From: Planctomycetaceae bacterium
GTDB taxonomy: Bacteria; Planctomycetota; Planctomycetia; Planctomycetales; Planctomycetaceae
Assembly: GCA_002726205.1 (NCBI GenBank)
Contig: PBSL01000068.1
Coordinates: 1 to 64,000 of the forward strand
Length of the DNA: 64,000 bases
Direction: 5' to 3'
Notes under the pieces: generated by a model
Database searches by the model: none
Told to the model about the DNA's origin: nothing
What the model saw: the letters and a program-made list of their open reading frames with translations, nothing else
In this document: piece by piece, positions 1-64,000 of the stretch
How positions within the stretch are numbered: position 1 is the first letter of the stretch
Layout of the letters: the number at the start of each line of letters is the position of its first letter
Translations under genes and position numbers: made by a program

Positions 1-1
1 A

Positions 2-169
2 TCGACCGAGGAATCGGCTGAGGAATCGACCGAGGAATCGGCCGAGGAATCGACCGAGGAATCGACCGAGGAATCGGCTGAGGAATCGGCTGAGGAATCG
101 ACTGAGGAATCGACTGAGGAATCGACTGAGGAATCGGCTGAGGAATCGGCTGAGGAATCGGCTGAGGAA
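2..169 (+). repeat. 14 tandem 12-bp units encoding (Ser-Thr/Ala-Glu-Glu)14
   Basis: Fourteen uninterrupted 12-bp units of the form TCG-[ACC/ACT/GCT/GCC]-GAG-GAA run from base 2 to 169 and may continue upstream of the window. Only the second codon varies, alternating Thr and Ala with synonymous changes. The Ser, Glu and Glu codons are invariant at the DNA level, which suggests recent expansion by slippage or unequal crossover. All units are in frame with rpsI, so copy-number change would alter tail length without a frameshift. Confidence 0.95.
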
Positions 170-673
170 TCGGGAACCGGGGAGGATGAGGCTGATGGTG
201 CGTCGGAATTGACGCTGGGCGAAGGTGAGCCCGAGGAGCCTCGGGCACCGCGTCGTCCTGCCTTGATCCGCGGAAAAATCGATCGCCACGGCGTGGCGAT
301 TGGGACCGGTCGGCGGAAGACGTCGGTCGCCCGCGTTCGAATCAAGGACGGTGATGGCGGGATGGAGATCAACGGTCGTTCGCTGGAAGAGTATTTCCAG
401 ATCGAGCGTGATCAACTGGTGGTACAGGCTCCGTTGAAGGCGACCGAGACGCTGGGCGACGTTGATGTCTGGGTGCGGGTCAACGGTGGTGGCACGACCG
501 GCCAGGCTGGTGCGATTGTTCTGGGAATCGCCCGAGCACTCCAGGCCCGGAATCCTGATCTTCACGAGGCTCTGAGTGACGGTGGTTACCTGACCCGTGA
601 CGGCAGAATGGTCGAGCGAAAGAAGTACGGCTACAAGAAGGCGCGAAAGAGCTTCCAGTTCTCGAAGCGTTAG
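2..673 (+). CDS. rpsI: 30S ribosomal protein S9, 5' end outside window, with repetitive acidic N-terminal extension
   Basis: The C-terminal ~130 residues are a canonical S9: GTGRRKTSVARVRI near the domain start, a central GGGTTGQAGAI segment and the basic tail ending KKARKSFQFSKR, which reaches the P-site tRNA in the 30S subunit. The frame stays open upstream to base 2, giving 223 visible residues where S9 is usually about 130. The extra N-terminus is 14 copies of S-[T/A]-E-E followed by a Gly/Glu/Asp-rich linker. A TTG at 209 could be picked as a start by an ORF caller, but nothing supports it. The true start lies outside the window. rplM normally precedes rpsI and would be just upstream. 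The S9 assignment is certain. The extension's function is unknown. Confidence 0.95.
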   Translation, partial: STEESAEESTEESAEESTEESTEESAEESAEESTEESTEESTEESAEESAEESAEESGTGEDEADGASELTLGEGEPEEPRAPRRPALIRGKIDRHGVAIGTGRRKTSVARVRIKDGDGGMEINGRSLEEYFQIERDQLVVQAPLKATETLGDVDVWVRVNGGGTTGQAGAIVLGIARALQARNPDLHEALSDGGYLTRDGRMVERKKYGYKKARKSFQFSKR

Positions 674-749
674 GTCGTCGGTTCCGCCCGGTTCAGGTGT
701 TCACGTCCGGACGTTCCCGTCACGGAGATTTGCCGACGGGGGGGCGACG

Positions 750-2096
750 ATGTACAACCGCCTGCTGTTTCTACCGGATCTTCGAGAGTTGCTTGCGGCG
801 GACGATGCCGTCGGCGTGGCTGAGTTTTGTCGGGCACTGCACCCGGCAGCCATCGGTGAAGTTCTCGAGGGCCTCGCGGCCCAAGAGAGCTGGAGGGTTC
901 TCGGGCATTGTGAGCCCGAGCGGCAGGCCGAGATCTTCAGTTATCTCAGCCTGCCCTATCAGCTCGAACTGGTCGAGGGTGTTCCTCGCGAGTCGTTTTC
1001 GCGACTGATCGAGGAAATGGCTTCCGACGACCGGGTGGACTTGCTCGAACGACTTGATCCCGAGCACGTCGAGACCTTGTTGCCGCTGGTGGCACAAGCC
1101 GAGCGACGTGACATCCAGAGGTTGCTTTCGTTTCCCGATGACAGCGCCGGCTCGATCATGACGACCGAGTACGCGACCTTGCCGGCCGAGGCAACGATTG
1201 CCGAGGCCATCGAGCAGTTGCGGCAGCAGGCTCCCGATCGCGAGACGATCTACTATGTCTACGTGATCGACGAAGGTCGCCGGCTTCGCGGTTTTGTTTC
1301 GCTTCGCGAGTTGATTCTTGCCCGGCCCGGGTCGCGGGTTGAGGAGATCATGCAGCAGGACGTGATCTCGGTTCGAGTCGATGATGACCAGGAAGACGTG
1401 GTCCAGAAGCTCTCTCGCTACGACTTCATCGCGATTCCTGTTGTTGACGCTCAGAATCTGCTTGTTGGCATAGTGACCTACGATGACGCGATGGACGTGG
1501 TGCAGGAGGAGGCTGATGAAGATGCGTACCGGTCGGGTGCGGTGCTGCCCCTGGAAGACAGTTACCTGTCGACACCGCTGGGGATTCTGGCCTGGAAACG
1601 GGGCGTGTGGTTGATCGTGTTGCTGGCGGCGGCGGTGTTGACGGCAATGGCGTTGAGGTCGTACCAGGCCGATCTTGAAGGACTGCAATGGATGGTTCTG
1701 TTCATTCCGTTGGTTCTTGCCAGTGGCGGCAACGCCGGGTCACAATCCGCTACGTTGATAATTCGAGCGCTGGCCGTAAGCCATCTTGGCCGTGAGCAGA
1801 CGATTCGGATTCTGCTGCGGGAGCTGATCCTCGCATCGATGCTGGGGGGCGGATTGGCATTGTTGAGTTTTCTGGTGGCGACTGGTTTCGTCACTGGCAA
1901 CCAGGCCGCCGTGGTCGGGCTGACCGTGTTCCTGGTCGTGGCGATGGGGACTGTGACCGGCGCGATGTTGCCGATGGGTTTCCAACGAATGGGACTTGAT
2001 CCCGCATTGATGTCTAATCCACTGATCGCGGCATTCGTCGATGTGGTCGGGATCGTCGTCTATTACAGCGTCGCCAAGGCGATCGTGATTGGTTGA
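750..2096 (+). CDS. mgtE: Magnesium transporter MgtE
   Basis: 448 residues, the usual MgtE length. The order is an N-terminal helical MgtE_N domain (about 20-125), a CBS pair (about 130-255, opening near DDSAGSIMTTEYATL) and a five-helix membrane domain (about 280-448). The pore signature LASGGNAGSQSATLIIRAL is intact. The family forms homodimeric Mg2+ channels gated by Mg2+ binding at the cytosolic N and CBS domains. I chose the ATG at 750 because a G-rich ribosome-binding site (GGGGGGGCG) lies just upstream and the conserved N domain begins immediately. The same frame is open further upstream into rpsI but is not conserved in character there. It lies 76 bp after rpsI. Confidence 0.95.
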   Translation: MYNRLLFLPDLRELLAADDAVGVAEFCRALHPAAIGEVLEGLAAQESWRVLGHCEPERQAEIFSYLSLPYQLELVEGVPRESFSRLIEEMASDDRVDLLERLDPEHVETLLPLVAQAERRDIQRLLSFPDDSAGSIMTTEYATLPAEATIAEAIEQLRQQAPDRETIYYVYVIDEGRRLRGFVSLRELILARPGSRVEEIMQQDVISVRVDDDQEDVVQKLSRYDFIAIPVVDAQNLLVGIVTYDDAMDVVQEEADEDAYRSGAVLPLEDSYLSTPLGILAWKRGVWLIVLLAAAVLTAMALRSYQADLEGLQWMVLFIPLVLASGGNAGSQSATLIIRALAVSHLGREQTIRILLRELILASMLGGGLALLSFLVATGFVTGNQAAVVGLTVFLVVAMGTVTGAMLPMGFQRMGLDPALMSNPLIAAFVDVVGIVVYYSVAKAIVIG

Positions 2097-2155
2097 ATCT
2101 GGCCGTTGTTGCCCAAGCAAGTTGGGTTGGCCAGCCTGGATACAGGGAGACGGTG

Positions 2156-3547
2156 ATGAACCAGACGGCTGCCGGCTACTACACTGACAAGTTCGCCACG
2201 TTGCCGACGGAAGTGACACCGGTCGAGACGGCTCACCGGCGAATCACCACCCCGATCCCCGCACCCGAGACGCTCGATGCCCTGGCGGCCAGCCGCGAGC
2301 TGTTTCCACGGGTCAACCAGTACCAGCCGCCGATCGTCTGGGATCGGGCCGAGGGTTTCCAGGTATTTGATGCCGCGGGGAACTGCTGGATCGACTTCAG
2401 TTCAACCGCCGTGATGACCAACACCGGTCACGGCCATCCCGCGATTCGCGAGGCGGTTGCCCGTCACGCCGCCGAGGGTCTTCTGGCCCAGTTCACGTTC
2501 CCGTCGCAACAACGTGTCGACCTGGCTCGCAAGATCCTCGACCTCTCACCATCGGGATTCGAGAAGGTCTATTTCTGGACGGCGGGGTCCGAAGCGGTCG
2601 AGTGTGCGTTGCGGCTCGTCCGGGAATTCGGCCGAAGACAGGATGGTGGCAAGGACCATGTGCTGACCCATGCTGGCGATTACCACGGTTGGACCCTGGG
2701 TGCGACACAACTCTCCGGTCGGGCTCCCGGTGCCGGATGGTTGTCGAGTCCGGACCAGAGGATACATCACCTGCCGTTTCCCGGCCCGCCCGACCATGAT
2801 GGTCTCGAGGACCCTGTCGCGTTTTTCGACGAGTCGATTGCGCGGCTGGCCGGGCAGGGCATTACAGGTGACAGCGTGGCGGCGGTGTTCCTGGAGACTT
2901 TCCAGGGGTGGGGCGGATTGGCATTTCCGACCTCCTACATCCAGCGGTTGCGTGAATGGGCCGACGCGCACGATGTGCTGCTGGTCTTCGATGAGATCCA
3001 GACCGGGTTTGGGAGGACGGGACGGTGGTTTGGCCACGAACACTACGATGTCACGGCCGACCTGGTCTGCGTTGGCAAGGGCCTGACCAGCAGCCTGCCA
3101 TTGGCGGCTGTGCTGGGGCGGGCCGAGGTGATGGACCTGCTGGAACCAGCCGAGATCACCACGACCCATGCCGGACACCCGGTCAGTTGTGCCGCCGCCC
3201 TGGCAAATCTCGAGGTAATCGAGAGAGAAAACCTGGTCGCTGAGGCCGATCGCAAGGGCGAGTTGGTCGCTGGAGAACTGGCCCGATTGCAGGCCCGGTT
3301 TCCCGATCGGATCGAACGCGTCAGTGGCCGCGGCCTGATGTGGGCTCTTCACGTCTGCAATCCCCAGACCCGGAAGCCTGACCACGAGTTGACCGCCGAC
3401 TGGACCTGGGCCGCCGTTTGCCGTGGCGTGATGCTCTTTCATACCATGCTCTCGACGGTCAAGGTTGTTCCGCCACTGGTGATCACCGATGAAGCACTGG
3501 TGGAGGGGATCGGGGTCCTGGGTGAGGCAATGGAGTCGTTGTGCTGA
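2156..3547 (+). CDS. Class III PLP-dependent aminotransferase (4-aminobutyrate/ornithine aminotransferase-like)
   Basis: 463 residues. Class III features are visible: the substrate-entry segment [15 protein letters not shown], the metal/PLP aspartate motif [16 protein letters not shown] and the Schiff-base lysine in CVGKGLTSS (K308). [16 protein letters not shown] segment follows, as in 4-aminobutyrate and diaminobutyrate aminotransferases. The amino donor cannot be read from sequence. Candidates are GABA, ornithine or a 2-aminoadipate-like amine. The ATG at 2156 has GGGAG 5-10 bases upstream; an earlier frame opening at 2093 overlaps mgtE and lacks such support. The stop overlaps the GTG start of the next gene by 7 bases, so the two are probably cotranscribed. 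Confidence 0.88.
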
Positions 3548-4460
3548 GCGAACCGTCTCCAGTCGACGCCGCGGCTGCCAACGAAAACGAGCGGGTGCGG
3601 TTGCGGTGGCTGCGGTGGCTGCGGTGGCCGGAGCGGCGATCGAGGCGGGTGCTGGTTGTCGTCGTCGGGATGCTGCTGATGTGGTGGTTGTTTCACCGAC
3701 CGTCGAACGACCGTGACTGGTCGCGGGACCAGGCGGTTTTGGCCGGGGCAGAATTTGACGGAGAGACGGTGCTGGTCCGTGGGATCCGGGATTGCCGATA
3801 CCGCACTGCGGCGGAGTTCACCGTTGATCACCTGGATGCCCGTTACGAGTTGGACCGGCTGGTTCGCCTGGAGTTTTTCGTTGAACCGTTTGCCGATTGG
3901 CGTGGACCGGCGCACACGTTCCTGTCGTTCGGTTTCGACGACGGTCGTCAACTGGCGATCTCGGTTGAAGTGCGCCGGGAACGCGGCGAGGAATTCGGCG
4001 TCATGGGGGGGATGACGCGGCAGTTTGAGCTGATGTACGTGGTGGCCACCGAGCGCGACCTGGTGGGGCTGCGGAGCGTGTATCGTGGCAATCCCGTCTA
4101 TTGTTTTCCGATCCGTGCCGAAACCGGAAAGATCCGGGCGATGTTCGAGTCGATGCTCAGACGGGTCAACCAGCTGCGGGAGCATCCCGAGTTCTACAAC
4201 GCGGTGACGAACACCTGCACGACCAACATCGTCTGGCATCTCAACGAGGTCGCCGCCCAGGGTGTTCCCTGGTGGAATCCGCGGGTCCTTTTCCCGGGTT
4301 ACTCTGACCGCCTGGCCTACGACCTGGGGCTCATCGACACCGACCTGCCGTTCTCGGAATGCCGCGAGGCGTTCAGAATCAGGGATCGCGTCGCGAGAGA
4401 ATTTATCGACTCGCCGGATTTTTCGAAACAAATCCGCGAGTCGCGATCAACCGACCGGCA

Positions 4461-4464
<4 letters not shown>
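3541..4464 (+). CDS. DUF4105 (Lnb N-terminal periplasmic domain-like) protein
   Basis: 307 residues. A very basic N-terminus ([16 protein letters not shown], encoded by short tandem repeats) precedes one membrane helix (about 38-54, [15 protein letters not shown]). The rest resembles DUF4105/Lnb N-terminal periplasmic domains: [19 protein letters not shown], then [10 protein letters not shown] and the [14 protein letters not shown] segment with a conserved-looking cysteine. Family members are predicted periplasmic enzymes of unknown reaction with a papain/NlpC-like look. The GTG at 3541 overlaps the aminotransferase stop. The TAG stop shares a CTAG tetranucleotide with the stop of convergent ahcY. 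Confidence 0.72.
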
Positions 4465-5801
<1,337 letters not shown>

Positions 5802-5923
5802 GCGTGGACTCTCCGAAAAAAGAAACGTACCCGCCCGGTGACGACACGCGATGCAGGCCTGAGTCAAGTTAGGGTATCAACTCGGCTCGGGCAACCTCGA
5901 GAATTGCCTCGGTTTTCCAGGCA

Positions 5924-5952
5924 TTGACGCACGCTCGGGAAACCCCTAAATG
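5924..5952 (+). promoter_or_regulatory. Candidate sigma70-type promoter for metF-metH
   Basis: TTGACG at 5924-5929 and TAAATG at 5947-5952 are separated by exactly 17 bases in the ahcY/metF divergent region. A transcript would begin near 5959, upstream of the chosen GTG start of metF. I searched this 219-bp interval by eye for SAM or SAH riboswitch cores and saw none. The match is by eye only. Confidence 0.4.
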
Positions 5953-6020
5953 CGAGGATCCCGGGGCGCGTCCTGTCGTCGTTGAACCCGTCGTGTACCT
6001 CTCCTCGAGTATTGAATCAC

Positions 6021-6944
6021 GTGACCGCAGACGGCCAATTGTCATCGCTGGCTGAGATCTACGCCGGGCATTCCGTCGCGGTACCGCCGGTCATATCGAT
6101 CGAGGTCTTCCCACCCAAGACGGCCGACGGCGACCAGGTCCTGCTGGACACGCTCGACCAACTGGCGATCTATCGGCCCAGGTTCATCTCGTGCACCTAC
6201 GGGGCGGGAGGGACAACCCGGGATCGCACGATTCAACTCTGCCAGCAGATCCAGTCTCGTTACGCCTGCACGGCGACGGCGCACCTGACCTGCGTCGGTT
6301 CGACTTGCGAGGAATTGCTCGAGTGGATCGATCGTGCCCGCCGGGCGGGGATTGTCAACATCATGGCCTTGCGGGGCGATCCGCCGCAGGGCCAGGGCGG
6401 TTTCACGACGGTGCCGGGAGGATTGGCCCATGCCGACGAACTGGTCGCGTTGATTCGAGGCAAGTCCGACGAGTTGGGAGTTGGCGTGGCGGCCTATCCG
6501 GAGGTCCATCCGGAAGCGGCGGATGCGGCCAGCGACCTGGCGAACCTCAAGCGAAAAGTCGATGCCGGTGCCGACGCAGCGTTCACGCAGTTGTTTTTCC
6601 GCAACGCGAGTTTCCTGGACTTCCGCGACGAGTTCGACCGCGTCGGTGTTGGCGTGCCGCTGGTTCCGGGAATCATGCCGATCACCGAATTCTCGCGGAT
6701 CCGTCGGATTGCCGCGTTGTGCGGTGCGATCATTCCCGAGGGCCTGGCTGCAGAACTTGAAGCCGTCCGTGATGATCGCGATGCGCAGTTCGAAGTGGGC
6801 GTTGCACACGCGGTGGCCCAGTGCGCGGAGTTGATCTCCGAGGGTGTTCCCGGGATCCACTTCTACGCCTTGAACCGGTCACGGGCTTGTGCCGAGATTC
6901 TCGAAGCCCTTGGTTGGGGGCTCGACGACGGGGTTGTCCGGTGA
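6021..6944 (+). CDS. metF: 5,10-methylenetetrahydrofolate reductase
   Basis: 307 residues in the chosen reading. It reduces methylene-THF to methyl-THF with an FAD cofactor, feeding MetH. Motifs are [13 protein letters not shown] near the start (catalytic glutamate in the EVFPPK context), the FAD segment [28 protein letters not shown] and FTQLFF near the middle, and PGIMPIT. No ATG exists at the 5' end. I chose GTG at 6021 because it places the first beta strand about 24 residues in, as in the family. TTG at 5982 would add 13 residues. Neither has a strong ribosome-binding site. The stop overlaps the metH start (GTGA). Confidence 0.92.
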
Positions 6945-9900
6945 GCGGTAATCAGGTCCACGAACGACTGCGGAAGGCCCTGTCCGATCGGATTCTCGTG
7001 CTTGACGGCGCCATGGGCACGATGATCCAGGCGGTCGAGCCTGATGAACGCACTTTTTGCGGCGAGCTGTTCACCGACCACGATGTGCCGCTGGATGGTT
7101 GCAACGACCTGCTGTGCCTGACACAGCCGGATCTGATCGAGGGAATCCATGATTCCTTTCTCGAGGCCGGGGCCGACATCCTTGAAACCAATTCCTTCAA
7201 CTCGACGGCGATCTCGCTGGCGGATTACCGACTGCAGGAGCGGGTTTACGACATCAACTTTGCCGCGGCCCGGCTGGCCCGCCGCGCCGCCGATCGTTAC
7301 AGCGACCGCACGCCGGACCGCCCCCGCTTTGTTGCCGGTAGCCTCGGTCCGACCAATCGCACTGCCTCGATGTCCCCGGATGTCAACAATCCCGGATTCC
7401 GCGCCGTGACATTCGACGACCTTGTCGCCGCGTACTCCGAACAAGTCGCCGGTCTGGTCGAAGGGGGTGTCGATCTGCTGATGCCGGAGACGACATTTGA
7501 CACGCTGAACCTGAAGGCCTGCCTGTTCGCGATTCAACAGCAGGCCGAGAAGCGCGGTTCGAGTTTGCCGGTGGCCGTATCGGTCACGATCACTGACAAT
7601 TCCGGCCGAACGCTTTCTGGTCAGACTCTCGAGGCTTTCTGGCACTCGATCGCCCATGCCGACCTGCTGTCGGTCGGCATCAACTGTGCATTCGGTCCGG
7701 CGCAAATGCAGCCCTACGTCGAGGAGCTTGCGAGAATCGCGCCGATCGCGGTCAGTTGTCATCCCAATGCCGGGCTCCCCAACGAGTTCGGGAAATACGA
7801 CGAATCTCCCGAGGATCTCTCGCGGACGCTCGCCGAGTTCGCTCGTTCGGGCTGGTTGAACATTGTCGGCGGGTGTTGTGGGACCACGCCCGAGCACATA
7901 CGACGGCTGGCCGACGCGGTTGCCGCGCTGCCACCTCGTATCCCGCCGGATCCGTCGTCGCGGCCCAGCTTCAGTGGACTCGAGACACTGACGATTCGCC
8001 AGGACAGCAATTTCATCATGGTCGGCGAGCGGACCAACGTCGCGGGCAGTCGTCGGTTTGCGCGGTTGGTGGGCGAGGGCGATTTTGAGGCGGCCGTCAC
8101 AATTGCCCGCCAGCAGGTCGACGGTGGTGCCAACATCATCGACATCAACATGGACGAGGCCCTGTTGGACGGGCCGGCGGCGATGACCACGTTCCTGAAC
8201 CTGGTCTCTGCCGAACCCGATGTGGCCCGTGTGCCGGTGATGATCGACAGTTCCGACTGGAAGGTGATCGAAGCCGGGTTGAAGTGCCTGCAGGGCAAGT
8301 CGATCGTCAACTCGATCAGTCTCAAGGAGGGAGAAGAGAGCTTCCTGGAACAGGCCCGGCTCGTTCGTCGCTACGGGGCGGCGGTTGTCGTGATGGGGTT
8401 TGATGAACGGGGCCAGGCCACCGATACGGAGCGGAAGGTGGAGATTGCCGAGAGGTGTTTTGGGTTGCTGACCGAACGGGTTGGTTTTTCACCGGCGGAC
8501 ATCATCTTCGACCCCAACATCCTGACGGTCGGCACCGGACTCGAGGAACACGATGAATACGCCGAGTCGTTTTTCGAGGCGACCCGGAGGATCAAGCAGT
8601 CATGTCCAGGTGCGCTGGTTTCGGGTGGTGTCAGCAACGTGTCTTTTGCGTTTCGCGGAAATGAAACGGTTCGTTGCGCGATGAACTCGGCGTTTCTCTA
8701 CCACGCCGTTGCCGCCGGTATGGACCTGGGAATCGTCAACCCGACACAGCTGACCGTTTATGATGATATCCCGTCGAAATTGCTCGAGCACGTCGAGGAC
8801 GTGTTACTGAACCGACGGCAGGACGCCACCGAGCGGTTGCTCGAACTGGCCGAGACGATCGAGGTCGAGGATGGTGCCGAGGCAGCGGTGATGGCACCCT
8901 GGCGGGATATGCCGGTCGAGGAACGACTTTCGCATGCATTGGTCAAGGGGATCAATGAATTCATCATCGAGGACACCGAGGAAGCCCGGCAGCAGTTCCC
9001 GCGTCCGCTTGACGTGATCCAGGGCCCACTGATGGACGGCATGAACATGGTCGGCGAGTTGTTCGGGTCGGGACGCATGTTCCTGCCACAGGTCGTCAAG
9101 AGTGCTCGGGTCATGAAACAGGCCGTCGCCTACCTCTCGCCGTTCATGGAGGAAGAAAAGCAGGCAACCGGTACCGTCGGCCAACCGCGAGGTCGGATCG
9201 TCGCCGCGACGGTCAAGGGAGATGTCCACGACATCGGCAAGAACATCGTCGGAGTCGTCCTGGGCTGCAACAACTTCGAGGTGATCGACCTCGGGGTGAT
9301 GGTGCCGGCCGAGGCGATCCTCGAGGCCGCGATCGATCAACGTGCCGACGCCATCGGGCTCTCGGGACTGATCACTCCTTCGTTGGACCAGATGATCCAG
9401 GTGGCCCGGGCGATGCAGCAGCAAGGCCTGTCGGTTCCGTTGTTGATCGGTGGGGCCACGACCAGTGCCCGGCACACCGCTGTGAAAATCGCCACCGAAT
9501 TCGACCAACCGGTTGTCCATGTTCTCGACGCTTCCCGGGCCGTTCCGGTGGTCGAGGCGTTGCTGAACCGGGACGAACGGCCCGCGTTCGTCGCGGCAAA
9601 CCGGGAAAACCAGGAACGGGAGCGGGTGTCGTTTGCTCTTGGCCAGCAGAAGAAGCTGGTGTCGTTCGAGCATGCGTGTGCCCAGCGCTTTTCCAGTGAC
9701 TGGTCGACGCTGAAGATCAACAGGCCCGGCTTCCTGGGAACGAGGGTGATCGCTGACCAGACCCTGGCCGAACTGGTCGAATACATCGACTGGTCTCCCT
9801 TTTTCCGTACCTGGGAACTGCGGGGAAAATTCCCTCGGATCCTTGATGATCCGGGAGTCGGCAGCCAGGCGCGGGAATTGTTCGACGATGGCCGCGAGTT

Positions 9901-10630
9901 GCTCGAGAAGATCGTGACCGGTGGCTTGCTGCAGGCCCGGGGTGTCTACGGGTTCTGGCCGGCGGCATCCGATGGTGAGGACGTGGTGCTCTTCTCCGAC
10001 GATTCCCGCACCACCGAGCAGATTCGCTTTCCGATGCTCAGGCAGCAGTGGCAGCGTGTGGGCCAGGAGGAATTTTGGTCGTTGGCCGATTTTGTCGCCC
10101 CAGCGGAGGCGGGCCGCGAGGATCACGTGGGAGCATTCGCCGTGACAGTCGGGTTGGGGATCGAGACACTGGTCGAGCGGTTCGAGTCTGAGCATGACGA
10201 TTACCGGCTGATCATGGCCAAGGCCCTGGCCGACCGGTTGGTCGAGGCGTTTGCCGAGTGCCTCCATCTGCGCGTTCGGCGGGAATGGGGTGACGACCAG
10301 GAACCGTCACACGAGGACCTGGTTGCCGAGCGGTACCATGGGATCCGGCCGGCGTTTGGCTATCCGGCCTGCCCGGACCACTTTCTGAAGAGGCGTTTGT
10401 TTGACCTGCTCGGTGCCGAGGCCGGGGCCGGGATGACGTTGACCGAGACCTGCGCGATGCAGCCGGCCGCCTCGGTCAGCGGGATGTACTTCTCCCATCC
10501 CGGGGCCCGTTATTTCTCCGTCAACCGCATCAACGGTGATCAGGTCGAGGACTACGCCCGACGGTTGGGGGTTTCCCGGGAGGACGTTGAACGTCGGCTG
10601 TCACAGAACCTGGGGTACGATCCGGACTAG
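6941..10630 (+). CDS. metH: Cobalamin-dependent methionine synthase
   Basis: 1229 residues, full length. Domain order: homocysteine-binding barrel (about 1-325, with [12 protein letters not shown] and the zinc cysteines in INCAFG and GGCCGTT), pterin-binding barrel (about 345-620, GERTNVAGS), B12 cap and B12-binding domain (about 640-890, with [10 protein letters not shown] carrying the cobalt-ligand His763) and the AdoMet reactivation domain (about 910-1229, [10 protein letters not shown]). It transfers the methyl group from methyl-THF to homocysteine, so the organism uses cobalamin. The GTG start at 6941 overlaps the metF stop by 4 bases, implying translational coupling. It ends 13 bp from the convergent fumC stop. 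Confidence 0.97.
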
Positions 10631-10643
10631 ACCGCGGGTGCCC

Positions 10644-12068
10644 TCACGCCTGTGGCTCGGTCATCCTCATCGGATCCAGTGCCTCGGCAAGTGTTTCCTC
10701 GGGCAGAATCTCTTTCTCCAGGCACAACTCGCGGATGGTCTTGCCCGTTTTGAACGCCTCCTTGGCCAGCGCGGCGGCTTTCTCGTAGCCGATCAGCGGG
10801 TTGAGGCTCGTGCACATCGAGAGGCTTTTTTCGACGGCCGCTTCGCAGGCCTCGGTGTTGGCTTCCATGTCGTCTGAGCAGAATTCGACGAACGCGTTGG
10901 TGACACCTGTCAGCAACGAGATGCTCTCGAGTGTCGTCTGTCCCATCACCGGCATCATGATGTTCAACTGGAACTGGCCGCCGGTGGCACCGCTGAAGGC
11001 GATCACGCCGTCGTTGCCCATCACGCGGGCGGCGACCTGCATCATGCTCTCGCACATCACCGGATTGACCTTCCCGGGCATGATCGAGCTGCCCGGCTGT
11101 CGGTCGGGCAGCTTGATCTCATAGAAGCCGCAGCGGGGCCCGGCACCAAGCCAGCGGATGTTGTTGGAGACGTTGAACAGGGTGCTGGCGATCGCCCGCA
11201 GCTGGCCATGCGACTCGACCAGTCCGTCCCGTTGCGAGTTCGCCTCGAAGTGATTGGCGGCCTCGACAAAATCGATGCCGGTCTGGGTCGCCAGGTCGGC
11301 GGCGACACGGGCGCCGAATTCGGGATGCGTGTTGATGCCGCTGCCGACAGCCGTGCCCCCGGCGGGCAGTTCCAGGATCGCCTCGATCGCCCGCTTGGCA
11401 CGGTCGACCGAGAGGTCCAGCTGTCGAGCCAGCCCGCCGATTTCCTGTCCCAGTCGCAACGGCGTGGCGTCGGCCAGGTGCGTGCGACCGATCTTGATCA
11501 GCCGGTCCCACTCGTTGGCTTTTGCCATCAACGAATCGCGGAACCGTTCCAGGGCCGGAACCAGCCGGCCGCTGATTCCCTCGGCGACGGCCACGTGGAT
11601 CGCGGTCGGGAACATGTCGTTGGTACTTTGCCCCATGTTGACGTGATCGTTGGGGTGGATCGGCTTCTCGGGACCGAATCGATCGCCCCCGGCCAGTTCG
11701 ATCGCACGATTGGCGATCACCTCGTTGACGTTCATGTTGCTCGAGGTGCCCGATCCAGTCTGGAACACGTCGATTGGAAACTCGTCATCGAGCTTTCCGT
11801 CGATGACTTCCTGACACGAGGCCAGCAACATCCCGACCCGGTCGTCGGCCAGGGGATTTTTTCCGCTGCCGGTCAGTTTTCCCAGGTCGCGGTTGGCGAC
11901 GGCCGCGGCCAGCTTGACCCGGCCCAGGGCGTGGACCAGCTCTGCTGGTAATCGCCAGCCGCTGACGGGAAAATTGTCGACGGCACGTTGGGTCTGGGCG
12001 CCGTAATAAGCCTGGGCAGGAACCTGGACATCACCCATCGAGTCGTGTTCGGTGCGGAAATCGGTCAT
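10644..12068 (-). CDS. fumC: Class II fumarate hydratase
   Basis: 474 residues, typical class II size. It interconverts fumarate and malate as an oxygen-stable homotetramer. The superfamily signature GSSIMPGKVNPVMCE and the catalytic region TGSGTSSNMNVNEVIANRA are intact, and HPNDHVNMGQSTNDMFPT matches the active-site His segment. Start at ATG 12068 with GGGGGAG about 8 bases upstream; a 7-codon longer frame is unsupported. Monocistronic in appearance. Confidence 0.96.
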   Translation of the reverse strand: MTDFRTEHDSMGDVQVPAQAYYGAQTQRAVDNFPVSGWRLPAELVHALGRVKLAAAVANRDLGKLTGSGKNPLADDRVGMLLASCQEVIDGKLDDEFPIDVFQTGSGTSSNMNVNEVIANRAIELAGGDRFGPEKPIHPNDHVNMGQSTNDMFPTAIHVAVAEGISGRLVPALERFRDSLMAKANEWDRLIKIGRTHLADATPLRLGQEIGGLARQLDLSVDRAKRAIEAILELPAGGTAVGSGINTHPEFGARVAADLATQTGIDFVEAANHFEANSQRDGLVESHGQLRAIASTLFNVSNNIRWLGAGPRCGFYEIKLPDRQPGSSIMPGKVNPVMCESMMQVAARVMGNDGVIAFSGATGGQFQLNIMMPVMGQTTLESISLLTGVTNAFVEFCSDDMEANTEACEAAVEKSLSMCTSLNPLIGYEKAAALAKEAFKTGKTIRELCLEKEILPEETLAEALDPMRMTEPQA

Positions 12069-12150
12069 CGCAAAACTCCCCCTGTGCAAACCCTGATGCT
12101 GGCCCCGGTCCGGCCAAAACGACCGATCTCGATCGCGGCGGATCGATGAT

Positions 12151-12188
12151 AGCGACCGCGACCGACATCCTGTAGCGCGTCGGTCGCT
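12151..12188 (-). terminator. Inverted repeat just after the wzy-like gene, possible terminator
   Basis: AGCGACCG at 12151-12158 and CGGTCGCT at 12181-12188 form a perfect 8-bp stem. A second overlapping pairing (CGACCGA/TCGGTCG) is possible inside it. It lies 3 bases past the stop at 12192 of the minus-strand polysaccharide operon and before the fumC promoter region. There is no T-tract, so an intrinsic terminator is only a possibility. Confidence 0.35.
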
Positions 12189-12191
12189 GAT

Positions 12192-14774
12192 CTAGCGCCC
12201 GCTGGCGGCCCGTCGGCACTGGCGGACCAGCCGTTTCAGCTTGTCGTCATCAGGCTGCTGACGGCTGCACCACTCGAGATGATCGCTCGCCTCGGCAAAT
12301 CGCTGCCGAGAAAACAGCCAGTGACCAAACGCCCGGCGGGCGGTCAACGACGAGGGGTTTTCCTTGAGAGCCTCTTGGTAGCACGACTGTGCCTCGCGAG
12401 CGCGATCGAGCTGGCTGTAGGCCCTGCCCGCCTGCAACCAGCTGGTCACGGCGTCGGTTCCATCCTGTTCGCCGGCCCGGTTTTCGGCGGCCTCGGCGTA
12501 ACCGGCCAGTACCACGTTGTATTCCTTCTCGGGAAGCACCTGGCGGTACAGGTTCTTCATGTAGACCAGGGCCTCCCAGTCGGGACGGAACTCCTTGATG
12601 ATCAACCCCGGCGGCAGCCCGCTGCCGGCGAGTCGCTTGAGTATCCGTTGCTGTACCGAGCGGTCGAGGTGAAAGGCCTGTTTCCAGTGTTTCAGCCATT
12701 TCTGCTGGTCGCCGGCAAGCGATGCCTCGATCCCGGCCGCCTCGTGGACACGGGCCTCGTGGGGCCGCACGATCAGTGCCTGCCCGAGCAGCGACTGGCT
12801 CGAACTTGCGTTGTCCCCTTCGAGATAGCCGAGCTGGGCGATGTAGACATAGCCCATGCCCTGCAGCGGCGACAACGCCAGGCCCTGTCGCGCGTGTGTG
12901 ATTGCTTTTTCGAGATACTTGCGGTGGCTGCCCAGGACACCGGGGCGATCGAGCCACTCGTTGCGTTCCGCGTCCGATTGAAATCCGGCGGCGAGGGCGG
13001 CCTGGCGAATTTGCGACAACGGCATGTCCGGGTTCGCACCGCTGGTGCGCCGTTCCTCGACCATCGCGACATAGTGTGCGGCCAGTCGAAGATGGGCACG
13101 GGCGTGCCCGGGATCGGCGGCGATCGTGCGGCCCAGGGCCAGCAATCGGCCGCGGTGCTCGTGGCGATCCTGCTGGCGGCGACCGGCGTCTGTTTGAGAA
13201 ACATCGTCGGTGACCTCGCCACGGGCGAACCGGATCCTCAGGTAGTCGTTCCAGTGAGCTTCACCGGCAATTCGTCGGTTGCACGTGTCGAGGCTCCAGC
13301 CGGTGGCTAACAGGCACACGGCCGCGGCTCCAATCCAGCCCAGCCGCGACCACCAGGCCGGGGCCGCCGGGATGTTGTCAGCTGGTTCGGTCGGGGCGGC
13401 CAACGCCCGGGCGCAGGCCGCCAGCAGGGCCACGACGATCATGCAACCGGGAACGTACCAGAGAAAATCGAAGAAGCAGTGGACCAGGTGAGCGAGCAGG
13501 GCGGCAAAGACAGCGGCAGCGGCGGCGGCCACGCGGCCGGGGACCGTTCGTCCCAGGCTTCGTCGACACCAGGCCAGGCAGCCGCCGATTGCCAGGACGG
13601 CCAGCAGCAGCCCGGGCAACCCGGTTTCGGATGCCAGCTGCAGGGGGCTGTTTTCGGCGTGAGTGAACTCGCGCTGCTGGTAGGGTTCGGAAAGGTACGC
13701 GCGGTAGGTCTCGGCGTGTGTTCCCGCGCCGGTGCCGGTCCAGGGGAAGTCCGCGGCTGCCTGGAGGTTGGCGTCCCAGATCAACAGACGGGCACCCAGA
13801 TCCCATTCCTCCAGCCGCTGGCTGACATCACGAAACCCGTAGATGGCCAGGCAACCGGTCACCAGTAGCGACGTCGCGGCGAGGCCGGCCACCAGTCGGC
13901 CGGAGACCTGGCGGTGCAGATAAAGCAGCGTGCAGCAGGTCAGCCCGGAGATCGCCAGGGCAACGGCTCCTCCTCGAGACAACGCGAGCAGCCCGGCGAA
14001 CGTGACAAGACCCAGGGCGACCATCAACAGGCCCGATCCCATGTCACCGGTTCCCGCCCGCTGTGCCAGCGTGCCGAAGCGTCGGCGGTTGGCAGGCTGG
14101 CTGCCGAACTGGCGGAACAGCCACCAGGCCAGTGGTGCCAGTCCCAGCGCCAGGAACTGCGCGAAGTGGTTCTTGTTGGTGAAGGCCCCCTTGACTCGAT
14201 GTGTCGTCGTGGTGAAGGGATGGTCGTAGAACCAGAAGAAACGACCGTTGCCGGCGACGTACTGGACGAGACCGAAGGTGGCCATCAGTGCCGCGGCGAT
14301 CCCGATGGCCTTCAGCGTGGTTTCGACGTCCTCGAGTGTCCGGATTCTCTGGCAGGCCACCGCAAACAGCAGTGCCACCGCGGCCACGCTGATCGCGGCC
14401 GAGACGGTGGCCGCGGGAACCAGCGACAACGTTGTCCAGGAACCCAGGCCCTCGGCCGTCCATGCCGGAAGCCACCCGGCCAGCCGGGGTGAGAGCACGC
14501 TGGTCAGCGACGCCGGTAACGGGACGACCTGCAGCGCCAGCAACGCGACGCCGGCGGCGAGGACCGGTTCGGCCCATGTCCACCGGTAGCCGGGCAACCG
14601 ACCGCAGACCCGCCCGGCAATCCAGGCGATCGCCGCACCCGAGGCGGCCAGGACCAGTACCAGTTGTCCCCAGCCGGTGCGGCCACCCAGGACCGCTGGC
14701 ACCGCGAACAGTGCCAGTACCAGGAACAGATCGACAAGCCGCAGCCAGCGGGTTGGAGTGGCCTGTGTCGACAT
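12192..14774 (-). CDS. O-antigen ligase/polymerase-family membrane protein with C-terminal TPR region
   Basis: 860 residues. The N-terminal ~470 residues hold about a dozen hydrophobic helices and a large periplasmic loop with the Wzy_C/O-antigen ligase-type segment THRVKGAFTNKNHFAQFL and later GTGAGTHAETYRAYLSEPYQ followed by ENSPLQLASETGLPGLLL. The C-terminal half (about 600-860) is soluble with helical repeats resembling TPRs, ending in SLTARRAFGHWLFSRQRFAEA. Such proteins polymerise or ligate lipid-linked glycans at the periplasmic face. Start at ATG 14774 (MSTQATPTRWLRLVDLFL), with GAGG upstream; the longer open frame before it overlaps the kinase gene and has shadow composition. Third gene of the wza-wzc-wzy-like order. 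Confidence 0.85.
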   Translation of the reverse strand: MSTQATPTRWLRLVDLFLVLALFAVPAVLGGRTGWGQLVLVLAASGAAIAWIAGRVCGRLPGYRWTWAEPVLAAGVALLALQVVPLPASLTSVLSPRLAGWLPAWTAEGLGSWTTLSLVPAATVSAAISVAAVALLFAVACQRIRTLEDVETTLKAIGIAAALMATFGLVQYVAGNGRFFWFYDHPFTTTTHRVKGAFTNKNHFAQFLALGLAPLAWWLFRQFGSQPANRRRFGTLAQRAGTGDMGSGLLMVALGLVTFAGLLALSRGGAVALAISGLTCCTLLYLHRQVSGRLVAGLAATSLLVTGCLAIYGFRDVSQRLEEWDLGARLLIWDANLQAAADFPWTGTGAGTHAETYRAYLSEPYQQREFTHAENSPLQLASETGLPGLLLAVLAIGGCLAWCRRSLGRTVPGRVAAAAAAVFAALLAHLVHCFFDFLWYVPGCMIVVALLAACARALAAPTEPADNIPAAPAWWSRLGWIGAAAVCLLATGWSLDTCNRRIAGEAHWNDYLRIRFARGEVTDDVSQTDAGRRQQDRHEHRGRLLALGRTIAADPGHARAHLRLAAHYVAMVEERRTSGANPDMPLSQIRQAALAAGFQSDAERNEWLDRPGVLGSHRKYLEKAITHARQGLALSPLQGMGYVYIAQLGYLEGDNASSSQSLLGQALIVRPHEARVHEAAGIEASLAGDQQKWLKHWKQAFHLDRSVQQRILKRLAGSGLPPGLIIKEFRPDWEALVYMKNLYRQVLPEKEYNVVLAGYAEAAENRAGEQDGTDAVTSWLQAGRAYSQLDRAREAQSCYQEALKENPSSLTARRAFGHWLFSRQRFAEASDHLEWCSRQQPDDDKLKRLVRQCRRAASGR

Positions 14775-14850
14775 TGTCTGTGCCTCGTTGCGGGATTGAA
14801 GCGGAGCGACTGCCTGGCTCGAGCCGACCGGTGCCGGGCGAGACCGTCTG

Positions 14851-17076
14851 TCAGGCGGCCTGCTTGAGTTCCTCGTCCTCTTTGCTGTCGTACTCGTATC
14901 CGCACCCGTAATATTCGCTGCCGGCGGTGTCGGCGATGTGGTTGATGACTGCGCCGATGAGCGTCGCCTCGACGGCAGCCATCGACTCGGCGGCGCGGAT
15001 AACCATTCTCCGGCGATTCTTGTCGGGTCGCACGACCAACAGGCCCCCATCAACTTGCCGGCTGATGATCGCGGCATCGCTGACGGCCAGCGCGGGAGGC
15101 GCGTCGATGAGGATCTGGTCGTAGACCGTTTCGGCCCAGGCAAGCAGTTCGGAGAATCGGTCGCCGTGCAGCAACTCCGCCGGGTTCAACGGTCGTGGGC
15201 CGGCGGGCATGACGTCGAGCGTGCCGAGCTCGGTCGCGAAGAGGTTGGCGGTTGCCGTGTTCGCGATCGGTTCGTCTCCACGGAGAACCGTCGAGAGGCC
15301 CCGGGGGCCGCGGAGGTCCATCAGGGCGGTCATGCCCGGACGTCGCATGTCGGCATCGATCAACAGGGTCTTCTTGCCACTCTGGGCAAACGCGACCGCC
15401 AGGTTGGCCAGTATCGTGGTCTTGCCGTCGCCGGGCTCGGTACTGGTCACTGCCAGTCGGGTCGTGGGATTACTGGAGAAAGCCAGCGCCGTTCGCAACG
15501 TCCGAAAGGCCTCGGTTTCGACCCCGTTGGGTTCCGAGAATGTCGGTACCGACGCTAGTCCCGGGCCATCGGCGGCGGGAAGTTCACCGACCATCGCCAG
15601 CACCGACAGGTTGGTCTGCAGTTGCAGTTCGTCGGGAGATCGGAAGCGGTCGTCGAAGTAGTCGAGAACGTAGATCAGTCCCAGTCCCAGCCCCAGTCCT
15701 GTGGTCAGGGCACAAAGAGCCACGACCAGCAGGCGAGGTGTCACGGGCGACTTGGCGGCCTTGGGCTGGCTGACAATCTTTGTTCGCAGCCCGCCACGTT
15801 CCTTGCCGAGGTCGGTGCGGTTGATCTGGTCGATCAGGGCGACGGCCAGTTCCCGCTTGCGGGCGAGATCGAAGTTGAGCAGCTTGATCCGGCTCATCTG
15901 AAATTCGTAGCTGGAGACGATCCGGTTCTCCCGTTCGAAGTCCTGCCGCAACGCGGTTTCCCGCGACTGGGCATAACTCAACCGTTGGCGAGCCATGTCG
16001 ATCAGCGAGGGTGTCAGTTGTGCCGTCGAGAGCTGCTGCATCTGCTTGATGAGGTTCTTGGGCCGGTCGGCCAGCCACTTCTGCCGATCGCGGATTCGGG
16101 CGACCAGCCTCTGGATCGCCGGATGGTTCGGACCGAATTCTCCCGACTTGTTTCGCAGTTCGACCTGGTCGTTGATCAGTTGCTGTCGGACCCGCATCAC
16201 CATCCAGGAGTCCTGGGAATCCAGCCCCATGCGTCTCAGCAGAAACTCCTTGCCGACGACCTCGATCTGCTGCATCGCGAACTGCTCGATGCTCTGGCCC
16301 TGGGCGGCGGCGTTTTCGATGGCCTCGAGGGTCGCCCGGTTTTCGCGGGTCCGGTTCTGGGCAACGATCAGTTCCTTGTTGAGTGCCGCCACCCGTTCGG
16401 CCGCGGGGTTGATGTTCTGGTTGTCGGGGCCCGAGATGATCTGCATCTGCCGTTTCAGGTTCAGCAGTTCGGCATTGATCTGGTTGGTTTCCTCGTCGAG
16501 TTTCTTTTTTTCCGCCGTCATGAACTGGATGTCGTTGCCGGCGTTGTTCTTGTGAATTCCCCTCATCAGCGTCAGGTAGCTCTCGACGATGTGATTGACC
16601 ACGGTCGCGGCCACCTGCGGGTCTCGCGAGCGGTAACGCACGTCGATGAGGTTGGTACGTCGTGGTGTGGTGACGGCGAGGTTGTTGCGGAGTGTCTCGG
16701 TCCACTTGTTGCGGGGGATTCCCTTCAGGTCGATGCGGTGTTTTTCCGGGAGCTTCTGCAGGGCTTCCTCGAGAACGACATCGCTGGTCAACACTCCCTG
16801 GTTGGTGGCCATGTTCTCCTGCACGCCGCCCTGGTTTTCCTGCTCGGTCTTGAGCACGTTCGAACCCATCTGCAGGACATAGAGCCGTGCCTTGGATTCG
16901 TAGAGTCGGGTGGCGGTGGCGAAGTAGAGTCCACCGAGAATGGTGCTGATAAACAGCGTGCTGAAGAGAATCCCTTTTCGGATTCGCACGACCTGCAGGA
17001 ATCGCGCGATGGCGGTCAGCGTTGCCGTTCGCGGCTCGCCGGAGGTGTCGATTGGCGTGTCGGTAGGTCGTGACAT
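14851..17076 (-). CDS. Polysaccharide co-polymerase/bacterial tyrosine autokinase (Wzc-like)
   Basis: 741 residues. An N-terminal Wzz chain-length domain has one helix near 35-52 and a second near 435-455, flanking a long coiled-coil periplasmic part with the Pro-rich PKAAKSPVTPR before TM2. The C-terminal BY-kinase carries Walker A STEPGDGKTTILANLA, Walker A' LLIDADMRRPG and Walker B QILIDAPPAL. The tail has a tyrosine cluster (EYYGCGYEYD), the autophosphorylation site in this family. Phosphorylation cycling controls polymer export and chain length. It lies 26 bp after the Wza-like gene and 76 bp before the polymerase. Confidence 0.93.
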   Translation of the reverse strand: MSRPTDTPIDTSGEPRTATLTAIARFLQVVRIRKGILFSTLFISTILGGLYFATATRLYESKARLYVLQMGSNVLKTEQENQGGVQENMATNQGVLTSDVVLEEALQKLPEKHRIDLKGIPRNKWTETLRNNLAVTTPRRTNLIDVRYRSRDPQVAATVVNHIVESYLTLMRGIHKNNAGNDIQFMTAEKKKLDEETNQINAELLNLKRQMQIISGPDNQNINPAAERVAALNKELIVAQNRTRENRATLEAIENAAAQGQSIEQFAMQQIEVVGKEFLLRRMGLDSQDSWMVMRVRQQLINDQVELRNKSGEFGPNHPAIQRLVARIRDRQKWLADRPKNLIKQMQQLSTAQLTPSLIDMARQRLSYAQSRETALRQDFERENRIVSSYEFQMSRIKLLNFDLARKRELAVALIDQINRTDLGKERGGLRTKIVSQPKAAKSPVTPRLLVVALCALTTGLGLGLGLIYVLDYFDDRFRSPDELQLQTNLSVLAMVGELPAADGPGLASVPTFSEPNGVETEAFRTLRTALAFSSNPTTRLAVTSTEPGDGKTTILANLAVAFAQSGKKTLLIDADMRRPGMTALMDLRGPRGLSTVLRGDEPIANTATANLFATELGTLDVMPAGPRPLNPAELLHGDRFSELLAWAETVYDQILIDAPPALAVSDAAIISRQVDGGLLVVRPDKNRRRMVIRAAESMAAVEATLIGAVINHIADTAGSEYYGCGYEYDSKEDEELKQAA

Positions 17077-17102
17077 GCGTGAGCGGATCGGCGGGTGCCG
17101 CT

Positions 17103-18215
17103 TTAGAGGAACGGTGTGAGACTGGCTCCGAGCCCGAAGCGGATGATCTTGACCGCTTCGAGGACGATGGTGGCCGGTGTGTGTTCGACCGAGATGGTGT
17201 CCCGTGGTTGCAGCCTGAGATTCTGGCGGGCATCTCCCTTGGCATCCTGCAGGGAGAGTTGAATGACGGCGGTCTGGCCCCCGGACTCGGGTACGGGTCG
17301 GATCACGTAGATCTTGTCGGCGACGGCCGAGGCGACTCCCCCGGCCATGGCGATGGCATCGAGTACTCGCACATCGTGGGCGGCGGGAAAGTCGTAGCGG
17401 TTGGGTTTCTTGACCAGGCCCATCACGTGAATCGGTTCGGGATTGCGTTTCTCGATCATCACCGTTGCCCCGTCGGACACGTAGTGCGCCGCCGACCCGC
17501 TCTCGGTTTCACGCACCAGGTTGATTCTTACCGTCCGTGCGCCAGTCTGGCCGGTCTGGGGCACGCTGTAACCGGCCACTCGGATCGGGGCGGTGGTCCG
17601 GCCCCCGTCGGGGCCGTGCTTGATTTCGATGTTGGTGCCCGCGTCACTGGCCAGTCCCCCGGCCGCGTAAATCGCCGCCAGCAGGCTGCTGCGTTCCCGC
17701 GAGAGTTCGTAGACGCCGGGTTCCTTGACGCCACCGAGTACCATGATGCGGTTCTTGAACGGCTGTTTCATCATGACGGTGACATTCGGGGACAGGAACA
17801 GCCCCTTGTTGATGCAGGCGGCGGTGATCGCGGCCTCGGCGCCCTCGAGAGTCAGGCCGGCCAGGGGCAGCAGCCCGATACCGGGCATGTTGGCCAGTCC
17901 GGTTCCGAGGTTGACCCGGACGGGCCAGTTGAGCGTCTCGTTGGTGGTCAGCCCCGAGGCGATCGTGACCTCCAGCACATCTCCGGCGGCGATCGACTGG
18001 CTGCCGACGGTGTGCATTGCCAGCTTGGTCCACTGCACGGTCCGCGGGTTCTCAAAGACAGGAGCCACCAGCGAATCCGGCAGTGTGTCGGCGGTGTAGT
18101 GGAGTTTGCTGGTCCCCGTCAGCGCACAGCCGGTTCCGCTCAGAACGATCACCAGGCCGGCCAACAAGCAGGCCAACAAGCAGGCCGGTGTGGGGCGTAA
18201 GAGACGGCGATGCAT
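17103..18215 (-). CDS. Outer-membrane polysaccharide export lipoprotein (Wza-like, SLBB domains)
   Basis: 370 residues. A signal peptide ends in a lipobox-like LSGTGC (Cys about 30), so it is probably an outer-membrane lipoprotein. The Poly_export domain starts at IAAGDVLEVTIASGL. SLBB modules follow (MVLGGVKEPGVYEL about 160-175; VMGLVKKPNRYDFP about 265-280). The family forms the octameric export channel for capsular or exopolysaccharide. The leader region contains a short tandem repeat that yields ACLLACLLAGL. First gene of the minus-strand operon. Confidence 0.9.
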   Translation of the reverse strand: MHRRLLRPTPACLLACLLAGLVIVLSGTGCALTGTSKLHYTADTLPDSLVAPVFENPRTVQWTKLAMHTVGSQSIAAGDVLEVTIASGLTTNETLNWPVRVNLGTGLANMPGIGLLPLAGLTLEGAEAAITAACINKGLFLSPNVTVMMKQPFKNRIMVLGGVKEPGVYELSRERSSLLAAIYAAGGLASDAGTNIEIKHGPDGGRTTAPIRVAGYSVPQTGQTGARTVRINLVRETESGSAAHYVSDGATVMIEKRNPEPIHVMGLVKKPNRYDFPAAHDVRVLDAIAMAGGVASAVADKIYVIRPVPESGGQTAVIQLSLQDAKGDARQNLRLQPRDTISVEHTPATIVLEAVKIIRFGLGASLTPFL

Positions 18216-18319
18216 GGACAGGATTTCGACGTGGATCGCGCGGACCGCCCCGCGGACGAACGACGACTGCGGGATCGGGAAGAGCGGGAGAGAAGTAATC
18301 GAGACGAATCGAGGGCGGG

Positions 18320-18348
18320 ACGGTAGGTCAGGGGTTGAATCGAGTCAA
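18320..18348 (-). promoter_or_regulatory. Candidate promoter of the wza-wzc-wzy-like operon
   Basis: On the minus strand TTGACT (18348-18343) and TACCGT (18325-18320) are separated by 17 bases, giving a start near 18313 and a leader of roughly 100 bases. It lies in the 210-bp divergent interval before the phosphotransferase gene, in which I see no other feature. Confidence 0.35.
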
Positions 18349-18425
18349 TATCGCTTTACAGGTAGAGCCAACCTGGTCGAATTCGGCTTGCAGCCGGTGG
18401 TCCATCCGACCTAGGTTCTCGCCAA

Positions 18426-19406
18426 ATGTCTGGTTGGATTGTCGCGATCTCTGCAATGGTTACCGGATTGCTGTTGCTGGCGTGGCAGCGCCGGTCGCTG
18501 GTGCGGCTGGTTGTCGATGTCTTGCGCCGTCGCCGTGGTCGAGTGATCTACGATCCCGAGGGCCGGGTCAGCATCAGCACAGACGGGCGGCAGACGGTGT
18601 TGACGGCTACGGAGGTGATCAAGCAACAGCTGCCGGCGGTGGCGGTGATCGAGGCCGAGAAAACCCGTCTCGCGGGCCTGATCGCGGCTCGGACCGAATT
18701 GTTCGACGTGCCCGGGATCATCGGTGGACGGTCCGATCAGGGACGGATTGTCTTCGAACGGGTTCACGGCGTGGTACCGCTGTGGACCTGGCTGGTTGGA
18801 TGCCGCCACGCCGATGGCTGCGCGATGGCCGAACGTGCCGGACGGGCACTGGCTGTGATTCACGGCTCGCTGAAGTTACCGCCTGACCTGGGCGAGTCGC
18901 TGAGGGCGCCGTGGCGGGTCGAGAGTGCCCGCCTGGCCGGTGTGCCGATCACGGCGGATCACGAGGTCGCACTGCACGGCGATTTCAATGCCTGGAACCT
19001 GCTGGTCGCCGACGATGGCCAGAGGTTGCTGATCACCGATTGGGCCGGCTCGGACCTCTGCACTCCAACGGTTGTGCGGGGACCATGGGTCTTTGATGCG
19101 GCCTGGCTGGTGATCACGCTGTTCCGCAGTCGGCTGGGTTGGATCGAACGCATCGCCGATGCCGAATCCTTTGCGGGTGCGTTTCTCGAGTCCTACGCGG
19201 CCGCTCGTCAACTGCCCGAGGCTCCCGCCGTCTGTGGAGCGTATCTGGCGAGTCGGTCAGAGGTGTTGAGTCGCCCGGAGATCCGTGGGCGCCGCAGCCA
19301 GTGGTTGAGACCAAGACTGGACGTGGAGCGGCTGGAACGGTTTGCCGTCGAGCTGGTGAATTCAGGAAGTGGTGCCCGGGGGACGAATCGCCAGCGGGCG
19401 GCGTGA
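18426..19406 (+). CDS. Membrane-anchored phosphotransferase/kinase-like protein
   Basis: 326 residues. An N-terminal helix (about 3-20) is followed by a basic stretch. The rest resembles the aminoglycoside-phosphotransferase/choline-kinase fold: ALHGDFNAWNLLVADD is the catalytic HGDxxxxN motif (about 185-195) and LLITDWAGSD the metal-binding aspartate segment. The N-lobe is short and has no clear glycine-rich loop, so activity is not assured. Start ATG at 18426. It opens the plus-strand glycan series, so a role in phosphorylating a sugar or lipid glycan is plausible but unproven. Confidence 0.65.
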   Translation: MSGWIVAISAMVTGLLLLAWQRRSLVRLVVDVLRRRRGRVIYDPEGRVSISTDGRQTVLTATEVIKQQLPAVAVIEAEKTRLAGLIAARTELFDVPGIIGGRSDQGRIVFERVHGVVPLWTWLVGCRHADGCAMAERAGRALAVIHGSLKLPPDLGESLRAPWRVESARLAGVPITADHEVALHGDFNAWNLLVADDGQRLLITDWAGSDLCTPTVVRGPWVFDAAWLVITLFRSRLGWIERIADAESFAGAFLESYAAARQLPEAPAVCGAYLASRSEVLSRPEIRGRRSQWLRPRLDVERLERFAVELVNSGSGARGTNRQRAA

Positions 19407-19514
19407 GCCGCCGTGTCGGACTTGTCCCGTATTCCCCCGCTGTGCCGATTCTGTTATCACCCCGACCCGTTCTGGCGGTTGGATCGACCACTCCTGCTTG
19501 CGCGCCCTGGTCAC

Positions 19515-20825
19515 ATGTCGTCGGCCTCTGAATTCCCGTCTTCCACCGCCCCGGGCAGATCGATTGTCCGGCCGTTGTCGTTGCGCCAGAACTTCGCGTG
19601 GACGCTGCCGGCCAACCTCGCCTATGCCGTCTGCCAGTGGGGCATCCTGGTTGTCCTGGCCAAGGTGGGTTCCAGGGAACTGGTCGGCTTGTTCGTGTTG
19701 GCGATGGCATTGACCTCGCCAATTTTCGTTTCCGCCAGCTTGAAACTGCGTGAGATCCAGGCCACCGACCAGACCGGGCAGTTCCGTTTCGGGGACTATC
19801 TTGGCTTGAGACTGCTTTCGACCGTGCTGGCCCTGCTGGTCGTGGCCGGCATTGGTTGGAGCATCGGGCACCGCCGTGCAGCTTTCCTGGCCGTCCTGTT
19901 GGTGGCGGTGGCCAAGGGCATCGAGTCGATCTCGGACGTGATCTACGGATTGCTGCAGCAGCATGAGCGGATGGATCGAGTGGCTCACAGCCGTGCGGCT
20001 CACGGTGTGGCGACGCTGCTGGGCGTCGGCGGCGGTGCGGTTCTGACCGGGGACGTGATTGGTGCGACAGCTGGCTTGTTGCTGGCGCGACTGCTGGTAC
20101 TGGTCGCTTGCGATCTGCCCCTGGCCTGTTGGGTCGTCGGACCCGGCCGACTGGGCCATCTGCGGCCGAACTTCTCGTGGCGACGGTTGTCTCGGCTGTT
20201 CCTGCTGGGGCTGCCGTTGGCCGGCACGACATTGTTGACTTCGCTGGAGATCAACATTCCCTACTACTTCGTCACGACCAACCTGGGCATTGCCGAGCTG
20301 GGCGTGTTTGGTGCGATCGCGGCGTTGATCACCGCCGGCGGTATCTTCACCCGGGCGACCAACCAGGTCGCCAGCCCCCGATTGGCCGCGTTGTACCATG
20401 ACGGTGACCTTGCAGGTTTCCGCCGGTTGCTGGGTCGCATCCTGGGTGCGTACCTCGTGCTGGGAATCGCCGGCGTGGCGATGGTTCCGCTGCTGGGTCG
20501 CTGGTTGTTGACGATTCTGTTCCAGGCCGAGTACGCCGCGTATACCGACTTGCTGCTGGTGGTGATGTGTGCCGCGGCGGTGGCCTACCAGGCCGGGGCA
20601 TTGACCACGGCCCTGATCGCGATCCGGGTCATCCATCGCCAGTTTCCGTTGCGGGTGATCACGGCAACAACGTCACTGGTGGCCTGCGCGATGCTGGTAC
20701 CGGTTTACGGCATCCGCGGTGCAGCCCTGGCACTGGTGATCGCGAAACTGCCGTTTGTGTTCGCCTCGCTGGTCATCGTGTTCCGCGCAACACGTTCCCA
20801 TGTCGCCAAAGCCGGGGTGGTGTGA
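19515..20825 (+). CDS. Polysaccharide flippase (Wzx-like, MATE/MOP superfamily)
   Basis: 436 residues with about 12 predicted hydrophobic helices through the whole length. N-terminal LRQNFAWTLPANLAYAVCQW and later GIRGAALALVIAKLPFVFASLV resemble oligosaccharide flippases, which move undecaprenyl-PP-linked repeat units to the periplasmic face. Start is uncertain. ATG 19515 gives MSSASEF, whereas GTG 19413, right after the previous stop, adds 34 residues rich in Cys, His and Pro with no membrane character. It ends one base before the next gene's ATG. Confidence 0.82.
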   Translation: MSSASEFPSSTAPGRSIVRPLSLRQNFAWTLPANLAYAVCQWGILVVLAKVGSRELVGLFVLAMALTSPIFVSASLKLREIQATDQTGQFRFGDYLGLRLLSTVLALLVVAGIGWSIGHRRAAFLAVLLVAVAKGIESISDVIYGLLQQHERMDRVAHSRAAHGVATLLGVGGGAVLTGDVIGATAGLLLARLLVLVACDLPLACWVVGPGRLGHLRPNFSWRRLSRLFLLGLPLAGTTLLTSLEINIPYYFVTTNLGIAELGVFGAIAALITAGGIFTRATNQVASPRLAALYHDGDLAGFRRLLGRILGAYLVLGIAGVAMVPLLGRWLLTILFQAEYAAYTDLLLVVMCAAAVAYQAGALTTALIAIRVIHRQFPLRVITATTSLVACAMLVPVYGIRGAALALVIAKLPFVFASLVIVFRATRSHVAKAGVV

Positions 20826-20826
20826 C

Positions 20827-22701
20827 ATGTGCGGACTCGCTGGTCTCCAACGGCTCGATCTCGATCGGGCCGAACAACTCGATGCCGGTACGATGGCCGG
20901 GTCGCTGGCTCATCGCGGGCCCGATGCGACCGGGTCGTGGAGGTGTCCCAGTGGGACCTTTGAACTGGGGTTTCGTCGACTGGCGATCCGCGACCTCGAT
21001 CCACGGGCGAACCAGCCGATGATCTCGGCCAGCGGCCGTACGGTGCTGGCATTCAACGGCGAGATCTACAACACCGAAGAACTGGTCGCCCGTTGCTGTC
21101 CCGGGGCAAGTCTGAGGACGACCAGCGACAGCGAGGTGCTGCTGGAGGCTTTCGAGCGGTGTGGGCCCGGTGTGCTGGAGTCGGTCAACGGCATGTTCGC
21201 CGCGGTGTTTTATTGCACCGAATCGCGAACCGCCTGGCTTGCTCGCGACGGGGTCGGCAAGAAGCCGCTTTACGTCTACCAGGGAACAGGTTACGTCGCG
21301 TTTGCCTCGGAACTTCGAGCCTTTGCCGGTTTGCCGCTGCAACCGGATCCGGATCGTGTGCCCTGCTTTCTGCACTTCGGCTACATCCCGGCCCCCGGGA
21401 CCTTTTACCGCCACGTCACCCAGTTGCGACCCGGCGAGAGGATCCAGTTGCGTGGTGGTCGGGTCGTGGCCAGGCATCGGTTCCATGACCCGCTCACCTG
21501 GTCGTGGGGTTCGCAATCGCGCGTCGATCCCGACCGGATCCAGGAGCTTGTCGACGACTCGGTCGCGCGTCGGACCGTCAGCGACGTTCCCGTGGGCACG
21601 TTTCTGTCGGGAGGAGTCGATTCGTCGTTGGTCGCCGCTTCGCTGGCGTCGTCGGGTCATGGCCGCCTGCCGTCGTTCACCGTGTCGTTTGATGAACCAC
21701 GCTTCAACGAGGGACCAGAGGCCGCCGCGGTGGCTGCCCAACTGGGCCTGCCGCACCGGGATATCCGCGTTCGGATCGATGAGCTGCCAGGATTGGTCGA
21801 TGACTACCTGGACTGCTACGAGCAACCCTACGCCGACACGTCGGGGTTGCCGACGATGCTGTTGTGCCGGGAAGTCCGACGGCACGTGCGAGTGGCGTTA
21901 TGCGGGGATGGTGGGGACGAGTGCTTTGGCGGCTATTCTCGCTACGGCTGGTTCCAGCGGGCCCTGGCCGCGGGGAAATGGCCGCGGGTGTTCCGCTCGG
22001 TCGCGGGCCGGTTGGCCCGTGGTTGCGACCGTCGACGCGGTGCCCGGATCGCCCGTTGGCTGGAAACGCGGGATCCGGCCGGGTTGTACGCCGAGATTCT
22101 GAGAGGATGGCACGCCACGTCGCTGGCCCAGTTGGTTCCCGGTGTTGCCGGGGCCGACGAGATTCCGGTGCAACTGGTTCGCGATGTCTTCGGACGCGTC
22201 GATGCCGATCCGCTTTCGCAGGCCGCCGCGTTTGACGTTGCCTACTACATCCCCGACGACCTGCAGGTGAAGGTCGACCGTGCCTCGATGCGATTCGGAC
22301 TGGAAGTCCGTTGCCCGTTGCTGGATCGCCGGGTGATGTCAGCCGGCGCGGAGTTGTCGACGTCGGTCCTCAGGGCCGGGGGTCCCAAGAGTGTGTTGCG
22401 GAACGTGCTGGCACGTCGCCTGCCCCGGAGGTTGTTCGAACGGCCCAAGTCAGGATTTGCCGTTCCCCTGGCGGCGTGGTTGGCCGGTCCGCTTCGCGAC
22501 CGCGTCGCTGATGCGTTGCGGGCGCGGGTCTTTCGGGAGTGTGGCTGGTTGGAGATGCGTACGGTGCAGGACGTCGGGCGGGCCTTCGTCGCGGGACGCA
22601 CCGAGCACGCCGGCGCGATCTGGAAGCTGTTCGTGTTGTCCGAGATGTTGCAGCGGGCCGCAGCGGGTTCGTCCCGGCAGCCGGCGAGGAGGGCCGCGTG
22701 A
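20827..22701 (+). CDS. asnB: Asparagine synthase-type glutamine amidotransferase (first copy)
   Basis: 624 residues. Mature N-terminus begins at Cys2 (MCGLAG), the glutaminase nucleophile. SLAHRGPDATGSW and FNGEIYNTEEL complete the class II amidotransferase domain. The synthetase domain has the ATP pyrophosphatase loop FLSGGVDSSLVAASLA (about 258-273) and CGDGGDECFGGYSRY. In polysaccharide loci such enzymes probably amidate uronic acids or related carboxylates rather than make asparagine; substrate is an inference. Start ATG 20827 immediately follows the flippase stop. Its stop overlaps the next GTG start. Confidence 0.9.
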   Translation: MCGLAGLQRLDLDRAEQLDAGTMAGSLAHRGPDATGSWRCPSGTFELGFRRLAIRDLDPRANQPMISASGRTVLAFNGEIYNTEELVARCCPGASLRTTSDSEVLLEAFERCGPGVLESVNGMFAAVFYCTESRTAWLARDGVGKKPLYVYQGTGYVAFASELRAFAGLPLQPDPDRVPCFLHFGYIPAPGTFYRHVTQLRPGERIQLRGGRVVARHRFHDPLTWSWGSQSRVDPDRIQELVDDSVARRTVSDVPVGTFLSGGVDSSLVAASLASSGHGRLPSFTVSFDEPRFNEGPEAAAVAAQLGLPHRDIRVRIDELPGLVDDYLDCYEQPYADTSGLPTMLLCREVRRHVRVALCGDGGDECFGGYSRYGWFQRALAAGKWPRVFRSVAGRLARGCDRRRGARIARWLETRDPAGLYAEILRGWHATSLAQLVPGVAGADEIPVQLVRDVFGRVDADPLSQAAAFDVAYYIPDDLQVKVDRASMRFGLEVRCPLLDRRVMSAGAELSTSVLRAGGPKSVLRNVLARRLPRRLFERPKSGFAVPLAAWLAGPLRDRVADALRARVFRECGWLEMRTVQDVGRAFVAGRTEHAGAIWKLFVLSEMLQRAAAGSSRQPARRAA

Positions 22702-23903
22702 ATTCCCCGTCGTCGGCCAACTCGCTGCAGAAATTCCTCGCGACCGCGGCGTTGTTCCTGCTGCCGTTTCCCGCTCTGAATTTTGGCATCAGCTTCACCG
22801 TCGCCGATGTCTTCCTGGTGGCGGCGGTTCTGCTCAACGGCCACCGGCTGGTCCAGTTGCAGGGATTCCAGATCCCGTTTCTGCTCGCATTGCCCCTGTT
22901 CGTCCTCTCGACCCTGTTCGACCCCGATGGGGGAATGATCCAGCTGATCCAGGTGTTCTACATCTGGGGCTTTGTCCTGCCGTTCGGGTGGGTTGCCTTT
23001 GTCGACTTGCCGATTCGCCGGATCGCCGTCGTCGTTCTGGCTTCGGCGGTGACCAATTCGCTGATCGCGATCGGGCAGGGGGCCGGCTACCTGCCCGAAC
23101 TGGGGAACCAGCACGTGATCGAGTTCAGCGGGGGCTTTTCGCGGGCGGCCGGGCTGTGCCTGAAATGCAACTCGCTGGTGATGAGCCTGACACCGTGCCT
23201 GTTGCTGATTCCCTGCCTGCTGAAATCCTCGACCCGCGTCGGGGTGATGCTGGTGCTGATTCTCGGTTTGCTGATGGCCGTGTCGAAGTCGATCATTTTC
23301 GCGGTACCGGGCCTGCTGTGGTGTCTCTGGCACGAACCCCGGCGTCGGCAGTTCGTGCTGTGGCTGGTCGTGCTCGGACTGTGCTGGACGATGGCCAGCG
23401 AGGGGACTGGCGGAGTGGCCGATCTCTGGCACCGCTTCAGCGACCTTGTCGCCAAGCGGATGGACCGGGTGGAGGACTCGATCGAACACCGGATCGCACT
23501 GATCGACGTTTCGATGAACTACGCGTCGGATGTCCTGCTGCTGGGATACGGTCCTGCCGGAGCCCATGCCCGCGTCTCGGAAATGACCAACAACACCGTG
23601 CACGTGTATTACCTGGGCGTGATCCTCGCCGGCGGTCTGCCGGCGGCGTCGTTGTGTTTCCTGGGAATGGGGATGGTTGTGCGTGGCTTGTGGAAACATC
23701 AACAGCAGCACACGGCTGCCTACGTGTTGGCTCACCTGCTGGGGCTGACGGTGATGACCTCGTTGCTGGTCAGCTTCCAGGCTCTGCCGGTCGTCGTCGG
23801 TGGTGCCATCCTGGCTCGAGTTTCGTTGACGGTTCCCGCGGGGCTTGTTCGTCCCGCGTGGTCCCCCCCGATGTCCTCCTTGACCTGGAGCACTCATCGA
23901 TGA
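22698..23903 (+). CDS. O-antigen polymerase-like integral membrane protein
   Basis: 401 residues, with about 10 hydrophobic helices from residue 12 onward. A periplasmic loop contains EHRIALIDVSMNYASDVLLL and GYGPAGAHARVSEMTNNTVH, which resembles the C-terminal loop of the Wzy/O-antigen ligase family. No stronger motif is visible. GTG at 22698 overlaps the amidotransferase stop (GTGA) and is preceded by GAGGAGGG, which decides this start over a longer frame. It is the second polymerase-like protein in the locus. Its stop overlaps the next ATG (ATGA). Confidence 0.75.
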   Translation: MNSPSSANSLQKFLATAALFLLPFPALNFGISFTVADVFLVAAVLLNGHRLVQLQGFQIPFLLALPLFVLSTLFDPDGGMIQLIQVFYIWGFVLPFGWVAFVDLPIRRIAVVVLASAVTNSLIAIGQGAGYLPELGNQHVIEFSGGFSRAAGLCLKCNSLVMSLTPCLLLIPCLLKSSTRVGVMLVLILGLLMAVSKSIIFAVPGLLWCLWHEPRRRQFVLWLVVLGLCWTMASEGTGGVADLWHRFSDLVAKRMDRVEDSIEHRIALIDVSMNYASDVLLLGYGPAGAHARVSEMTNNTVHVYYLGVILAGGLPAASLCFLGMGMVVRGLWKHQQQHTAAYVLAHLLGLTVMTSLLVSFQALPVVVGGAILARVSLTVPAGLVRPAWSPPMSSLTWSTHR

Positions 23904-25081
23904 CGGCCCGTCGTGTTCTGCACGTGATCAACAACCTGAATCTCGGCGGAGCCGAGATGATGTTGGTGCGATTGCTGGGCCGGCTTGATCGAACCCGCTG
24001 GAGTCCGCATGTCGTGTCGTTGATCGGCGGCGGACCGGCGGCCGAGCGACTCGAGTCGATCGGTGTCCCGGTGACCTTTCTCGGCATGCGACGTGGACTT
24101 CCCGGTCCCGTGAGCCTGGTGCGGCTGCTTCGTTCGGTTCACGCGAATTCGCCCGACCTGGTCCAGACCTGGCTGTATCACTCGGACCTGCTCGGCGGAT
24201 TGGCCACCCGGCTGGCTCGGCCCGGAGTGCCGTTGGTCTGGAACCTGAGGATGAACGGGCCGACGCCGGGACGAGACAAGTGGACCACGTGCTGGACGGC
24301 CCGCGCCAGTGCGATGCTGTCGCGATGGCTGCCCGAGCGGATCATCGTCAATTCGCAGGCCGGTTGCGATGTTCACCGGGGGCTGGGTTACGATGCCGGC
24401 CGCCTGGAGGTGATTCCCAACGGCTTCGACACCGATCGATTCGTTCCGTCGCTGGAGTCTCGCCTGGCGCTGCGGCGGGAACTTGGCGTTGCTGTCGATA
24501 CGCGGCTGATCGGCATGGCCGCGCGATGGGATCCACTCAAGGATTTCGAGACCGCCCTGTCGGCGGCGGCGGCGGTAATGGCACGACACGCCGACGTGCG
24601 CGTGGTGATGTGCGGAACCGGCGTTGCTCACGACAATGCCGAGTTGGTGAAACTGGCCGGGAAGTTCGGTTGTGACCAACGGCTGCATCTGCTGGGTCGC
24701 CGTGGCGACATGCCCGCCTGGCAGGCCGCGCTCGACGTGGCATTCCTGGCGTCTCATACCGAAGGCCTGCCCAACACCGTCGGTGAAGCGATGGCGTGCG
24801 GCGTACCCTGCGTCGTGACCGATGCCGGGGGATCGGCCCAGCTGGTGGGGGACGCCGGTCGAGTCGTTCCCGTGGGCGATGCCGGGCAGCTGGCCGGCGC
24901 GATCGACGAGCTGCTGCGGATGACGCCCGTGCAGCGGCAACGGATCGGCGACGCTGGGCGATGCCGGATCATCGAGGAGTTCAGCCTCGAGCGGATGGTG
25001 GAGCGTTTCGAACAGTCGTGGGAGAACGTCCTGGGCCTTCCGCCCCGGCAGGACCATCCGATCCTCGAGCAGGCCGCCTAG
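23900..25081 (+). CDS. Glycosyltransferase family 4 protein
   Basis: 393 residues with a GT-B fold. The N-domain begins RRVLHVINNLNLGGAEMMLV, the usual donor-loop motif of GT4. The C-domain has VIPNGFDTDRF (about 172-182) and the retaining-enzyme EX7E region SHTEGLPNTVGEAMACGVP. It transfers a sugar from a nucleotide donor to a lipid-linked acceptor in the cytosol; sugar identity is not readable. Translationally coupled at both ends of the operon (4-base ATGA at start, 2 bases to the next gene). Confidence 0.9.
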   Translation: MTARRVLHVINNLNLGGAEMMLVRLLGRLDRTRWSPHVVSLIGGGPAAERLESIGVPVTFLGMRRGLPGPVSLVRLLRSVHANSPDLVQTWLYHSDLLGGLATRLARPGVPLVWNLRMNGPTPGRDKWTTCWTARASAMLSRWLPERIIVNSQAGCDVHRGLGYDAGRLEVIPNGFDTDRFVPSLESRLALRRELGVAVDTRLIGMAARWDPLKDFETALSAAAAVMARHADVRVVMCGTGVAHDNAELVKLAGKFGCDQRLHLLGRRGDMPAWQAALDVAFLASHTEGLPNTVGEAMACGVPCVVTDAGGSAQLVGDAGRVVPVGDAGQLAGAIDELLRMTPVQRQRIGDAGRCRIIEEFSLERMVERFEQSWENVLGLPPRQDHPILEQAA

Positions 25082-25083
25082 CG

Positions 25084-26982
25084 ATGTGTGGAATTCTCGG
25101 AGCATGGACACGGCGACCACTCGGGCTCGAAACCCGTGACGAGGCGCTGCAACAGATCCAGCACCGTGGTCCGGACGACGAAGGCCGGTTCAGCCAGGGG
25201 GGAGTGTTTCTGGGGATGAGGCGGCTGGCCGTCGTTGACCTGGAGAGTGGTCGCCAGCCACTGTTCAACGAACGGCGAACCTGTGCGGTGGTGATGAACG
25301 GCGAGATCTACAACTACCGCGAGCTGGCCGGGACATTGCGAAAAGCCGGACACCGGCTCTCGACGGCGTCGGACACCGAGGTGGCCGTGCACCTCTACGA
25401 AGATCACGGCGAGTCATTCTGTAATCGGCTCAACGGCATGTTCTCGCTGGCGATCTGGGATGGGTTAGCACGGCGGCTGATCCTGGCGCGGGATCGGTTC
25501 GGCAAGAAACCGCTCTACTATGCCAGGACCCCCGGGGGCGGACTCGTCTTTGCCTCGGAGCTGAAAGCGCTCAGGCCGCTGCTCGAGGCGGCCGGCGGTC
25601 ACTGGGAATTGCGGCCGCAGGGGATCGCCGACTACCTGTCGCTGGGTTGCGTACCACAGCCGGAGACGGTGTTTCGAGGAGTCGAAGCGTTGCCGCCTGG
25701 TTGCACGCTGACCTTCGACGGTCAGAAAACCCGGGTGCGGTCTTACTGGTCGCTGCCCTATACCGGCAAGCAGCGGATGAGCTACCCGGCAGCGCTCGAG
25801 AGAACTCGCGAGCTGGTGGCCGAAGCAGTTCGCAGTCGGTTGCACGCGGATGTGCCCCTTGGCGTTTTCCTCTCCGGCGGTGTCGACTCGTCGGTCATCG
25901 CCTGCGAGGCGGCCAAGCTGGCCGGGTCCGACCTGCAGACTTTCACCGTGGCGGTTGATGATCCCCGGTTCGACGAGTCCGACGTGGCCGCCCGTACCGC
26001 CGGGCAACTGGGGACCAGGCACACGGTGTTGCCGCTGGATGTCGCGCCGCGCGAGACGTTGCTCGAACTGGTGCGGCACTACGACCAGCCGTTTGCCGAT
26101 CCCAGCGCCATTCCCAGCCTCGCGATCTCGCGGCTGGCCAGGCAGCATGTCACCGTCGTACTCAACGGCGACGGTGGAGACGAGATTTTTGCGGGATATC
26201 GTCGGCACCTCGCGGCTCACCTGGCCGGTTTTCTCGGCTGGTTGCCCGGCTGGTCGGCCCGGGCGGGGGCGTCGCTGCTGGGCCGGTTCTCGCGCAGCCG
26301 ACGCAGCGGGGCGGGGTTTGCCGCGAGGATGTGTCGCGGGTTGAGCCTGGAAGCTCCGGAGCGGTACCTGGCCTGGACGACCGACAGGCTTCGCGAAGTC
26401 GACAAGCGGCAATACTGGCTGGGGCCGTCGGTCCGGTCGACCGAAGAGTGGCTCAAAAGCGTTCAGCCCGCGGGTCTTGGAGCACTCGACACGCAGACGG
26501 CCACCGACATTCGTGTCAACCTGCTCAGCGGGCTGCTGGTGAAAATGGACATGGCCACGATGGCTCATTCGCTCGAGGGACGGTCGCCGCTGCTCGATCA
26601 CCGAGTGGCCGAGTTTGTTGCCTTGTTGCCACCGGGTTTTCGGCTGAGAGGCGGGCGATTGAAGAGCCTGTTGCGAGATGGCTGGAGAGACGAGCTGTCG
26701 TCGGAAGTGATTGGCGGCAAGAAGCGGGGATTCGAGATCCCGCTGGATCGCTGGTTGGCCGGTGACTTGAACGAGTTACTGATGGACACGCTGGGCAGTC
26801 CCACGGCCCGTTTGCGAGAATTTCTCGACGGGCGATTTCTCGATCGACTGCTGGCGCAGAAAACGTTGGCCGAGCGAAACTGGCCGACGCTGGTCTACTC
26901 GCTGCTGGTGCTCGAACTGTGGTTGCAGACGGCCGCGTTCACGGAACGGCCGGTGATTTCAGGCACCGTGATCGCTGCCTGA
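25084..26982 (+). CDS. asnB: Asparagine synthase-type glutamine amidotransferase (second copy)
   Basis: 632 residues. MCGILGAWTRR places the Cys2 nucleophile. IQHRGPDDEGRF and MNGEIYNYRELAG follow. The synthetase domain has FLSGGVDSSVIACEAA (about 260-275) and NGDGGDEIFAGYRRH. It shares architecture with the copy at 20827 but differs throughout, so they are divergent paralogues, not a recent duplication. This one looks closer to the amidotransferases typical of exosortase-type polysaccharide loci (inference). The stop codon lies in the stem of the hairpin at 26974. Confidence 0.92.
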   Translation: MCGILGAWTRRPLGLETRDEALQQIQHRGPDDEGRFSQGGVFLGMRRLAVVDLESGRQPLFNERRTCAVVMNGEIYNYRELAGTLRKAGHRLSTASDTEVAVHLYEDHGESFCNRLNGMFSLAIWDGLARRLILARDRFGKKPLYYARTPGGGLVFASELKALRPLLEAAGGHWELRPQGIADYLSLGCVPQPETVFRGVEALPPGCTLTFDGQKTRVRSYWSLPYTGKQRMSYPAALERTRELVAEAVRSRLHADVPLGVFLSGGVDSSVIACEAAKLAGSDLQTFTVAVDDPRFDESDVAARTAGQLGTRHTVLPLDVAPRETLLELVRHYDQPFADPSAIPSLAISRLARQHVTVVLNGDGGDEIFAGYRRHLAAHLAGFLGWLPGWSARAGASLLGRFSRSRRSGAGFAARMCRGLSLEAPERYLAWTTDRLREVDKRQYWLGPSVRSTEEWLKSVQPAGLGALDTQTATDIRVNLLSGLLVKMDMATMAHSLEGRSPLLDHRVAEFVALLPPGFRLRGGRLKSLLRDGWRDELSSEVIGGKKRGFEIPLDRWLAGDLNELLMDTLGSPTARLREFLDGRFLDRLLAQKTLAERNWPTLVYSLLVLELWLQTAAFTERPVISGTVIAA

Positions 26983-27008
26983 AAACTCGCCAGGCGGGTT
27001 CAGGCAGC
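26974..27008. terminator. Perfect hairpin between convergent genes spanning both stop codons
   Basis: GCTGCCTGAA (26974-26983) pairs perfectly with TTCAGGCAGC (26999-27008). The 15-base loop contains a further CGC-CAG-GCG mini-stem. The left arm contains the TGA of the plus-strand amidotransferase and the right arm the TGA of the minus-strand glycosyltransferase. Symmetry and position indicate a bidirectional terminator. There is no long U-tract. Confidence 0.65.
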
Positions 27009-28205
27009 TCGCCGGCGTTCGAACCCGACCGGTTCGGCGGTTCCCAGCACGCGGTGGTAGATGTCGGCATAAGCCGCCGCCACCGTTTCCAGGTGGAATG
27101 TCTTCTCGACCAGGATCCGGCTGGCTCGGCCCATGTCGCGGCAACGGGTCGGATCATCGAGCAGTTCCAGGACGGCCGTTGCCAGTTGCGGCCCGTTCCT
27201 GGCCGGCACCAGCAGGCCGTTGACACCGTCGGTAACAACCTCGCGGCAACCGGGCATGTCGGTCGTGATCAGCGGCAGGCCCAGGGCCGCACCTTCGAGC
27301 AGCACGCGAGGAATGCCCTCGCGGAAGTAGCTGGGCAAGACCAGCAGGTCGCTGATCGCCATCAGGTCAGCCACGTCGTCACGCCAGCCCAGGAACCGTA
27401 CGTCAGGACAATCGCGGACCCGTTCGATCGGGAAGATCGCCGGACCCTCGCGGACCTCCGGACCGACCAGCAGGAAAGTGACTTCGGGCCGAACCCGCCG
27501 GACCGCGGTGGCCGCCTCGAGGAACTCGCCGACACCCTTGGGCCGGATCAACCGCGCCGCCATCATCACGACCGGTGCTTGCCCGTCGAGTTGCAGCTCG
27601 CGACGGAGGCCCGACAGGACAGTCGAAGATCCCTGTCGGGCTCGAACGGCTTCCACGTCGATTCCCGACCCAAGCACCACCGTGTCGCGGCCGGGGAACG
27701 ACATCCGGTGATGCCGGAAATACTCGCGGTCGTTGGGATTCTGGAAGACGGTGAAGTCACAGTGCCGCTCGGACTTCCGCTGGAGTTGACGATAGACGAG
27801 CCGCAATGACAGCGCCAGGGGAGACGATGAGCTGAACAGTGCCCCGAGACCGGTGATCGTGCGGATGCAACCGGCGACCCCGGTGCGACGTGCGGCCGGG
27901 GGCACCAGCAGTGTCGGCTTGGTGTTGACGCAGTGGACCAGGTCGGGGCGGTGCTGGAGAAACAGCCGTTGGAGAGCCTGGCTGGCCCGGAAATCAGCCA
28001 GTGGATTCAGGGCCCGCCGCAGTGGGAAGCGGTGATAGCAAAATCCCGCTGCGGCGAACGCATCGGTGGCGCCGGGGCCAACGGCAGCCATTTCGAAGCC
28101 ACGTTGTTCGAGCAACCTCATCAGCGGAATCCGCAGCTGCAGTCCGCCGCCGCCGATGATCCACGCGCGTGGCCGACGCTCTCCAGCGAAAGTCCTCGCC
28201 TCCAT
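27000..28205 (-). CDS. Glycosyltransferase family 4 protein (PglA-like), inverted in the locus
   Basis: 401 residues, GT-B fold. The N-terminus RAWIIGGGGLQLRIPLMRLL, then LVHCVNTKPTLLVPPAA, TITGLGALF and DFTVFQNPNDREYFR resemble the PglA/Wbp group that adds the second sugar onto undecaprenyl-PP-linked diamino or acetamido sugars. The C-domain has LGSGIDVEAVRA and the EX7E region REGIPRVLLEGAALGLP. It is the only minus-strand gene between 18426 and 33012 and diverges from the sulfotransferase at 28464. Specificity is inferred from resemblance only. Confidence 0.87.
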   Translation of the reverse strand: MEARTFAGERRPRAWIIGGGGLQLRIPLMRLLEQRGFEMAAVGPGATDAFAAAGFCYHRFPLRRALNPLADFRASQALQRLFLQHRPDLVHCVNTKPTLLVPPAARRTGVAGCIRTITGLGALFSSSSPLALSLRLVYRQLQRKSERHCDFTVFQNPNDREYFRHHRMSFPGRDTVVLGSGIDVEAVRARQGSSTVLSGLRRELQLDGQAPVVMMAARLIRPKGVGEFLEAATAVRRVRPEVTFLLVGPEVREGPAIFPIERVRDCPDVRFLGWRDDVADLMAISDLLVLPSYFREGIPRVLLEGAALGLPLITTDMPGCREVVTDGVNGLLVPARNGPQLATAVLELLDDPTRCRDMGRASRILVEKTFHLETVAAAYADIYHRVLGTAEPVGFERRRAA

Positions 28206-28301
28206 CGCCGTCAGCTCCTGCCATGATCGCGAGGCCGGATCGGATCCGGGTCGACCGGTCCAGATCGGCCCGCGGGATCCTAGTGGCCGCTGTCGGCATC
28301 G

Positions 28302-28354
28302 ACAAGATCAATGCTCCGGCCCGAACCGACCTGCGTCACGCACGTTGATCTTGT
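28302..28354. repeat. 10-bp inverted repeat overlapping a promoter -35 element
   Basis: ACAAGATCAA (28302-28311) and TTGATCTTGT (28345-28354) are perfect inverted copies 33 bases apart in the 258-bp divergent region. The right arm covers the candidate -35 of the sulfotransferase promoter. It could be a pair of regulator half-sites or an extended hairpin. Confidence 0.5.
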
Positions 28355-28380
28355 TCCGTTTCCGAACCGGTCCATATAAT
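28351..28380 (+). promoter_or_regulatory. Candidate promoter for the sulfotransferase-to-glycosyltransferase unit
   Basis: TTGTTC at 28351-28356 is followed after 18 bases by a perfect TATAAT at 28375-28380. Transcription would start near 28387, about 75 bases before the ATG at 28464. The perfect -10 is unusual in this GC-rich window and makes this the best promoter candidate I see. Confidence 0.55.
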
Positions 28381-28463
28381 CCCGCGCCTTTCATCCTTCG
28401 TGAACCGAGTGTCCTGTGGGGAACCGGTTGCAGCCGGGGACGACGGACACGGGAACCGAGCTC

Positions 28464-29357
28464 ATGGCCGACGCGTATCAACCAGTCATCATCATCGGTG
28501 CCGCGCGATCGGGAACCAACATGCTGCGGGACGTGCTGACCAGCCTTCCCGGTGTCGGGACCTGGCCATGCGACGAGATCAATTACATCTGGCGGCATCG
28601 TAACGCCCGCAATCCTCTTGACGAGTTTCAGCCCGAACAGGCCACCGATCCCGTTCGGCGGTTCATTCGACGCGAGTTCGACCGGATCGCGCATCGGCGG
28701 GGTCTTGATGCCGTTGTCGAGAAGACCTGTGCCAATTCGCTGCGAGTGGGGTTTGTCGATCGGGTGCTCCCCGATGCCCGCTACCTGTTCCTGGGCCGTG
28801 ACGGGGTTGACGTGGTGGCGTCGGCCATGAAGTGCTGGACCAACCCCATCGAGATCGGCTACATCCTTCGCAAGGCCCGCTTCGTTCCCTGGAGCGACGT
28901 GCCGTATTACGGGGCCCGCTACCTGGCGAACCGTGTTTATCACCTGGTCTCGGGGAAAAAACGACTCGCCTCGTGGGGTCCTCGATTCGAGGGCATGCAG
29001 CAGGTCCTGGCCGAACGTTCGTTGGCCGAGATCTGTGCCGCGCAGTGGGCTCGAAGCGTCGAACTGGCCACGCGGGCACTGGCGGAGATCGACACCGGCA
29101 GGGTGTTCTCGCTGCAGTACGAACAATTCGTCGAATCGCCGGGAGAACACGTCCGGCGGATCGTTGACTTCCTCGGGATCGAGGTGGCCTCGTCGGCAAT
29201 CGATCCGGCCGTCGCCGGCGTGAGTCGCCAAAGTGTGGGGAAAGGACGCCGCCAGCTCGACGAGAGGACACTCGCTTCGATCATGCCGATCCTGCAACCG
29301 GTTCTCCAGCGGTCGATGATCGAACCCGAGGACAGGTCGCGGAAAGTTGCCGCCTAG
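28464..29357 (+). CDS. PAPS-dependent sulfotransferase (first copy)
   Basis: 297 residues. VIIIGAARSGTNMLRDVL (about 8-25) is the 5'-phosphosulfate binding P-loop-like motif. YLFLGRDGVDVVASAMKCW (about 110-128) is the 3'-phosphate binding segment with the conserved Arg. Sequence resembles family 3 sulfotransferases acting on glycans. ATG 28464 chosen because it places the first beta strand 8 residues in; GTG 28416 would add 16 residues. Context suggests sulfation of the exported polysaccharide or its precursor. Confidence 0.85.
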   Translation: MADAYQPVIIIGAARSGTNMLRDVLTSLPGVGTWPCDEINYIWRHRNARNPLDEFQPEQATDPVRRFIRREFDRIAHRRGLDAVVEKTCANSLRVGFVDRVLPDARYLFLGRDGVDVVASAMKCWTNPIEIGYILRKARFVPWSDVPYYGARYLANRVYHLVSGKKRLASWGPRFEGMQQVLAERSLAEICAAQWARSVELATRALAEIDTGRVFSLQYEQFVESPGEHVRRIVDFLGIEVASSAIDPAVAGVSRQSVGKGRRQLDERTLASIMPILQPVLQRSMIEPEDRSRKVAA

Positions 29358-29364
29358 AACACCG

Positions 29365-30018
29365 ATGGTCATGCCGTTCATCAGACGATCCGCCAAGACG
29401 CTGTTCGACCACGCACTGGCGCTGGGGCTTGTGCTGGCGAGTGGGCCGTTGTTCCTGGCGGCGATCGTCATCATCAAGTTGTTTTCGCGAGGCCCGCTGC
29501 TCTATGTGCAGGATCGCGTCGGTTTCAACGGGCACACGTTCCGGATCTTCAAGTTCCGCACGATGACCGTCGACACCGCCACCACCGGTTCGGGATCTGT
29601 GACGGTCCACCACGATCCCCGGATCTTCTTCGGAGCCGGATTGTTACGCAGGACCAAGATCGATGAACTTCCCCAGTTGTTCAACGTCCTCAACGGGACG
29701 ATGTCACTGGTCGGTCCACGTCCGACCGTCGACGAGGACTATCAGCGCATGAACGACGAGCAGCGTCGGCGATTTTCAGTCAAGCCGGGGCTGACCGGTT
29801 TGGCGCAGGTGAGCGGCAATACCTCGCTGTCGTGGCCCGAACGGATTGCACTCGACTGCCACTACGTCGACCAGCAGAGTACCTGGCTGGATTTCCGCAT
29901 TCTCTGCAAGACCGTGTTCCTGCTCGTCACCGTCCAGGCCGATTCCCACCCGCCGACCGCCGACGAGTGGTCCGGGAACGATGACCCGGAGATGAAACCA
30001 ATGCGGCCTGCCGCGTGA
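29365..30018 (+). CDS. Initiating undecaprenyl-phosphate sugar-1-phosphate transferase (PglC/WcaJ-type)
   Basis: 217 residues, the minimal monotopic phosphoglycosyltransferase. One re-entrant hydrophobic helix (about 14-34) precedes LYVQDRVGFNGHTFRIFKFR and the catalytic Asp-Glu dyad in RTKIDELPQLFNVL. MSLVGPRPTVDEDY and SVKPGLTGLAQVSGN are family hallmarks. It attaches the first sugar phosphate to undecaprenyl phosphate on the inner-membrane face, starting the repeat unit. Start at ATG 29365 or 29371 (adjacent in-frame ATGs). Confidence 0.93.
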   Translation: MVMPFIRRSAKTLFDHALALGLVLASGPLFLAAIVIIKLFSRGPLLYVQDRVGFNGHTFRIFKFRTMTVDTATTGSGSVTVHHDPRIFFGAGLLRRTKIDELPQLFNVLNGTMSLVGPRPTVDEDYQRMNDEQRRRFSVKPGLTGLAQVSGNTSLSWPERIALDCHYVDQQSTWLDFRILCKTVFLLVTVQADSHPPTADEWSGNDDPEMKPMRPAA

Positions 30019-30094
30019 GCTGTCGGTAGACTGTCTGTCCCTAATCGAAACCCCAACCCGAGCCCCGCCCATCGAAACATCCCGGCCGAGAATC

Positions 30095-31087
30095 GTGTGC
30101 GTCGGATCCAACCTCGAGAGCCGCGTCGTGCTCGAGGGGTTGATCGCGACCGGTGCGAAGATTGTCGGCCTGGTGACGCTGCCGGAAGGCAGCCCGGCGG
30201 TTTCTGACTATGTCGACCTGCATCCCCTGTGTGAGGAACACGGCATCGAGACGATCGACACGGCCAACATCAACGGCCGGTCGACGATCGAGGCGATCGC
30301 GGGCCTGGAACCTGATTACCTTTACACGCTGGGCTGGAGCCAGTTGTTCGGCGACGAGTTGTTGTCGCTGCCGAACCGGTACGTTGTCGGTAGCCATCCA
30401 TCACCGTTGCCCGAGGGCCGGGGCCGGGCACCGGTGGCCTGGACGATTCTGCAGGGTTGTCGCCGGTCGGCAGTCACGCTGTTTCGCATGGACATCGGCG
30501 TCGATTCCGGACCGATTCTCTGTCAGAAGTGGTTTTCGGTTCCACAGCAAGGCTACGCGGGCGACCTCTACGAACTGGTTGCAGCCAATTTGCGTGACGC
30601 TTTCTGCGAACTTCACGAGGCTCAACAGTCCGGCACGGTGATTCCTGAACTGGTCCAACCGGTCGACGGGTCCTCGTACCGGGCCAAGCGGACACCCGCC
30701 GACGGTCACATCGACTTTTGCCAGTCGGCCGAGTCGATCGAAAGACTCGTGCGGGCCGTCTCGTTTCCCTACCCGGGGGCCTACAGCTACTACGAGGGTT
30801 CGAAGGTGATCTTCTGGCGGGCGAGCCTGTTGGAGATCCCCAACCACGTTGGCACCCCGGGCCAGATCCTGCTGAAGCGAAACGGCCGGTTGCTGGTCCA
30901 GGCCGGTGACAGCCCCCTGTGGCTCTTTGATTCGACGGGCGGAGGGGGTGCCGAGCCGACTGCGGTGTTGCGAGTGGGCTGCAAGCTCGGCTACGCCGTC
31001 GAGGATGAACTTCATCGGTTGCAGAACGAGTTGTCGCGGTTGCGGGGAGAATGGGACACGTGGCGCCAACACCGGGAGGCCGCATGA
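30095..31087 (+). CDS. Formyltransferase-family protein, probable sugar N-formyltransferase
   Basis: 330 residues, with the Fmt/ArnA-type N-terminal domain and a C-terminal Fmt_C-like part (about 190-270, RAKRTPADGHIDF). The catalytic His is in GSHPSPLPEGRGRAPVAW and the catalytic Asp in RMDIGVDSGPIL. The Asn two residues before the His in Fmt (N-x-H) is Gly here. It probably transfers formyl from N10-formyl-THF to an amino sugar rather than Met-tRNA. Start uncertain: GTG 30095 begins within the first beta strand, and the frame is open upstream without ATG, GTG or TTG. The stop overlaps the next ATG. A short helical tail (about 305-330) is predicted. Confidence 0.78.
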   Translation: MCVGSNLESRVVLEGLIATGAKIVGLVTLPEGSPAVSDYVDLHPLCEEHGIETIDTANINGRSTIEAIAGLEPDYLYTLGWSQLFGDELLSLPNRYVVGSHPSPLPEGRGRAPVAWTILQGCRRSAVTLFRMDIGVDSGPILCQKWFSVPQQGYAGDLYELVAANLRDAFCELHEAQQSGTVIPELVQPVDGSSYRAKRTPADGHIDFCQSAESIERLVRAVSFPYPGAYSYYEGSKVIFWRASLLEIPNHVGTPGQILLKRNGRLLVQAGDSPLWLFDSTGGGGAEPTAVLRVGCKLGYAVEDELHRLQNELSRLRGEWDTWRQHREAA

Positions 31088-31785
31088 ACATGAAGAACGT
31101 GTTGGTCGTGGCGGCCCATCCCGATGACGAGGTGCTGGGAGTCGGCGGGACGATTCCCCTGATCAAGGAGCAAGGAGGCAGCGTATCGGTCGTGATCGTC
31201 ACCGACGGCAGCAGCACGCAGTACGCTGCAGACCCGGAGATCCTGGTCCGCAAGCAACGGCACGCCGAGCAGGCCAACCAGGTCCTGGGTACCGATGAAC
31301 TCATCCAGTGGGACTTTCCCGACATGCGGCTTGACACCGTCGAGCACTGCCGGCTCAACCAGGCCTTCGAATCGTTGATTCACCAGCGACGATTCGACAC
31401 GGTGTTCGTCCAGAACGGCGATGACATCAACATGGACCATCAGTTGATCTACAAGTCCGTGATGGTGGCCACGCGGCCTCTTCCCGATCAGCCTGTCAAC
31501 CAGGTCCTGAGTTACCAGGTCAATTCGTCGACCGAATGGGGCGGACGGACTCAAAACACGATCTTCTGTCCGAATTTCTTTGTCGACATCAGCCGCACGC
31601 TCGATACGAAGCTCGCTGCGATGGCCGTGTACGAGGACGAGCTGCGGGACTATCCGCACCCTCGCAGCATCCAGGCCCTGCGGCAGCGAGCGATGGTGTA
31701 CGGCAACGAGGTCGGATACGAATCAGCGGAACCGTTCAAGCTGTTGTTGTTTCGAGGCGCCCTGGGACAAGGGAAGGCTGCCTAG
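31084..31785 (+). CDS. PIG-L family (GlcNAc) deacetylase
   Basis: 233 residues. The zinc motif VVAAHPDDEVLGVGG (about 7-21) is the PIG-L/LmbE signature and the third ligand is probably in NMDHQLIY (about 116). The family removes N-acetyl groups from GlcNAc-containing substrates. ATG 31084 overlaps the formyltransferase stop (ATGA), which implies coupled production. Deacetylation followed by N-formylation of the same sugar is a reasonable inference. Confidence 0.88.
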   Translation: MNMKNVLVVAAHPDDEVLGVGGTIPLIKEQGGSVSVVIVTDGSSTQYAADPEILVRKQRHAEQANQVLGTDELIQWDFPDMRLDTVEHCRLNQAFESLIHQRRFDTVFVQNGDDINMDHQLIYKSVMVATRPLPDQPVNQVLSYQVNSSTEWGGRTQNTIFCPNFFVDISRTLDTKLAAMAVYEDELRDYPHPRSIQALRQRAMVYGNEVGYESAEPFKLLLFRGALGQGKAA

Positions 31786-31809
31786 CCACGGCCAGGTTGG
31801 AATCCAGTC

Positions 31810-33012
31810 ATGCACGTGCTGTTCGTCCACAAGAACTTTCCGGCACAGTTTGGTCACATCGGGCGGCACCTGATTGATCATCACGACTTCCAGTGCAGTT
31901 TCGTCTGCGAGTTGGAATCCGGGCACTTCGATGGAATCGAACGGATCCAGTACAAGATCGACGGGGGAGCGACCAGGGACACGCACTACTGCAGCCGGAC
32001 CTTCGAGAACGCGACCTGGCACGCCCACGCGGTCTACGAGGCAATGAAGGCCCGGCCGGATGTCGTGCCCGACCTGGTGGTCGGACACAGCGGATTTGGT
32101 TCGACGCTCTTCCTGGCCGACCTCTACGACTGCCCGATCGTCAACTACTTCGAGTACTACTACCACTCGAAGGGATCGGACCTGGATTTCCGTCCCGAGT
32201 TCCCCACCCGGGAACTCGATCGGCTCCGCTCACGAACCCGCAACGCGATGATCCATCTCGACCTGCAGACCTGCCGGGTGGCCTACGCACCGACGAACTG
32301 GCAGGCCGGGCTGCTACCCCAGGAGTACGAGAGCAAGATCGAGGCGATCTTTGACGGGATCGATCGTACGATCTGGAACCGGCGGTCCGGGATACCGCGA
32401 AAGATTGGCGACCGCGAGATTTCCCCGGAGACACGGATCGTGACCTATGTCTCGCGGGGTTTCGAGTCGATGCGTGGTTTTGACGTCTTCATGAAGGTGG
32501 CCAAGAAAATCTGCGACGCCCGGGATGATGTGCTGTTCGTTTGCGTCGGCAGCGACCGGGTCTGTTACGGGGGCGACCTGAACCGGATCGAGGAGAAGTC
32601 CTACCGCGAGCACGTGCTCAAGCAGGATGATTACGACCTCTCGCGGTTCCTGTTTACCGGCCGGGTCAGTCCCCTCGAACTGGTCGACATCCTCTCGCTC
32701 TCGGATCTCCACCTCTACCTGACCGTGCCGTTCGTGCTGAGCTGGTCAATGATGAATGCACTCTCGTGCGGTTGCACCGTGCTGGCCAGCAACACCGAGC
32801 CGGTCCAGGAGATGATCAGGCACGGCGAGAACGGTCTGTTGGCCGAGTTCTTCGACGTGGAGGGTTTCGCCGGGCAGGCGCTGGAGGTGCTCGAGGATCC
32901 GGAGAAATTCCGGCATCTCGGCGAAGCGGGCGCGGCGATGATCGAGCGGGACTACAGTCTTGAGGTCTGCCTGCCGCGGATGCTCGACCTGTACAAGAGA
33001 GCGTGCGGTTAG
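31810..33012 (+). CDS. Glycosyltransferase (GT4-like, GT-B fold)
   Basis: 400 residues. Opens MHVLFVHKNFPAQFGHIGRHL, a form common in WcaI/GT4-like enzymes. The middle has AYAPTNWQAGLLPQEY and IFDGIDRTIWNRR. The C-domain ends with FVLSWSMMNALSCGCTVLAS and NGLLAEFFDVEGFAGQALEV. The usual acidic EX7E pair is not obvious (SWSMMNAL replaces the first Glu region), so it may use a variant mechanism. Its TAG stop overlaps by 3 bases the TAA of the convergent repeat protein. Confidence 0.83.
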   Translation: MHVLFVHKNFPAQFGHIGRHLIDHHDFQCSFVCELESGHFDGIERIQYKIDGGATRDTHYCSRTFENATWHAHAVYEAMKARPDVVPDLVVGHSGFGSTLFLADLYDCPIVNYFEYYYHSKGSDLDFRPEFPTRELDRLRSRTRNAMIHLDLQTCRVAYAPTNWQAGLLPQEYESKIEAIFDGIDRTIWNRRSGIPRKIGDREISPETRIVTYVSRGFESMRGFDVFMKVAKKICDARDDVLFVCVGSDRVCYGGDLNRIEEKSYREHVLKQDDYDLSRFLFTGRVSPLELVDILSLSDLHLYLTVPFVLSWSMMNALSCGCTVLASNTEPVQEMIRHGENGLLAEFFDVEGFAGQALEVLEDPEKFRHLGEAGAAMIERDYSLEVCLPRMLDLYKRACG

Positions 33013-35558
33013 ACGCCGGGATCGATGATGTTGTCGCGGTCCTCGAAGTCGAACGGGTAGTCGTCGGGCAGGAAGTCGTCGTCGATCTGCCCGTTGCCCT
33101 GTTCCCCGGCGGCGTAGCTGTCATCGCCCTCGTTGCCGGCCAGGGTGTCGAGGCCGGCGTTTCCGTTGAGGTAGTCGTTGCCACCGTCACCGACGATCAA
33201 GTCGATTCCGCCACCGCCCAGCAGGGTGTCGTTGCCGTTGCCGCCACTGACAACATCCCGGCCCTGTCCGGCATTGATCTTGTCGTGGCCGTCCTCGCCG
33301 GCGATCGAGTCGTCGCCGAGTCCACCGTTGATCGTGTCGTGACCGTCATCGCCATTGAGCACGTCGTCGCCATCACCACCGTCGATGGAGTCGCTGCCCT
33401 GGCCACCGAGAATACTGTCGGATCCGTCGAAGCCCAGCAGCGTGTCGTCCTCGGCACCGCCGTCCAGCTGGTCGTCACCGGTTCCGCCGTTGAGCGAGTC
33501 GCTGCCGTTACCGCCCTCGAGACGGTCGTTGCCCTTGGAACCGTTGAGCGTGTCGTTTCCGTTGGATCCCATCAACGAGTCGTCGCCCGCGTTGCCCGTC
33601 AGGCTGTCGCTGCCACCGCCACCGTCGAGGTTGTCGTCACCGAACCCGCCTTGCAGCGTGTCACCACCTGTCCCGCCGTCGATCGTATCGTCGCCGGATT
33701 CGCCGTAGAGGAAGTCGCCGCCTTCGCCTCCCTCAAGCAGATCGTCGCCGTCACCCGACGAGATCGAATCGTTGCCTTCACCACCGAAGAGCAGATCGTC
33801 GCCGGCACTGCCGGTGATCGTGTCGTTTCCGGTTCCCCCGTCGACAATCATCTGGGCCGAACCCAGGTTGGAGTTGCTGGCCAGGATCGTGTCCCTGCCG
33901 GACTCGCCATTGATGTTCAGTTCGATGCTGCCGACGGCGCCCAGCCCGTTGACCACGACGCGATCGTTGCCGGCACCGGCGTTGACATCGATCCGTTCGA
34001 CGGTCCCCGCGGTTATGTCGACATTGGCCGTGCCGTCGGTGATCCTCATCTCGCCGTTGTTCTGGCCGATGGTGATGGTGTCCTTGGTGGACTGGCCGTT
34101 GATCTCGACCGTGTCGTCGTCGTCACCGCCATCCATCTCGTCTGACCCGTCTCCCGCGTTCCAGATCAGCGTGTCGGGGCCGTTGCCGCCCTCGAGCGTG
34201 TCGAGACCACCCTGTCCTCGCAGTTCGTCGTCGTCGTCGCCGCCGGCGACCAGGTCGCGACCACCGCCGCCGTAGAGCGTGTCGTTGCCAACGCCGCCGT
34301 CCATCGTGTCGTCGCCGCCGCCACCGTTGAGACGGTCGTTGCCGGCAGCGATCGAGAGCGGATCGGCGTCATCACCCGAGATGACGTCGTCTCCGGAACC
34401 ACCGTCGAGCGTGTCATCGCCGTAGGATCCCTCGATCGTGTCGTCACCGTCCTGGCCCTTGAGACTGTCGTCCTGTCGGCCGCCGAGCAGGGTGTCGCTG
34501 CCACTGCCACCGAAGATCGTGTCGTTGGCATCACCCCCGTCGAGCAGGTCGTCGCCAGAGGATCCGGTCAACTTGTCGGGCCCATCCTCGCCCGAAATGT
34601 CGTCGTCGTCAGCGCCGCCGTTGAGGAAGTCACCGGCCGCTCCGCCCCGGAGAACGTCGTCACCGCCGTTGCCCAGCAGGATGTCCGACGAATCCCCACC
34701 GTCGATCGTGTCGTGGCCGCCACCGCCCAGCAGCGAGTCACCGCCGCTGCCGCCGGAAATGTCGTCGTTGCCCGCGTTGCCGTTGATCGTGTCCTGGCCA
34801 CCGCCACCACTGATGGTGTCGTGACCATGGTTGCCCACGATCGAATCATTGCCGATATCAGCCGCCGCGATCGCGTCGCCGTAAATCTCGTCGTTGCCGT
34901 GGCCGCCGTCGATCGTGTCGTCGCCGTCACCACCCTCGATCGTGTCGTTGCCGTCGCCACCGTCGATCTCGTCGTTGCCGTCGCTGCGGAGGATCTCATC
35001 GTCGCCATGACTGCCCGAGAGAATGTCGTCGCCGTCGCCACCGTCGATCGTGTCGTGACCGTGGTTGCCGTCGATCTGGCTGACACCGGAACCGCCGGTG
35101 ATCAGATCGTTGCCGTGCCCGCCGTCGAGGGTCTCGTCGGCGTCAGCACTGCCGAGGATCGTGTCGTGGCCGTTGCCGCCATCGACGTCGATTACCAATG
35201 CCGGGTCGTCGTAATCAGCGGTCGAAACACCCGAAAGATCAATCAGGTTGTTTCCGTCGCCACCGGTCACGGAAATCTCGGTGACGTTGCCAGCCGGGAC
35301 AGTGCCCAGGCTGGTCATCGTGACCCCGTTGGCCCTGACGTGGACGTTGCCCATCCCGTCGGCACCAACCTCGATTGTGTCAGGGCCATTGTCGTCGACC
35401 GACGTGATCGCAAGAGTGCCGTTGGAGAAGAGGGCACTGACCGAAAGAAGCGTTCGGTCCTCCAGCTTCTCCAAACTCGCTCTCGCTCCAAGCGACCGAC
35501 GCCGGCGCTTTCCAGAGAGACGACTACGAACCGAATCCAGCCATGAAGTGAAGATCAT
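33009..35558 (-). CDS. Large acidic calcium-binding RTX/hemolysin-type repeat protein
   Basis: 849 residues. A basic N-terminus (GKRRRRSLGARA) precedes LEKLEDRTLLS, resembling the LEPR-XLL-type N-terminal motif common in large planctomycete surface proteins. From about residue 110 to 830 it consists of many GGxGxDxL nonapeptides (for example GGHGNDLITGGSG, GGDGDDTIEGGDG), which wind into Ca2+-binding beta rolls. A non-repeat interval near 490-560 (QSTKDTITIGQNNG) interrupts them. No transporter for type I secretion is present nearby. An S-layer-like or matrix role attached to the exopolysaccharide is inferred. Start ATG 35558 with GGGA upstream. Confidence 0.85.
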   Translation of the reverse strand: MIFTSWLDSVRSRLSGKRRRRSLGARASLEKLEDRTLLSVSALFSNGTLAITSVDDNGPDTIEVGADGMGNVHVRANGVTMTSLGTVPAGNVTEISVTGGDGNNLIDLSGVSTADYDDPALVIDVDGGNGHDTILGSADADETLDGGHGNDLITGGSGVSQIDGNHGHDTIDGGDGDDILSGSHGDDEILRSDGNDEIDGGDGNDTIEGGDGDDTIDGGHGNDEIYGDAIAAADIGNDSIVGNHGHDTISGGGGQDTINGNAGNDDISGGSGGDSLLGGGGHDTIDGGDSSDILLGNGGDDVLRGGAAGDFLNGGADDDDISGEDGPDKLTGSSGDDLLDGGDANDTIFGGSGSDTLLGGRQDDSLKGQDGDDTIEGSYGDDTLDGGSGDDVISGDDADPLSIAAGNDRLNGGGGDDTMDGGVGNDTLYGGGGRDLVAGGDDDDELRGQGGLDTLEGGNGPDTLIWNAGDGSDEMDGGDDDDTVEINGQSTKDTITIGQNNGEMRITDGTANVDITAGTVERIDVNAGAGNDRVVVNGLGAVGSIELNINGESGRDTILASNSNLGSAQMIVDGGTGNDTITGSAGDDLLFGGEGNDSISSGDGDDLLEGGEGGDFLYGESGDDTIDGGTGGDTLQGGFGDDNLDGGGGSDSLTGNAGDDSLMGSNGNDTLNGSKGNDRLEGGNGSDSLNGGTGDDQLDGGAEDDTLLGFDGSDSILGGQGSDSIDGGDGDDVLNGDDGHDTINGGLGDDSIAGEDGHDKINAGQGRDVVSGGNGNDTLLGGGGIDLIVGDGGNDYLNGNAGLDTLAGNEGDDSYAAGEQGNGQIDDDFLPDDYPFDFEDRDNIIDPGV

Positions 35559-35582
35559 ATTTTCCCATCCCTGGGCTTGCTC

Positions 35583-35594
35583 GTCTGTACAGAC
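35583..35594. promoter_or_regulatory. 12-bp perfect palindrome upstream of the repeat-protein gene
   Basis: GTCTGTACAGAC lies 25 bases before the start codon of the calcium-binding repeat protein, in a relatively AT-rich 236-bp interval (35559-35794) that otherwise holds nothing I can name. The spacing suits a repressor site or leader hairpin. No regulator is identified. Confidence 0.35.
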
Positions 35595-35794
35595 CGCACC
35601 AACCGGATATCCCGACTGATCGGACTAATCAGCTTATCGACGCGAAACCAGACGTATCTCGCGACAATTCCTACCTACGGAAAGAAGAACCCAGATTCCC
35701 TATCTTCCAATCCGATTTCCCAGCCCAGGCTGCCGAGTGAATCTCGGATGAGAAGATGGAGAGGCAGGGAAGACCGGGTAAACCTGATCCGGAA

Positions 35795-37000
35795 TCAGGC
35801 GGCTCGAGCCAGTCGTCGGGTTGCCTTGTCGAGCACGGTGGTGACGAAATCGGCACAGGCGTGCATGTGCGTTTCGTCGAGTCCCGGGTGCACCTGGAAC
35901 ATCAGGCTGGTTTCTCCCAGTTCCTGTGCGACGGGCAATCGCGATGTCGGTCGCCACGGTGTCTGGTCGAATGCTGCTTCGAGATAGATTTCCGGACACG
36001 CGCCACTGCCACAGGGAATGCCTCCGGCGGAGATTTCGGCTGCCACGCGATCGCGTGACCAGTCGGCGTGCAGTCTGTCGGGGTGGAGGTAGGCGTAGAA
36101 CTTGTAGAAGCTGTGTTGGCAGCCAGGTGGGGGGATGGGAATCCTCAGTGAGGGGTGTGCTGCCAGGCGTTCTTGCAGGACGGCGGCATTGTTGCGGCGG
36201 GTGCTGATCCATCCGGGCAACTTGCCGAGCAGGATCCGTCCCAGGGCTGACTGCATTTCGGTCAGACGCCAGTTGGTTCCCAGTGATCCGTGGACGTAGC
36301 GAAAGACGGTCCCGGTGCTGGGGGCGTGGACCGCATCCCAGTCCTTGCCGTGGTCCTTGAAACTCCAGGCCCGTCGCCAGGCGTGGTCGTCGTTGGTCAC
36401 GACCAGGCCTCCTTCGCCGCCGGTCGAGAGGATCTTGTCCTGGCAGAAACTGAAGGCGGCAATGTCACCCAGCGATCCGACCGGCTGGTCCCGGTCCCGC
36501 GCCCCGTGTGCCTGGGCACAGTCTTCGATGATCGCCAGTCCCCGGGACGTGGCCAGGTCCCTGATCGGATCCATGTTGCACGGCCAGCCGGCCAGGTGCA
36601 CGACCAGTACGCCGCGGCTGCGTGGTGTCAGCACCGATTGAATCGTCTCGACGGTGATGTTGCCGCTGTCGCGATCGACATCGGCGAAGATCGGGATCGC
36701 CCTTCGTTGTACGATCGCGCTGGCCGACGCCAGGAAACTGCGACAGGGAACGATCACCTCGTCTCCTTCGCCGATACCGATCGCTTCCAGCGCCAGTTCC
36801 AGGGCCACCGTCCCGTTGGCCACGGCCACCCCGTGACGGCAACCCACCGATTCGGCGTATTCCCGTTCGAACGCTCGTCCGTGAGGCCCGGTCCAGTAGT
36901 TGGTGTGTCCGGAGGCCAGCACGTCGGTTACCGCGGTGATCTCGTCTTCACCGAAGACCGGCCAGGGGGCCCAGTCGGGTGTGGGTGTGGAGTGCGCCAT
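35795..37000 (-). CDS. DegT/DnrJ/EryC1/StrS-family sugar aminotransferase
   Basis: 401 residues. Fold-type I PLP enzyme acting on nucleotide keto-sugars. GHTNYWTGPHGRAFE is the substrate loop, VANGTVALELAL the cofactor loop, IIEDCAQAHGA the PLP-nitrogen Asp region and FSFCQDKILSTGGEGG carries the Schiff-base lysine K189. The product would be a 3- or 4-amino sugar nucleotide, a likely substrate for the formyltransferase at 30095. It lies 30 bp downstream of the sulfotransferase gene on the same strand. Confidence 0.92.
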   Translation of the reverse strand: MAHSTPTPDWAPWPVFGEDEITAVTDVLASGHTNYWTGPHGRAFEREYAESVGCRHGVAVANGTVALELALEAIGIGEGDEVIVPCRSFLASASAIVQRRAIPIFADVDRDSGNITVETIQSVLTPRSRGVLVVHLAGWPCNMDPIRDLATSRGLAIIEDCAQAHGARDRDQPVGSLGDIAAFSFCQDKILSTGGEGGLVVTNDDHAWRRAWSFKDHGKDWDAVHAPSTGTVFRYVHGSLGTNWRLTEMQSALGRILLGKLPGWISTRRNNAAVLQERLAAHPSLRIPIPPPGCQHSFYKFYAYLHPDRLHADWSRDRVAAEISAGGIPCGSGACPEIYLEAAFDQTPWRPTSRLPVAQELGETSLMFQVHPGLDETHMHACADFVTTVLDKATRRLARAA

Positions 37001-37030
37001 GTTGTCGCCGGGCCTGTCGTGGTTTGGTGG

Positions 37031-37984
37031 TCAGGCCGCCCGGGCCTGCCGCGGGTAGTCGTATTGTCGCAGCAGCCAACCCGAGAGGTTCCAGCAGGTC
37101 CTCCGGTCGGCGGCCGGCAGTTGCTCGACCCACTCCCAGTCGGCCCGCAGTCGGATTTGACCGGCCATCCTCAGCCGGTTGCCGGCGACGGTATGTCCCA
37201 CGGCGAACGGTTCACCTTCGGCCAGCGCGACCGCGAGATCGTTGCAGTCGAGATCGCAGGCGGCACCGATTCTCGCAAGTTCGCTGACCGGGTCCGACAC
37301 GAAGTCCTCGTAGCGGACCAGCACGCCGCGGCGGCCGGCGCGGCGTCGCTGGCGGGCGGCCAGCAGGTTGGAGACGGTCCAGTAGAGGACCGAGTACCAG
37401 GCAGGTCGTGCGGCCAGGGCGTGCTGGACACCGGCTTCGACGTTCTTCGCCAGTGATTTTTTCCGGGACCAGGCGACGGCACGGCTGTCGCGGACCAGGT
37501 GGATCAGCCGGAGATCGACACCCGGCAGCCGGGCCAGCCAGGCGACCCGCAAGGGAGTCTTCGACGAGTCGACGATGACCCGGCGTCCACTGGCAGCCGC
37601 GATGGCTTCCAGCAGGCTGCCGGTCTGTTCGAGAAAACGGCGGGCGTCGGCCGAGCGGTACAGGCGTGCGGCCTCGGTTCTCAGCCACGAGCCGCCCCGG
37701 AACCGTTCCAGCCGGTCGCGCAGCCGCAGGTATTCGGCCACGTCGGCATCGGCTGACAGCCGGGACCAGTGTTGACGCACGGCATTCCAGAACTCGCAGG
37801 TCGTCGCCGGCCGACCGCAGGCACAGAATTCGTCGTTGGTCCAGCCCGAACGGTGAAGGTTGGACAGTTCGCCCACGCTGACCACGTCGGGGTGGTTGCC
37901 CAGCACGGTGTCCAGCACGGTCGATCCACTGCGACCGGCACCGACGATGTAGATCAGCTTGAGCGGTCTGGATGGCGTAGTCAT
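37031..37984 (-). CDS. PAPS-dependent sulfotransferase (second copy)
   Basis: 317 residues. IYIVGAGRSGSTVLDTVL (about 11-28) is the 5'-phosphosulfate motif and LRLIHLVRDSRAVAWSRKK (about 165-183) the 3'-phosphate motif. It belongs to a different branch from the copy at 28464 (Cys-containing CACGRPATTCEFW insert near 65-78). Start at ATG 37984; the 23-residue longer frame lacks support. Two sulfotransferases in one locus suggest two sulfation positions. Confidence 0.85.
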   Translation of the reverse strand: MTTPSRPLKLIYIVGAGRSGSTVLDTVLGNHPDVVSVGELSNLHRSGWTNDEFCACGRPATTCEFWNAVRQHWSRLSADADVAEYLRLRDRLERFRGGSWLRTEAARLYRSADARRFLEQTGSLLEAIAAASGRRVIVDSSKTPLRVAWLARLPGVDLRLIHLVRDSRAVAWSRKKSLAKNVEAGVQHALAARPAWYSVLYWTVSNLLAARQRRRAGRRGVLVRYEDFVSDPVSELARIGAACDLDCNDLAVALAEGEPFAVGHTVAGNRLRMAGQIRLRADWEWVEQLPAADRRTCWNLSGWLLRQYDYPRQARAA

Positions 37985-38071
37985 CGGCGACACCGGCCCT
38001 GCAACCTGTAACAGAAGGCGCGGTTTGTAGTTCGTCGTCGACTGGCCGGGCAAGGTCGGTTTGTCGGGCTC

Positions 38072-38812
38072 TCAACCGAACACCACGTCGTATCCGATCA
38101 GCATGATCCCCGCGTCGATCACGACGTGGCCCAGCCAGGGGGCAACCAGCGATCCGCACCGCTGGTAAAGCCAGGCCCAGAAACCGCCGGCAACGGCCAC
38201 CGAGAGCGAAAGCAGCACGATCAGCCAGAGTGGCTCGCCGATGAAGGCGTGGACGATGATCACGTGATGGGACATGAAGGCCAGGCTTGAAACCACGATG
38301 GCCGTCCGCACGGTGGTGACGCGGCGCAACTCGCCGAAGATGAACCAGCGCCAGTAGTATTCCTCGAGCAACGCGTGTGGAAACGAGAGAAACAGCGAGA
38401 ACGCGAGGTAGCGTCCGGGGCTGTCGAGTCCCATCTCCCGGGTCTTGGCCCCGATCAGCCCGGGCATGCGGCTGATCAGCGACGAGTCTTTCAGCAGCCC
38501 GTGGTAGACGACCAGCCCGGTGATCGCTGCGGCGACCGCGACGGCCAGGCCGGTCCCGACGCCTTGTCGGGTCGGCTTCGACCAGGACAGCCGCCGCTGT
38601 TGGACCCACAGCACCCAGATCAGCGGGAAGGCCAGTTGCACGACCTTGGCCGCCCCGTATCCCACCTTCATGGCCGGGTGACCGGCGAGGATGATGAAGT
38701 ACAACCCCGCGGCGACGGTGGGAAAGACCATCGCGGTCACGATGGCCGCCAGGTGGGTGCCGTGCCGGGTTTCCAGTCCGGTTTCCCGGCTCGTGCCTTC
38801 CTGGTCGCTCAT
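38072..38812 (-). CDS. CPBP-family intramembrane metalloprotease
   Basis: 246 residues, about 7 helices. The Abi/CPBP (Rce1-like) motifs are present: LLEEYYWRWFIFGEL (EExxxR-type, motif 1), LAFMSHHVIIVHAF (motif 2 His) and WLGHVVIDAGIML (motif 3 His). The family cleaves membrane-embedded substrates or CAAX-type peptides. ATG 38812 overlaps the upstream OsmC-like stop (ATGA). Its place next to the sulfotransferase suggests processing of a locus protein, but the target is unknown. Confidence 0.85.
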   Translation of the reverse strand: MSDQEGTSRETGLETRHGTHLAAIVTAMVFPTVAAGLYFIILAGHPAMKVGYGAAKVVQLAFPLIWVLWVQQRRLSWSKPTRQGVGTGLAVAVAAAITGLVVYHGLLKDSSLISRMPGLIGAKTREMGLDSPGRYLAFSLFLSFPHALLEEYYWRWFIFGELRRVTTVRTAIVVSSLAFMSHHVIIVHAFIGEPLWLIVLLSLSVAVAGGFWAWLYQRCGSLVAPWLGHVVIDAGIMLIGYDVVFG

Positions 38813-39327
38813 CGGGACATCCCGGTCGTTTGAGTGACACGCAACGCGGGTGGCTGCTTGAGGGTCTGCAGGACGACACAATAGCGTTCGGTCAGCTTGA
38901 TCAGCGTGGCGAGTTGTTGGTCATCGGCGTCGGTTTCGAGGGTGAAGTGAAGCCGGATCGACTGCAGGCCAACCGGCGTGTCACGGTCGACCGCGAGGGT
39001 TCCTCGAAAATCCAGATCGCCCTCGGCGGTCACCGTTCCTCCCTGGATTGGAATTTCCAACGCCGTGGCCACGGCCTTGAGCGTGACTCCCGAGCAGGCG
39101 ACCAGCGATTCCAGCAGCATGTCACCGGAACACAGTGCAGTTCCATCGCCGCCGGTTGCCGGATGCAGGCCCGCTTCGGCGAGTTGCCGTCCCGTCTCCA
39201 ACCGGCACGTCACGTTGGTTGTCCCGAGTGATCCGGAGGCCGAGAGTGTGACCTGGGCCGTTTCAGGAGATTCACGGTACCGCTCTTTCAGCGGAGCCTG
39301 CATTGTTCGGAGTTGCTCGGCGTTCAT
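38809..39327 (-). CDS. OsmC/Ohr-family protein
   Basis: 172 residues. The OsmC fold is visible with the first redox cysteine in MLLESLVACSGVTLKAVA and the second in ERYCVVLQTL. Family members reduce organic hydroperoxides or are of unknown function in the non-peroxidatic branch. The N-terminus MNAEQLRTMQAPLKERYRE and the CSGD segment resemble the YhfA-like group. Start at ATG 39327 chosen from conserved length; the long open frame before it is antisense to the next gene. Confidence 0.85.
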   Translation of the reverse strand: MNAEQLRTMQAPLKERYRESPETAQVTLSASGSLGTTNVTCRLETGRQLAEAGLHPATGGDGTALCSGDMLLESLVACSGVTLKAVATALEIPIQGGTVTAEGDLDFRGTLAVDRDTPVGLQSIRLHFTLETDADDQQLATLIKLTERYCVVLQTLKQPPALRVTQTTGMSR

Positions 39328-39469
39328 GAGTGCTTCTCGGAGATCGGGGTGTGACTTGTCGTTGCCGTGTTCAACTGGCAGCGTAGCGAATAAGAGGTTC
39401 GAGAGAGTAGAAGAAGGGTTTGAGATTCTTGTTTGTTTGACGGTCGATTCGACCGCGGGGACTTCACCG

Positions 39470-41683
39470 ATGACCGATGCGATGGTCCGCGCCACGATCG
39501 ATCCTGCTACTCCAGTCACCGCCGGCAGCGTGGGGACCTGGCGGTTGCGGTTCGAGGCGGGTTCGCAGGGATGGCCGGCCGGGACGGTGCTGCGAGTAGG
39601 CACCGACACCGACACCGACTGGGGTGTCATCCAGTTCGACGATCCCGCGGCGGCCGAGTACGCGACGGTTGACGCTCCTGGTGGGGTTGACGTGGCCGCG
39701 AGGACGCTGGGTGTGAAGGGTTTCCAGGTCGAGATTGGCGATCGTGGTCTTGTGGCCGGGGAGGCGATCAGCGTGACCCTGGGTGACACGTCCGGTGGCA
39801 GTCCCGGGTCGCGGGCCCAGACGTTTCGCGAGTCACGGCGGGTCTTTCGTGTGACCGTCGATCCGGCAGGACAGGGCGAGCCGGTGGTGCTGGACGCCTC
39901 GCCGACGATCACCGTTGTCGGTGGCGAACCGGTGCGACTGGTTGTCGTGGCTCCGTCGGAGGTGCCCCCGGGTGAACCGTTTCGCGTGCTGGTCAAGGCC
40001 GAGGATGCCTGGGGCAACGCGTCGGACGGCTACCGCGGAACGCTGGCATTGAGTGCCGAGTCGATCGCGCTCGACGAGGTGACGGTGACGATGAGCGACG
40101 CGAATGCCGGGGCGTGCTGGGTGCAGGGAGCGACAGCGTTGGTGCCGGGGGTTCACACGATCACCGTCACCGACGAAGCGGCGGGACTGGTCGGCGAGAG
40201 CAACCCGGTTTGCGTGGTCGAACACCTGGGCGAGTGGCGATTGCACTGGGCTGATCCCCACGGGGGGCAACTGGTCGATCGAGAGAAATTCGCGGATTTC
40301 TTCGCGCATGCCCGTGACGTTGCCGGGATCCAGTTTGCCGGTTTCCAGAGAAATGCCGACGTGCTCGACAAGCAGGACCTGCAGGTTCAGCAGGATGTCG
40401 AACTCCAGTTTCACCAGCCCGGCGAGTTTATCGCGATTCCCGGGTACGAGTGGTCGGGCAAGACCTGGGACGGCGGTCATCACAACGTCTACTTTCGTCG
40501 GCATCACCAACCGATTCACCGAAACGCCCCGGCCGAGACTCCCGAATCGGTCGACGAAACCACCGAGTTGCATCATGTCCGTGACCTGTATGCCCATTAC
40601 CGTGGCCAGGATGTGATCATCACGCCTCATGTCGGCGGGGAGCACTCGGACCTGAAGCACCACGATCCGACGCTCGAGCCCGGCGTCGAGATCGTCTCGA
40701 GCCACGGGGCCTTCGAGTGGATGCGCCGTGACGCTTTGGCCCGCGGTTACCGGTTGGGATTTCTCGGTGGCAGCGACAGCTACACCGGTCGTCCCGGCGA
40801 CGACCGTCCCGGTCACCAGATCCGGCGTTACTCGAAGGCCGGGCTGACCGGCATCTATTGCCGGGGGGTGACGCTGGAGGATTTCTTCGAGGCGATGCGG
40901 GCTCGACGGGTCTATGCCACGACCGGTGCACGGATCGTGGCCAAGGTCGAGGCCGACGGGCACCTGATGGGATCGCAGTTCAGCACGGCGGAGATTCCCG
41001 AGGTCAGCGTGGCGGTGGCCGGCACCGCCTCGCTGGAGTCGGTCGAGTTGTTTCGGGACGAGCAGCGGCTGGCGCGATGGGACGAGGCCCCGGCCGGTGA
41101 CCCCGGCCGTATTCGCGTGCTCTGGCAAGGATCCAGCCGACAGACCAGCTACAGCGGTGTGGTCTGGGACGGGACGATCACCGTTGTCGGTGGTCGGATC
41201 ACCGGCACCGAAACGCTGCGGTTTGACAGCCCGCGTTCGCACGTGGTCGAGGCGACCGAAACGAGCATCCGTTTCCATGCCTGGGGCTGCGGGTACCGGA
41301 TGGGGCTGGAACTGGACATCGAGGGTGACGAGTCAACGCGGGTCGAGGTCTCGGTGGCAACACGGGTGCTGACCTGTCCGGCCTACGGAGGATTTGGATC
41401 CTCGCAGCCCCGACGAATCTCGCTGGCCCCGGCCGAGCGGGCCCGCCTGACGGCCAGGCTGGGAGAACTGGGCGAGTCGACCCGGACACTCGACCTGGGT
41501 GTCCGCGACCGGCAGATCGAGATCGGCCTGGCGCCGGTTCATGGACCACGGCAGGCGGCACTGGTATTTCGCGACGAGGATCCTCGTGCGGGACTCAACC
41601 CGTACTGGGTCCGGGTCGTCCAGGTTGACCAGGAGATGGCCTGGACCAGCCCGGTGTGGGTCGACTGGGTGGCACCGCTGTGA
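39470..41683 (+). CDS. DUF3604-family protein (PHP-like metal-dependent hydrolase)
   Basis: 737 residues. The N-terminal ~250 residues are beta-rich (VVVAPSEVPPGEPFRVLVKA, Ig-like). LHWADPHGGQL (about 258-268) corresponds to the YWGDLHGQ signature of DUF3604, with Pro replacing Leu. Later metal-ligand segments are GYEWSGKTWDGGHHNVYF, ITPHVGGEHSDLKHH and FLGGSDSYTGRPGDDRPGH. The family is related to PHP phosphoesterases; substrate unknown. No signal peptide is visible. Start ATG 39470 in the 142-bp divergent gap to the OsmC-like gene. Confidence 0.8.
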   Translation: MTDAMVRATIDPATPVTAGSVGTWRLRFEAGSQGWPAGTVLRVGTDTDTDWGVIQFDDPAAAEYATVDAPGGVDVAARTLGVKGFQVEIGDRGLVAGEAISVTLGDTSGGSPGSRAQTFRESRRVFRVTVDPAGQGEPVVLDASPTITVVGGEPVRLVVVAPSEVPPGEPFRVLVKAEDAWGNASDGYRGTLALSAESIALDEVTVTMSDANAGACWVQGATALVPGVHTITVTDEAAGLVGESNPVCVVEHLGEWRLHWADPHGGQLVDREKFADFFAHARDVAGIQFAGFQRNADVLDKQDLQVQQDVELQFHQPGEFIAIPGYEWSGKTWDGGHHNVYFRRHHQPIHRNAPAETPESVDETTELHHVRDLYAHYRGQDVIITPHVGGEHSDLKHHDPTLEPGVEIVSSHGAFEWMRRDALARGYRLGFLGGSDSYTGRPGDDRPGHQIRRYSKAGLTGIYCRGVTLEDFFEAMRARRVYATTGARIVAKVEADGHLMGSQFSTAEIPEVSVAVAGTASLESVELFRDEQRLARWDEAPAGDPGRIRVLWQGSSRQTSYSGVVWDGTITVVGGRITGTETLRFDSPRSHVVEATETSIRFHAWGCGYRMGLELDIEGDESTRVEVSVATRVLTCPAYGGFGSSQPRRISLAPAERARLTARLGELGESTRTLDLGVRDRQIEIGLAPVHGPRQAALVFRDEDPRAGLNPYWVRVVQVDQEMAWTSPVWVDWVAPL

Positions 41684-41719
41684 CCGGAAGAGAGACCCCG
41701 GTGTCGAGGGCCGGGCGGT

Positions 41720-43147
41720 TCACCTGCGGGCGTAGTCGGCCCCGTTGAGGCTGTTCACGACGGACTTGAGCCATCGGTCCAGTCCTTCTCGCAGTTTCTG
41801 GACACGTTCGGGTTTCGTGGTGGCCACGTTGGTTTTTTCCGAAGGATCCTCGGCCAGGTCGTACAACTCCCAGCGGAGCTTGCCGTCCTTGCCTTCGATA
41901 CGATGCAGCTTCCAGTGGCCGTCGATCCAGGCGGCATGACCGGAAAACCGATCGTCGGGACGCGGCGGGCGGGGCAATTGACCGGCCTGGCGGCTGGAGA
42001 CATGCGGTGGCAGATCCTGTCCCTGTTTTTGTGCGGCCAGCAGTTCGCCCATCCATTTTGCCGAGGGCGTGCTGATGCCCCGGTCCCGGGTGTTCCAGAA
42101 GCCCATCGGCCTCGGCCTGGTGACGGTTGTTGCGTCGATCAACCCGACCAGGCTGACACCGTCGAGCCTCGGCTGGTGTGGCGGGTTGGTCCCGACGATT
42201 TCCAGCAACGTCGGGTAGATGTCGCAGGTGTTGCAGCGGACCGAGGTCCGTCGGGGTGCCTTGATGCGGGCCGGCCATTCCAGGATTGACGGCACGAGCA
42301 GGCCACCGTCGTAGACCTGGCCCTTGCGGCCTCGAAACGGTCCGGCCGATCCCACCCGGGGCAGGGCTCCGTTGTCGCTGCAGTACCAGAGAATCGTGTT
42401 ATCGCGGATTCCCAATGGTCCGAGGGCGTCGCGGAGTTCACCGAAGGCGCGATCCATGCCGGTCACCTCGCCCAGGAAGTTCTGCTTCGACTTCGGCTGG
42501 TCGCGGTAAGGTTTCCGGTCCCGGTCGATGGCGCGATGGGGTGAGTGTGGTGAGCCGAACCAGACGACGGCCAGAAACGGTGCGGGCCGCTTGACCTCCC
42601 CCCCGATCCACTCGAGTGCCGCATCGACGGTCACCATCGAACTTTCGCCAGACTCCTGTACGGCCTTGCCCTGCAGCGAGAGAATCGGGTTGTTGTCAAA
42701 GAAGTTGGGGGCACTCAGCCAGTGATCAAAACCGTTGTGGCCGGGGTGGGCCGGGCTGCCACGACGAACGCTGCCCAGGTGCCACTTGCCGAAGTGGGCC
42801 GTGGCGTACCCGGCCGCCTTCAGGACTTCCGCCAGCGTCGATTCCTGGGGCCGCATCGGGTAGCCCCACTTGAAGACGCCCATGCGGTTGGGATGGCGTC
42901 CGGTCAACACGCTGGCGCGGGTGGGCGAGCAGACTGGTGCCGCGGCATAGAAACGATCAAACCGCAGCCCGGTCGCCGCGGCGCGGTCAAAGTGCGGGGT
43001 CTTCAACAGCGGGTGACCGTTGTAGGCCATGTCGCCCCAGCCCTGGTCATCGGCCATCACCAGGATGATGTTGGGTTTCTCGGCCGCCACCGGCAGGGCG
43101 ACGACCAGCAGAATCAACACGGTCAACGGGGCGGGTCGCGTGGTCAT
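41720..43147 (-). CDS. Secreted type I sulfatase (arylsulfatase A-like)
   Basis: 475 residues with a signal peptide (1-23, VLILLVVALPVAA). The metal site ILVMADDQGWGDM and the maturation motif VCSPTRASVLTG are clear; Cys73 would be oxidised to formylglycine by a sulfatase-maturing enzyme not seen here. HFGKWHLGS and a downstream YCSDNG complete the active site. It removes sulfate esters from glycans outside the cytoplasm. ATG 43147 overlaps the acetamidase-like stop (ATGA). Last gene of a three-gene minus-strand operon. Confidence 0.93.
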   Translation of the reverse strand: MTTRPAPLTVLILLVVALPVAAEKPNIILVMADDQGWGDMAYNGHPLLKTPHFDRAAATGLRFDRFYAAAPVCSPTRASVLTGRHPNRMGVFKWGYPMRPQESTLAEVLKAAGYATAHFGKWHLGSVRRGSPAHPGHNGFDHWLSAPNFFDNNPILSLQGKAVQESGESSMVTVDAALEWIGGEVKRPAPFLAVVWFGSPHSPHRAIDRDRKPYRDQPKSKQNFLGEVTGMDRAFGELRDALGPLGIRDNTILWYCSDNGALPRVGSAGPFRGRKGQVYDGGLLVPSILEWPARIKAPRRTSVRCNTCDIYPTLLEIVGTNPPHQPRLDGVSLVGLIDATTVTRPRPMGFWNTRDRGISTPSAKWMGELLAAQKQGQDLPPHVSSRQAGQLPRPPRPDDRFSGHAAWIDGHWKLHRIEGKDGKLRWELYDLAEDPSEKTNVATTKPERVQKLREGLDRWLKSVVNSLNGADYARR

Positions 43148-44052
43148 GAGGGGCACTCGAGGTATTTCCTGGCGATCTTGGCGGCGATGCTGCCACCGTC
43201 ATAATATCCGACCGAGATTTCGCCGACATGCGTCAGTAGATCGTAGGCCCGCCAGCGATCCCAGCCCCAGTCGGCTTCCATCCAGAGGATCAATTCGGCG
43301 TAGGCCCGGGCAGTCGACCGTTCGGCTGGGGCACCGCTGGTGACCGTCATGATCTCGGTGCCGGTCACAATCCGAGGCCAGCTCAACGGTTGGTTCTTGT
43401 GTAACTCGACACTGATCTCGGTCACCGCCGACATTTCCAGCCCGGTGGCCGAGAGCTCCCCGTGACCCATTGCGGCATGGGCATCGCCGAGAAAGAGGTA
43501 CCCGCCCTCGACAAACACCGGCAGGTAGACGGTCGCGCCCGGGGCAGTTTCCAGGATGTCCATGTTGCCGCCGTGAGGTCCTCCCGGCCCGGTGGTGGGC
43601 ACACCCCATTCCGGCGCCGTGCCGATGCAGCCGAGCATCGGAGCGTAGGGGATCGAGATCTCGTCGCTCCAGAGAATGACACCGTCACGAATCGGGCAGA
43701 CATGGCCTCCCGGTGGCACGTCGGTTCCCAACCATTCACACAACTGCTTGGGAGCTCCCGTGTAGGTGGCACACTGCGGCCGCCAGGGATCGATACGGTG
43801 GATCGTCACCGCCAGCACATCACCGGCTTCGGATCCCTCGACCACGATCGGTCCGTTGACCGGGTTGCTCCTGGGGACGACGGACTTGTCTCGCTGGTCC
43901 CCCGGCTCGGAGATCTGTCCGGAGAGCGCGTCCTCGGATTCGACCAGGAGCTTCTGGCCCGGGGTGATCGTTGCCCGGGGAGGAAGGTGGCGAGAGAATT
44001 CGTAGACGAGCGGCTCGGCGGAGATTCGCCGGGGAGATGCGGTGTCGTTCAT
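43144..44052 (-). CDS. Acetamidase/formamidase-family hydrolase
   Basis: 302 residues, FmdA/AmdA fold. GPIVVEGSEAGDVLAVTI near the start, then TTGPGGPHGGNMDILE and FLGDAHAAMGHGELSATGLE are typical of the family. It hydrolyses short amides such as formamide or acetamide to ammonia and the acid. Coupled by 4-base overlaps to a PPC-domain protein upstream and a sulfatase downstream. No signal peptide is seen. Confidence 0.88.
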   Translation of the reverse strand: MNDTASPRRISAEPLVYEFSRHLPPRATITPGQKLLVESEDALSGQISEPGDQRDKSVVPRSNPVNGPIVVEGSEAGDVLAVTIHRIDPWRPQCATYTGAPKQLCEWLGTDVPPGGHVCPIRDGVILWSDEISIPYAPMLGCIGTAPEWGVPTTGPGGPHGGNMDILETAPGATVYLPVFVEGGYLFLGDAHAAMGHGELSATGLEMSAVTEISVELHKNQPLSWPRIVTGTEIMTVTSGAPAERSTARAYAELILWMEADWGWDRWRAYDLLTHVGEISVGYYDGGSIAAKIARKYLECPS

Positions 44053-45884
44053 GGCTGGGGTTTGGTTGGAGACGTTTTCTTGGTTGCTTTTTTTTTCGAC
44101 TTGGGCTTGGCCGGGGCGACCGGCGTGACGGCCAGCAGCAACCCGTCGGCGACGCGGACGGCGGGGCCGGGTGCCGGGATCCGGGCCAGGGGCAGTACGG
44201 CCCGCTCCCGCTTGGCTTTGCCGATCGTCCCCGTGGCACTGAGGCGAATCAGCGAGAGGCCGGGCGGTGTCTTGGGGCCGGCCTTGAGCGTGAGTTGGGC
44301 AACCGGCTTTCCGGCAGCGATCGTGGTCGGTGCGGCCGTGACTCCGGCAGGGAGATCCTCGGCGGTGACCGTGACAGGGCCCTTCCAGCCTCCCAGCCTG
44401 AGAACGACCACCTGCAGCTTGGCCGAACCGGCAGCCGGGATCGAGAGGCCCGCGGAGGTCTTGCCGTCGCCGATCGCGGCAAACACCGTGAACCGTTTCC
44501 GCGGCGACCTGATGACAAGCTGGTAAGCCCGTTCCGGGCCGTAGAGACTGCCGCCAAGCAGGTCGCGGACGACGATCCCGTAGCGGCCGTCAGCCGGTGA
44601 AGTCCAATTCGCATGGGGGTCGGAGGTCGTGAACGGGAAGTCGAAGCCGATCGACTTGGGTGCAACCGGGGGCTTCAGGGTCACCAGGGGCTTGCCCGTG
44701 GCGTCATGGATGATGGCTTCCAGCTGCATGCTCCGGCCAAGTCGTTCTCCCCAGCCAACGATCTCCAGCTGTTGGCCCTTGGTGGCCTTGAACGAATACC
44801 AATCGACATCGGCGGACCGTTCGAAGGTTCCGCAGACTCGCACCGGCAGTTGGAGTGAGTGTGCCTGGGCGCTGGTTTCGTTGGGAGCGGTTGGCTCGGG
44901 CAGAACGGGCTCGCTGGAGATCGAGATCCAGGAGTCGCCTCCAATGCCGGGATGTTTCAACGGGAACCCGCTGCCGAGCACACCGACAGGTCGTCGGTCG
45001 GGCCAGCGGCTGCCGGAGTACGGGAGTTGGCCGCTGAGCTTGGGGGGTTTCAGGGGGAGCGTGACCAGGCCGGCTGTTCCCCTGGCTGTTCCACCGGGGA
45101 GGTCATAACCCAGCAGCGTGACCGCGTGTGGCTTGCCGGCGATGACGGCCGTGGGACGGGTGGTCCACAGGCGGGGCCCCGGTTCGATCGTCAGGGTGTA
45201 GTGGCTGCCGTCATCGTGCAGGAAGCCGCGGTCAACGACGCTGACCTGGTATTGGCCATCGGCGGGCAATCGATGGGTCATGGTTGGTTCGGCCAGGTGG
45301 CCGGGCGAGTGGGCCAGTTCGCGGCCGTCGGGTGCGGTGAGCGTCAGGATGGGGCTGACGGTTCCGTCGAGGCTGCTGGATCGGCAGGTCACGCTGACCC
45401 ACTGGTTGCGGCGACCGTTGAATTGAAACCTGTCGCGATCGGCGGCCCGGTCGAGCCTGGCCGCGACGGTGCCGGGCAGGGGGACCGGGGTGGCTGTCGT
45501 GTCGGGTGTTTCGTCGGCAACGACGACCGGGTGGGCGACCAGTTGCAGCGACCGGGGGTTGGCGAGTCCGTCCGCGGTTCGGGCCCAGGTGTCCCAGGTG
45601 CCGGTCGGAGCGTCCGGCTTGACGCGGATTCGCACCCGGGTCTTTTTGATCGAGACGGTTTCAAGCGAGCCGCCAGCCGTCGACAGGCCCTGGAGTTTCT
45701 CGAGGCTGGTGCCCCTGACGGTGATCTCGGCGGTTTTCCCGACCTGCACGACCGGTGGCGAGAGCCCGGTGACCGTCGGTGGTGCTGCTTGGAGGAGACC
45801 GTCGGCGGTGGCCCCTGTCACCGACTGGACAACCAGTAGCGACAGCAGCAGTCGTGGTGAGAACCTGTCCATCAGTCTTTTCAT
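44049..45884 (-). CDS. Secreted PPC-domain (pre-peptidase C-terminal) protein with Lys-rich tail
   Basis: 611 residues. Signal peptide 1-26 (LLLSLLVVQSVTGATA). An IPT/TIG-like domain (about 35-110, VVQVGKTAEITVRG) is followed by two PPC-type beta-sandwiches (about 120-230 and 335-450, RSADVDWYSFKATKGQQLEI; YGIVVRDLLGGS). The C-terminus is very basic (KPKSKKKATKKTSPTKP). No catalytic domain is visible; it may bind carbohydrate or the cell surface. I chose ATG 45884 because it places the signal peptide correctly. First gene of the operon with the amidase and sulfatase. Confidence 0.75.
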   Translation of the reverse strand: MKRLMDRFSPRLLLSLLVVQSVTGATADGLLQAAPPTVTGLSPPVVQVGKTAEITVRGTSLEKLQGLSTAGGSLETVSIKKTRVRIRVKPDAPTGTWDTWARTADGLANPRSLQLVAHPVVVADETPDTTATPVPLPGTVAARLDRAADRDRFQFNGRRNQWVSVTCRSSSLDGTVSPILTLTAPDGRELAHSPGHLAEPTMTHRLPADGQYQVSVVDRGFLHDDGSHYTLTIEPGPRLWTTRPTAVIAGKPHAVTLLGYDLPGGTARGTAGLVTLPLKPPKLSGQLPYSGSRWPDRRPVGVLGSGFPLKHPGIGGDSWISISSEPVLPEPTAPNETSAQAHSLQLPVRVCGTFERSADVDWYSFKATKGQQLEIVGWGERLGRSMQLEAIIHDATGKPLVTLKPPVAPKSIGFDFPFTTSDPHANWTSPADGRYGIVVRDLLGGSLYGPERAYQLVIRSPRKRFTVFAAIGDGKTSAGLSIPAAGSAKLQVVVLRLGGWKGPVTVTAEDLPAGVTAAPTTIAAGKPVAQLTLKAGPKTPPGLSLIRLSATGTIGKAKRERAVLPLARIPAPGPAVRVADGLLLAVTPVAPAKPKSKKKATKKTSPTKPQP

Positions 45885-45993
45885 GGGACGTATCGACAAT
45901 CCCGAAACCTGCCACCTATCATACTCCTCTTTCCGGTCGATCCCCATGCCGTGGGGGACTCGCGGTATGGTCGGCCAAGCCTGGGGTCAAGCG

Positions 45994-46437
45994 ATGGCGT
46001 TGGACGCCGAATGTCGGAACGAAGAGAACTCGGCCGAAGAAACCCGGCAGCAGGCAGCCGCATTGCCGTTTCGGTTCCGGGGCGGGAAGTTGCAGTTTTG
46101 CCTTGTCACGGTCCGACGGGGAAAGACGTGGACGATTCCCAAGGGGAACATCGAAGTCGAGGAATCCGGCAGCGAGTGTGCCGTTCGCGAGGCTTTCGAG
46201 GAGGCGGGACTGGAAGGTCGTGTGCTCGACACGCCGTTGAGCAGCTACCTGGATACCAAGCGCAAGAGATCGCTGCAGGTGACCGTCTGGCTGATGGATG
46301 TCGAGCGGTGCCGGAAAAAGTGGCCCGAGAAGAAGTCACGTGAGCGACGCTGGGTGTCGCCGAAGAAGGCGATCGGGCTGTTGAAGCGACCCAGGCTCGT
46401 GGCCGTCATCGTTGACGGAATGAGGCGTCTGGCCTGA
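45994..46437 (+). CDS. Nudix hydrolase (DIPP-like)
   Basis: 147 residues. A perfect Nudix box starts GNIEVEESGSECAV and continues REAFEEAGL, matching Gx5Ex7REUxEExGU. WTIPKG before it and KRKRSLQVTVWLMDVER after it resemble diphosphoinositol/diadenosine polyphosphate hydrolases. It would cleave nucleoside-diphosphate-linked or polyphosphorylated substrates. Start choice ATG 45994 has GGGG about 8 bases upstream; 45946 and 45967 are other in-frame ATGs. Convergent with sixA, 11 bp apart. Confidence 0.85.
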   Translation: MALDAECRNEENSAEETRQQAAALPFRFRGGKLQFCLVTVRRGKTWTIPKGNIEVEESGSECAVREAFEEAGLEGRVLDTPLSSYLDTKRKRSLQVTVWLMDVERCRKKWPEKKSRERRWVSPKKAIGLLKRPRLVAVIVDGMRRLA

Positions 46438-46448
46438 GCCGCGGAAGT

Positions 46449-46958
46449 TCAACGCCCCTGGTCATCGGGATCCAGGTCCTTTGGCCTCCACAGGTCGACC
46501 AGCGTGGCGCGTGGGATCAGGGTCACATCGAACCAGTTGTCGATCGGCAGTTCCACGTGGGCCAGGGCCGCGGTGGACATGCGGTGGTGTTCCCCGCCCA
46601 ACAGCAGCAACAGGTCCTCGATGCCCGGGTTGTGTCCGACGACAAGGGCCCGCTCGGCCTCGTCGGGCAAGTCGCACAGCACCGAGAGCCACTCGGCGGT
46701 TGATGCGTGGTAGAGTTCGTCGGTTGTGTGGACCGTCTCGGTGAATCCGCAGGTTTCGGTGACCAGCTGGGCGGTGTCGACGGCGCGACGGGCCGTCGAG
46801 CTGACGACGACGTCGGGCACGAGTTCCTGGTCGAGGATCAGTTGCCCCATCAACGGGGCGGCGCGGCCGCCCCGGCCGCTCAGCGGGCGGCTGTGATCGC
46901 CCCCGGCATTGTGGCTCCAGCTCGACTTGGCATGTCTCAGAAGCAGCAGAGTTTTCAT
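46449..46958 (-). CDS. sixA: Phosphohistidine phosphatase SixA
   Basis: 169 residues. Histidine-phosphatase fold with LLLLRHAKSSW (RHxK, about 4-14) at the N-terminus and VVGHNPGIEDLLLLL carrying the second His (about 107). SixA removes phosphate from phosphohistidine proteins. It is the last gene of a ppx-ppk-sixA order, 20 bp after ppk. Confidence 0.9.
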   Translation of the reverse strand: MKTLLLLRHAKSSWSHNAGGDHSRPLSGRGGRAAPLMGQLILDQELVPDVVVSSTARRAVDTAQLVTETCGFTETVHTTDELYHASTAEWLSVLCDLPDEAERALVVGHNPGIEDLLLLLGGEHHRMSTAALAHVELPIDNWFDVTLIPRATLVDLWRPKDLDPDDQGR

Positions 46959-46978
46959 CGGCAGCGAACCGGGGCCGG

Positions 46979-49129
46979 TTAGGCCTCTGTGGATTCATGT
47001 CCTGGTGCACGGTGCGGTACAAAGACCGTTCGGTGCGATTCTTCCTGACGTCGCAACGCCTCGCAAGCCTCATCATACAGCAGCCGCTGGCTGCGGCCAC
47101 CGGAACCGCGGGTGTCGGTGGTCCCGTTTCCGGTCGCCACCGGCTGGAGTGGTGGAGGAATGTAGCCCCCGTCGCCGCGGAGACTGCGGCCCTTGACGTC
47201 GTCGGCCAGGCAGATCGAGAGCATTTCGACCAGGCGTTGGGCGGCGGCGCGGTCGTTGATGGGCACCATTAACTCGACGCGGCGATCGAGGTTGCGGGGC
47301 ATCCAGTCGGCACTGGCGATGAACGTCCGCCCGTTGCCTCCCTGGTGGAAGTGGAACACGCGGCTGTGTTCGAGGAATCGATCGATGATGCTCGTCACGG
47401 AGATGTTCTCCGAGAGCCCCTCGACGCCCGGTCGCAAGCAGCAGATGCCGCGGACGTTGAGCCGGATTTCCACTCCCGCCTGGCCGGCTTCGTAGAGTGC
47501 CCGGATCAGTTTCGGGTCAACCAGCGAGTTCATCTTGGCGAGGATGCGGGCCGACTGCCCCTGCCGCTTGCGGCGGGTTTCGCTTTCGATCAATTCCAGC
47601 AGACGTTCCCGCATCCCGATCGGTGCGGCCTCGAGGTGCTGGAACTTCTGTGGCTGTGAATATCCGGTGATCGTGTTGAAGAAACTCGATGCGTCGGCGC
47701 CCAGCTCCTCGTCGCTGGTCAGGTAGCTGATGTCGGTGTAGAGCCTCGCGGTGGTCTCGTTGTAATTCCCCGTCCCGAAGTGCATGTAGCGTCGGATGCC
47801 GCCGGGTTCTCTGCGGACGACGATGCAGATCTTCGCGTGTGTCTTCAGGCCACGGACACCGTAGATCACCTGCACGCCAGCCTGTTCGAGCCGGCGTGCC
47901 CATTCGATATTGCGGGCCTCGTCGAAGCGGGCCTTCAATTCGACGATCGCCGTGACGTGTTTGCCGAGTTCCGAGGCGCGGGCCAGGGCCTTGACGATCG
48001 GGCTGTCGCGGCTCGTGCGGTAGAGAGTCTGCTTGATCGCGATCACGTCCGGATCAACCGCGGCTTCCTCGACAAACCGGACCACCGGATCGAAACTCTC
48101 GAAAGGATGACACAACAGCACGTTGGTTTCGGCGAGGACATCGAAGAGGCTGATGCGGGGATCGACCGCGGGCGAGGCAACCGGGGGCCAGGGAGCATCC
48201 TTGAGCTCGTCGAATCCGGGGAGATCGGTCAGAGCGAAGAACCCGGTCAGGTCCAGTGGGCCGGGAATGGGATAGACGTCCTCGTCGGCAACGTCGAACA
48301 GATCCTGCAGGAATTCCCGCGTGAGCGGATCGGCCTCGTCGGCGAGTTCCAGTCGCACGCAGTGGCTGGCCTTGCGGGCGTCAAGGATCTGCTGCATGCC
48401 CTCCAGCAGATCGGCCGCGGCATCCTCGCGGATGCTGAGATCGGCGTTGCGGGTGATTCGAAACGGCACGCACTCGAGCACTTCCTCACCGGGGAAAAAC
48501 CGGGAAAGAGAAACGGCGATGACGTCTTCGAGCAGCATGAAGGCGTAGCCGCCCTCGGAGGGCAGGGTAAGAATTCTCGGGCAGGTTCTGCCGCAGGGAA
48601 TCCAGGCAAACCGGGGCGTACCGTCGGCGGTGTCGCTGAGCCGGACCGACAGGCACAGGGAACCACCGATCAGCAGTGGGCAGTCCTGGTCGGCGGTGAT
48701 GGCCATCGGGGTCAGGACCGAGTAGATTTCGCCCTCGACGATCTGCTCGAGGACCTGTTCCTGGACCGGATCGAGCGTGTCGGCTCGAACACGCTGCAGC
48801 CCGGCGGCGGCCAGGGCCGGCTCCAGGTCATCGTGAAAGCAGGCGTACTGGTCTTCGACCATCTTCCGGACGCGATGGTCGATCATGCCGAGTTGCTCGG
48901 CCGCAGACAGGCCCGACGCATCCTTGCCACGGTGTCCCTCGCGGGCGAGCAGTTGCAGGCCGCCGACGCGGACCATGAAGAACTCGTCGAGGTTGGATGC
49001 GGTGATGGCCAGGAACTTCAACCGTTCCAGCAGCGGGTGTCCCGTTTCGGCGGCCTCGTCAAGCACCCGCTGGTTGAACTCCAGCCAACTGAGTTCGCGG
49101 TTGATGAACAGATCGCTGTGAACGGTCAT
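46979..49129 (-). CDS. ppk: Polyphosphate kinase 1
   Basis: 716 residues, normal length for PPK1. FINRELSWLEFNQRVLDEA begins the N domain. The phosphoryl-accepting histidine is in GLKTHAKICIVVRR (about 410) and the second C-domain motif is FIASADWMPRNLDRRVELM. It makes and degrades polyphosphate from ATP at the inner membrane. ATG 49129 overlaps the upstream ppx stop by 4 bases. Confidence 0.97.
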   Translation of the reverse strand: MTVHSDLFINRELSWLEFNQRVLDEAAETGHPLLERLKFLAITASNLDEFFMVRVGGLQLLAREGHRGKDASGLSAAEQLGMIDHRVRKMVEDQYACFHDDLEPALAAAGLQRVRADTLDPVQEQVLEQIVEGEIYSVLTPMAITADQDCPLLIGGSLCLSVRLSDTADGTPRFAWIPCGRTCPRILTLPSEGGYAFMLLEDVIAVSLSRFFPGEEVLECVPFRITRNADLSIREDAAADLLEGMQQILDARKASHCVRLELADEADPLTREFLQDLFDVADEDVYPIPGPLDLTGFFALTDLPGFDELKDAPWPPVASPAVDPRISLFDVLAETNVLLCHPFESFDPVVRFVEEAAVDPDVIAIKQTLYRTSRDSPIVKALARASELGKHVTAIVELKARFDEARNIEWARRLEQAGVQVIYGVRGLKTHAKICIVVRREPGGIRRYMHFGTGNYNETTARLYTDISYLTSDEELGADASSFFNTITGYSQPQKFQHLEAAPIGMRERLLELIESETRRKRQGQSARILAKMNSLVDPKLIRALYEAGQAGVEIRLNVRGICCLRPGVEGLSENISVTSIIDRFLEHSRVFHFHQGGNGRTFIASADWMPRNLDRRVELMVPINDRAAAQRLVEMLSICLADDVKGRSLRGDGGYIPPPLQPVATGNGTTDTRGSGGRSQRLLYDEACEALRRQEESHRTVFVPHRAPGHESTEA

Positions 49130-50736
49130 CGTACCGGTTCCGGGGGGTTCGCCTGTCGCAACAGGACCGGTGTGCCGAAGATCTGTTCGAACAGCAAGCC
49201 GTTGCGGTTGAGCGCCAGTTGTTCGAGCGAAAGGTCTTCGACGCCGGGCACGGAGATCACGAGCTTGCCTTCGGCCTTGTGACAGGTGAAATCGGTCACC
49301 CGCTGGCTTCGCGATTCATCGAGTGCGGTGGCCACGCGGAGCAGACCGGCCAGCTTCGCCACGGCAATCCGCTGCTCACGATCCAGCTGGACATAGCCCC
49401 GGTGCGTCGGCTTCGGTGACGCGCCCCGGTGATAGCGGGCCACCAACGCCACCAGCAGCATGTCGTCGCGAGTCAGCCCGAAGAGATCACTGCTGCGGAT
49501 CAGGTACATCGAGTGCTTGTGCAGGTTGCTGGCCGAGACGATCGCGCCGATCTCGTGGAGCAATGCCGAGGCGTGCAGCAGCATGCCGTGACGGGGTTCG
49601 AGCTGGTGTTCGTCGGTGAGTTGTTCGAAGAGCCGTCGCGCCAGGTCGGCGACATGCACGGCATGCGGCTCGTCGAACTGGTACCTGCGGCCCAGATCCA
49701 GAGCCGAGCGAGTGACCTGCCGGGCGAAATCCTCGTTCCAGGTGTCCGACGCCGCCATCTCCATCAACAATCCGTCACGCAGGTTGACACTGCAAACGAA
49801 CAGGCGATCGCGGTCGAAGGTCCGGGCGAGTTCGACGTAGGAAAGCAGGGCGGGACCCAGCGTGCCGGCATCGGGATAGCTGATGTGGTACTCGCCGACG
49901 AGATCATCGATCGAACGTTCGAGGATCGAGTCACTGAAGGCGGCGAGCTGTTCGACATCCAGGCAGGCCAGCTTGTCCGGTGTCCAGTCAGGCACCAGTT
50001 GCGAGGCGGCGAAACGGATATCACCGCCCAGGGCAACGACCTCGATCGGTGTCTCCCACGGCACGTTGCGCCGGACCAGGTCCATGGTCCGGCGAACCTG
50101 GGACCGCATCAGTTCCGGCACCGATCCCTGGGGAGCCTGGAATGCCTGCAGTGATTCACGGAGCCGCTGCGAGCCAAGCTTGTAGGTCTGCGAGTAGATC
50201 ACGTTGCCTTGATGAACCAGCAGGATTTCCGTGCTGCCTCCGCCCACCTCGGTCACGATCGACTGGGCTGCCGACAGGCTTTCTTCATGCTCGATCAGCG
50301 GCTGGACACCGAGATAGGTGACCCGGTTCACCTCGGCTTCGTCAATCGCCTCGATCTCCAGGCCCGTCGCAACAAAAACCCGGTCGAGAAACGAGAGTCG
50401 GTTCGTGGCTTCGCGGACGGCACTGGTGGCTACCACGCGGACCTGGTCGGGACGCGTGATGCCGTACTCGGTCAGCAACTGCCGGTAACTTCGCAACACC
50501 TCGACACACCCCTCGGTCGTCGCCCGGCGAATGCGGCCCCGGGTGAAGGTATCGCGGCCGAGATCGACGTCGCGGGTGAGCGTTTCGAGTGGCCGGACCG
50601 AGCCATCGCCGCTGATCTCGGCAATCGCCATCCGGATCGACGACGAGCCGACATCAACCACCGCCACCGGTCGCGTCGTCGACGAGGCTTGGGTTGGCCG
50701 GTGCGATTCGTGAACGGAGGCGGTGCGGTCTGACAT
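49126..50736 (-). CDS. ppx: Ppx/GppA exopolyphosphatase-family protein with C-terminal HD-like region
   Basis: 536 residues. Actin-like ATPase fold: VAVVDVGSSSIRMAIAEI (about 24-41), VVATSAVREATN and TEVGGGSTEILLVHQG (about 165-180). The C-terminal half resembles the HD domain of E. coli Ppx/GppA (HVADLARRLFEQL, LLHASALLHEIGAIVSASNL). It degrades polyphosphate or pppGpp; these cannot be separated by eye. Upstream of ppk with a 4-base overlap, so synthesis and turnover are coupled. Confidence 0.92.
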   Translation of the reverse strand: MSDRTASVHESHRPTQASSTTRPVAVVDVGSSSIRMAIAEISGDGSVRPLETLTRDVDLGRDTFTRGRIRRATTEGCVEVLRSYRQLLTEYGITRPDQVRVVATSAVREATNRLSFLDRVFVATGLEIEAIDEAEVNRVTYLGVQPLIEHEESLSAAQSIVTEVGGGSTEILLVHQGNVIYSQTYKLGSQRLRESLQAFQAPQGSVPELMRSQVRRTMDLVRRNVPWETPIEVVALGGDIRFAASQLVPDWTPDKLACLDVEQLAAFSDSILERSIDDLVGEYHISYPDAGTLGPALLSYVELARTFDRDRLFVCSVNLRDGLLMEMAASDTWNEDFARQVTRSALDLGRRYQFDEPHAVHVADLARRLFEQLTDEHQLEPRHGMLLHASALLHEIGAIVSASNLHKHSMYLIRSSDLFGLTRDDMLLVALVARYHRGASPKPTHRGYVQLDREQRIAVAKLAGLLRVATALDESRSQRVTDFTCHKAEGKLVISVPGVEDLSLEQLALNRNGLLFEQIFGTPVLLRQANPPEPVR

Positions 50737-50848
50737 GGTGGCAATTGGTTGCGAGGAATCAGGAGGGCTGGTTGCGGCGTGTCATCTCACCGAGCCAGCG
50801 AAAACGCCGCGCAGCGTTGCATCATAGCACACGCCGACGAAAAACCGT

Positions 50849-51871
50849 TCAAGCGACAGTCGGGCGGCCAGGCGCCTGGGTCGGCTTGGAATCTCCGGCG
50901 ATTTCGGTTTCCGCCCATGCCGCGGCACCCAGGACGCTTGCGTCGTCGCCCAGCGAGGCGGCGATCACCCGGTAGGTACCGCGGTAGGACTCGAGAATGT
51001 TCCCGTCACAGGTTCTCGAGACCGCCTCCAGGAACAGGTCGGGCATCGCCTCGACCAGGCCGCCTCCCAGGACGATCGTGTCCGGGGCCAGCAGGTGGAC
51101 CAGTCCCGCGGCCGCCATCCCGATCCACTCGGCCGCCTCCCGGAGAATGTTTTCGATCACCGTGTCTCCGGCATCCACGGCACGGCGGAGAGCCGAGCTG
51201 CGGATCGCGGAAATCTCGGTCCCGACGTCTTCGGCCAGGTGCGGCGCGTGACCGCGATAGGCGGCCTGGGCGGCGGCGGCGGCGATCGAGAGACGGCTGC
51301 CGACGTGTTCGAGTGTGCGGCAACGGTTGTTGCCCCGGGCCGGACCGCCCGGGTCGATCGGGAAGTGCCCGATCTCCATGCAACTGACGGCCTGCCCACG
51401 CAGAATGCGCCCCTCGTAGATACAGCCGCCACCGATGCCGGTGCCCGGGAAAATTCCGACCACACAGCGAGAATCCCTGGCGGCTCCGAAACGGTACTCG
51501 CCGAACACACCGGCATCGACATCGTTGACCACCAGCACCGGGCAGTCCATCTTCTTCGACAGCCAGTCGCCGACGGGTACCTCGCGCCAACCCAGGTTGA
51601 TTGCCTCGCGGACGATTCCGGTGGTCATGTCAACCGGCCCGGGACAGCCGATGCCGATGCCGCGGATCGCGGTGCGGTCGAGTTCTGCTTCGGCCAGTGC
51701 CTGGTCGATTGTCTTGACGATCCGCTTGAGGTTCTTCTTGGGTTCAACGGAGTTGCGGGTGGATTTTCGGGTTCGTCCCAGTGGCTGGAACGATGCGTCA
51801 TAGACGGTCGCCAGCATCTTGCTGCCGCCGAGGTCGAATCCTACCCAGACGCCGTCCTGGTCTGCTGTCAT
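50849..51871 (-). CDS. ROK-family sugar kinase with atypical zinc motif
   Basis: 340 residues. The ROK N-domain VGFDLGGSKMLATVYD binds ATP phosphate and GIGIGCPGPVD follows. Catalytic Asp is in VVNDVDAGVFGEY. GTGIGGGCIYEGRILRG and the zinc-ligand His in IGHFPIDPGG are present. The usual CxCGxxGCLE zinc motif is replaced by RGNNRCRTLEHVG, which keeps only one cysteine. It may phosphorylate a hexose or amino sugar. Gap to the ppx start is 112 bp with nothing visible. Confidence 0.85.
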   Translation of the reverse strand: MTADQDGVWVGFDLGGSKMLATVYDASFQPLGRTRKSTRNSVEPKKNLKRIVKTIDQALAEAELDRTAIRGIGIGCPGPVDMTTGIVREAINLGWREVPVGDWLSKKMDCPVLVVNDVDAGVFGEYRFGAARDSRCVVGIFPGTGIGGGCIYEGRILRGQAVSCMEIGHFPIDPGGPARGNNRCRTLEHVGSRLSIAAAAAQAAYRGHAPHLAEDVGTEISAIRSSALRRAVDAGDTVIENILREAAEWIGMAAAGLVHLLAPDTIVLGGGLVEAMPDLFLEAVSRTCDGNILESYRGTYRVIAASLGDDASVLGAAAWAETEIAGDSKPTQAPGRPTVA

Positions 51872-51963
51872 GAGATGGCCTGTTGACGGTCAATTGCCGC
51901 TGTCAGCGTCTGCCGGACAGTGGCGGTGATTCGAAATGGGTGACCAGCCGCTGGCGTGGTCGT

Positions 51964-53148
51964 CTAGGCCTTGAGTTCGATTTCCCGGGGCCACTGCTGG
52001 TAGGCTTCCCAGTAGGTTTTTTTCAGGGCAATCTCATCGTCTTTTGCCGAGGGTTGGACACGGCCGTTGACGTCGATGGCCCGTGAGACGAGCGTGTGCT
52101 TGCCCGGCTTGAGATTGCCGAGATCGATCGAGAAGAACGTCCAGGAGTATTTCGCCCGTGGCTGCTTGTCGAGAGTCGCCTCGACCCATTTGCCCTCACC
52201 GACTTTCACCTCGACCTTGCCGATGGCCGTCCCGTTGTTCCATGCTGCGCCGTAGGCCTTGACCGGCACGACTCCACCGGTTGTCGGCCGTCGCGTGACA
52301 CGGGCGATGATCGACTTGAGGTTCATCTGCGAGACGGATGTTTCGACGTAATCGATCCGCTGGCCGTGCCGTTCGCCGCGGAGCGTCACGTAATCGCGGC
52401 CCATGAAACGGCCGACGAATCGGCGGTTGCGGAGTTCGATCCGCGTGAGCCACTTGACGTTGGCGATGCCGTACCAACCGGGCACGATCAGTCGCAGCGG
52501 CGCCCCGTTGCGGAGCTCCAGCGGCTTTCCGTTTCGCTGGTAGGCCAGCAGCAGCGGCAGTGACATTGCGTCGTCGACTGACAGGCTGCGGGCAAACTGG
52601 GAATTGAACTTTCGTTCGCGGGGCGTTCCCTTGCGGATCGTTTCTTCCCGCTGGTCGACCCCGAAAAAGACGACTTCTTTCGCCTGCGGCTTGATGCCGC
52701 AACTCTTCAGCAGCGATGCCAGTGGTGTTCCCGTCCACTTGCTGTTGTAGATTGCGCTCATGAAGCCCTTCGATGCGCCGTTGCCCGAACACTCCAGCGT
52801 CATCAACTGGTCTTTTTTCGGCAGCCCCTGTATCTGTTCAAGCGTCAACGCCTGCGGCCGGTCGACCAGCCCGCTGATCTGCAGCTTGAACGTCTTGGGG
52901 TCGAACTTGGGAACGCCGTAGTGCGAGACGCCAAAGACCTGGTCCTGGGGTGTGATCCAGCTGTCGAGCGTTTCCCAGTCAAGCATCTGGGGCCGGGCAC
53001 GGGGCATGTTCAGGAACGGGACCAGGTCCCCCAGCTTGTCCTGTCCCGGGAAAGCGAAATCGGGCATCGACATTTCGGCCAGCGCGATCGCGATGGCGGC
53101 CGAGCCGGTCTTTAGCGTGTCGCGGCGGGTGATTTTGGGGGAGGTCAT
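51964..53148 (-). CDS. Sulfite oxidase-family molybdopterin oxidoreductase, Tat-exported
   Basis: 394 residues. A Tat signal is present (KITRRDTLKTG at 5-15). The Mo-coordinating cysteine is C120 in MTLECSGNGASKGFM. A Mo-co dimerisation-like beta domain occupies about 255-390 (KVEVKVGEGKWVEATL, WTFFSIDLGNLKPGKHTLVS). SUOX-fold enzymes oxidise sulfite or related substrates using a haem or copper partner. ATG 53148 overlaps the stop of the upstream copper-site lipoprotein, a plausible electron partner. Confidence 0.9.
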   Translation of the reverse strand: MTSPKITRRDTLKTGSAAIAIALAEMSMPDFAFPGQDKLGDLVPFLNMPRARPQMLDWETLDSWITPQDQVFGVSHYGVPKFDPKTFKLQISGLVDRPQALTLEQIQGLPKKDQLMTLECSGNGASKGFMSAIYNSKWTGTPLASLLKSCGIKPQAKEVVFFGVDQREETIRKGTPRERKFNSQFARSLSVDDAMSLPLLLAYQRNGKPLELRNGAPLRLIVPGWYGIANVKWLTRIELRNRRFVGRFMGRDYVTLRGERHGQRIDYVETSVSQMNLKSIIARVTRRPTTGGVVPVKAYGAAWNNGTAIGKVEVKVGEGKWVEATLDKQPRAKYSWTFFSIDLGNLKPGKHTLVSRAIDVNGRVQPSAKDDEIALKKTYWEAYQQWPREIELKA

Positions 53149-53993
53149 GGCGGGTCCTTCTTCAGGTCATCCGGTGAGACGTCGACATCGATCGACGACG
53201 TCCGTCCTTCCATGATGACGATCTTTGCTCGCCACGACAACGACCCGGACGGATGGGCCATTTCGAGTTGGTACTCGCCCGGGGGCACGTCGGGAAACCG
53301 GAAGCGGCCGTCGGTCGCGGTGACTTGAAAGAAGGGATGGCCGAAGACGAAGACCCAGGCCTTCATCGAACTGTGATAGACGCAGCCGATGCGGATTGGT
53401 CGACGGATCCCGCCGCCGCGTTCAAAGGTGTGGACCATTTCACCGCGGGAAGGCATGTTGGTGTTGAATGGTCGGCTGCCGTCAGTCGTGCGGACGTTGT
53501 GGATCTGAGGATCATTGTTGAGAAACTTGACCCGATCGCCGGCCTGGATCGCCGCGGTTTCAGGTACGAAGCGAAAGTCCTTCTGGTCAATGACAACCAG
53601 TGACGACTCCCCGGATCGTTTCAGGTTCCGCAGTGCTGCACCTCGCAGCGCGACGACCGCCTCGGCCAGCTTTCCCTCATCGCCGACGTAGTATCTCGCG
53701 TAACGCCAGGGCCTCTTGGAATCGGCCCGGTAACGTACCGTGCCTTCGACGGTGCCGGTCGCCGGTGGCCGAGGTGGCGGTTGCAGCGATCGAGGAGCGG
53801 GGTCACTGGGGGGGTGTTCCCGGCCGGTGTCGACCGGTTCGGTGGGAGATTGTTCGACCGATTGCAGACCGGGTTGTTGCGGATCCTGCTCGCTGCAACA
53901 CAACCCACCGCCGACGACCAGTCCCACCAGTGAAATCAGCCAGCCGCAGCGTTTCCGGGAAAAGTGCTGGTCGGAAGCCAGTTGGCGCATCAT
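53145..53993 (-). CDS. Cupredoxin-like secreted lipoprotein with C-terminal carboxypeptidase-regulatory-like fold
   Basis: 282 residues. N-terminal hydrophobic segment LISLVGLVVGGGLCC (about 18-32) precedes a Pro-rich linker. A cupredoxin-like beta domain has DRVKFLNNDPQIHNVRT with a candidate His and IGCVYHSSMKAWVFV with the Cys-x2-His-x2-Met copper pattern. The tail (DGRFRFPDVPPGEYQLEMA) resembles a CarboxypepD_reg fold. Adjacent ATGs at 53993 and 53990 follow AGGGA; I use 53993. Possibly the electron acceptor of the downstream molybdoenzyme. Confidence 0.72.
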   Translation of the reverse strand: MMRQLASDQHFSRKRCGWLISLVGLVVGGGLCCSEQDPQQPGLQSVEQSPTEPVDTGREHPPSDPAPRSLQPPPRPPATGTVEGTVRYRADSKRPWRYARYYVGDEGKLAEAVVALRGAALRNLKRSGESSLVVIDQKDFRFVPETAAIQAGDRVKFLNNDPQIHNVRTTDGSRPFNTNMPSRGEMVHTFERGGGIRRPIRIGCVYHSSMKAWVFVFGHPFFQVTATDGRFRFPDVPPGEYQLEMAHPSGSLSWRAKIVIMEGRTSSIDVDVSPDDLKKDPP

Positions 53994-54215
53994 CACGTGG
54001 TTTCCCTGGACAAGCCCGAGCATTCGGGTGCATCCGGCCAACGATCCTCCCCGACCGTGCGACCCGATTCCGTGATAGGACTTGTCCCGCGTGAATGCAA
54101 GCGGCGGGCTGAGAATCGAGCGAGTTGCCGGTTTTGCGGTTGCGCGGCATCATGGAATCGACGGGTGATGTGGTCCCGCAATTGGAGTCGTCGATCCTTT
54201 CGAGAGAACAAGACA

Positions 54216-54980
54216 ATGGTCCAGCAACAGTCACTGCTTCCCTCGTTGTGGGAAATTCCCCAGGTGTTGCGAGATCGACTGGGGGTCAAGGCCGGCCGCC
54301 AGCGGGCGATGATGGTCGAGGGGCACCTGTTGGTGATCTTGCACGCGCCGCCGGGCGAGGATCATGCCGATCGAGTCGGCCGGTTCTACTGGCGTGAACC
54401 CGACGGCAATTGGCATGCCCACGTCGAGGGCCGGCAACAGCATTCGCTGGCCACGCATCTCGAGGAGTTCGAGAAGATCGTTCACGAACTCGACGAGCGG
54501 GATCCGGCGGCCGAGGACGCCCGCGAGCTGCACGCCGACATCACGGCACTGGCCCCGTTGGTACGGGCTGCAAGGAACCTGCACGCGGCCCTGCAGCAGG
54601 CCCGTGACTTGTGCGGCGAGGACCACGACCTGGTCGCCTTCCGCGACCGGGCCTACCAGATCGAGCGGATGGCCGAACTCGCCTACCAGGACGCGCAGAA
54701 CACGCTCGGTTTCACGACAGCGTTGCAGGCCGAGGCCCAGGCGACCAGCGGTTACCAGATGTCCGTCTCGGCCCATCGGCTCAATGTCCTGGCCGCCTTC
54801 TTCTTTCCGATGGCCACTCTCTGTACCGTCTTCGGGGTCAACATGGACCACGGTTTCGAACACCGCCACTCGCCGCTGCCCTTTTTCATCGTGGTGGTCT
54901 GCAGCCTGGCGTTCGGATTTCTGCTCAAGTCGTTTATCACCTCCGAGGTCCGGAAACCGCGTTCAAGCGAGGATGCCTGA
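54216..54980 (+). CDS. CorA-like divalent-cation transporter family protein, divergent
   Basis: 254 residues, shorter than typical CorA (~315). A cytosolic alpha/beta part with long helices (about 80-195, AYQIERMAELAYQDAQN) precedes two membrane helices (about 198-217 and 227-245). The loop between them reads FGVNMD where CorA has the GMN selectivity motif. Start ATG 54216 has GAGAG upstream; the longer frame lies in a 222-bp interval with no other gene. Classification rests on topology and the near-GMN motif. Confidence 0.6.
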   Translation: MVQQQSLLPSLWEIPQVLRDRLGVKAGRQRAMMVEGHLLVILHAPPGEDHADRVGRFYWREPDGNWHAHVEGRQQHSLATHLEEFEKIVHELDERDPAAEDARELHADITALAPLVRAARNLHAALQQARDLCGEDHDLVAFRDRAYQIERMAELAYQDAQNTLGFTTALQAEAQATSGYQMSVSAHRLNVLAAFFFPMATLCTVFGVNMDHGFEHRHSPLPFFIVVVCSLAFGFLLKSFITSEVRKPRSSEDA

Positions 54981-55018
54981 CACGGTCTCCGGGGGGCGAC
55001 GCAACCCCGGTGGCAAAG

Positions 55019-55107
55019 CGGAGAGGGCGGGATTCGAACCCGCGGTCCCGGTTGCCCGGGACACGGCATTTCCAGTGCCGCACAATCGGCCACTCTGTCA
55101 CCTCTCC
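55019..55107 (-). tRNA. tRNA-Ser (anticodon GGA)
   Basis: Read on the minus strand, a 7-bp acceptor stem GGAGAGG/CCTCTCC closes a cloverleaf with an anticodon stem CGGCA/TGCCG around loop CTGGAAA (anticodon GGA). A long variable arm (GTCCCGGGCAACCGGGAC) follows, typical of class II serine tRNAs, then the T arm GGTTCGAATCC. The discriminator is G. CCA is not encoded. It lies 38 bases after the CorA-like gene on the opposite strand. Confidence 0.95.
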
Positions 55108-55240
55108 GACCGTGCCGCGATTCTTGCATCCCGGCTCAGGGCGTTCAATGGCAGTCGCGAGAGGCCTCGGCCACAGCGTGGGCACGACCTGGTGGCGGGG
55201 CTAGTATGATGGCCGGATTGGTCCGGCAGGAGTGATGAGA

Positions 55241-56365
55241 ATGAGCGAGACGGGATTGGTGGCGATTTTCACCGGTGTCAGGCGGCCGTTCGAGCTCCGC
55301 GAGTTTCCGGTGCCGGCGGCCGAGCCGGGAACGATGGTGGTGCGGTTGACGATGGCCAACGTTTGCGGCAGCGACCTTCACATCTGGCGAGGCACCTACG
55401 ATGTCTCGCGGGGACAGCAGGAACCGTTCTGCCTGTCGATCGGACACGAGATGACCGGCGTGGTCCACGAGCTCGGCGAGGGCGTCAGCGTTGATTCGAC
55501 CGGTGATCCGCTGGCGCTGGGCGACCGCGTCGTGTTCCAGTACTTCCTCAACTGCGGCGAGTGTCGCAGTTGCCGTCGCGAGACCACGCCCCGCTGCCGG
55601 GACGGGCTGAAGTACCGTTACCCGCCCGACCAGTACCCTCACTTCACCGCGGCCTACGGCCAGTACTATTTCCTGCGAAACGGCCAGGCCGTCTTCAAGG
55701 TTCCCGACAACGTCCCCGATGATCTTGCCGGACCGGCCAACTGTGCACTGTCGCAGGTCATCGACGGGCTCGATCGCGGCCAGGCCGGACCGGGCGACCG
55801 GCTGGTGATCCAGGGAGCCGGCGGGCTGGGGCTCAACGCGATCGCCGTTGCCCGGGAACGGGGCGTCAGCCAGGTGATCGTCATCGACGGTATCGACAAC
55901 CGCCTGGAACTGGCGACCGCTTTCGGGGCCGACCAGACGATTGACCTGAAGGAATTTCCGACGGCCGATGACCGCGTGAAGCGGGTCTTCGAGTTGACCG
56001 AGGGTGATGGCGCCGACCTGGTGATGGAACTGGTCGGTTCGGCGGCGGCCCTGCCCGAGGGGATCGCGATGCTGGCCAATGGTGGCACGTTGCTGGAGAT
56101 CGGCAACATCAACCAGGGTCGCACGGTGACGCTCGACCCGTCGCAACTGGTGCACGGTGGCAAGACCGTGCTGGGGCTGATGTGGTATCGACCACAGAGC
56201 CTGCAGGCGGCCCTGCAACTGCTGAGCACTTCGGCCGCCAAGTATCCCTTCGAGAAAATTCTCTCGCACCACTACCCCTTCGATGCGATCGACCAGGCGT
56301 TTGCCGACCAGGACAGCGGACTGATACAACGCGCGGCACTGCTGCCCTGGGAGCTCGGGGGATGA
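55241..56365 (+). CDS. Zinc-dependent medium-chain dehydrogenase (first of pair)
   Basis: 374 residues, MDR fold. Catalytic zinc ligands are in NVCGSDLHIWRG and SIGHEMTGVV; the structural-zinc cysteines are in LNCGECRSCRRETTPRC. The NAD(P) motif is VIQGAGGLGLNAIAV. ATG 55241 follows AGGAG by 8 bases, better than GTG 55232 or ATG 55235. Stop overlaps the next gene's ATG. Substrate cannot be read; oxidoreduction of an alcohol or polyol is likely. Confidence 0.87.
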   Translation: MSETGLVAIFTGVRRPFELREFPVPAAEPGTMVVRLTMANVCGSDLHIWRGTYDVSRGQQEPFCLSIGHEMTGVVHELGEGVSVDSTGDPLALGDRVVFQYFLNCGECRSCRRETTPRCRDGLKYRYPPDQYPHFTAAYGQYYFLRNGQAVFKVPDNVPDDLAGPANCALSQVIDGLDRGQAGPGDRLVIQGAGGLGLNAIAVARERGVSQVIVIDGIDNRLELATAFGADQTIDLKEFPTADDRVKRVFELTEGDGADLVMELVGSAAALPEGIAMLANGGTLLEIGNINQGRTVTLDPSQLVHGGKTVLGLMWYRPQSLQAALQLLSTSAAKYPFEKILSHHYPFDAIDQAFADQDSGLIQRAALLPWELGG

Positions 56366-57324
56366 GAGCGGTCGTGCTCGAAGCCGGCGGTGCCCGGTTC
56401 GTCGATGACCACCCGGTTCCGGCAGCCGTTGGTTCGGAGATCCTCGTGGATGTTCTCGAGGCGGGAATCTGCGAAACCGACCTGCAGCTGATGGCCGGCT
56501 ACATGAAGTTTCGCGGGGTGCTGGGGCACGAGTTTGTCGGTGTGGCCCGATCGGGACGTCTGGCGGGCCGGCGGGTGGTCGGCGAGATCAACTGTCCCTG
56601 CGGATCGTGCAGCACGTGCACTGGCGGGCTGGGCAACCACTGCTCGCAGCGGACGGTCCTGGGGATCCTGGGCCGCGACGGGGCATTCGCCGAAAGGCTG
56701 GTGTTGCCCGAGGCCAACCTGCACGAGGTGCCCGAGGGGATGCCCGATCGCGTCGCCGTGTTTGCCGAACCGGCCGCCGCCGCCCTGCAGGTGCTCGAAC
56801 AGGTGCCACCGGCCGGTGGCGAGTCGGTCGTTGTTCTGGGTGCCGGCCGCCTCGGCAACCTCTGCGCCCAGGCTCTTGCTGCCGCCGGGTGCCGGGTCCG
56901 CGTGGTGGGCAAGCATGACGAGAAACTTTCGATTCTCGATCGGATGGGTATTGCCACTTCGCGTCTCGACGACACCAGCCCCGATCATCTGGCTGACATC
57001 GTTGTCGATGCCACCGGGTCGGCCAGCGGGTTGCCGACGGCACTGGGGTTCGTACGGCCCCGGGGCACGATCGTGCTGAAGACGACCATCGCCGGGGATC
57101 AGCGGCTGGTGCTGGCACCGATCGTGATCGACGAGGTGACCGTGGTCGGGTCGCGTTGCGGTCCGTTGGCGAGGGCGCTGGAGGCCCTGGCCGACGGCAC
57201 CTTCGATGTCACGCCGCTGGTCGGCGACGTCTATGATCTCGAGGATGCCGTCGAGGCACTGCAACGGGCGGGGTCGGACCGGGGCGTGGTCAAGCTGGTG
57301 CTTTCGGTGGAAAAACTCCTCTAG
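56362..57324 (+). CDS. Zinc-dependent medium-chain dehydrogenase (second of pair)
   Basis: 320 residues. Catalytic zinc ligands in AGICETDLQLMAGYM and VLGHEFVG; structural-zinc motif CPCGSCSTCTGGLGNHC. NAD(P) motif VVVLGAGRLGNLCAQAL. It is shorter and clearly distinct from its neighbour, so the pair probably acts on successive or alternative substrates. Coupled to the previous gene by a 4-base overlap. Confidence 0.87.
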   Translation: MRAVVLEAGGARFVDDHPVPAAVGSEILVDVLEAGICETDLQLMAGYMKFRGVLGHEFVGVARSGRLAGRRVVGEINCPCGSCSTCTGGLGNHCSQRTVLGILGRDGAFAERLVLPEANLHEVPEGMPDRVAVFAEPAAAALQVLEQVPPAGGESVVVLGAGRLGNLCAQALAAAGCRVRVVGKHDEKLSILDRMGIATSRLDDTSPDHLADIVVDATGSASGLPTALGFVRPRGTIVLKTTIAGDQRLVLAPIVIDEVTVVGSRCGPLARALEALADGTFDVTPLVGDVYDLEDAVEALQRAGSDRGVVKLVLSVEKLL

Positions 57325-57435
57325 ACACAGATCCTGCGGTTCTTACAATCCGCCCACTTTGCTCTCTCTCACTTTCCGTCGGCCGTCACGGTCGCGGATC
57401 TCCCGGGCGTGGTTTCTTTCGCAAGGATGTGCCAG

Positions 57436-58269
57436 ATGTCAGCTCGAACGATGCGACCCGTGGTCCTTGGACTGTCGGCGGTGATTGGCCTCACGGTCCT
57501 GGCCGGTTGTTATTCCTATAACCCGTACGGGTACGGTGGGTATCCCGAGGTGCTCTCGACGATGCCTTCGCCGGGAACTGTACCGGCCGGGCCCCTGCCG
57601 CTGGGCGTGACCCCGATCGGTCCTCAGGCGGCGACTCCGACCGGTGTCTGGCAGGGAGTGCCCCAACCGTTGCAGGGACCGTCGGCGGCGGCCCCGGTGG
57701 CGATTCCCGCTCCAGTCGGTTCCCCCAGCCAGCCAGTCCCCATCTACCAGGACCCGACAGATCCAGCGACCGGGAGCGATTCGGAGAAGGCCCCGGCCCC
57801 GAAGAAGGAAACCTCGTCGCTGCGGATTCCCGCGGGAACAATTCCCGGCAGCCCGGTGATCAAACCGTCCGCCGCTGAGACCGAGGCCGTCGGCGAGGTG
57901 ATTCCGGCAAAGAAGGAGACGCCGGAGAACTTCTTGGCTCCCGAAACGGCCCGCCCGATTGAAACGACCACGGTTCCCGCCATCGACGAAACCAACTACG
58001 GCTATGATGCCCGGGCCTACACCTGGTTGAAGGGAACTGTCGAGTACGACAAGGCCGATGGAGCCTGGCACCTGATGTACGCTGCCACGCCGGATCCCGA
58101 CGACCAGTACGGAGGCGACATCTCGCTGGCCATCGATGCCCGGCTGGAAGGACTCAGCGACAACGACGTGATCTATGTCACCGGCTCGTTTGATCCCGAC
58201 CAGGTCGACCGGTTCGGCAAGCCTCGCTTCCGGGTCAAGCAGCTCTCGCAACTCGCGCCGGTGAAATGA
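57436..58269 (+). CDS. Hypothetical proline-rich lipoprotein
   Basis: 277 residues. Lipobox TVLAGC (Cys about 24) after a hydrophobic leader, then a Tyr/Gly-rich start (YSYNPYGYGGYPEV) and a Pro-rich middle. The C-terminal ~85 residues (YTWLKGTVEYDKADGAWHLM...NDVIYVTGSFD) look like a compact beta domain with no family I recognise. ATG 57436 follows AAGGA by 8 bases. Ends 9 bases from the convergent FG-GAP gene. Confidence 0.75.
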   Translation: MSARTMRPVVLGLSAVIGLTVLAGCYSYNPYGYGGYPEVLSTMPSPGTVPAGPLPLGVTPIGPQAATPTGVWQGVPQPLQGPSAAAPVAIPAPVGSPSQPVPIYQDPTDPATGSDSEKAPAPKKETSSLRIPAGTIPGSPVIKPSAAETEAVGEVIPAKKETPENFLAPETARPIETTTVPAIDETNYGYDARAYTWLKGTVEYDKADGAWHLMYAATPDPDDQYGGDISLAIDARLEGLSDNDVIYVTGSFDPDQVDRFGKPRFRVKQLSQLAPVK

Positions 58270-58278
58270 TCGCCGCGG

Positions 58279-59499
58279 TCACTTGCGGGGGTTTTCATAC
58301 CACACGACCCCGAGATTGTGGACCTCCTCGCAGGTCAACACGTCCAGGTCGCCGTCGGCGTCGAGATCGAGCAGTCGGACGAGATCGAATTTCACTCCGG
58401 CCGCATCGCTGATTCGGTGAACCGTCCAGTCGCCGGTGGTGGGCGATCCCCGGTAGCTCATCCAGCTGACGGCGCGTTTTTTCGGGTCACCACGATTGGC
58501 CATGACGAGGTCGGGTTGCCCGTCGCCGTCGATGTCGCCGATCGCTACGCCCTTGCCGTAGCGGAACGCGTCGGGCAGGCGGATCGAGTGTTCCGACCAA
58601 CCGGTCGGCGTTTGGCGGCAGTACAGCAGTCGGCTTTCGCGGGCGGCCGAGACGATATCGGTGTGCCCGTCGGCGTCGAGGTCGCCGACGGCGACGAAGA
58701 GTACTTCGACTCCTCTGCCGCCGATCTCGTGGCGCCGCCACGGCTTCCGTTTCCGGGCGGTGGCCTGGCCGGGGTGTTCCAGCCAGTAGACGCCACGGCG
58801 AGGGCCTCGACGGTCCGAAACCACGACATCGAGGTCGCCATCGCGGTCGATGTCGTGAGGTTCCAGTGACATGATCCAACCGGCGTCAACCAGCCGGTGG
58901 AAGGTCCAGTCGTTGAGCCTGCGGGGATCCCGGGGCGATTCGAGCCAGCCGACACTGCCGCCGGCCCCCTTGGAGCCGACAACCAGATCGATGCCGTGAC
59001 GACCGTCGACATCCAGCGGCAGGGCGTACATCCACTGCTGCCGCCCGGCGACGGCCGGGATTGCCGCGGTGTTCCAGGCAACCGCATCACGTTGGCGACG
59101 CCGGTCAGCGGGTGCCCAGTGGACGAAGATCGACCGGGTCCGTCCCTCGCAGCAACTGATGACATCGAGCTGGCCGTCACCGTCGAGGTCGGCGAAGACC
59201 GCGTCCTCGGGAGATCCGACGTTGCCGACGGTCACCCCCGGCCAGGGATTCTTCGAACGGCGGGGGCCGGGATTCAGGCAGACGCGGATCGCACCTCCCT
59301 GCTCCCAGCCGGTCGTGACGTCGGGACGACCGTCGCCGTTGATGTCGGCCAGGCGGACGCCGTCGGCCCCCCGCTTGCCAAGGCCGCGGTCGGCTGTATC
59401 GATCGTGTGCCGGGTCCAGGGCATTGCCGCAAACGTGGTGGAAGCAAACGTCGCGACCAGCACGAGGGGCGGCAGAAGTGAGAAGATCTGTTGGGACAT
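58279..59499 (-). CDS. Secreted FG-GAP/VCBS-repeat beta-propeller protein
   Basis: 406 residues, signal peptide 1-24 (LLPPLVLVATFASTTFA). Several FG-GAP/VCBS units carry DxDxDG-type calcium loops: ADINGDGRPD, ADLDGDGQLD, HDIDRDGDLD, GDLDADGHTD, GDIDGDGQPD and LDLDADGDLD. These build an extracellular beta-propeller, often for adhesion or polysaccharide binding. Eleven bases separate it from the Nudix regulator upstream on the same strand, so they may be cotranscribed. Confidence 0.85.
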   Translation of the reverse strand: MSQQIFSLLPPLVLVATFASTTFAAMPWTRHTIDTADRGLGKRGADGVRLADINGDGRPDVTTGWEQGGAIRVCLNPGPRRSKNPWPGVTVGNVGSPEDAVFADLDGDGQLDVISCCEGRTRSIFVHWAPADRRRQRDAVAWNTAAIPAVAGRQQWMYALPLDVDGRHGIDLVVGSKGAGGSVGWLESPRDPRRLNDWTFHRLVDAGWIMSLEPHDIDRDGDLDVVVSDRRGPRRGVYWLEHPGQATARKRKPWRRHEIGGRGVEVLFVAVGDLDADGHTDIVSAARESRLLYCRQTPTGWSEHSIRLPDAFRYGKGVAIGDIDGDGQPDLVMANRGDPKKRAVSWMSYRGSPTTGDWTVHRISDAAGVKFDLVRLLDLDADGDLDVLTCEEVHNLGVVWYENPRK

Positions 59500-59510
59500 G
59501 GTGAGCCCGG

Positions 59511-60215
59511 CTAGAGCTCGAAATGCCAGCCGTCCCTGGACCGCTTCCGGTATGCGGATTCGTTGAACCGGTAGAGTCGGGCGGCGCGGTGAGCGACGTC
59601 GGATTCGGTTTCGTTGAGATCTTCGAGGATGCCCATCTCGAGCACCTTCTTGCGGAAATTCCGCTTGTCGACTTCTCCGCCCGAGGCTGTCTCGTAGAGC
59701 CTCTGCAGGTCGCGGAGCGGGAACTTGCGGGGGAGCAGCTGGAAACCGAGCGGTTTGTAGCGGAGCTTGCCGTAAAGTCTCTTCTTGGCGACCGCGAGGA
59801 TCTCGTCGTGATCAAAGGCCAGTGAAGGGACTTCGTCGAGCGGACACCAGGCGGCCGAGCGGGCGTCGGTGCCGCCACGTGGCCGATGGTCACTCTTGCG
59901 GACCAGGGCAAAGTAGGCCACCGTCACGACGTGGTACCGCGGGTCCCGGTCCGGGTTGCCAAAAGTGCCCAGTTGCTCGAGATGGTAATTGCGAATCCCG
60001 GTTTCCTCTTCCAGTTCGCGTCGAGCCGCCTGCTCGAGAGATTCGCGACCGACCTGAATGAATCCGCCGGGCAACGCCGCCTGCCCCTCGTAGGGTTTCT
60101 CGCCGCGCTCGATCAGCAGCACGTGCAGGTCATTGTCATCCCACCCGAAGACCACGCAATCGACGGTGACCGCCGGCATCGGATAGTCGTAGGTGTAGGT
60201 CCGGGGTGTCCCCAT
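59511..60215 (-). CDS. NrtR-like Nudix transcriptional regulator
   Basis: 234 residues. An N-terminal Nudix domain (about 10-140, LLIERGEKPYEGQAALPGGF) is followed by a C-terminal winged-helix region (about 150-234) as in NrtR, which represses NAD or ADP-ribose-linked genes. The Nudix box GGFIQVGRESLEQAA-REL appears to contain one extra residue between the first Gly and Glu compared with the Gx5E pattern, which would fit a non-catalytic sensor. ATG 60215 follows AGGA; a perfect 15-bp palindrome lies just upstream. Confidence 0.8.
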   Translation of the reverse strand: MGTPRTYTYDYPMPAVTVDCVVFGWDDNDLHVLLIERGEKPYEGQAALPGGFIQVGRESLEQAARRELEEETGIRNYHLEQLGTFGNPDRDPRYHVVTVAYFALVRKSDHRPRGGTDARSAAWCPLDEVPSLAFDHDEILAVAKKRLYGKLRYKPLGFQLLPRKFPLRDLQRLYETASGGEVDKRNFRKKVLEMGILEDLNETESDVAHRAARLYRFNESAYRKRSRDGWHFEL

Positions 60216-60243
60216 CGTGGTTCCTCGCTGCGATCGCCTGATA

Positions 60244-60258
60244 GTGTGATTGTCACAC
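60244..60258. promoter_or_regulatory. GTGTGA-TTG-TCACAC inverted repeat, candidate NrtR-like operator
   Basis: A perfect 6-bp inverted repeat with a 3-base spacer (GTGTGATTGTCACAC) lies 29 bases before the start codon of the Nudix regulator. Position is right for autorepression. The symmetry does not extend beyond 15 bases. Confidence 0.45.
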
Positions 60259-60345
60259 CCAAGCACGGGCGTGGTCAACCGGTCACTGGAACTTCTCGCG
60301 GCCGATCGGCGGGAGCTGCCGGTGTCGGCCGTCGCAAGCCCGTGA

Positions 60346-61599
60346 CTAGGGAACCGTCGTCTCCTCGCTGAACCACTTCGGGAACGGCCCGGAGATGACG
60401 GTTCGCTTTCCGTTGCGAACGATCGACAGCTGCACCCGGTCGCCGGGCTGGTACCTGCCGAGTACTCGGCCGAGAAACGTGTCGAACTTGCGGACGCGGA
60501 GGATCGGCTCGGGGATTCCGATGACGACGTCCCGTTTCTTCAATCCCACGCTGCGAGCGAAACCGTCGGAGTAGACACTGGAGATCTTCACGGCGAGCGT
60601 CGTGGTCGACAGGCCCAGGTCCTTGCGTTGCGACGGGGCCAGGCTGTAGCCCCGCATTCCGGTCCGGAACGGGGCACTTCGCAGCGACTTCTTCCAGCCG
60701 ATCCCGCTGACCCACCAACCGGGCTTGGGTGCCAGTGACAGCGTCTGCAGCCGCGGATCGCCTTCTCGATTGGGACGAAGCACGGTCACGCGGATCGCCT
60801 GGCCGTCGGCGGTTCGGTCCAGGGCGTAGCGAATGTCGTACTCGGAATGCACCGGCACTTTGTCGACACGGGTCACCACGTCACCGGCTCGGACACCTGC
60901 TGCCTGGGCCACCGATCCGGGGCGGACCGATTCCACCCGGTGCCCGTGGTCGCGGTGAATCGACAGTCCGAGAGTCTCCGGGAGAGGAAACCGGAACAAA
61001 TCTCTACGGGTGAACCGTCCTTCGTGGAATGATTGCAGCAACTGGTACTCGCGAACCTTGTGGCAGCGAATGCAGCCCCTGTGGTTGGCCCTCAGCAGCG
61101 GGATGTCTCGTGGCGTACGGCGACCGGGCGTGACGGGTTGGTAGATCTTCTCGGGTTTGGCGTGCCTGGCCAGTACCTCGCTCATCGTGTGCAACAGCGA
61201 CGACGTGTTCATCCTCGCATCCGGCTCACCTTCGTCGCGGCCCCCGTAACGGCTGTAGATGTTCAGGGCCGCGTCGGTGAAAAATGCGTTCCAGGTCACG
61301 TCCAGGTCGAAGGCGAAGTGGTTGAGATTGACACCACCGAGATGGGTGATCCTCACACAGACAAACCGGCGACGGACCGCCGCGATCTGCGTGTTGTCAT
61401 GAGCAACCTGCTCATCCCAGACCCAGCACTCCGGTCAGGTCTCGCAGCGGAACACGATGAACATCGGTCGCCCGGTGTCACGCGCCACTCGCTGTGCCTC
61501 GCCGAGGTTGCGGTACCAGCCGTCGCCGGTTGGCTTCGCGACACAAGGCGTGGCCGAGAGCAGCGACAGGACCAGCAGGGTTGACGTGGTGTATCGCAT
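60346..61599 (-). CDS. Predicted selenoprotein: exported thioredoxin-like, CxxCH and PDZ-like protein with in-frame TGA (Sec55)
   Basis: Reading from ATG 61599 to TAG 60346 gives 417 codons with one internal TGA at codon 55 (61437-61435). Residues 1-21 form a signal peptide (TSTLLVLSLLSATPCVA). A thioredoxin-like strand RPMFIVFRCET then U55-P-E-C58 forms a UxxC where thioredoxins have CxxC; Cys52 also makes CxxU. The frame continues WVWDEQVAHDN into RRRFVCVRITHLGG. A CIRCH haem-type motif is at 176-180, and two PDZ-like segments lie about 205-290 and 325-400 (VRPGSVAQAAGVRAGD; SVGLKKRDVV). Both sides of the TGA are protein-like. An ORF caller would start at GTG 61356, losing 81 residues. Alternative: a degraded gene or sequencing error at a Cys codon. 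Confidence 0.72.
61399..61415 (-). promoter_or_regulatory. Candidate bacterial SECIS hairpin after the in-frame TGA
   Basis: On the mRNA strand ATGAGCA-GGT-TGCTCAT is a perfect 7-bp stem with a GGU loop. It begins 19 bases after the UGA; the loop is 26 bases downstream of it. Flanking GUC and GAC can extend the stem across a 4-base bulge. The apical sequence GCAGGUUGC closely resembles GCAGGUCUGC of the E. coli fdhF SECIS, in which the GGU loop contacts SelB. Confidence 0.6.
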
Positions 61600-61717
61600 G
61601 GGATGGGGCCATTGGTGGTGTTGTAGACCGGCCGCTCAGGATAGCCACTGGACTCGTGTCTTGTCATCCCGGGTGCCGTATCCTGTCGTCTCAGCGGTTC
61701 TGCTACACTCGACCCCG

Positions 61718-63463
61718 ATGTCACGCGTCGATCTCCGGTTACTGCTTTTGATCGCATGTTTCCTGCCGGTTCAACTCTCGGCCGGGATCCCGGTGTCGGG
61801 TCTGCGAAGGCCGATCGACATCGTCTTGTCGCCCAGGGGTGACCGTGTCCTGGTGGCGAATCGCCGCAGTGGATCGGTGTCGGTGATCGATCGCCGGGGC
61901 CGCGGTGTCATTTTCGAGTGCCGGGTTGGGCGAACACTCTCGGCGCTGGCCGTCGTTCCCGGGACCGGGATGGTGCTGGCGACCGACGAGTCGGCTCATG
62001 AACTGGTTGGACTGGAGCAGGGTGACGGCGACCGTCGGTTGCTTCGTGTTGCCTGGCGATTGCCGGTGGCCTCGTACCCGGTGGCCGTATCGGTCACGCC
62101 CGACGGTCGCCGGGCGATCGTGGCCTCGCTGTGGTCGCGGCGGCTGACGCTGGTTCGGTTGGCCGGAAGCCAACGGCCCCGACCTGAAGCGGTCCGGGAT
62201 CTGCCGTTTGCCCCGCGGCGGTTGCTGCAGTTGCCGGGGGGACGCTGGCTGGTGGCTGCCGCCTTTGGTGGCCGGGTGGCGGTAGTGGGCCGGCGCCTTG
62301 CCGGGCCGATCGCCGTGCGTTTGCTCGAAGCCCACAACGTGGGGCGGATGGCGATTTCACCCGACCGACGGCACGTGTTGATTCCGCATCAGTTGATGGC
62401 GGCCGAGGAGGCGACGACCGAGGGTGGTGTCCACTGGGGCGGTGTGATGCTCAACGTGGTTCGCACGGTGTCGATCGCCGCGATCGAGGCGGGCACGGCC
62501 GACCTGGGGTCGCGACGCGGTCTCGACTATGTCGGCGTTCCTGATCGCGCGGCCGGCGACCCCGTGGCCCTTTGCCTGGGAGCGAAGGGCCTGAGGGTGC
62601 TGTTGCTGGCGGGGGTTCATGAAGTGGTCACCAGCGAGGACGGGATCGGTTACTTCACGCGGCAGCGGCTTGGACTCGGGCCGACCGCCGTTGTTCTGGA
62701 ACCGGTGGGGGCGCGGGCCTGGGTGGCGAATCGCTTCGACGATTCGGTCTCCCTGGTGCAGTTGTCACCGCTGGCGGTGCTGGCCAAGATCCCCCTCGGG
62801 ATGACCGCCCGGCGAACGGCGGTCGACCGGGGCGAGGAATTGTTTCATGACGCGAGGCTCTCGAGTGATGGGTGGTTCAGTTGTCGGAGTTGTCACACGC
62901 GGGGACACACCAACGGGGGACTGAACGACAATTTCGGCGATGACAGCTACGGTGCGCCCAAGAAAGTGTCCTCGCTGCTGGGAACCCGTGATACCGGGCC
63001 CTGGGCTTGGAATGGTGAGGTGCCGCGGTTGGTCGAACAGGTCAAGAAGTCGGTGAGGCTGACAATGCGCGGCCCCCGGCTCGGATCCCGTCAGGCCAAT
63101 GACCTCGCCGCCTACCTCAAGTCGCTGCCGGCGGCTCCGTCGCTGGCCGAAGCGCGGGGGACGATTGACACGGAAGTCGTCAATCGCGGTCGCGCCGTCT
63201 TTGCCCGTGCCAGATGCGGGTCCTGTCATGCGGCCCCGGCTTACACGTCACCACGAAATTATGATGTCGGGCTGGAAGACGAACTGGGCCGGACCCGTTT
63301 CAATCCCCCGTCCCTGCGTGGTGTCAGCCAGCATCGCCGGCTGTTCCATGACAACCGGGCGGGAAGTCTTGGCGAGGTGCTGGGTCGGTTCCGGCACGGT
63401 CTGGAGTCGCCCTTGTCGGATGGCGATCGGCGTGACCTGCTGCGATTTCTTGAGAGCCTGTGA
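61718..63463 (+). CDS. Beta-propeller/c-type cytochrome fusion protein
   Basis: 581 residues. Signal peptide (about 1-22) then a YncE/NHL-like beta-propeller (about 25-370, RPIDIVLSPRGDRVLVANRR with repeated xVANR strands). The C-terminal part has two haem c motifs CRSCH (389-393) and CGSCH (500-504) and LLGTRDTGPWAWNG, resembling the di-haem MauG/cytochrome-c peroxidase family seen in planctomycetes. It lies divergent to the predicted selenoprotein across 118 bp with no other feature. Substrate unknown. Confidence 0.85.
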   Translation: MSRVDLRLLLLIACFLPVQLSAGIPVSGLRRPIDIVLSPRGDRVLVANRRSGSVSVIDRRGRGVIFECRVGRTLSALAVVPGTGMVLATDESAHELVGLEQGDGDRRLLRVAWRLPVASYPVAVSVTPDGRRAIVASLWSRRLTLVRLAGSQRPRPEAVRDLPFAPRRLLQLPGGRWLVAAAFGGRVAVVGRRLAGPIAVRLLEAHNVGRMAISPDRRHVLIPHQLMAAEEATTEGGVHWGGVMLNVVRTVSIAAIEAGTADLGSRRGLDYVGVPDRAAGDPVALCLGAKGLRVLLLAGVHEVVTSEDGIGYFTRQRLGLGPTAVVLEPVGARAWVANRFDDSVSLVQLSPLAVLAKIPLGMTARRTAVDRGEELFHDARLSSDGWFSCRSCHTRGHTNGGLNDNFGDDSYGAPKKVSSLLGTRDTGPWAWNGEVPRLVEQVKKSVRLTMRGPRLGSRQANDLAAYLKSLPAAPSLAEARGTIDTEVVNRGRAVFARARCGSCHAAPAYTSPRNYDVGLEDELGRTRFNPPSLRGVSQHRRLFHDNRAGSLGEVLGRFRHGLESPLSDGDRRDLLRFLESL

Positions 63464-63466
63464 CCG

Positions 63467-64000
63467 GTGGACCGTTGCGAACTCGAGCGGCTCGACGGCG
63501 AACTGCGGTCCCAATGGGGGATCGATCTGCGGTCGATCGAAGAACCGCGATGGTGGGATGATCTGGCCCGCGAATGTCACGGCGAGCGGTTTGCCCTTTT
63601 CAGGGAACTGCAGCTTCGCTACTCGGAACGGGCTTGCGGTGCCCAGGCCGACGAGTCGCTGGAACGGGCCTTCTATGACCTGGTGGCCGAGGAGCCGTTT
63701 TCGGGATTCGTCCACTCGCATCGCCGCGGCGTGATCCTGGATGCCGCGGTGCTGGTCGACGATCTGATCGAGCGGGAAGGGATCACCGGAAGGGTGCTGG
63801 ACGTGGGTTGTCATGTCGGGTACCTGGCCGCGTGGTTGGCTCGCCGGGATGCGGCGGTCGTGGTGGCCTGCGACATCTGCCGTCCGGCCCTGGCGGCCGG
63901 GCGGCTCCGCTGCCGGGCCCTGGGACGGCGGGGGGAGTTTGTCGAGGCCGACCTGTTGCCGGCCGGTGGCGACGGGCGATTCGACGTGATCGTCGCGATC
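63467..64000 (+). CDS. Class I SAM-dependent methyltransferase, 3' end outside window
   Basis: 178 codons are open from GTG 63467, 3 bases past the previous stop, to the window end with no stop. Motif I is RVLDVGCHVGYLAAWLA (about 117-133), with the acidic post-I VVACDIC and a following FDVIVAI at the cut. The N-terminal ~115 residues are helical and unassigned. Codon use matches the neighbours and the frame has protein-like composition. Substrate is unknown. Confidence 0.75.
   Translation, partial: MDRCELERLDGELRSQWGIDLRSIEEPRWWDDLARECHGERFALFRELQLRYSERACGAQADESLERAFYDLVAEEPFSGFVHSHRRGVILDAAVLVDDLIEREGITGRVLDVGCHVGYLAAWLARRDAAVVVACDICRPALAAGRLRCRALGRRGEFVEADLLPAGGDGRFDVIVAI

Follow-up and report, generated by a model that had tools for sequence, protein, structure and literature searches.

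Sequence evidence for a secreted Trx7/PDZ selenoprotein, with selenocysteine at the redox site of its thioredoxin domain, in a planctomycete

The window analysed here, a 64,000-nucleotide stretch of a Planctomycetaceae genome (GCA_002726205.1, contig PBSL01000068.1), carries a gene that very probably encodes a secreted, selenocysteine-containing member of the Trx7/PDZ family (NF041199). The 417-residue frame runs on the minus strand from ATG 61599 to TAG 60346, and its sole interruption is the TGA of codon 55, which lies between RPMFIVFRCET and PEC (the stretch spanning it reads CET-U-PECWVWDEQVAHDNTQIAAVR). On all the sequence evidence, this TGA is a selenocysteine (Sec) codon, and its occurrence in a conserved frame is far beyond chance. 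The initial annotation had proposed a selenoprotein at this place, and the proposal was borne out by the exchange of TGA and Cys codons within the family, a SECIS hairpin and the Sec machinery of the genome. The features discussed below are collected in Table 1.

Residues 27–402 of the product aligned with positions 2–386 of the 390-position profile NF041199 (trx7_PDZ_seleno, 'Trx7/PDZ domain-containing (seleno)protein'), with the Sec/Cys site present as RCETUPEC. The Pfam Thioredoxin_7 match spans the TGA of codon 55, with the PDZ domains downstream, and homology is continuous across the TGA in one frame, the nearest relatives sharing 44–51% identity. Where two relatives are close, they differ mainly at third codon positions both upstream and downstream of the TGA, and the upstream part is therefore coding. 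The standard-code list of open reading frames holds only a 336-aa piece from GTG 61356, as would be expected if TGA55 were a true stop or a sequencing error, leaving only that product or a broken gene. This reading is very improbable, however, given that 98 distinct genes, found across many separate assemblies, have TGA at the same codon, that the sequence upstream of it is under coding constraint, that a covarying SECIS is present only in the TGA forms, and that the Sec machinery of the genome is complete. The suggestion that the TGA was not randomly placed thus agrees with the unbroken homology and with the aligned codon of the relatives, which is TGA or a Cys codon (TGC/TGT).

Table 1. Features of the Trx7/PDZ selenoprotein gene and of related loci. 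Positions are those of the window unless a contig is named.
Feature	Position or loci	Strand	Evidence or remark
Full-length Trx7/PDZ selenoprotein gene, 417 aa, TGA read as Sec, TAG stop	60346..61599	-	NF041199, 340.3 bits against a whole-protein cut-off of 300
In-frame TGA, Sec55, at the helix 1 N-cap, where CxxC has its nucleophilic first Cys	61435..61437	-	
Probable signal peptide MRYTTSTLLVLSLLSATPCVA	61537..61599	-	By eye; hydrophobic leader in relatives too
Thioredoxin_7 core, residues 28-86	61342..61518	-	PF13899, 41.9 bits against a gathering cut-off of 27; 3f9u, Z 11.0
UGA and bacterial SECIS, stem AUGAGCA/UGCUCAU, apical loop GGU	61396..61437	-	26 nt from UGA to loop
CIRCH (CxxCH), residues 176-180 (Cys176, Cys179, His180)	61060..61074	-	CxHCH in 99% of relatives
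First PDZ, residues 216-279	60763..60954	-	PF13180, 56.3 bits over two stretches; structure comparison
Second PDZ, residues 311-410 (model residues 289-388), approximate	60370..60669	-	AlgW, DegP and HtrA2 PDZ matches, Z 10-12; high pLDDT
Second Sec Trx7/PDZ paralogue, same genome	Contig C76:48746-49900 (L039:2154-3416)		NF041199, 450 bits; 8 kb from selA/selB
Sec-containing selD, in-frame TGA in ASCAGUAGK, source genome	Contig C13:116990-117913 (L217)		
UxxUxxC members, 33 distinct	L015, L020, L094, L124, L172, L176-L185, L187, L189-L192, L195-L202, L208, L211, L213, L214		Two in-frame TGA nine bases apart, single downstream SECIS
Nine further members without Cys58	L151, L153, L163, L184, L186, L188, L193, L194, L210		Cys/Sec kept at 52 and 55

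The combination of thioredoxin domain, CxxCH and PDZ domains in one protein had been taken for an undescribed fusion, which was wrong, since it is NCBIfam NF041199. The family is already known and catalogued, and the gene at 60346–61599 is a new member with the same order (Trx7, CxxCH, PDZ, PDZ), the same Sec/Cys variation at the site and no essential difference, except that it has CIRCH where the family has CxHCH. A 2026 review enters NF041199 as CxxU with one Sec and cites the 2008 Global Ocean Sampling paper PMC2398784 (PMC13188914); members with two Sec residues (UxxUxxC) exceed this entry. In the 2008 ocean metagenome survey a CxxU protein appeared as 'putative secreted serine protease MucD' (PMC2398784), and the same selenoprotein was later named PDZ domain-containing protein (PMC9312934). 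The 'MucD' selenoprotein, of which only two Sec sequences were then available, shares CxxU and PDZ with the present product but was named after its PDZ part, whereas the present product is without a protease domain.

The AlphaFold2 model, built with 67 relatives, reached a pLDDT of 94 and a pTM of 0.92 and places Sec55 (model residue 33) at the start of helix 34–46. In CxxC proteins the first Cys usually lies at this point. Profile alignment pairs Sec55 and Cys58 with the two Cys of CTDC in 3fk8 and with Cys-x-x-Ser in AGR2; the alignment of Sec55 with the first Cys of solved CxxC thioredoxins supports a redox position for the TGA, as first supposed. The thioredoxin part superposed on 3f9u with an rmsd of 1.9 over 114 residues and also matched Thioredox_DsbH and AGR2; compared alone, the N-terminal part had thioredoxin-like folds in the top rows. 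The DsbD C-terminal domain, DsbH/Thioredox_DsbH, AGR2/AGR3 and ERp18 thus share the fold (Z about 10–11) and carry their catalytic Cys at the place of Sec55, whereas the present product has Sec for Cys, an extra Cys/Sec three residues earlier, and the added CxxCH and PDZ parts. The segments initially called PDZ-like proved to be two PDZ domains by PF13180 and structure comparison, and both best match those of HtrA-type proteases (DegP, DegQ, AlgW and HtrA2). Unlike these proteases, the product has no trypsin-like protease domain detectable in Pfam and NCBIfam scans; only the PDZ segments match, placing it outside the HtrA/DegP group.

Full-length matches in 59 related genomes were of two sorts, with or without a TGA within the match. 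Of the 162 distinct members with a readable motif, 98 have TGA and 64 a Cys codon at position 55. Residues 52, 55 and 58 are Cys-Sec-Cys (65 members), Cys-Cys-Cys (64) or Sec-Sec-Cys (33); Sec52 with Cys55 was never seen among them. One motif row, 'SAC' of L033, is a pattern artefact within the signal peptide. No readable member has anything but Cys or Sec at positions 52 and 55. The UxxC site of the initial annotation held in that Sec55 and Cys58 align with the CxxC Cys pair, but the motif is better written C52-x-x-U55-x-x-C58, since some relatives dispense with Cys58, whereas positions 52 and 55 are indispensable. The published CxxU and the proposed UxxC are each half of this three-residue site, because Cys52 is conserved to the same degree as Sec55, and in many relatives its position is taken by the second Sec.

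Judging from the fold, there is about an even chance that the protein acts on the redox state of client proteins. After export, the selenol of Sec55 would make the attack, within a thioredoxin domain of the DsbD-gamma/AGR2 type. Cys58 would be the classical resolving residue, and Cys52, which is strictly conserved and in relatives frequently Sec, would resolve in addition or instead. The PDZ pair would capture envelope proteins by their exposed C-termini or unfolded stretches and deliver them to the selenol, giving a PDZ-targeted disulfide reductase or isomerase, or a peroxide-reducing repair enzyme. The reacting pair of the secreted selenoprotein may instead be 52/55, with Cys58 auxiliary and a chemistry nearer to that of CxxU proteins than to thioredoxin UxxC, because reviews label the site CxxU (PMC13188914) and nine relatives lack Cys58. 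Both 52 and 55 are retained where 58 is lost, and the tree shows about a dozen switches between Cys and Sec at position 52, which is Sec only when 55 is Sec; against this, it is residues 55 and 58 that occupy the canonical CxxC pair in the fold, and Cys58 is kept in most members. We regard the 52/55 pair as a serious candidate whose chance falls somewhat short of even.

The sequence shows UGA55 to be set up for Sec decoding through SelA, SelB and tRNA-Sec, with a SECIS downstream. The hairpin has a 7-bp stem, a GGU loop and a free energy of −9.0 kcal/mol for 25 nt, and lies within every limit of the published bSECIS model (loop 3–9 nt, stem 4–16 bp, G in the first two loop positions, spacing 16–37 nt, MFE ≤ −7.5; PMC13188914). 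One outer pair is lost (G-G) in this gene, which counts against it. Sec forms generally carry a 7–8-bp hairpin whose GGU loop follows the TGA at a distance of 26 nt, and in a fixed register the mean number of pairs formed was 6.3 of 7 in one-Sec and 6.5 of 7 in two-Sec forms versus 1.6 of 7 in Cys forms. Four Sec forms had only two of the seven pairs in this register; some fold the hairpin in a shifted register. In a set of 66 Sec sequences, both partners have changed in five of the pairs, and the covariation score was reached by none of 500 shuffles, while controls with a slid register scored half or less. A match of the window hairpin to covariance model R1 was set aside as circular, R1 having been trained with the window itself. 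Model R2 was used in its place, built from 42 sequences that exclude the window gene, its paralogue and the window's clade except the distant member L116. R2 found the hairpin with 31.3 bits (E 2.7e-7), and its only two clear matches in the whole source genome were this gene and the C76 paralogue, which has TGA at the equivalent of codon 55 and a stronger SECIS.

The source genome (4.86-Mb assembly, 96% complete) was found to have all the Sec genes that the initial annotation proposed to look for: tRNA-Sec (69.6 bits, gathering score 47, anticodon TCA), selA (510 bits) and selB (354 bits), adjacent on contig C76, and selD (347 bits). It thus has SelA, SelB, SelD and tRNA-Sec together, the set that marks a genome able to encode bacterial selenoproteins. 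A first survey found selA in nine of nine relatives with TGA, as in the source genome. The gene was present in 39 of 41 Sec-form genomes versus 7 of 21 genomes in which the Cys form alone was listed. In the phylum survey, selA was present in 29 of 31 two-TGA genomes, the exceptions being assemblies estimated to be 87% and 67% complete. With the active-site and SECIS columns left out of the tree, the Sec55/Cys55 distribution needs only four changes. The Cys member L013 is nested inside the Sec clade and its genome (G031) is without selA, as expected for reversion with loss of the Sec system.

About a third of the Sec members have two TGA codons (UxxUxxC), and such members were common in the phylum survey (Planctomycetota), with about 64 among the matches listed by a hand count in which both TGA positions were checked only for the sequences fetched. 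Sec52 among Sec55 forms requires 12 changes on the tree and is therefore gained or lost easily. The first UGA of the two-TGA forms is separated from the loop by 35 nt and the second by 26 nt; both spacings fall within 16–37 nt, and one SECIS could thus serve both codons. The double-Sec form is absent from the reviews consulted, and no description of it was found in the main text of open-access papers. We tentatively suggest that Trx7/PDZ proteins are PDZ-targeted envelope redox enzymes whose site ranges from CxxCxxC through CxxUxxC to UxxUxxC, the double-Sec form sharing one SECIS, possibly forming a diselenide and perhaps being electrically linked to a CxxCH haem.

The CxxCH motif noted at the outset is conserved in the family: its C, C and H are invariant, and residue 178, Arg here, is His (CIHCH) in 99% of relatives. 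The product has the CxxCH of c-type cytochromes in a protein whose export is judged by eye from its leader; the signal peptide of the initial annotation was supported in the same way. A c-type haem on this motif is nevertheless doubtful, and the passing of electrons between it and the selenol would be the weakest step of the proposed mechanism. It is rather unlikely that the protein is a c-type cytochrome in which the thioredoxin domain acts in the attachment or redox chemistry of the haem and not on client disulfides. The invariant CxxCH and the nearly invariant His146, a possible second ligand, speak for this, but no cytochrome family matched the protein, no Pfam or NCBIfam profile matched the CxxCH part, the CxxCH helices had no clear match in structure comparison, a match of this region to a di-haem peroxidase was weak (E 0.098), His146 is not fully conserved, and two Cys and a His could equally hold a metal.

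All-against-all clustering of flanking open reading frames at about 70 family loci revealed no conserved partner gene pointing to a pathway. A large membrane transporter (RND/MMPL-like by eye) lies beside 15 of the roughly 70 loci, and the neighbours of the window gene hardly recur at the others. One of these neighbours, a divergent plus-strand gene at 61736–63463, encodes a long N-terminal region followed by a di-haem cytochrome domain of the MauG/CCP type and is not a conserved family neighbour. Just downstream of the selenoprotein gene, a minus-strand gene at 59514–60221 combines Nudix with an NrtR/AraR-type winged helix, and its product is a probable nucleotide-sugar or NAD-responsive regulator. 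The minus strand at 51964–54041 encodes a sulfite-oxidase-type molybdopterin oxidoreductase, adjoining a gene whose secreted product shows weak similarity to copper-binding (plastocyanin-like) proteins.

For annotation, the gene is to be called as one 417-residue selenoprotein and not as the 336-residue open reading frame. A single family with Cys, one-Sec and two-Sec sites, in which the SECIS comes with Sec and is missing without it, offers a clean natural experiment. Its double-Sec forms provide a testable case of one SECIS serving two nearby UGA codons, and a test of the benefit of a diselenide versus a disulfide in a secreted oxidoreductase. The use of selenium in the envelope of this planctomycete is very probable.

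Follow-up and report, generated by a model that had tools for sequence, protein, structure and literature searches.

On the minus strand of the window (the whole 64 kb stretch of DNA that was analysed), a reading frame starts with an ATG at 61599 and remains open to 60346, its sole interruption being one UGA (61437-61435). Read as selenocysteine (Sec), this UGA would be part of a Trx7/PDZ selenoprotein gene, and a short hairpin follows it within the coding region. The features of the locus are:

60346 to 61599, minus strand: full reading frame, with the UGA read as Sec, of a predicted 417 aa Trx7/PDZ selenoprotein (NF041199; from NCBIfam and AlphaFold)
61435 to 61437, minus strand: in-frame UGA, read as selenocysteine (Sec55); 53 homologues have TGA in this column and 35 have TGC/TGT
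61399 to 61415, minus strand: putative bacterial SECIS hairpin, i.e. 5' arm at 61415-61409, GGU loop at 61408-61406 and 3' arm at 61405-61399 (from sequence, folding and comparison)
61342 to 61518, minus strand: Thioredoxin_7 domain (aa 28-86) with C52-x-x-U55-x-x-C58 (PF13899, 41.9 bits, above the cut-off; conserved columns)
61060 to 61074, minus strand: CxxCH motif C176-I-R-C179-H180, a possible c-type haem site (C..CH in 90/90 aligned homologues)
60763 to 60954, minus strand: first PDZ domain (aa 216-279; PF13180, in two stretches)

The predicted protein matches the NCBIfam family NF041199 (trx7_PDZ_seleno) with 340.3 bits against a curated cut-off of 300, and does so over aa 27-402, i.e. 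nearly the full length. As in that family, the CxxU motif lies within a Thioredoxin_7 domain and is followed by PDZ domains, a second PDZ-like domain extending from the first up to about aa 402. In the AlphaFold model (mean pLDDT 92.5), for which Cys was put in place of residue 55, C52 comes after the first strand and residue 55 immediately before the next helix, like in thioredoxin active sites, while the best Foldseek matches of the second half of the protein were the PDZ tandems of DegQ/DegP and RseP. The CxxCH motif sits between the Trx and PDZ domains and is kept whether the Sec column holds Sec, Cys or Ser; by its sequence it corresponds to the motif of c-type cytochromes, and haem may be attached there. 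The N-terminal segment resembles a signal peptide as judged by eye, and the protein is probably exported. The closest named relatives of the gene belong to the Planctomycetaceae. The protein encoded by its divergent neighbour (61457-63463, plus strand) resembles beta-propeller and MauG/cytochrome c peroxidase proteins (PF03150, 53.9 bits); as listed, the ORF of this neighbour overlaps at its start with the Trx7/PDZ gene, and its true start is probably near 61719.

The first-pass annotation had described a perfect 7-bp stem, ATGAGCA/TGCTCAT, with a GGU loop after the UGA, and we found it at 61415-61399 on the minus strand; the stretch it had set beside the Escherichia coli fdhF element, GCAGGUUGC, was also read correctly. 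The spacing of 26 bases that it gave holds for the apical loop, which begins at +27 and is separated from the UGA by 26 nt, and not for the stem, which already begins at +20, i.e. 19 nt past the UGA. According to the published limits for bacterial SECIS elements (PMC13188914), the loop measures 3-9 nt with a G in its first two positions, the stem 4-16 bp and the distance from UGA to loop 16-37 nt, with a minimum free energy of at most -7.5 kcal/mol. The hairpin in the window falls within all of these ranges, with a 3-nt loop (GGU, whose first position is G in 53/53 UGA homologues), 7 bp, a spacing of 26 nt and -8.0 kcal/mol for the 19-nt hairpin segment (-15.3 kcal/mol for the 48-nt region). 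It is the sole perfect 7-bp Watson-Crick hairpin with a GGT loop in the window, both strands having been searched; in first-order Markov shuffles their number per window was 0.17, falling to 0.07 when a TGA was also required at 16-37 nt upstream. In each of the contexts tried, it was also part of the minimum-energy fold, leaving no sign of the more stable alternative fold named in advance as a possible refutation. Mean pair probabilities were 0.91-0.95 and individual ones 0.85-1.00, except for the loop-adjacent A-U pair (about 0.65).

Taken singly, the hairpin is no more than suggestive: compared with shuffled sequences its energy gave z = -1.33, with 22/200 shuffles folding equally well, and 8 % of the window's TGAs are followed by a stem-loop of roughly bSECIS shape (7 bp, GU pairs included, and a loop of 3-8 nt that contains a G), so that geometry alone is weak evidence. 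A search of Rfam gave no family matching the hairpin. The earlier statement that stem, loop and spacing provide what SelB-dependent recoding needs is upheld as far as the SECIS reading goes, while the independence from protein-level evidence that it claimed is not, since it is the comparison of homologues that decides.

Among 90 aligned homologues, the Sec55 column is TGA in 53 and Cys in 35. All 53 UGA homologues retain six to eight of eight pairs at identical spacing, including compensatory changes, whereas 34 of the 35 Cys homologues retain none to four and the remaining one six; the hairpin is thus kept with UGA and lost with Cys, as expected of a bacterial SECIS, and the other refutation named beforehand, an equal presence in Cys homologues, was not borne out. 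With the structure held fixed, 92.5 % of the cells were paired in the UGA sequences versus 23.9 % in the Cys sequences, the latter being the level of shuffles, i.e. chance; in slid versions of the UGA alignment, 24-56 % of the cells pair. Changes on both sides of a pair occurred in 34 cells of the UGA alignment; shuffles gave 7.5, and sliding the partners gave 0-3. RNAalifold predicted a 5-bp core with two covarying pairs for the same alignment, and this conserved core consists of the 5 bp below an AGGUU-type loop, the outer pairs varying by clade.

Such a hairpin could also be a by-product of the protein motif D-E/G-Q-V-V/A-R/H, with no role for the RNA itself, and the encoded D, Q and V are indeed well conserved near the redox motif. 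However, the covariation reaches synonymous sites. Pair 24-38 is a standard one in every distinct row, i.e. in every UGA sequence with Asp at this position the codon is GAC if the sixth codon of the stretch is CGN and GAT if it is CAN. Similarly, pair 26-36, which is free of mismatches, ties the third base of the Val/Ala codon after Gln-Val to the second base of the GGG/GAG codon for Gly/Glu: GGG is found together with GTC/GCC/GCT, and GAG/GAA with GTT/GCT only. Coupling of synonymous sites across codons is expected from RNA pairing and not from protein constraint. In addition, the Asp is retained in the Cys homologues, from which Q-V-x-R/H has mostly gone along with the pairing, and if the same protein stretch is recoded with synonymous codons, all 7 pairs arise with a probability of only 7.8e-4. 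We consider an origin in the protein motif very improbable, and favour a SECIS element.

Evidence in this direction is also given by reversions from Sec to Cys in a tree computed without the Sec and hairpin columns. The Cys homologue L014, 44 % identical to the window protein, is nested in a 19-member clade (support 1.0) of which the other 18 members have UGA, and the Cys homologues L080 and L081 are nested in a seven-member clade (support 1.0) with five UGA members. The hairpin is gone in all three. No SelB was found on searching the genomes of L014 and L080/L081, nor was a tRNA-Sec in that of L014, and the genomes of L080/L081 gave only weaker 53-bit matches to the tRNA-Sec family. In L081 (585-629) and L080 (1542-1586), D-x-x-V-V-R is still encoded while the pairing has decayed, and these stretches look like fossil SECIS elements. 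Among the matches listed, selB was present in 66/72 genomes with a UGA homologue versus 14/45 with Cys homologues only (Fisher P 6.7e-12, a value that ignores kinship). A match to the SelB wing was absent from six UGA genomes: five of them have a completeness of 59-79 %, and the other one, G262 (97 % complete), has a tRNA-Sec.

The genome to which the window belongs (G000; 4.86 Mb, 96 % complete) harbours selB on contig C76 (an open frame of 664 aa whose wing-3 domain scores 62.3 bits), with selA adjoining it (TIGR00474, 510.7 bits), as well as a tRNA-Sec (69.6 bits) with the anticodon TCA according to ARAGORN. Its selD (L110, G000 C13:116990-117913; 347 bits) itself contains an in-frame UGA, followed by the hairpin CCGCAC-AGGUC-GUGCGG (CCGCACAGGTCGTGCGG). 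Another Trx7/PDZ gene with a UGA (L043 3747-4901, i.e. G000 C76:48746-49900) lies about 9 kb from selA/selB. When the same genome was searched with the SECIS model R1, strong matches were confined to the two Trx7/PDZ genes (E 2.6e-10 and 3.2e-10), eight further matches having E above 1.7; R1 missed selD and is therefore specific to the Trx7/PDZ gene family.

These data also bear on two explanations that do without selenocysteine. The UGA might really terminate translation, or reflect a sequencing error or a lesion in a pseudogene, the downstream part then being made by reinitiation; translation table 11 does split the frame, and an internal GTG could open a 336-aa ORF. Against this, TGA recurs at a single alignment position in 53 homologues that belong to several families, with Cys opposite in the rest, the frames to either side of the UGA are conserved and contain no other stop, and the genome encodes a full Sec machinery, which makes an interrupted gene exceedingly unlikely. 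Decoding of the UGA as another amino acid, by Trp/Cys reassignment such as some bacteria show for UGA or by near-cognate readthrough, is just as hard to credit, given that TGA terminates neighbouring genes in the window and in the genome, that other homologues have Cys in the UGA column and that SelA, SelB, SelD and tRNA-Sec are all present.

The hairpin is therefore almost certainly a bacterial SECIS within the coding region of the Trx7/PDZ selenoprotein gene that would direct Sec insertion, a reading behind which stand the sequence, its conservation and covariation, the co-occurrence of the Sec machinery and family membership. SelA would make Sec-tRNA(Sec) from seryl-tRNA using the selenophosphate of SelD, and SelB carrying Sec-tRNA(Sec) would, going by what is established for SelB, bind the hairpin via its conserved GCA-GGU-UGC tip, such that Sec would go in at the UGA in place of termination. 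After the probable export, C52-x-x-U55, located where the first helix of the thioredoxin fold begins, would do thiol/selenol redox chemistry, with haem perhaps carried at CxxCH. Comparative support for a real SECIS comes from the covariation at synonymous sites and from the Cys revertants, which have lost the hairpin together with SelB, and gene callers that treat UGA as a stop would miss the protein's redox site.

The homologues L016, L021, L095, L098 and L097 have two in-frame TGAs, nine bases apart, at the CxxC positions (UxxU). One of the two stands in the Sec column and the other three residues before it, and a single hairpin follows. We tentatively suggest, at somewhat less than even confidence, that the Trx7/PDZ selenoproteins are haem-c redox proteins in which Sec and haem cooperate in the cell envelope, and that these homologues read two UGAs with one shared SECIS. 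The family also lends itself to testing whether one SECIS can serve two UGAs that lie close together.

The hairpin resembles that of E. coli fdhF and the bSECIS consensus in lying in the coding region soon after the UGA, with a G-rich tip (GCAGGU) and a spacing of 26 nt. The fdhF element reads GCAGGUCUGC and has a bulge and a loop of its own, whereas the hairpin in the window combines a 3-nt (or 5-nt, AGGUU) loop with an unbroken stem of 7-8 bp. Within the same genome, the paralogue has GACGGGCAGGTTGTCCGTC at equal spacing in a gene whose protein is 33 % identical, while the selD hairpin has the CAGGUYG tip in common with the window hairpin and differs in that its loop lies about 32 nt from the UGA. 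The protein family is already known: a 2022 review (PMC9312934) has an entry for a PDZ domain-containing protein that combines Thioredoxin_7 with CxxU, and a 2026 review (PMC13188914, Table 1) includes NF041199 Trx7/PDZ among the predicted selenoproteins, with a CxxU motif and a single Sec. The window protein shares both traits with NF041199 and shows no defining difference, and its gene is an additional member of the family with a textbook SECIS. The name NF041199 is silent on the invariant CxxCH, and while the review gives one Sec, a few homologues here have two UGAs (UxxU); such UxxU homologues, in which one hairpin follows both UGAs, and the invariant CxxCH are possibly reported here for the first time.
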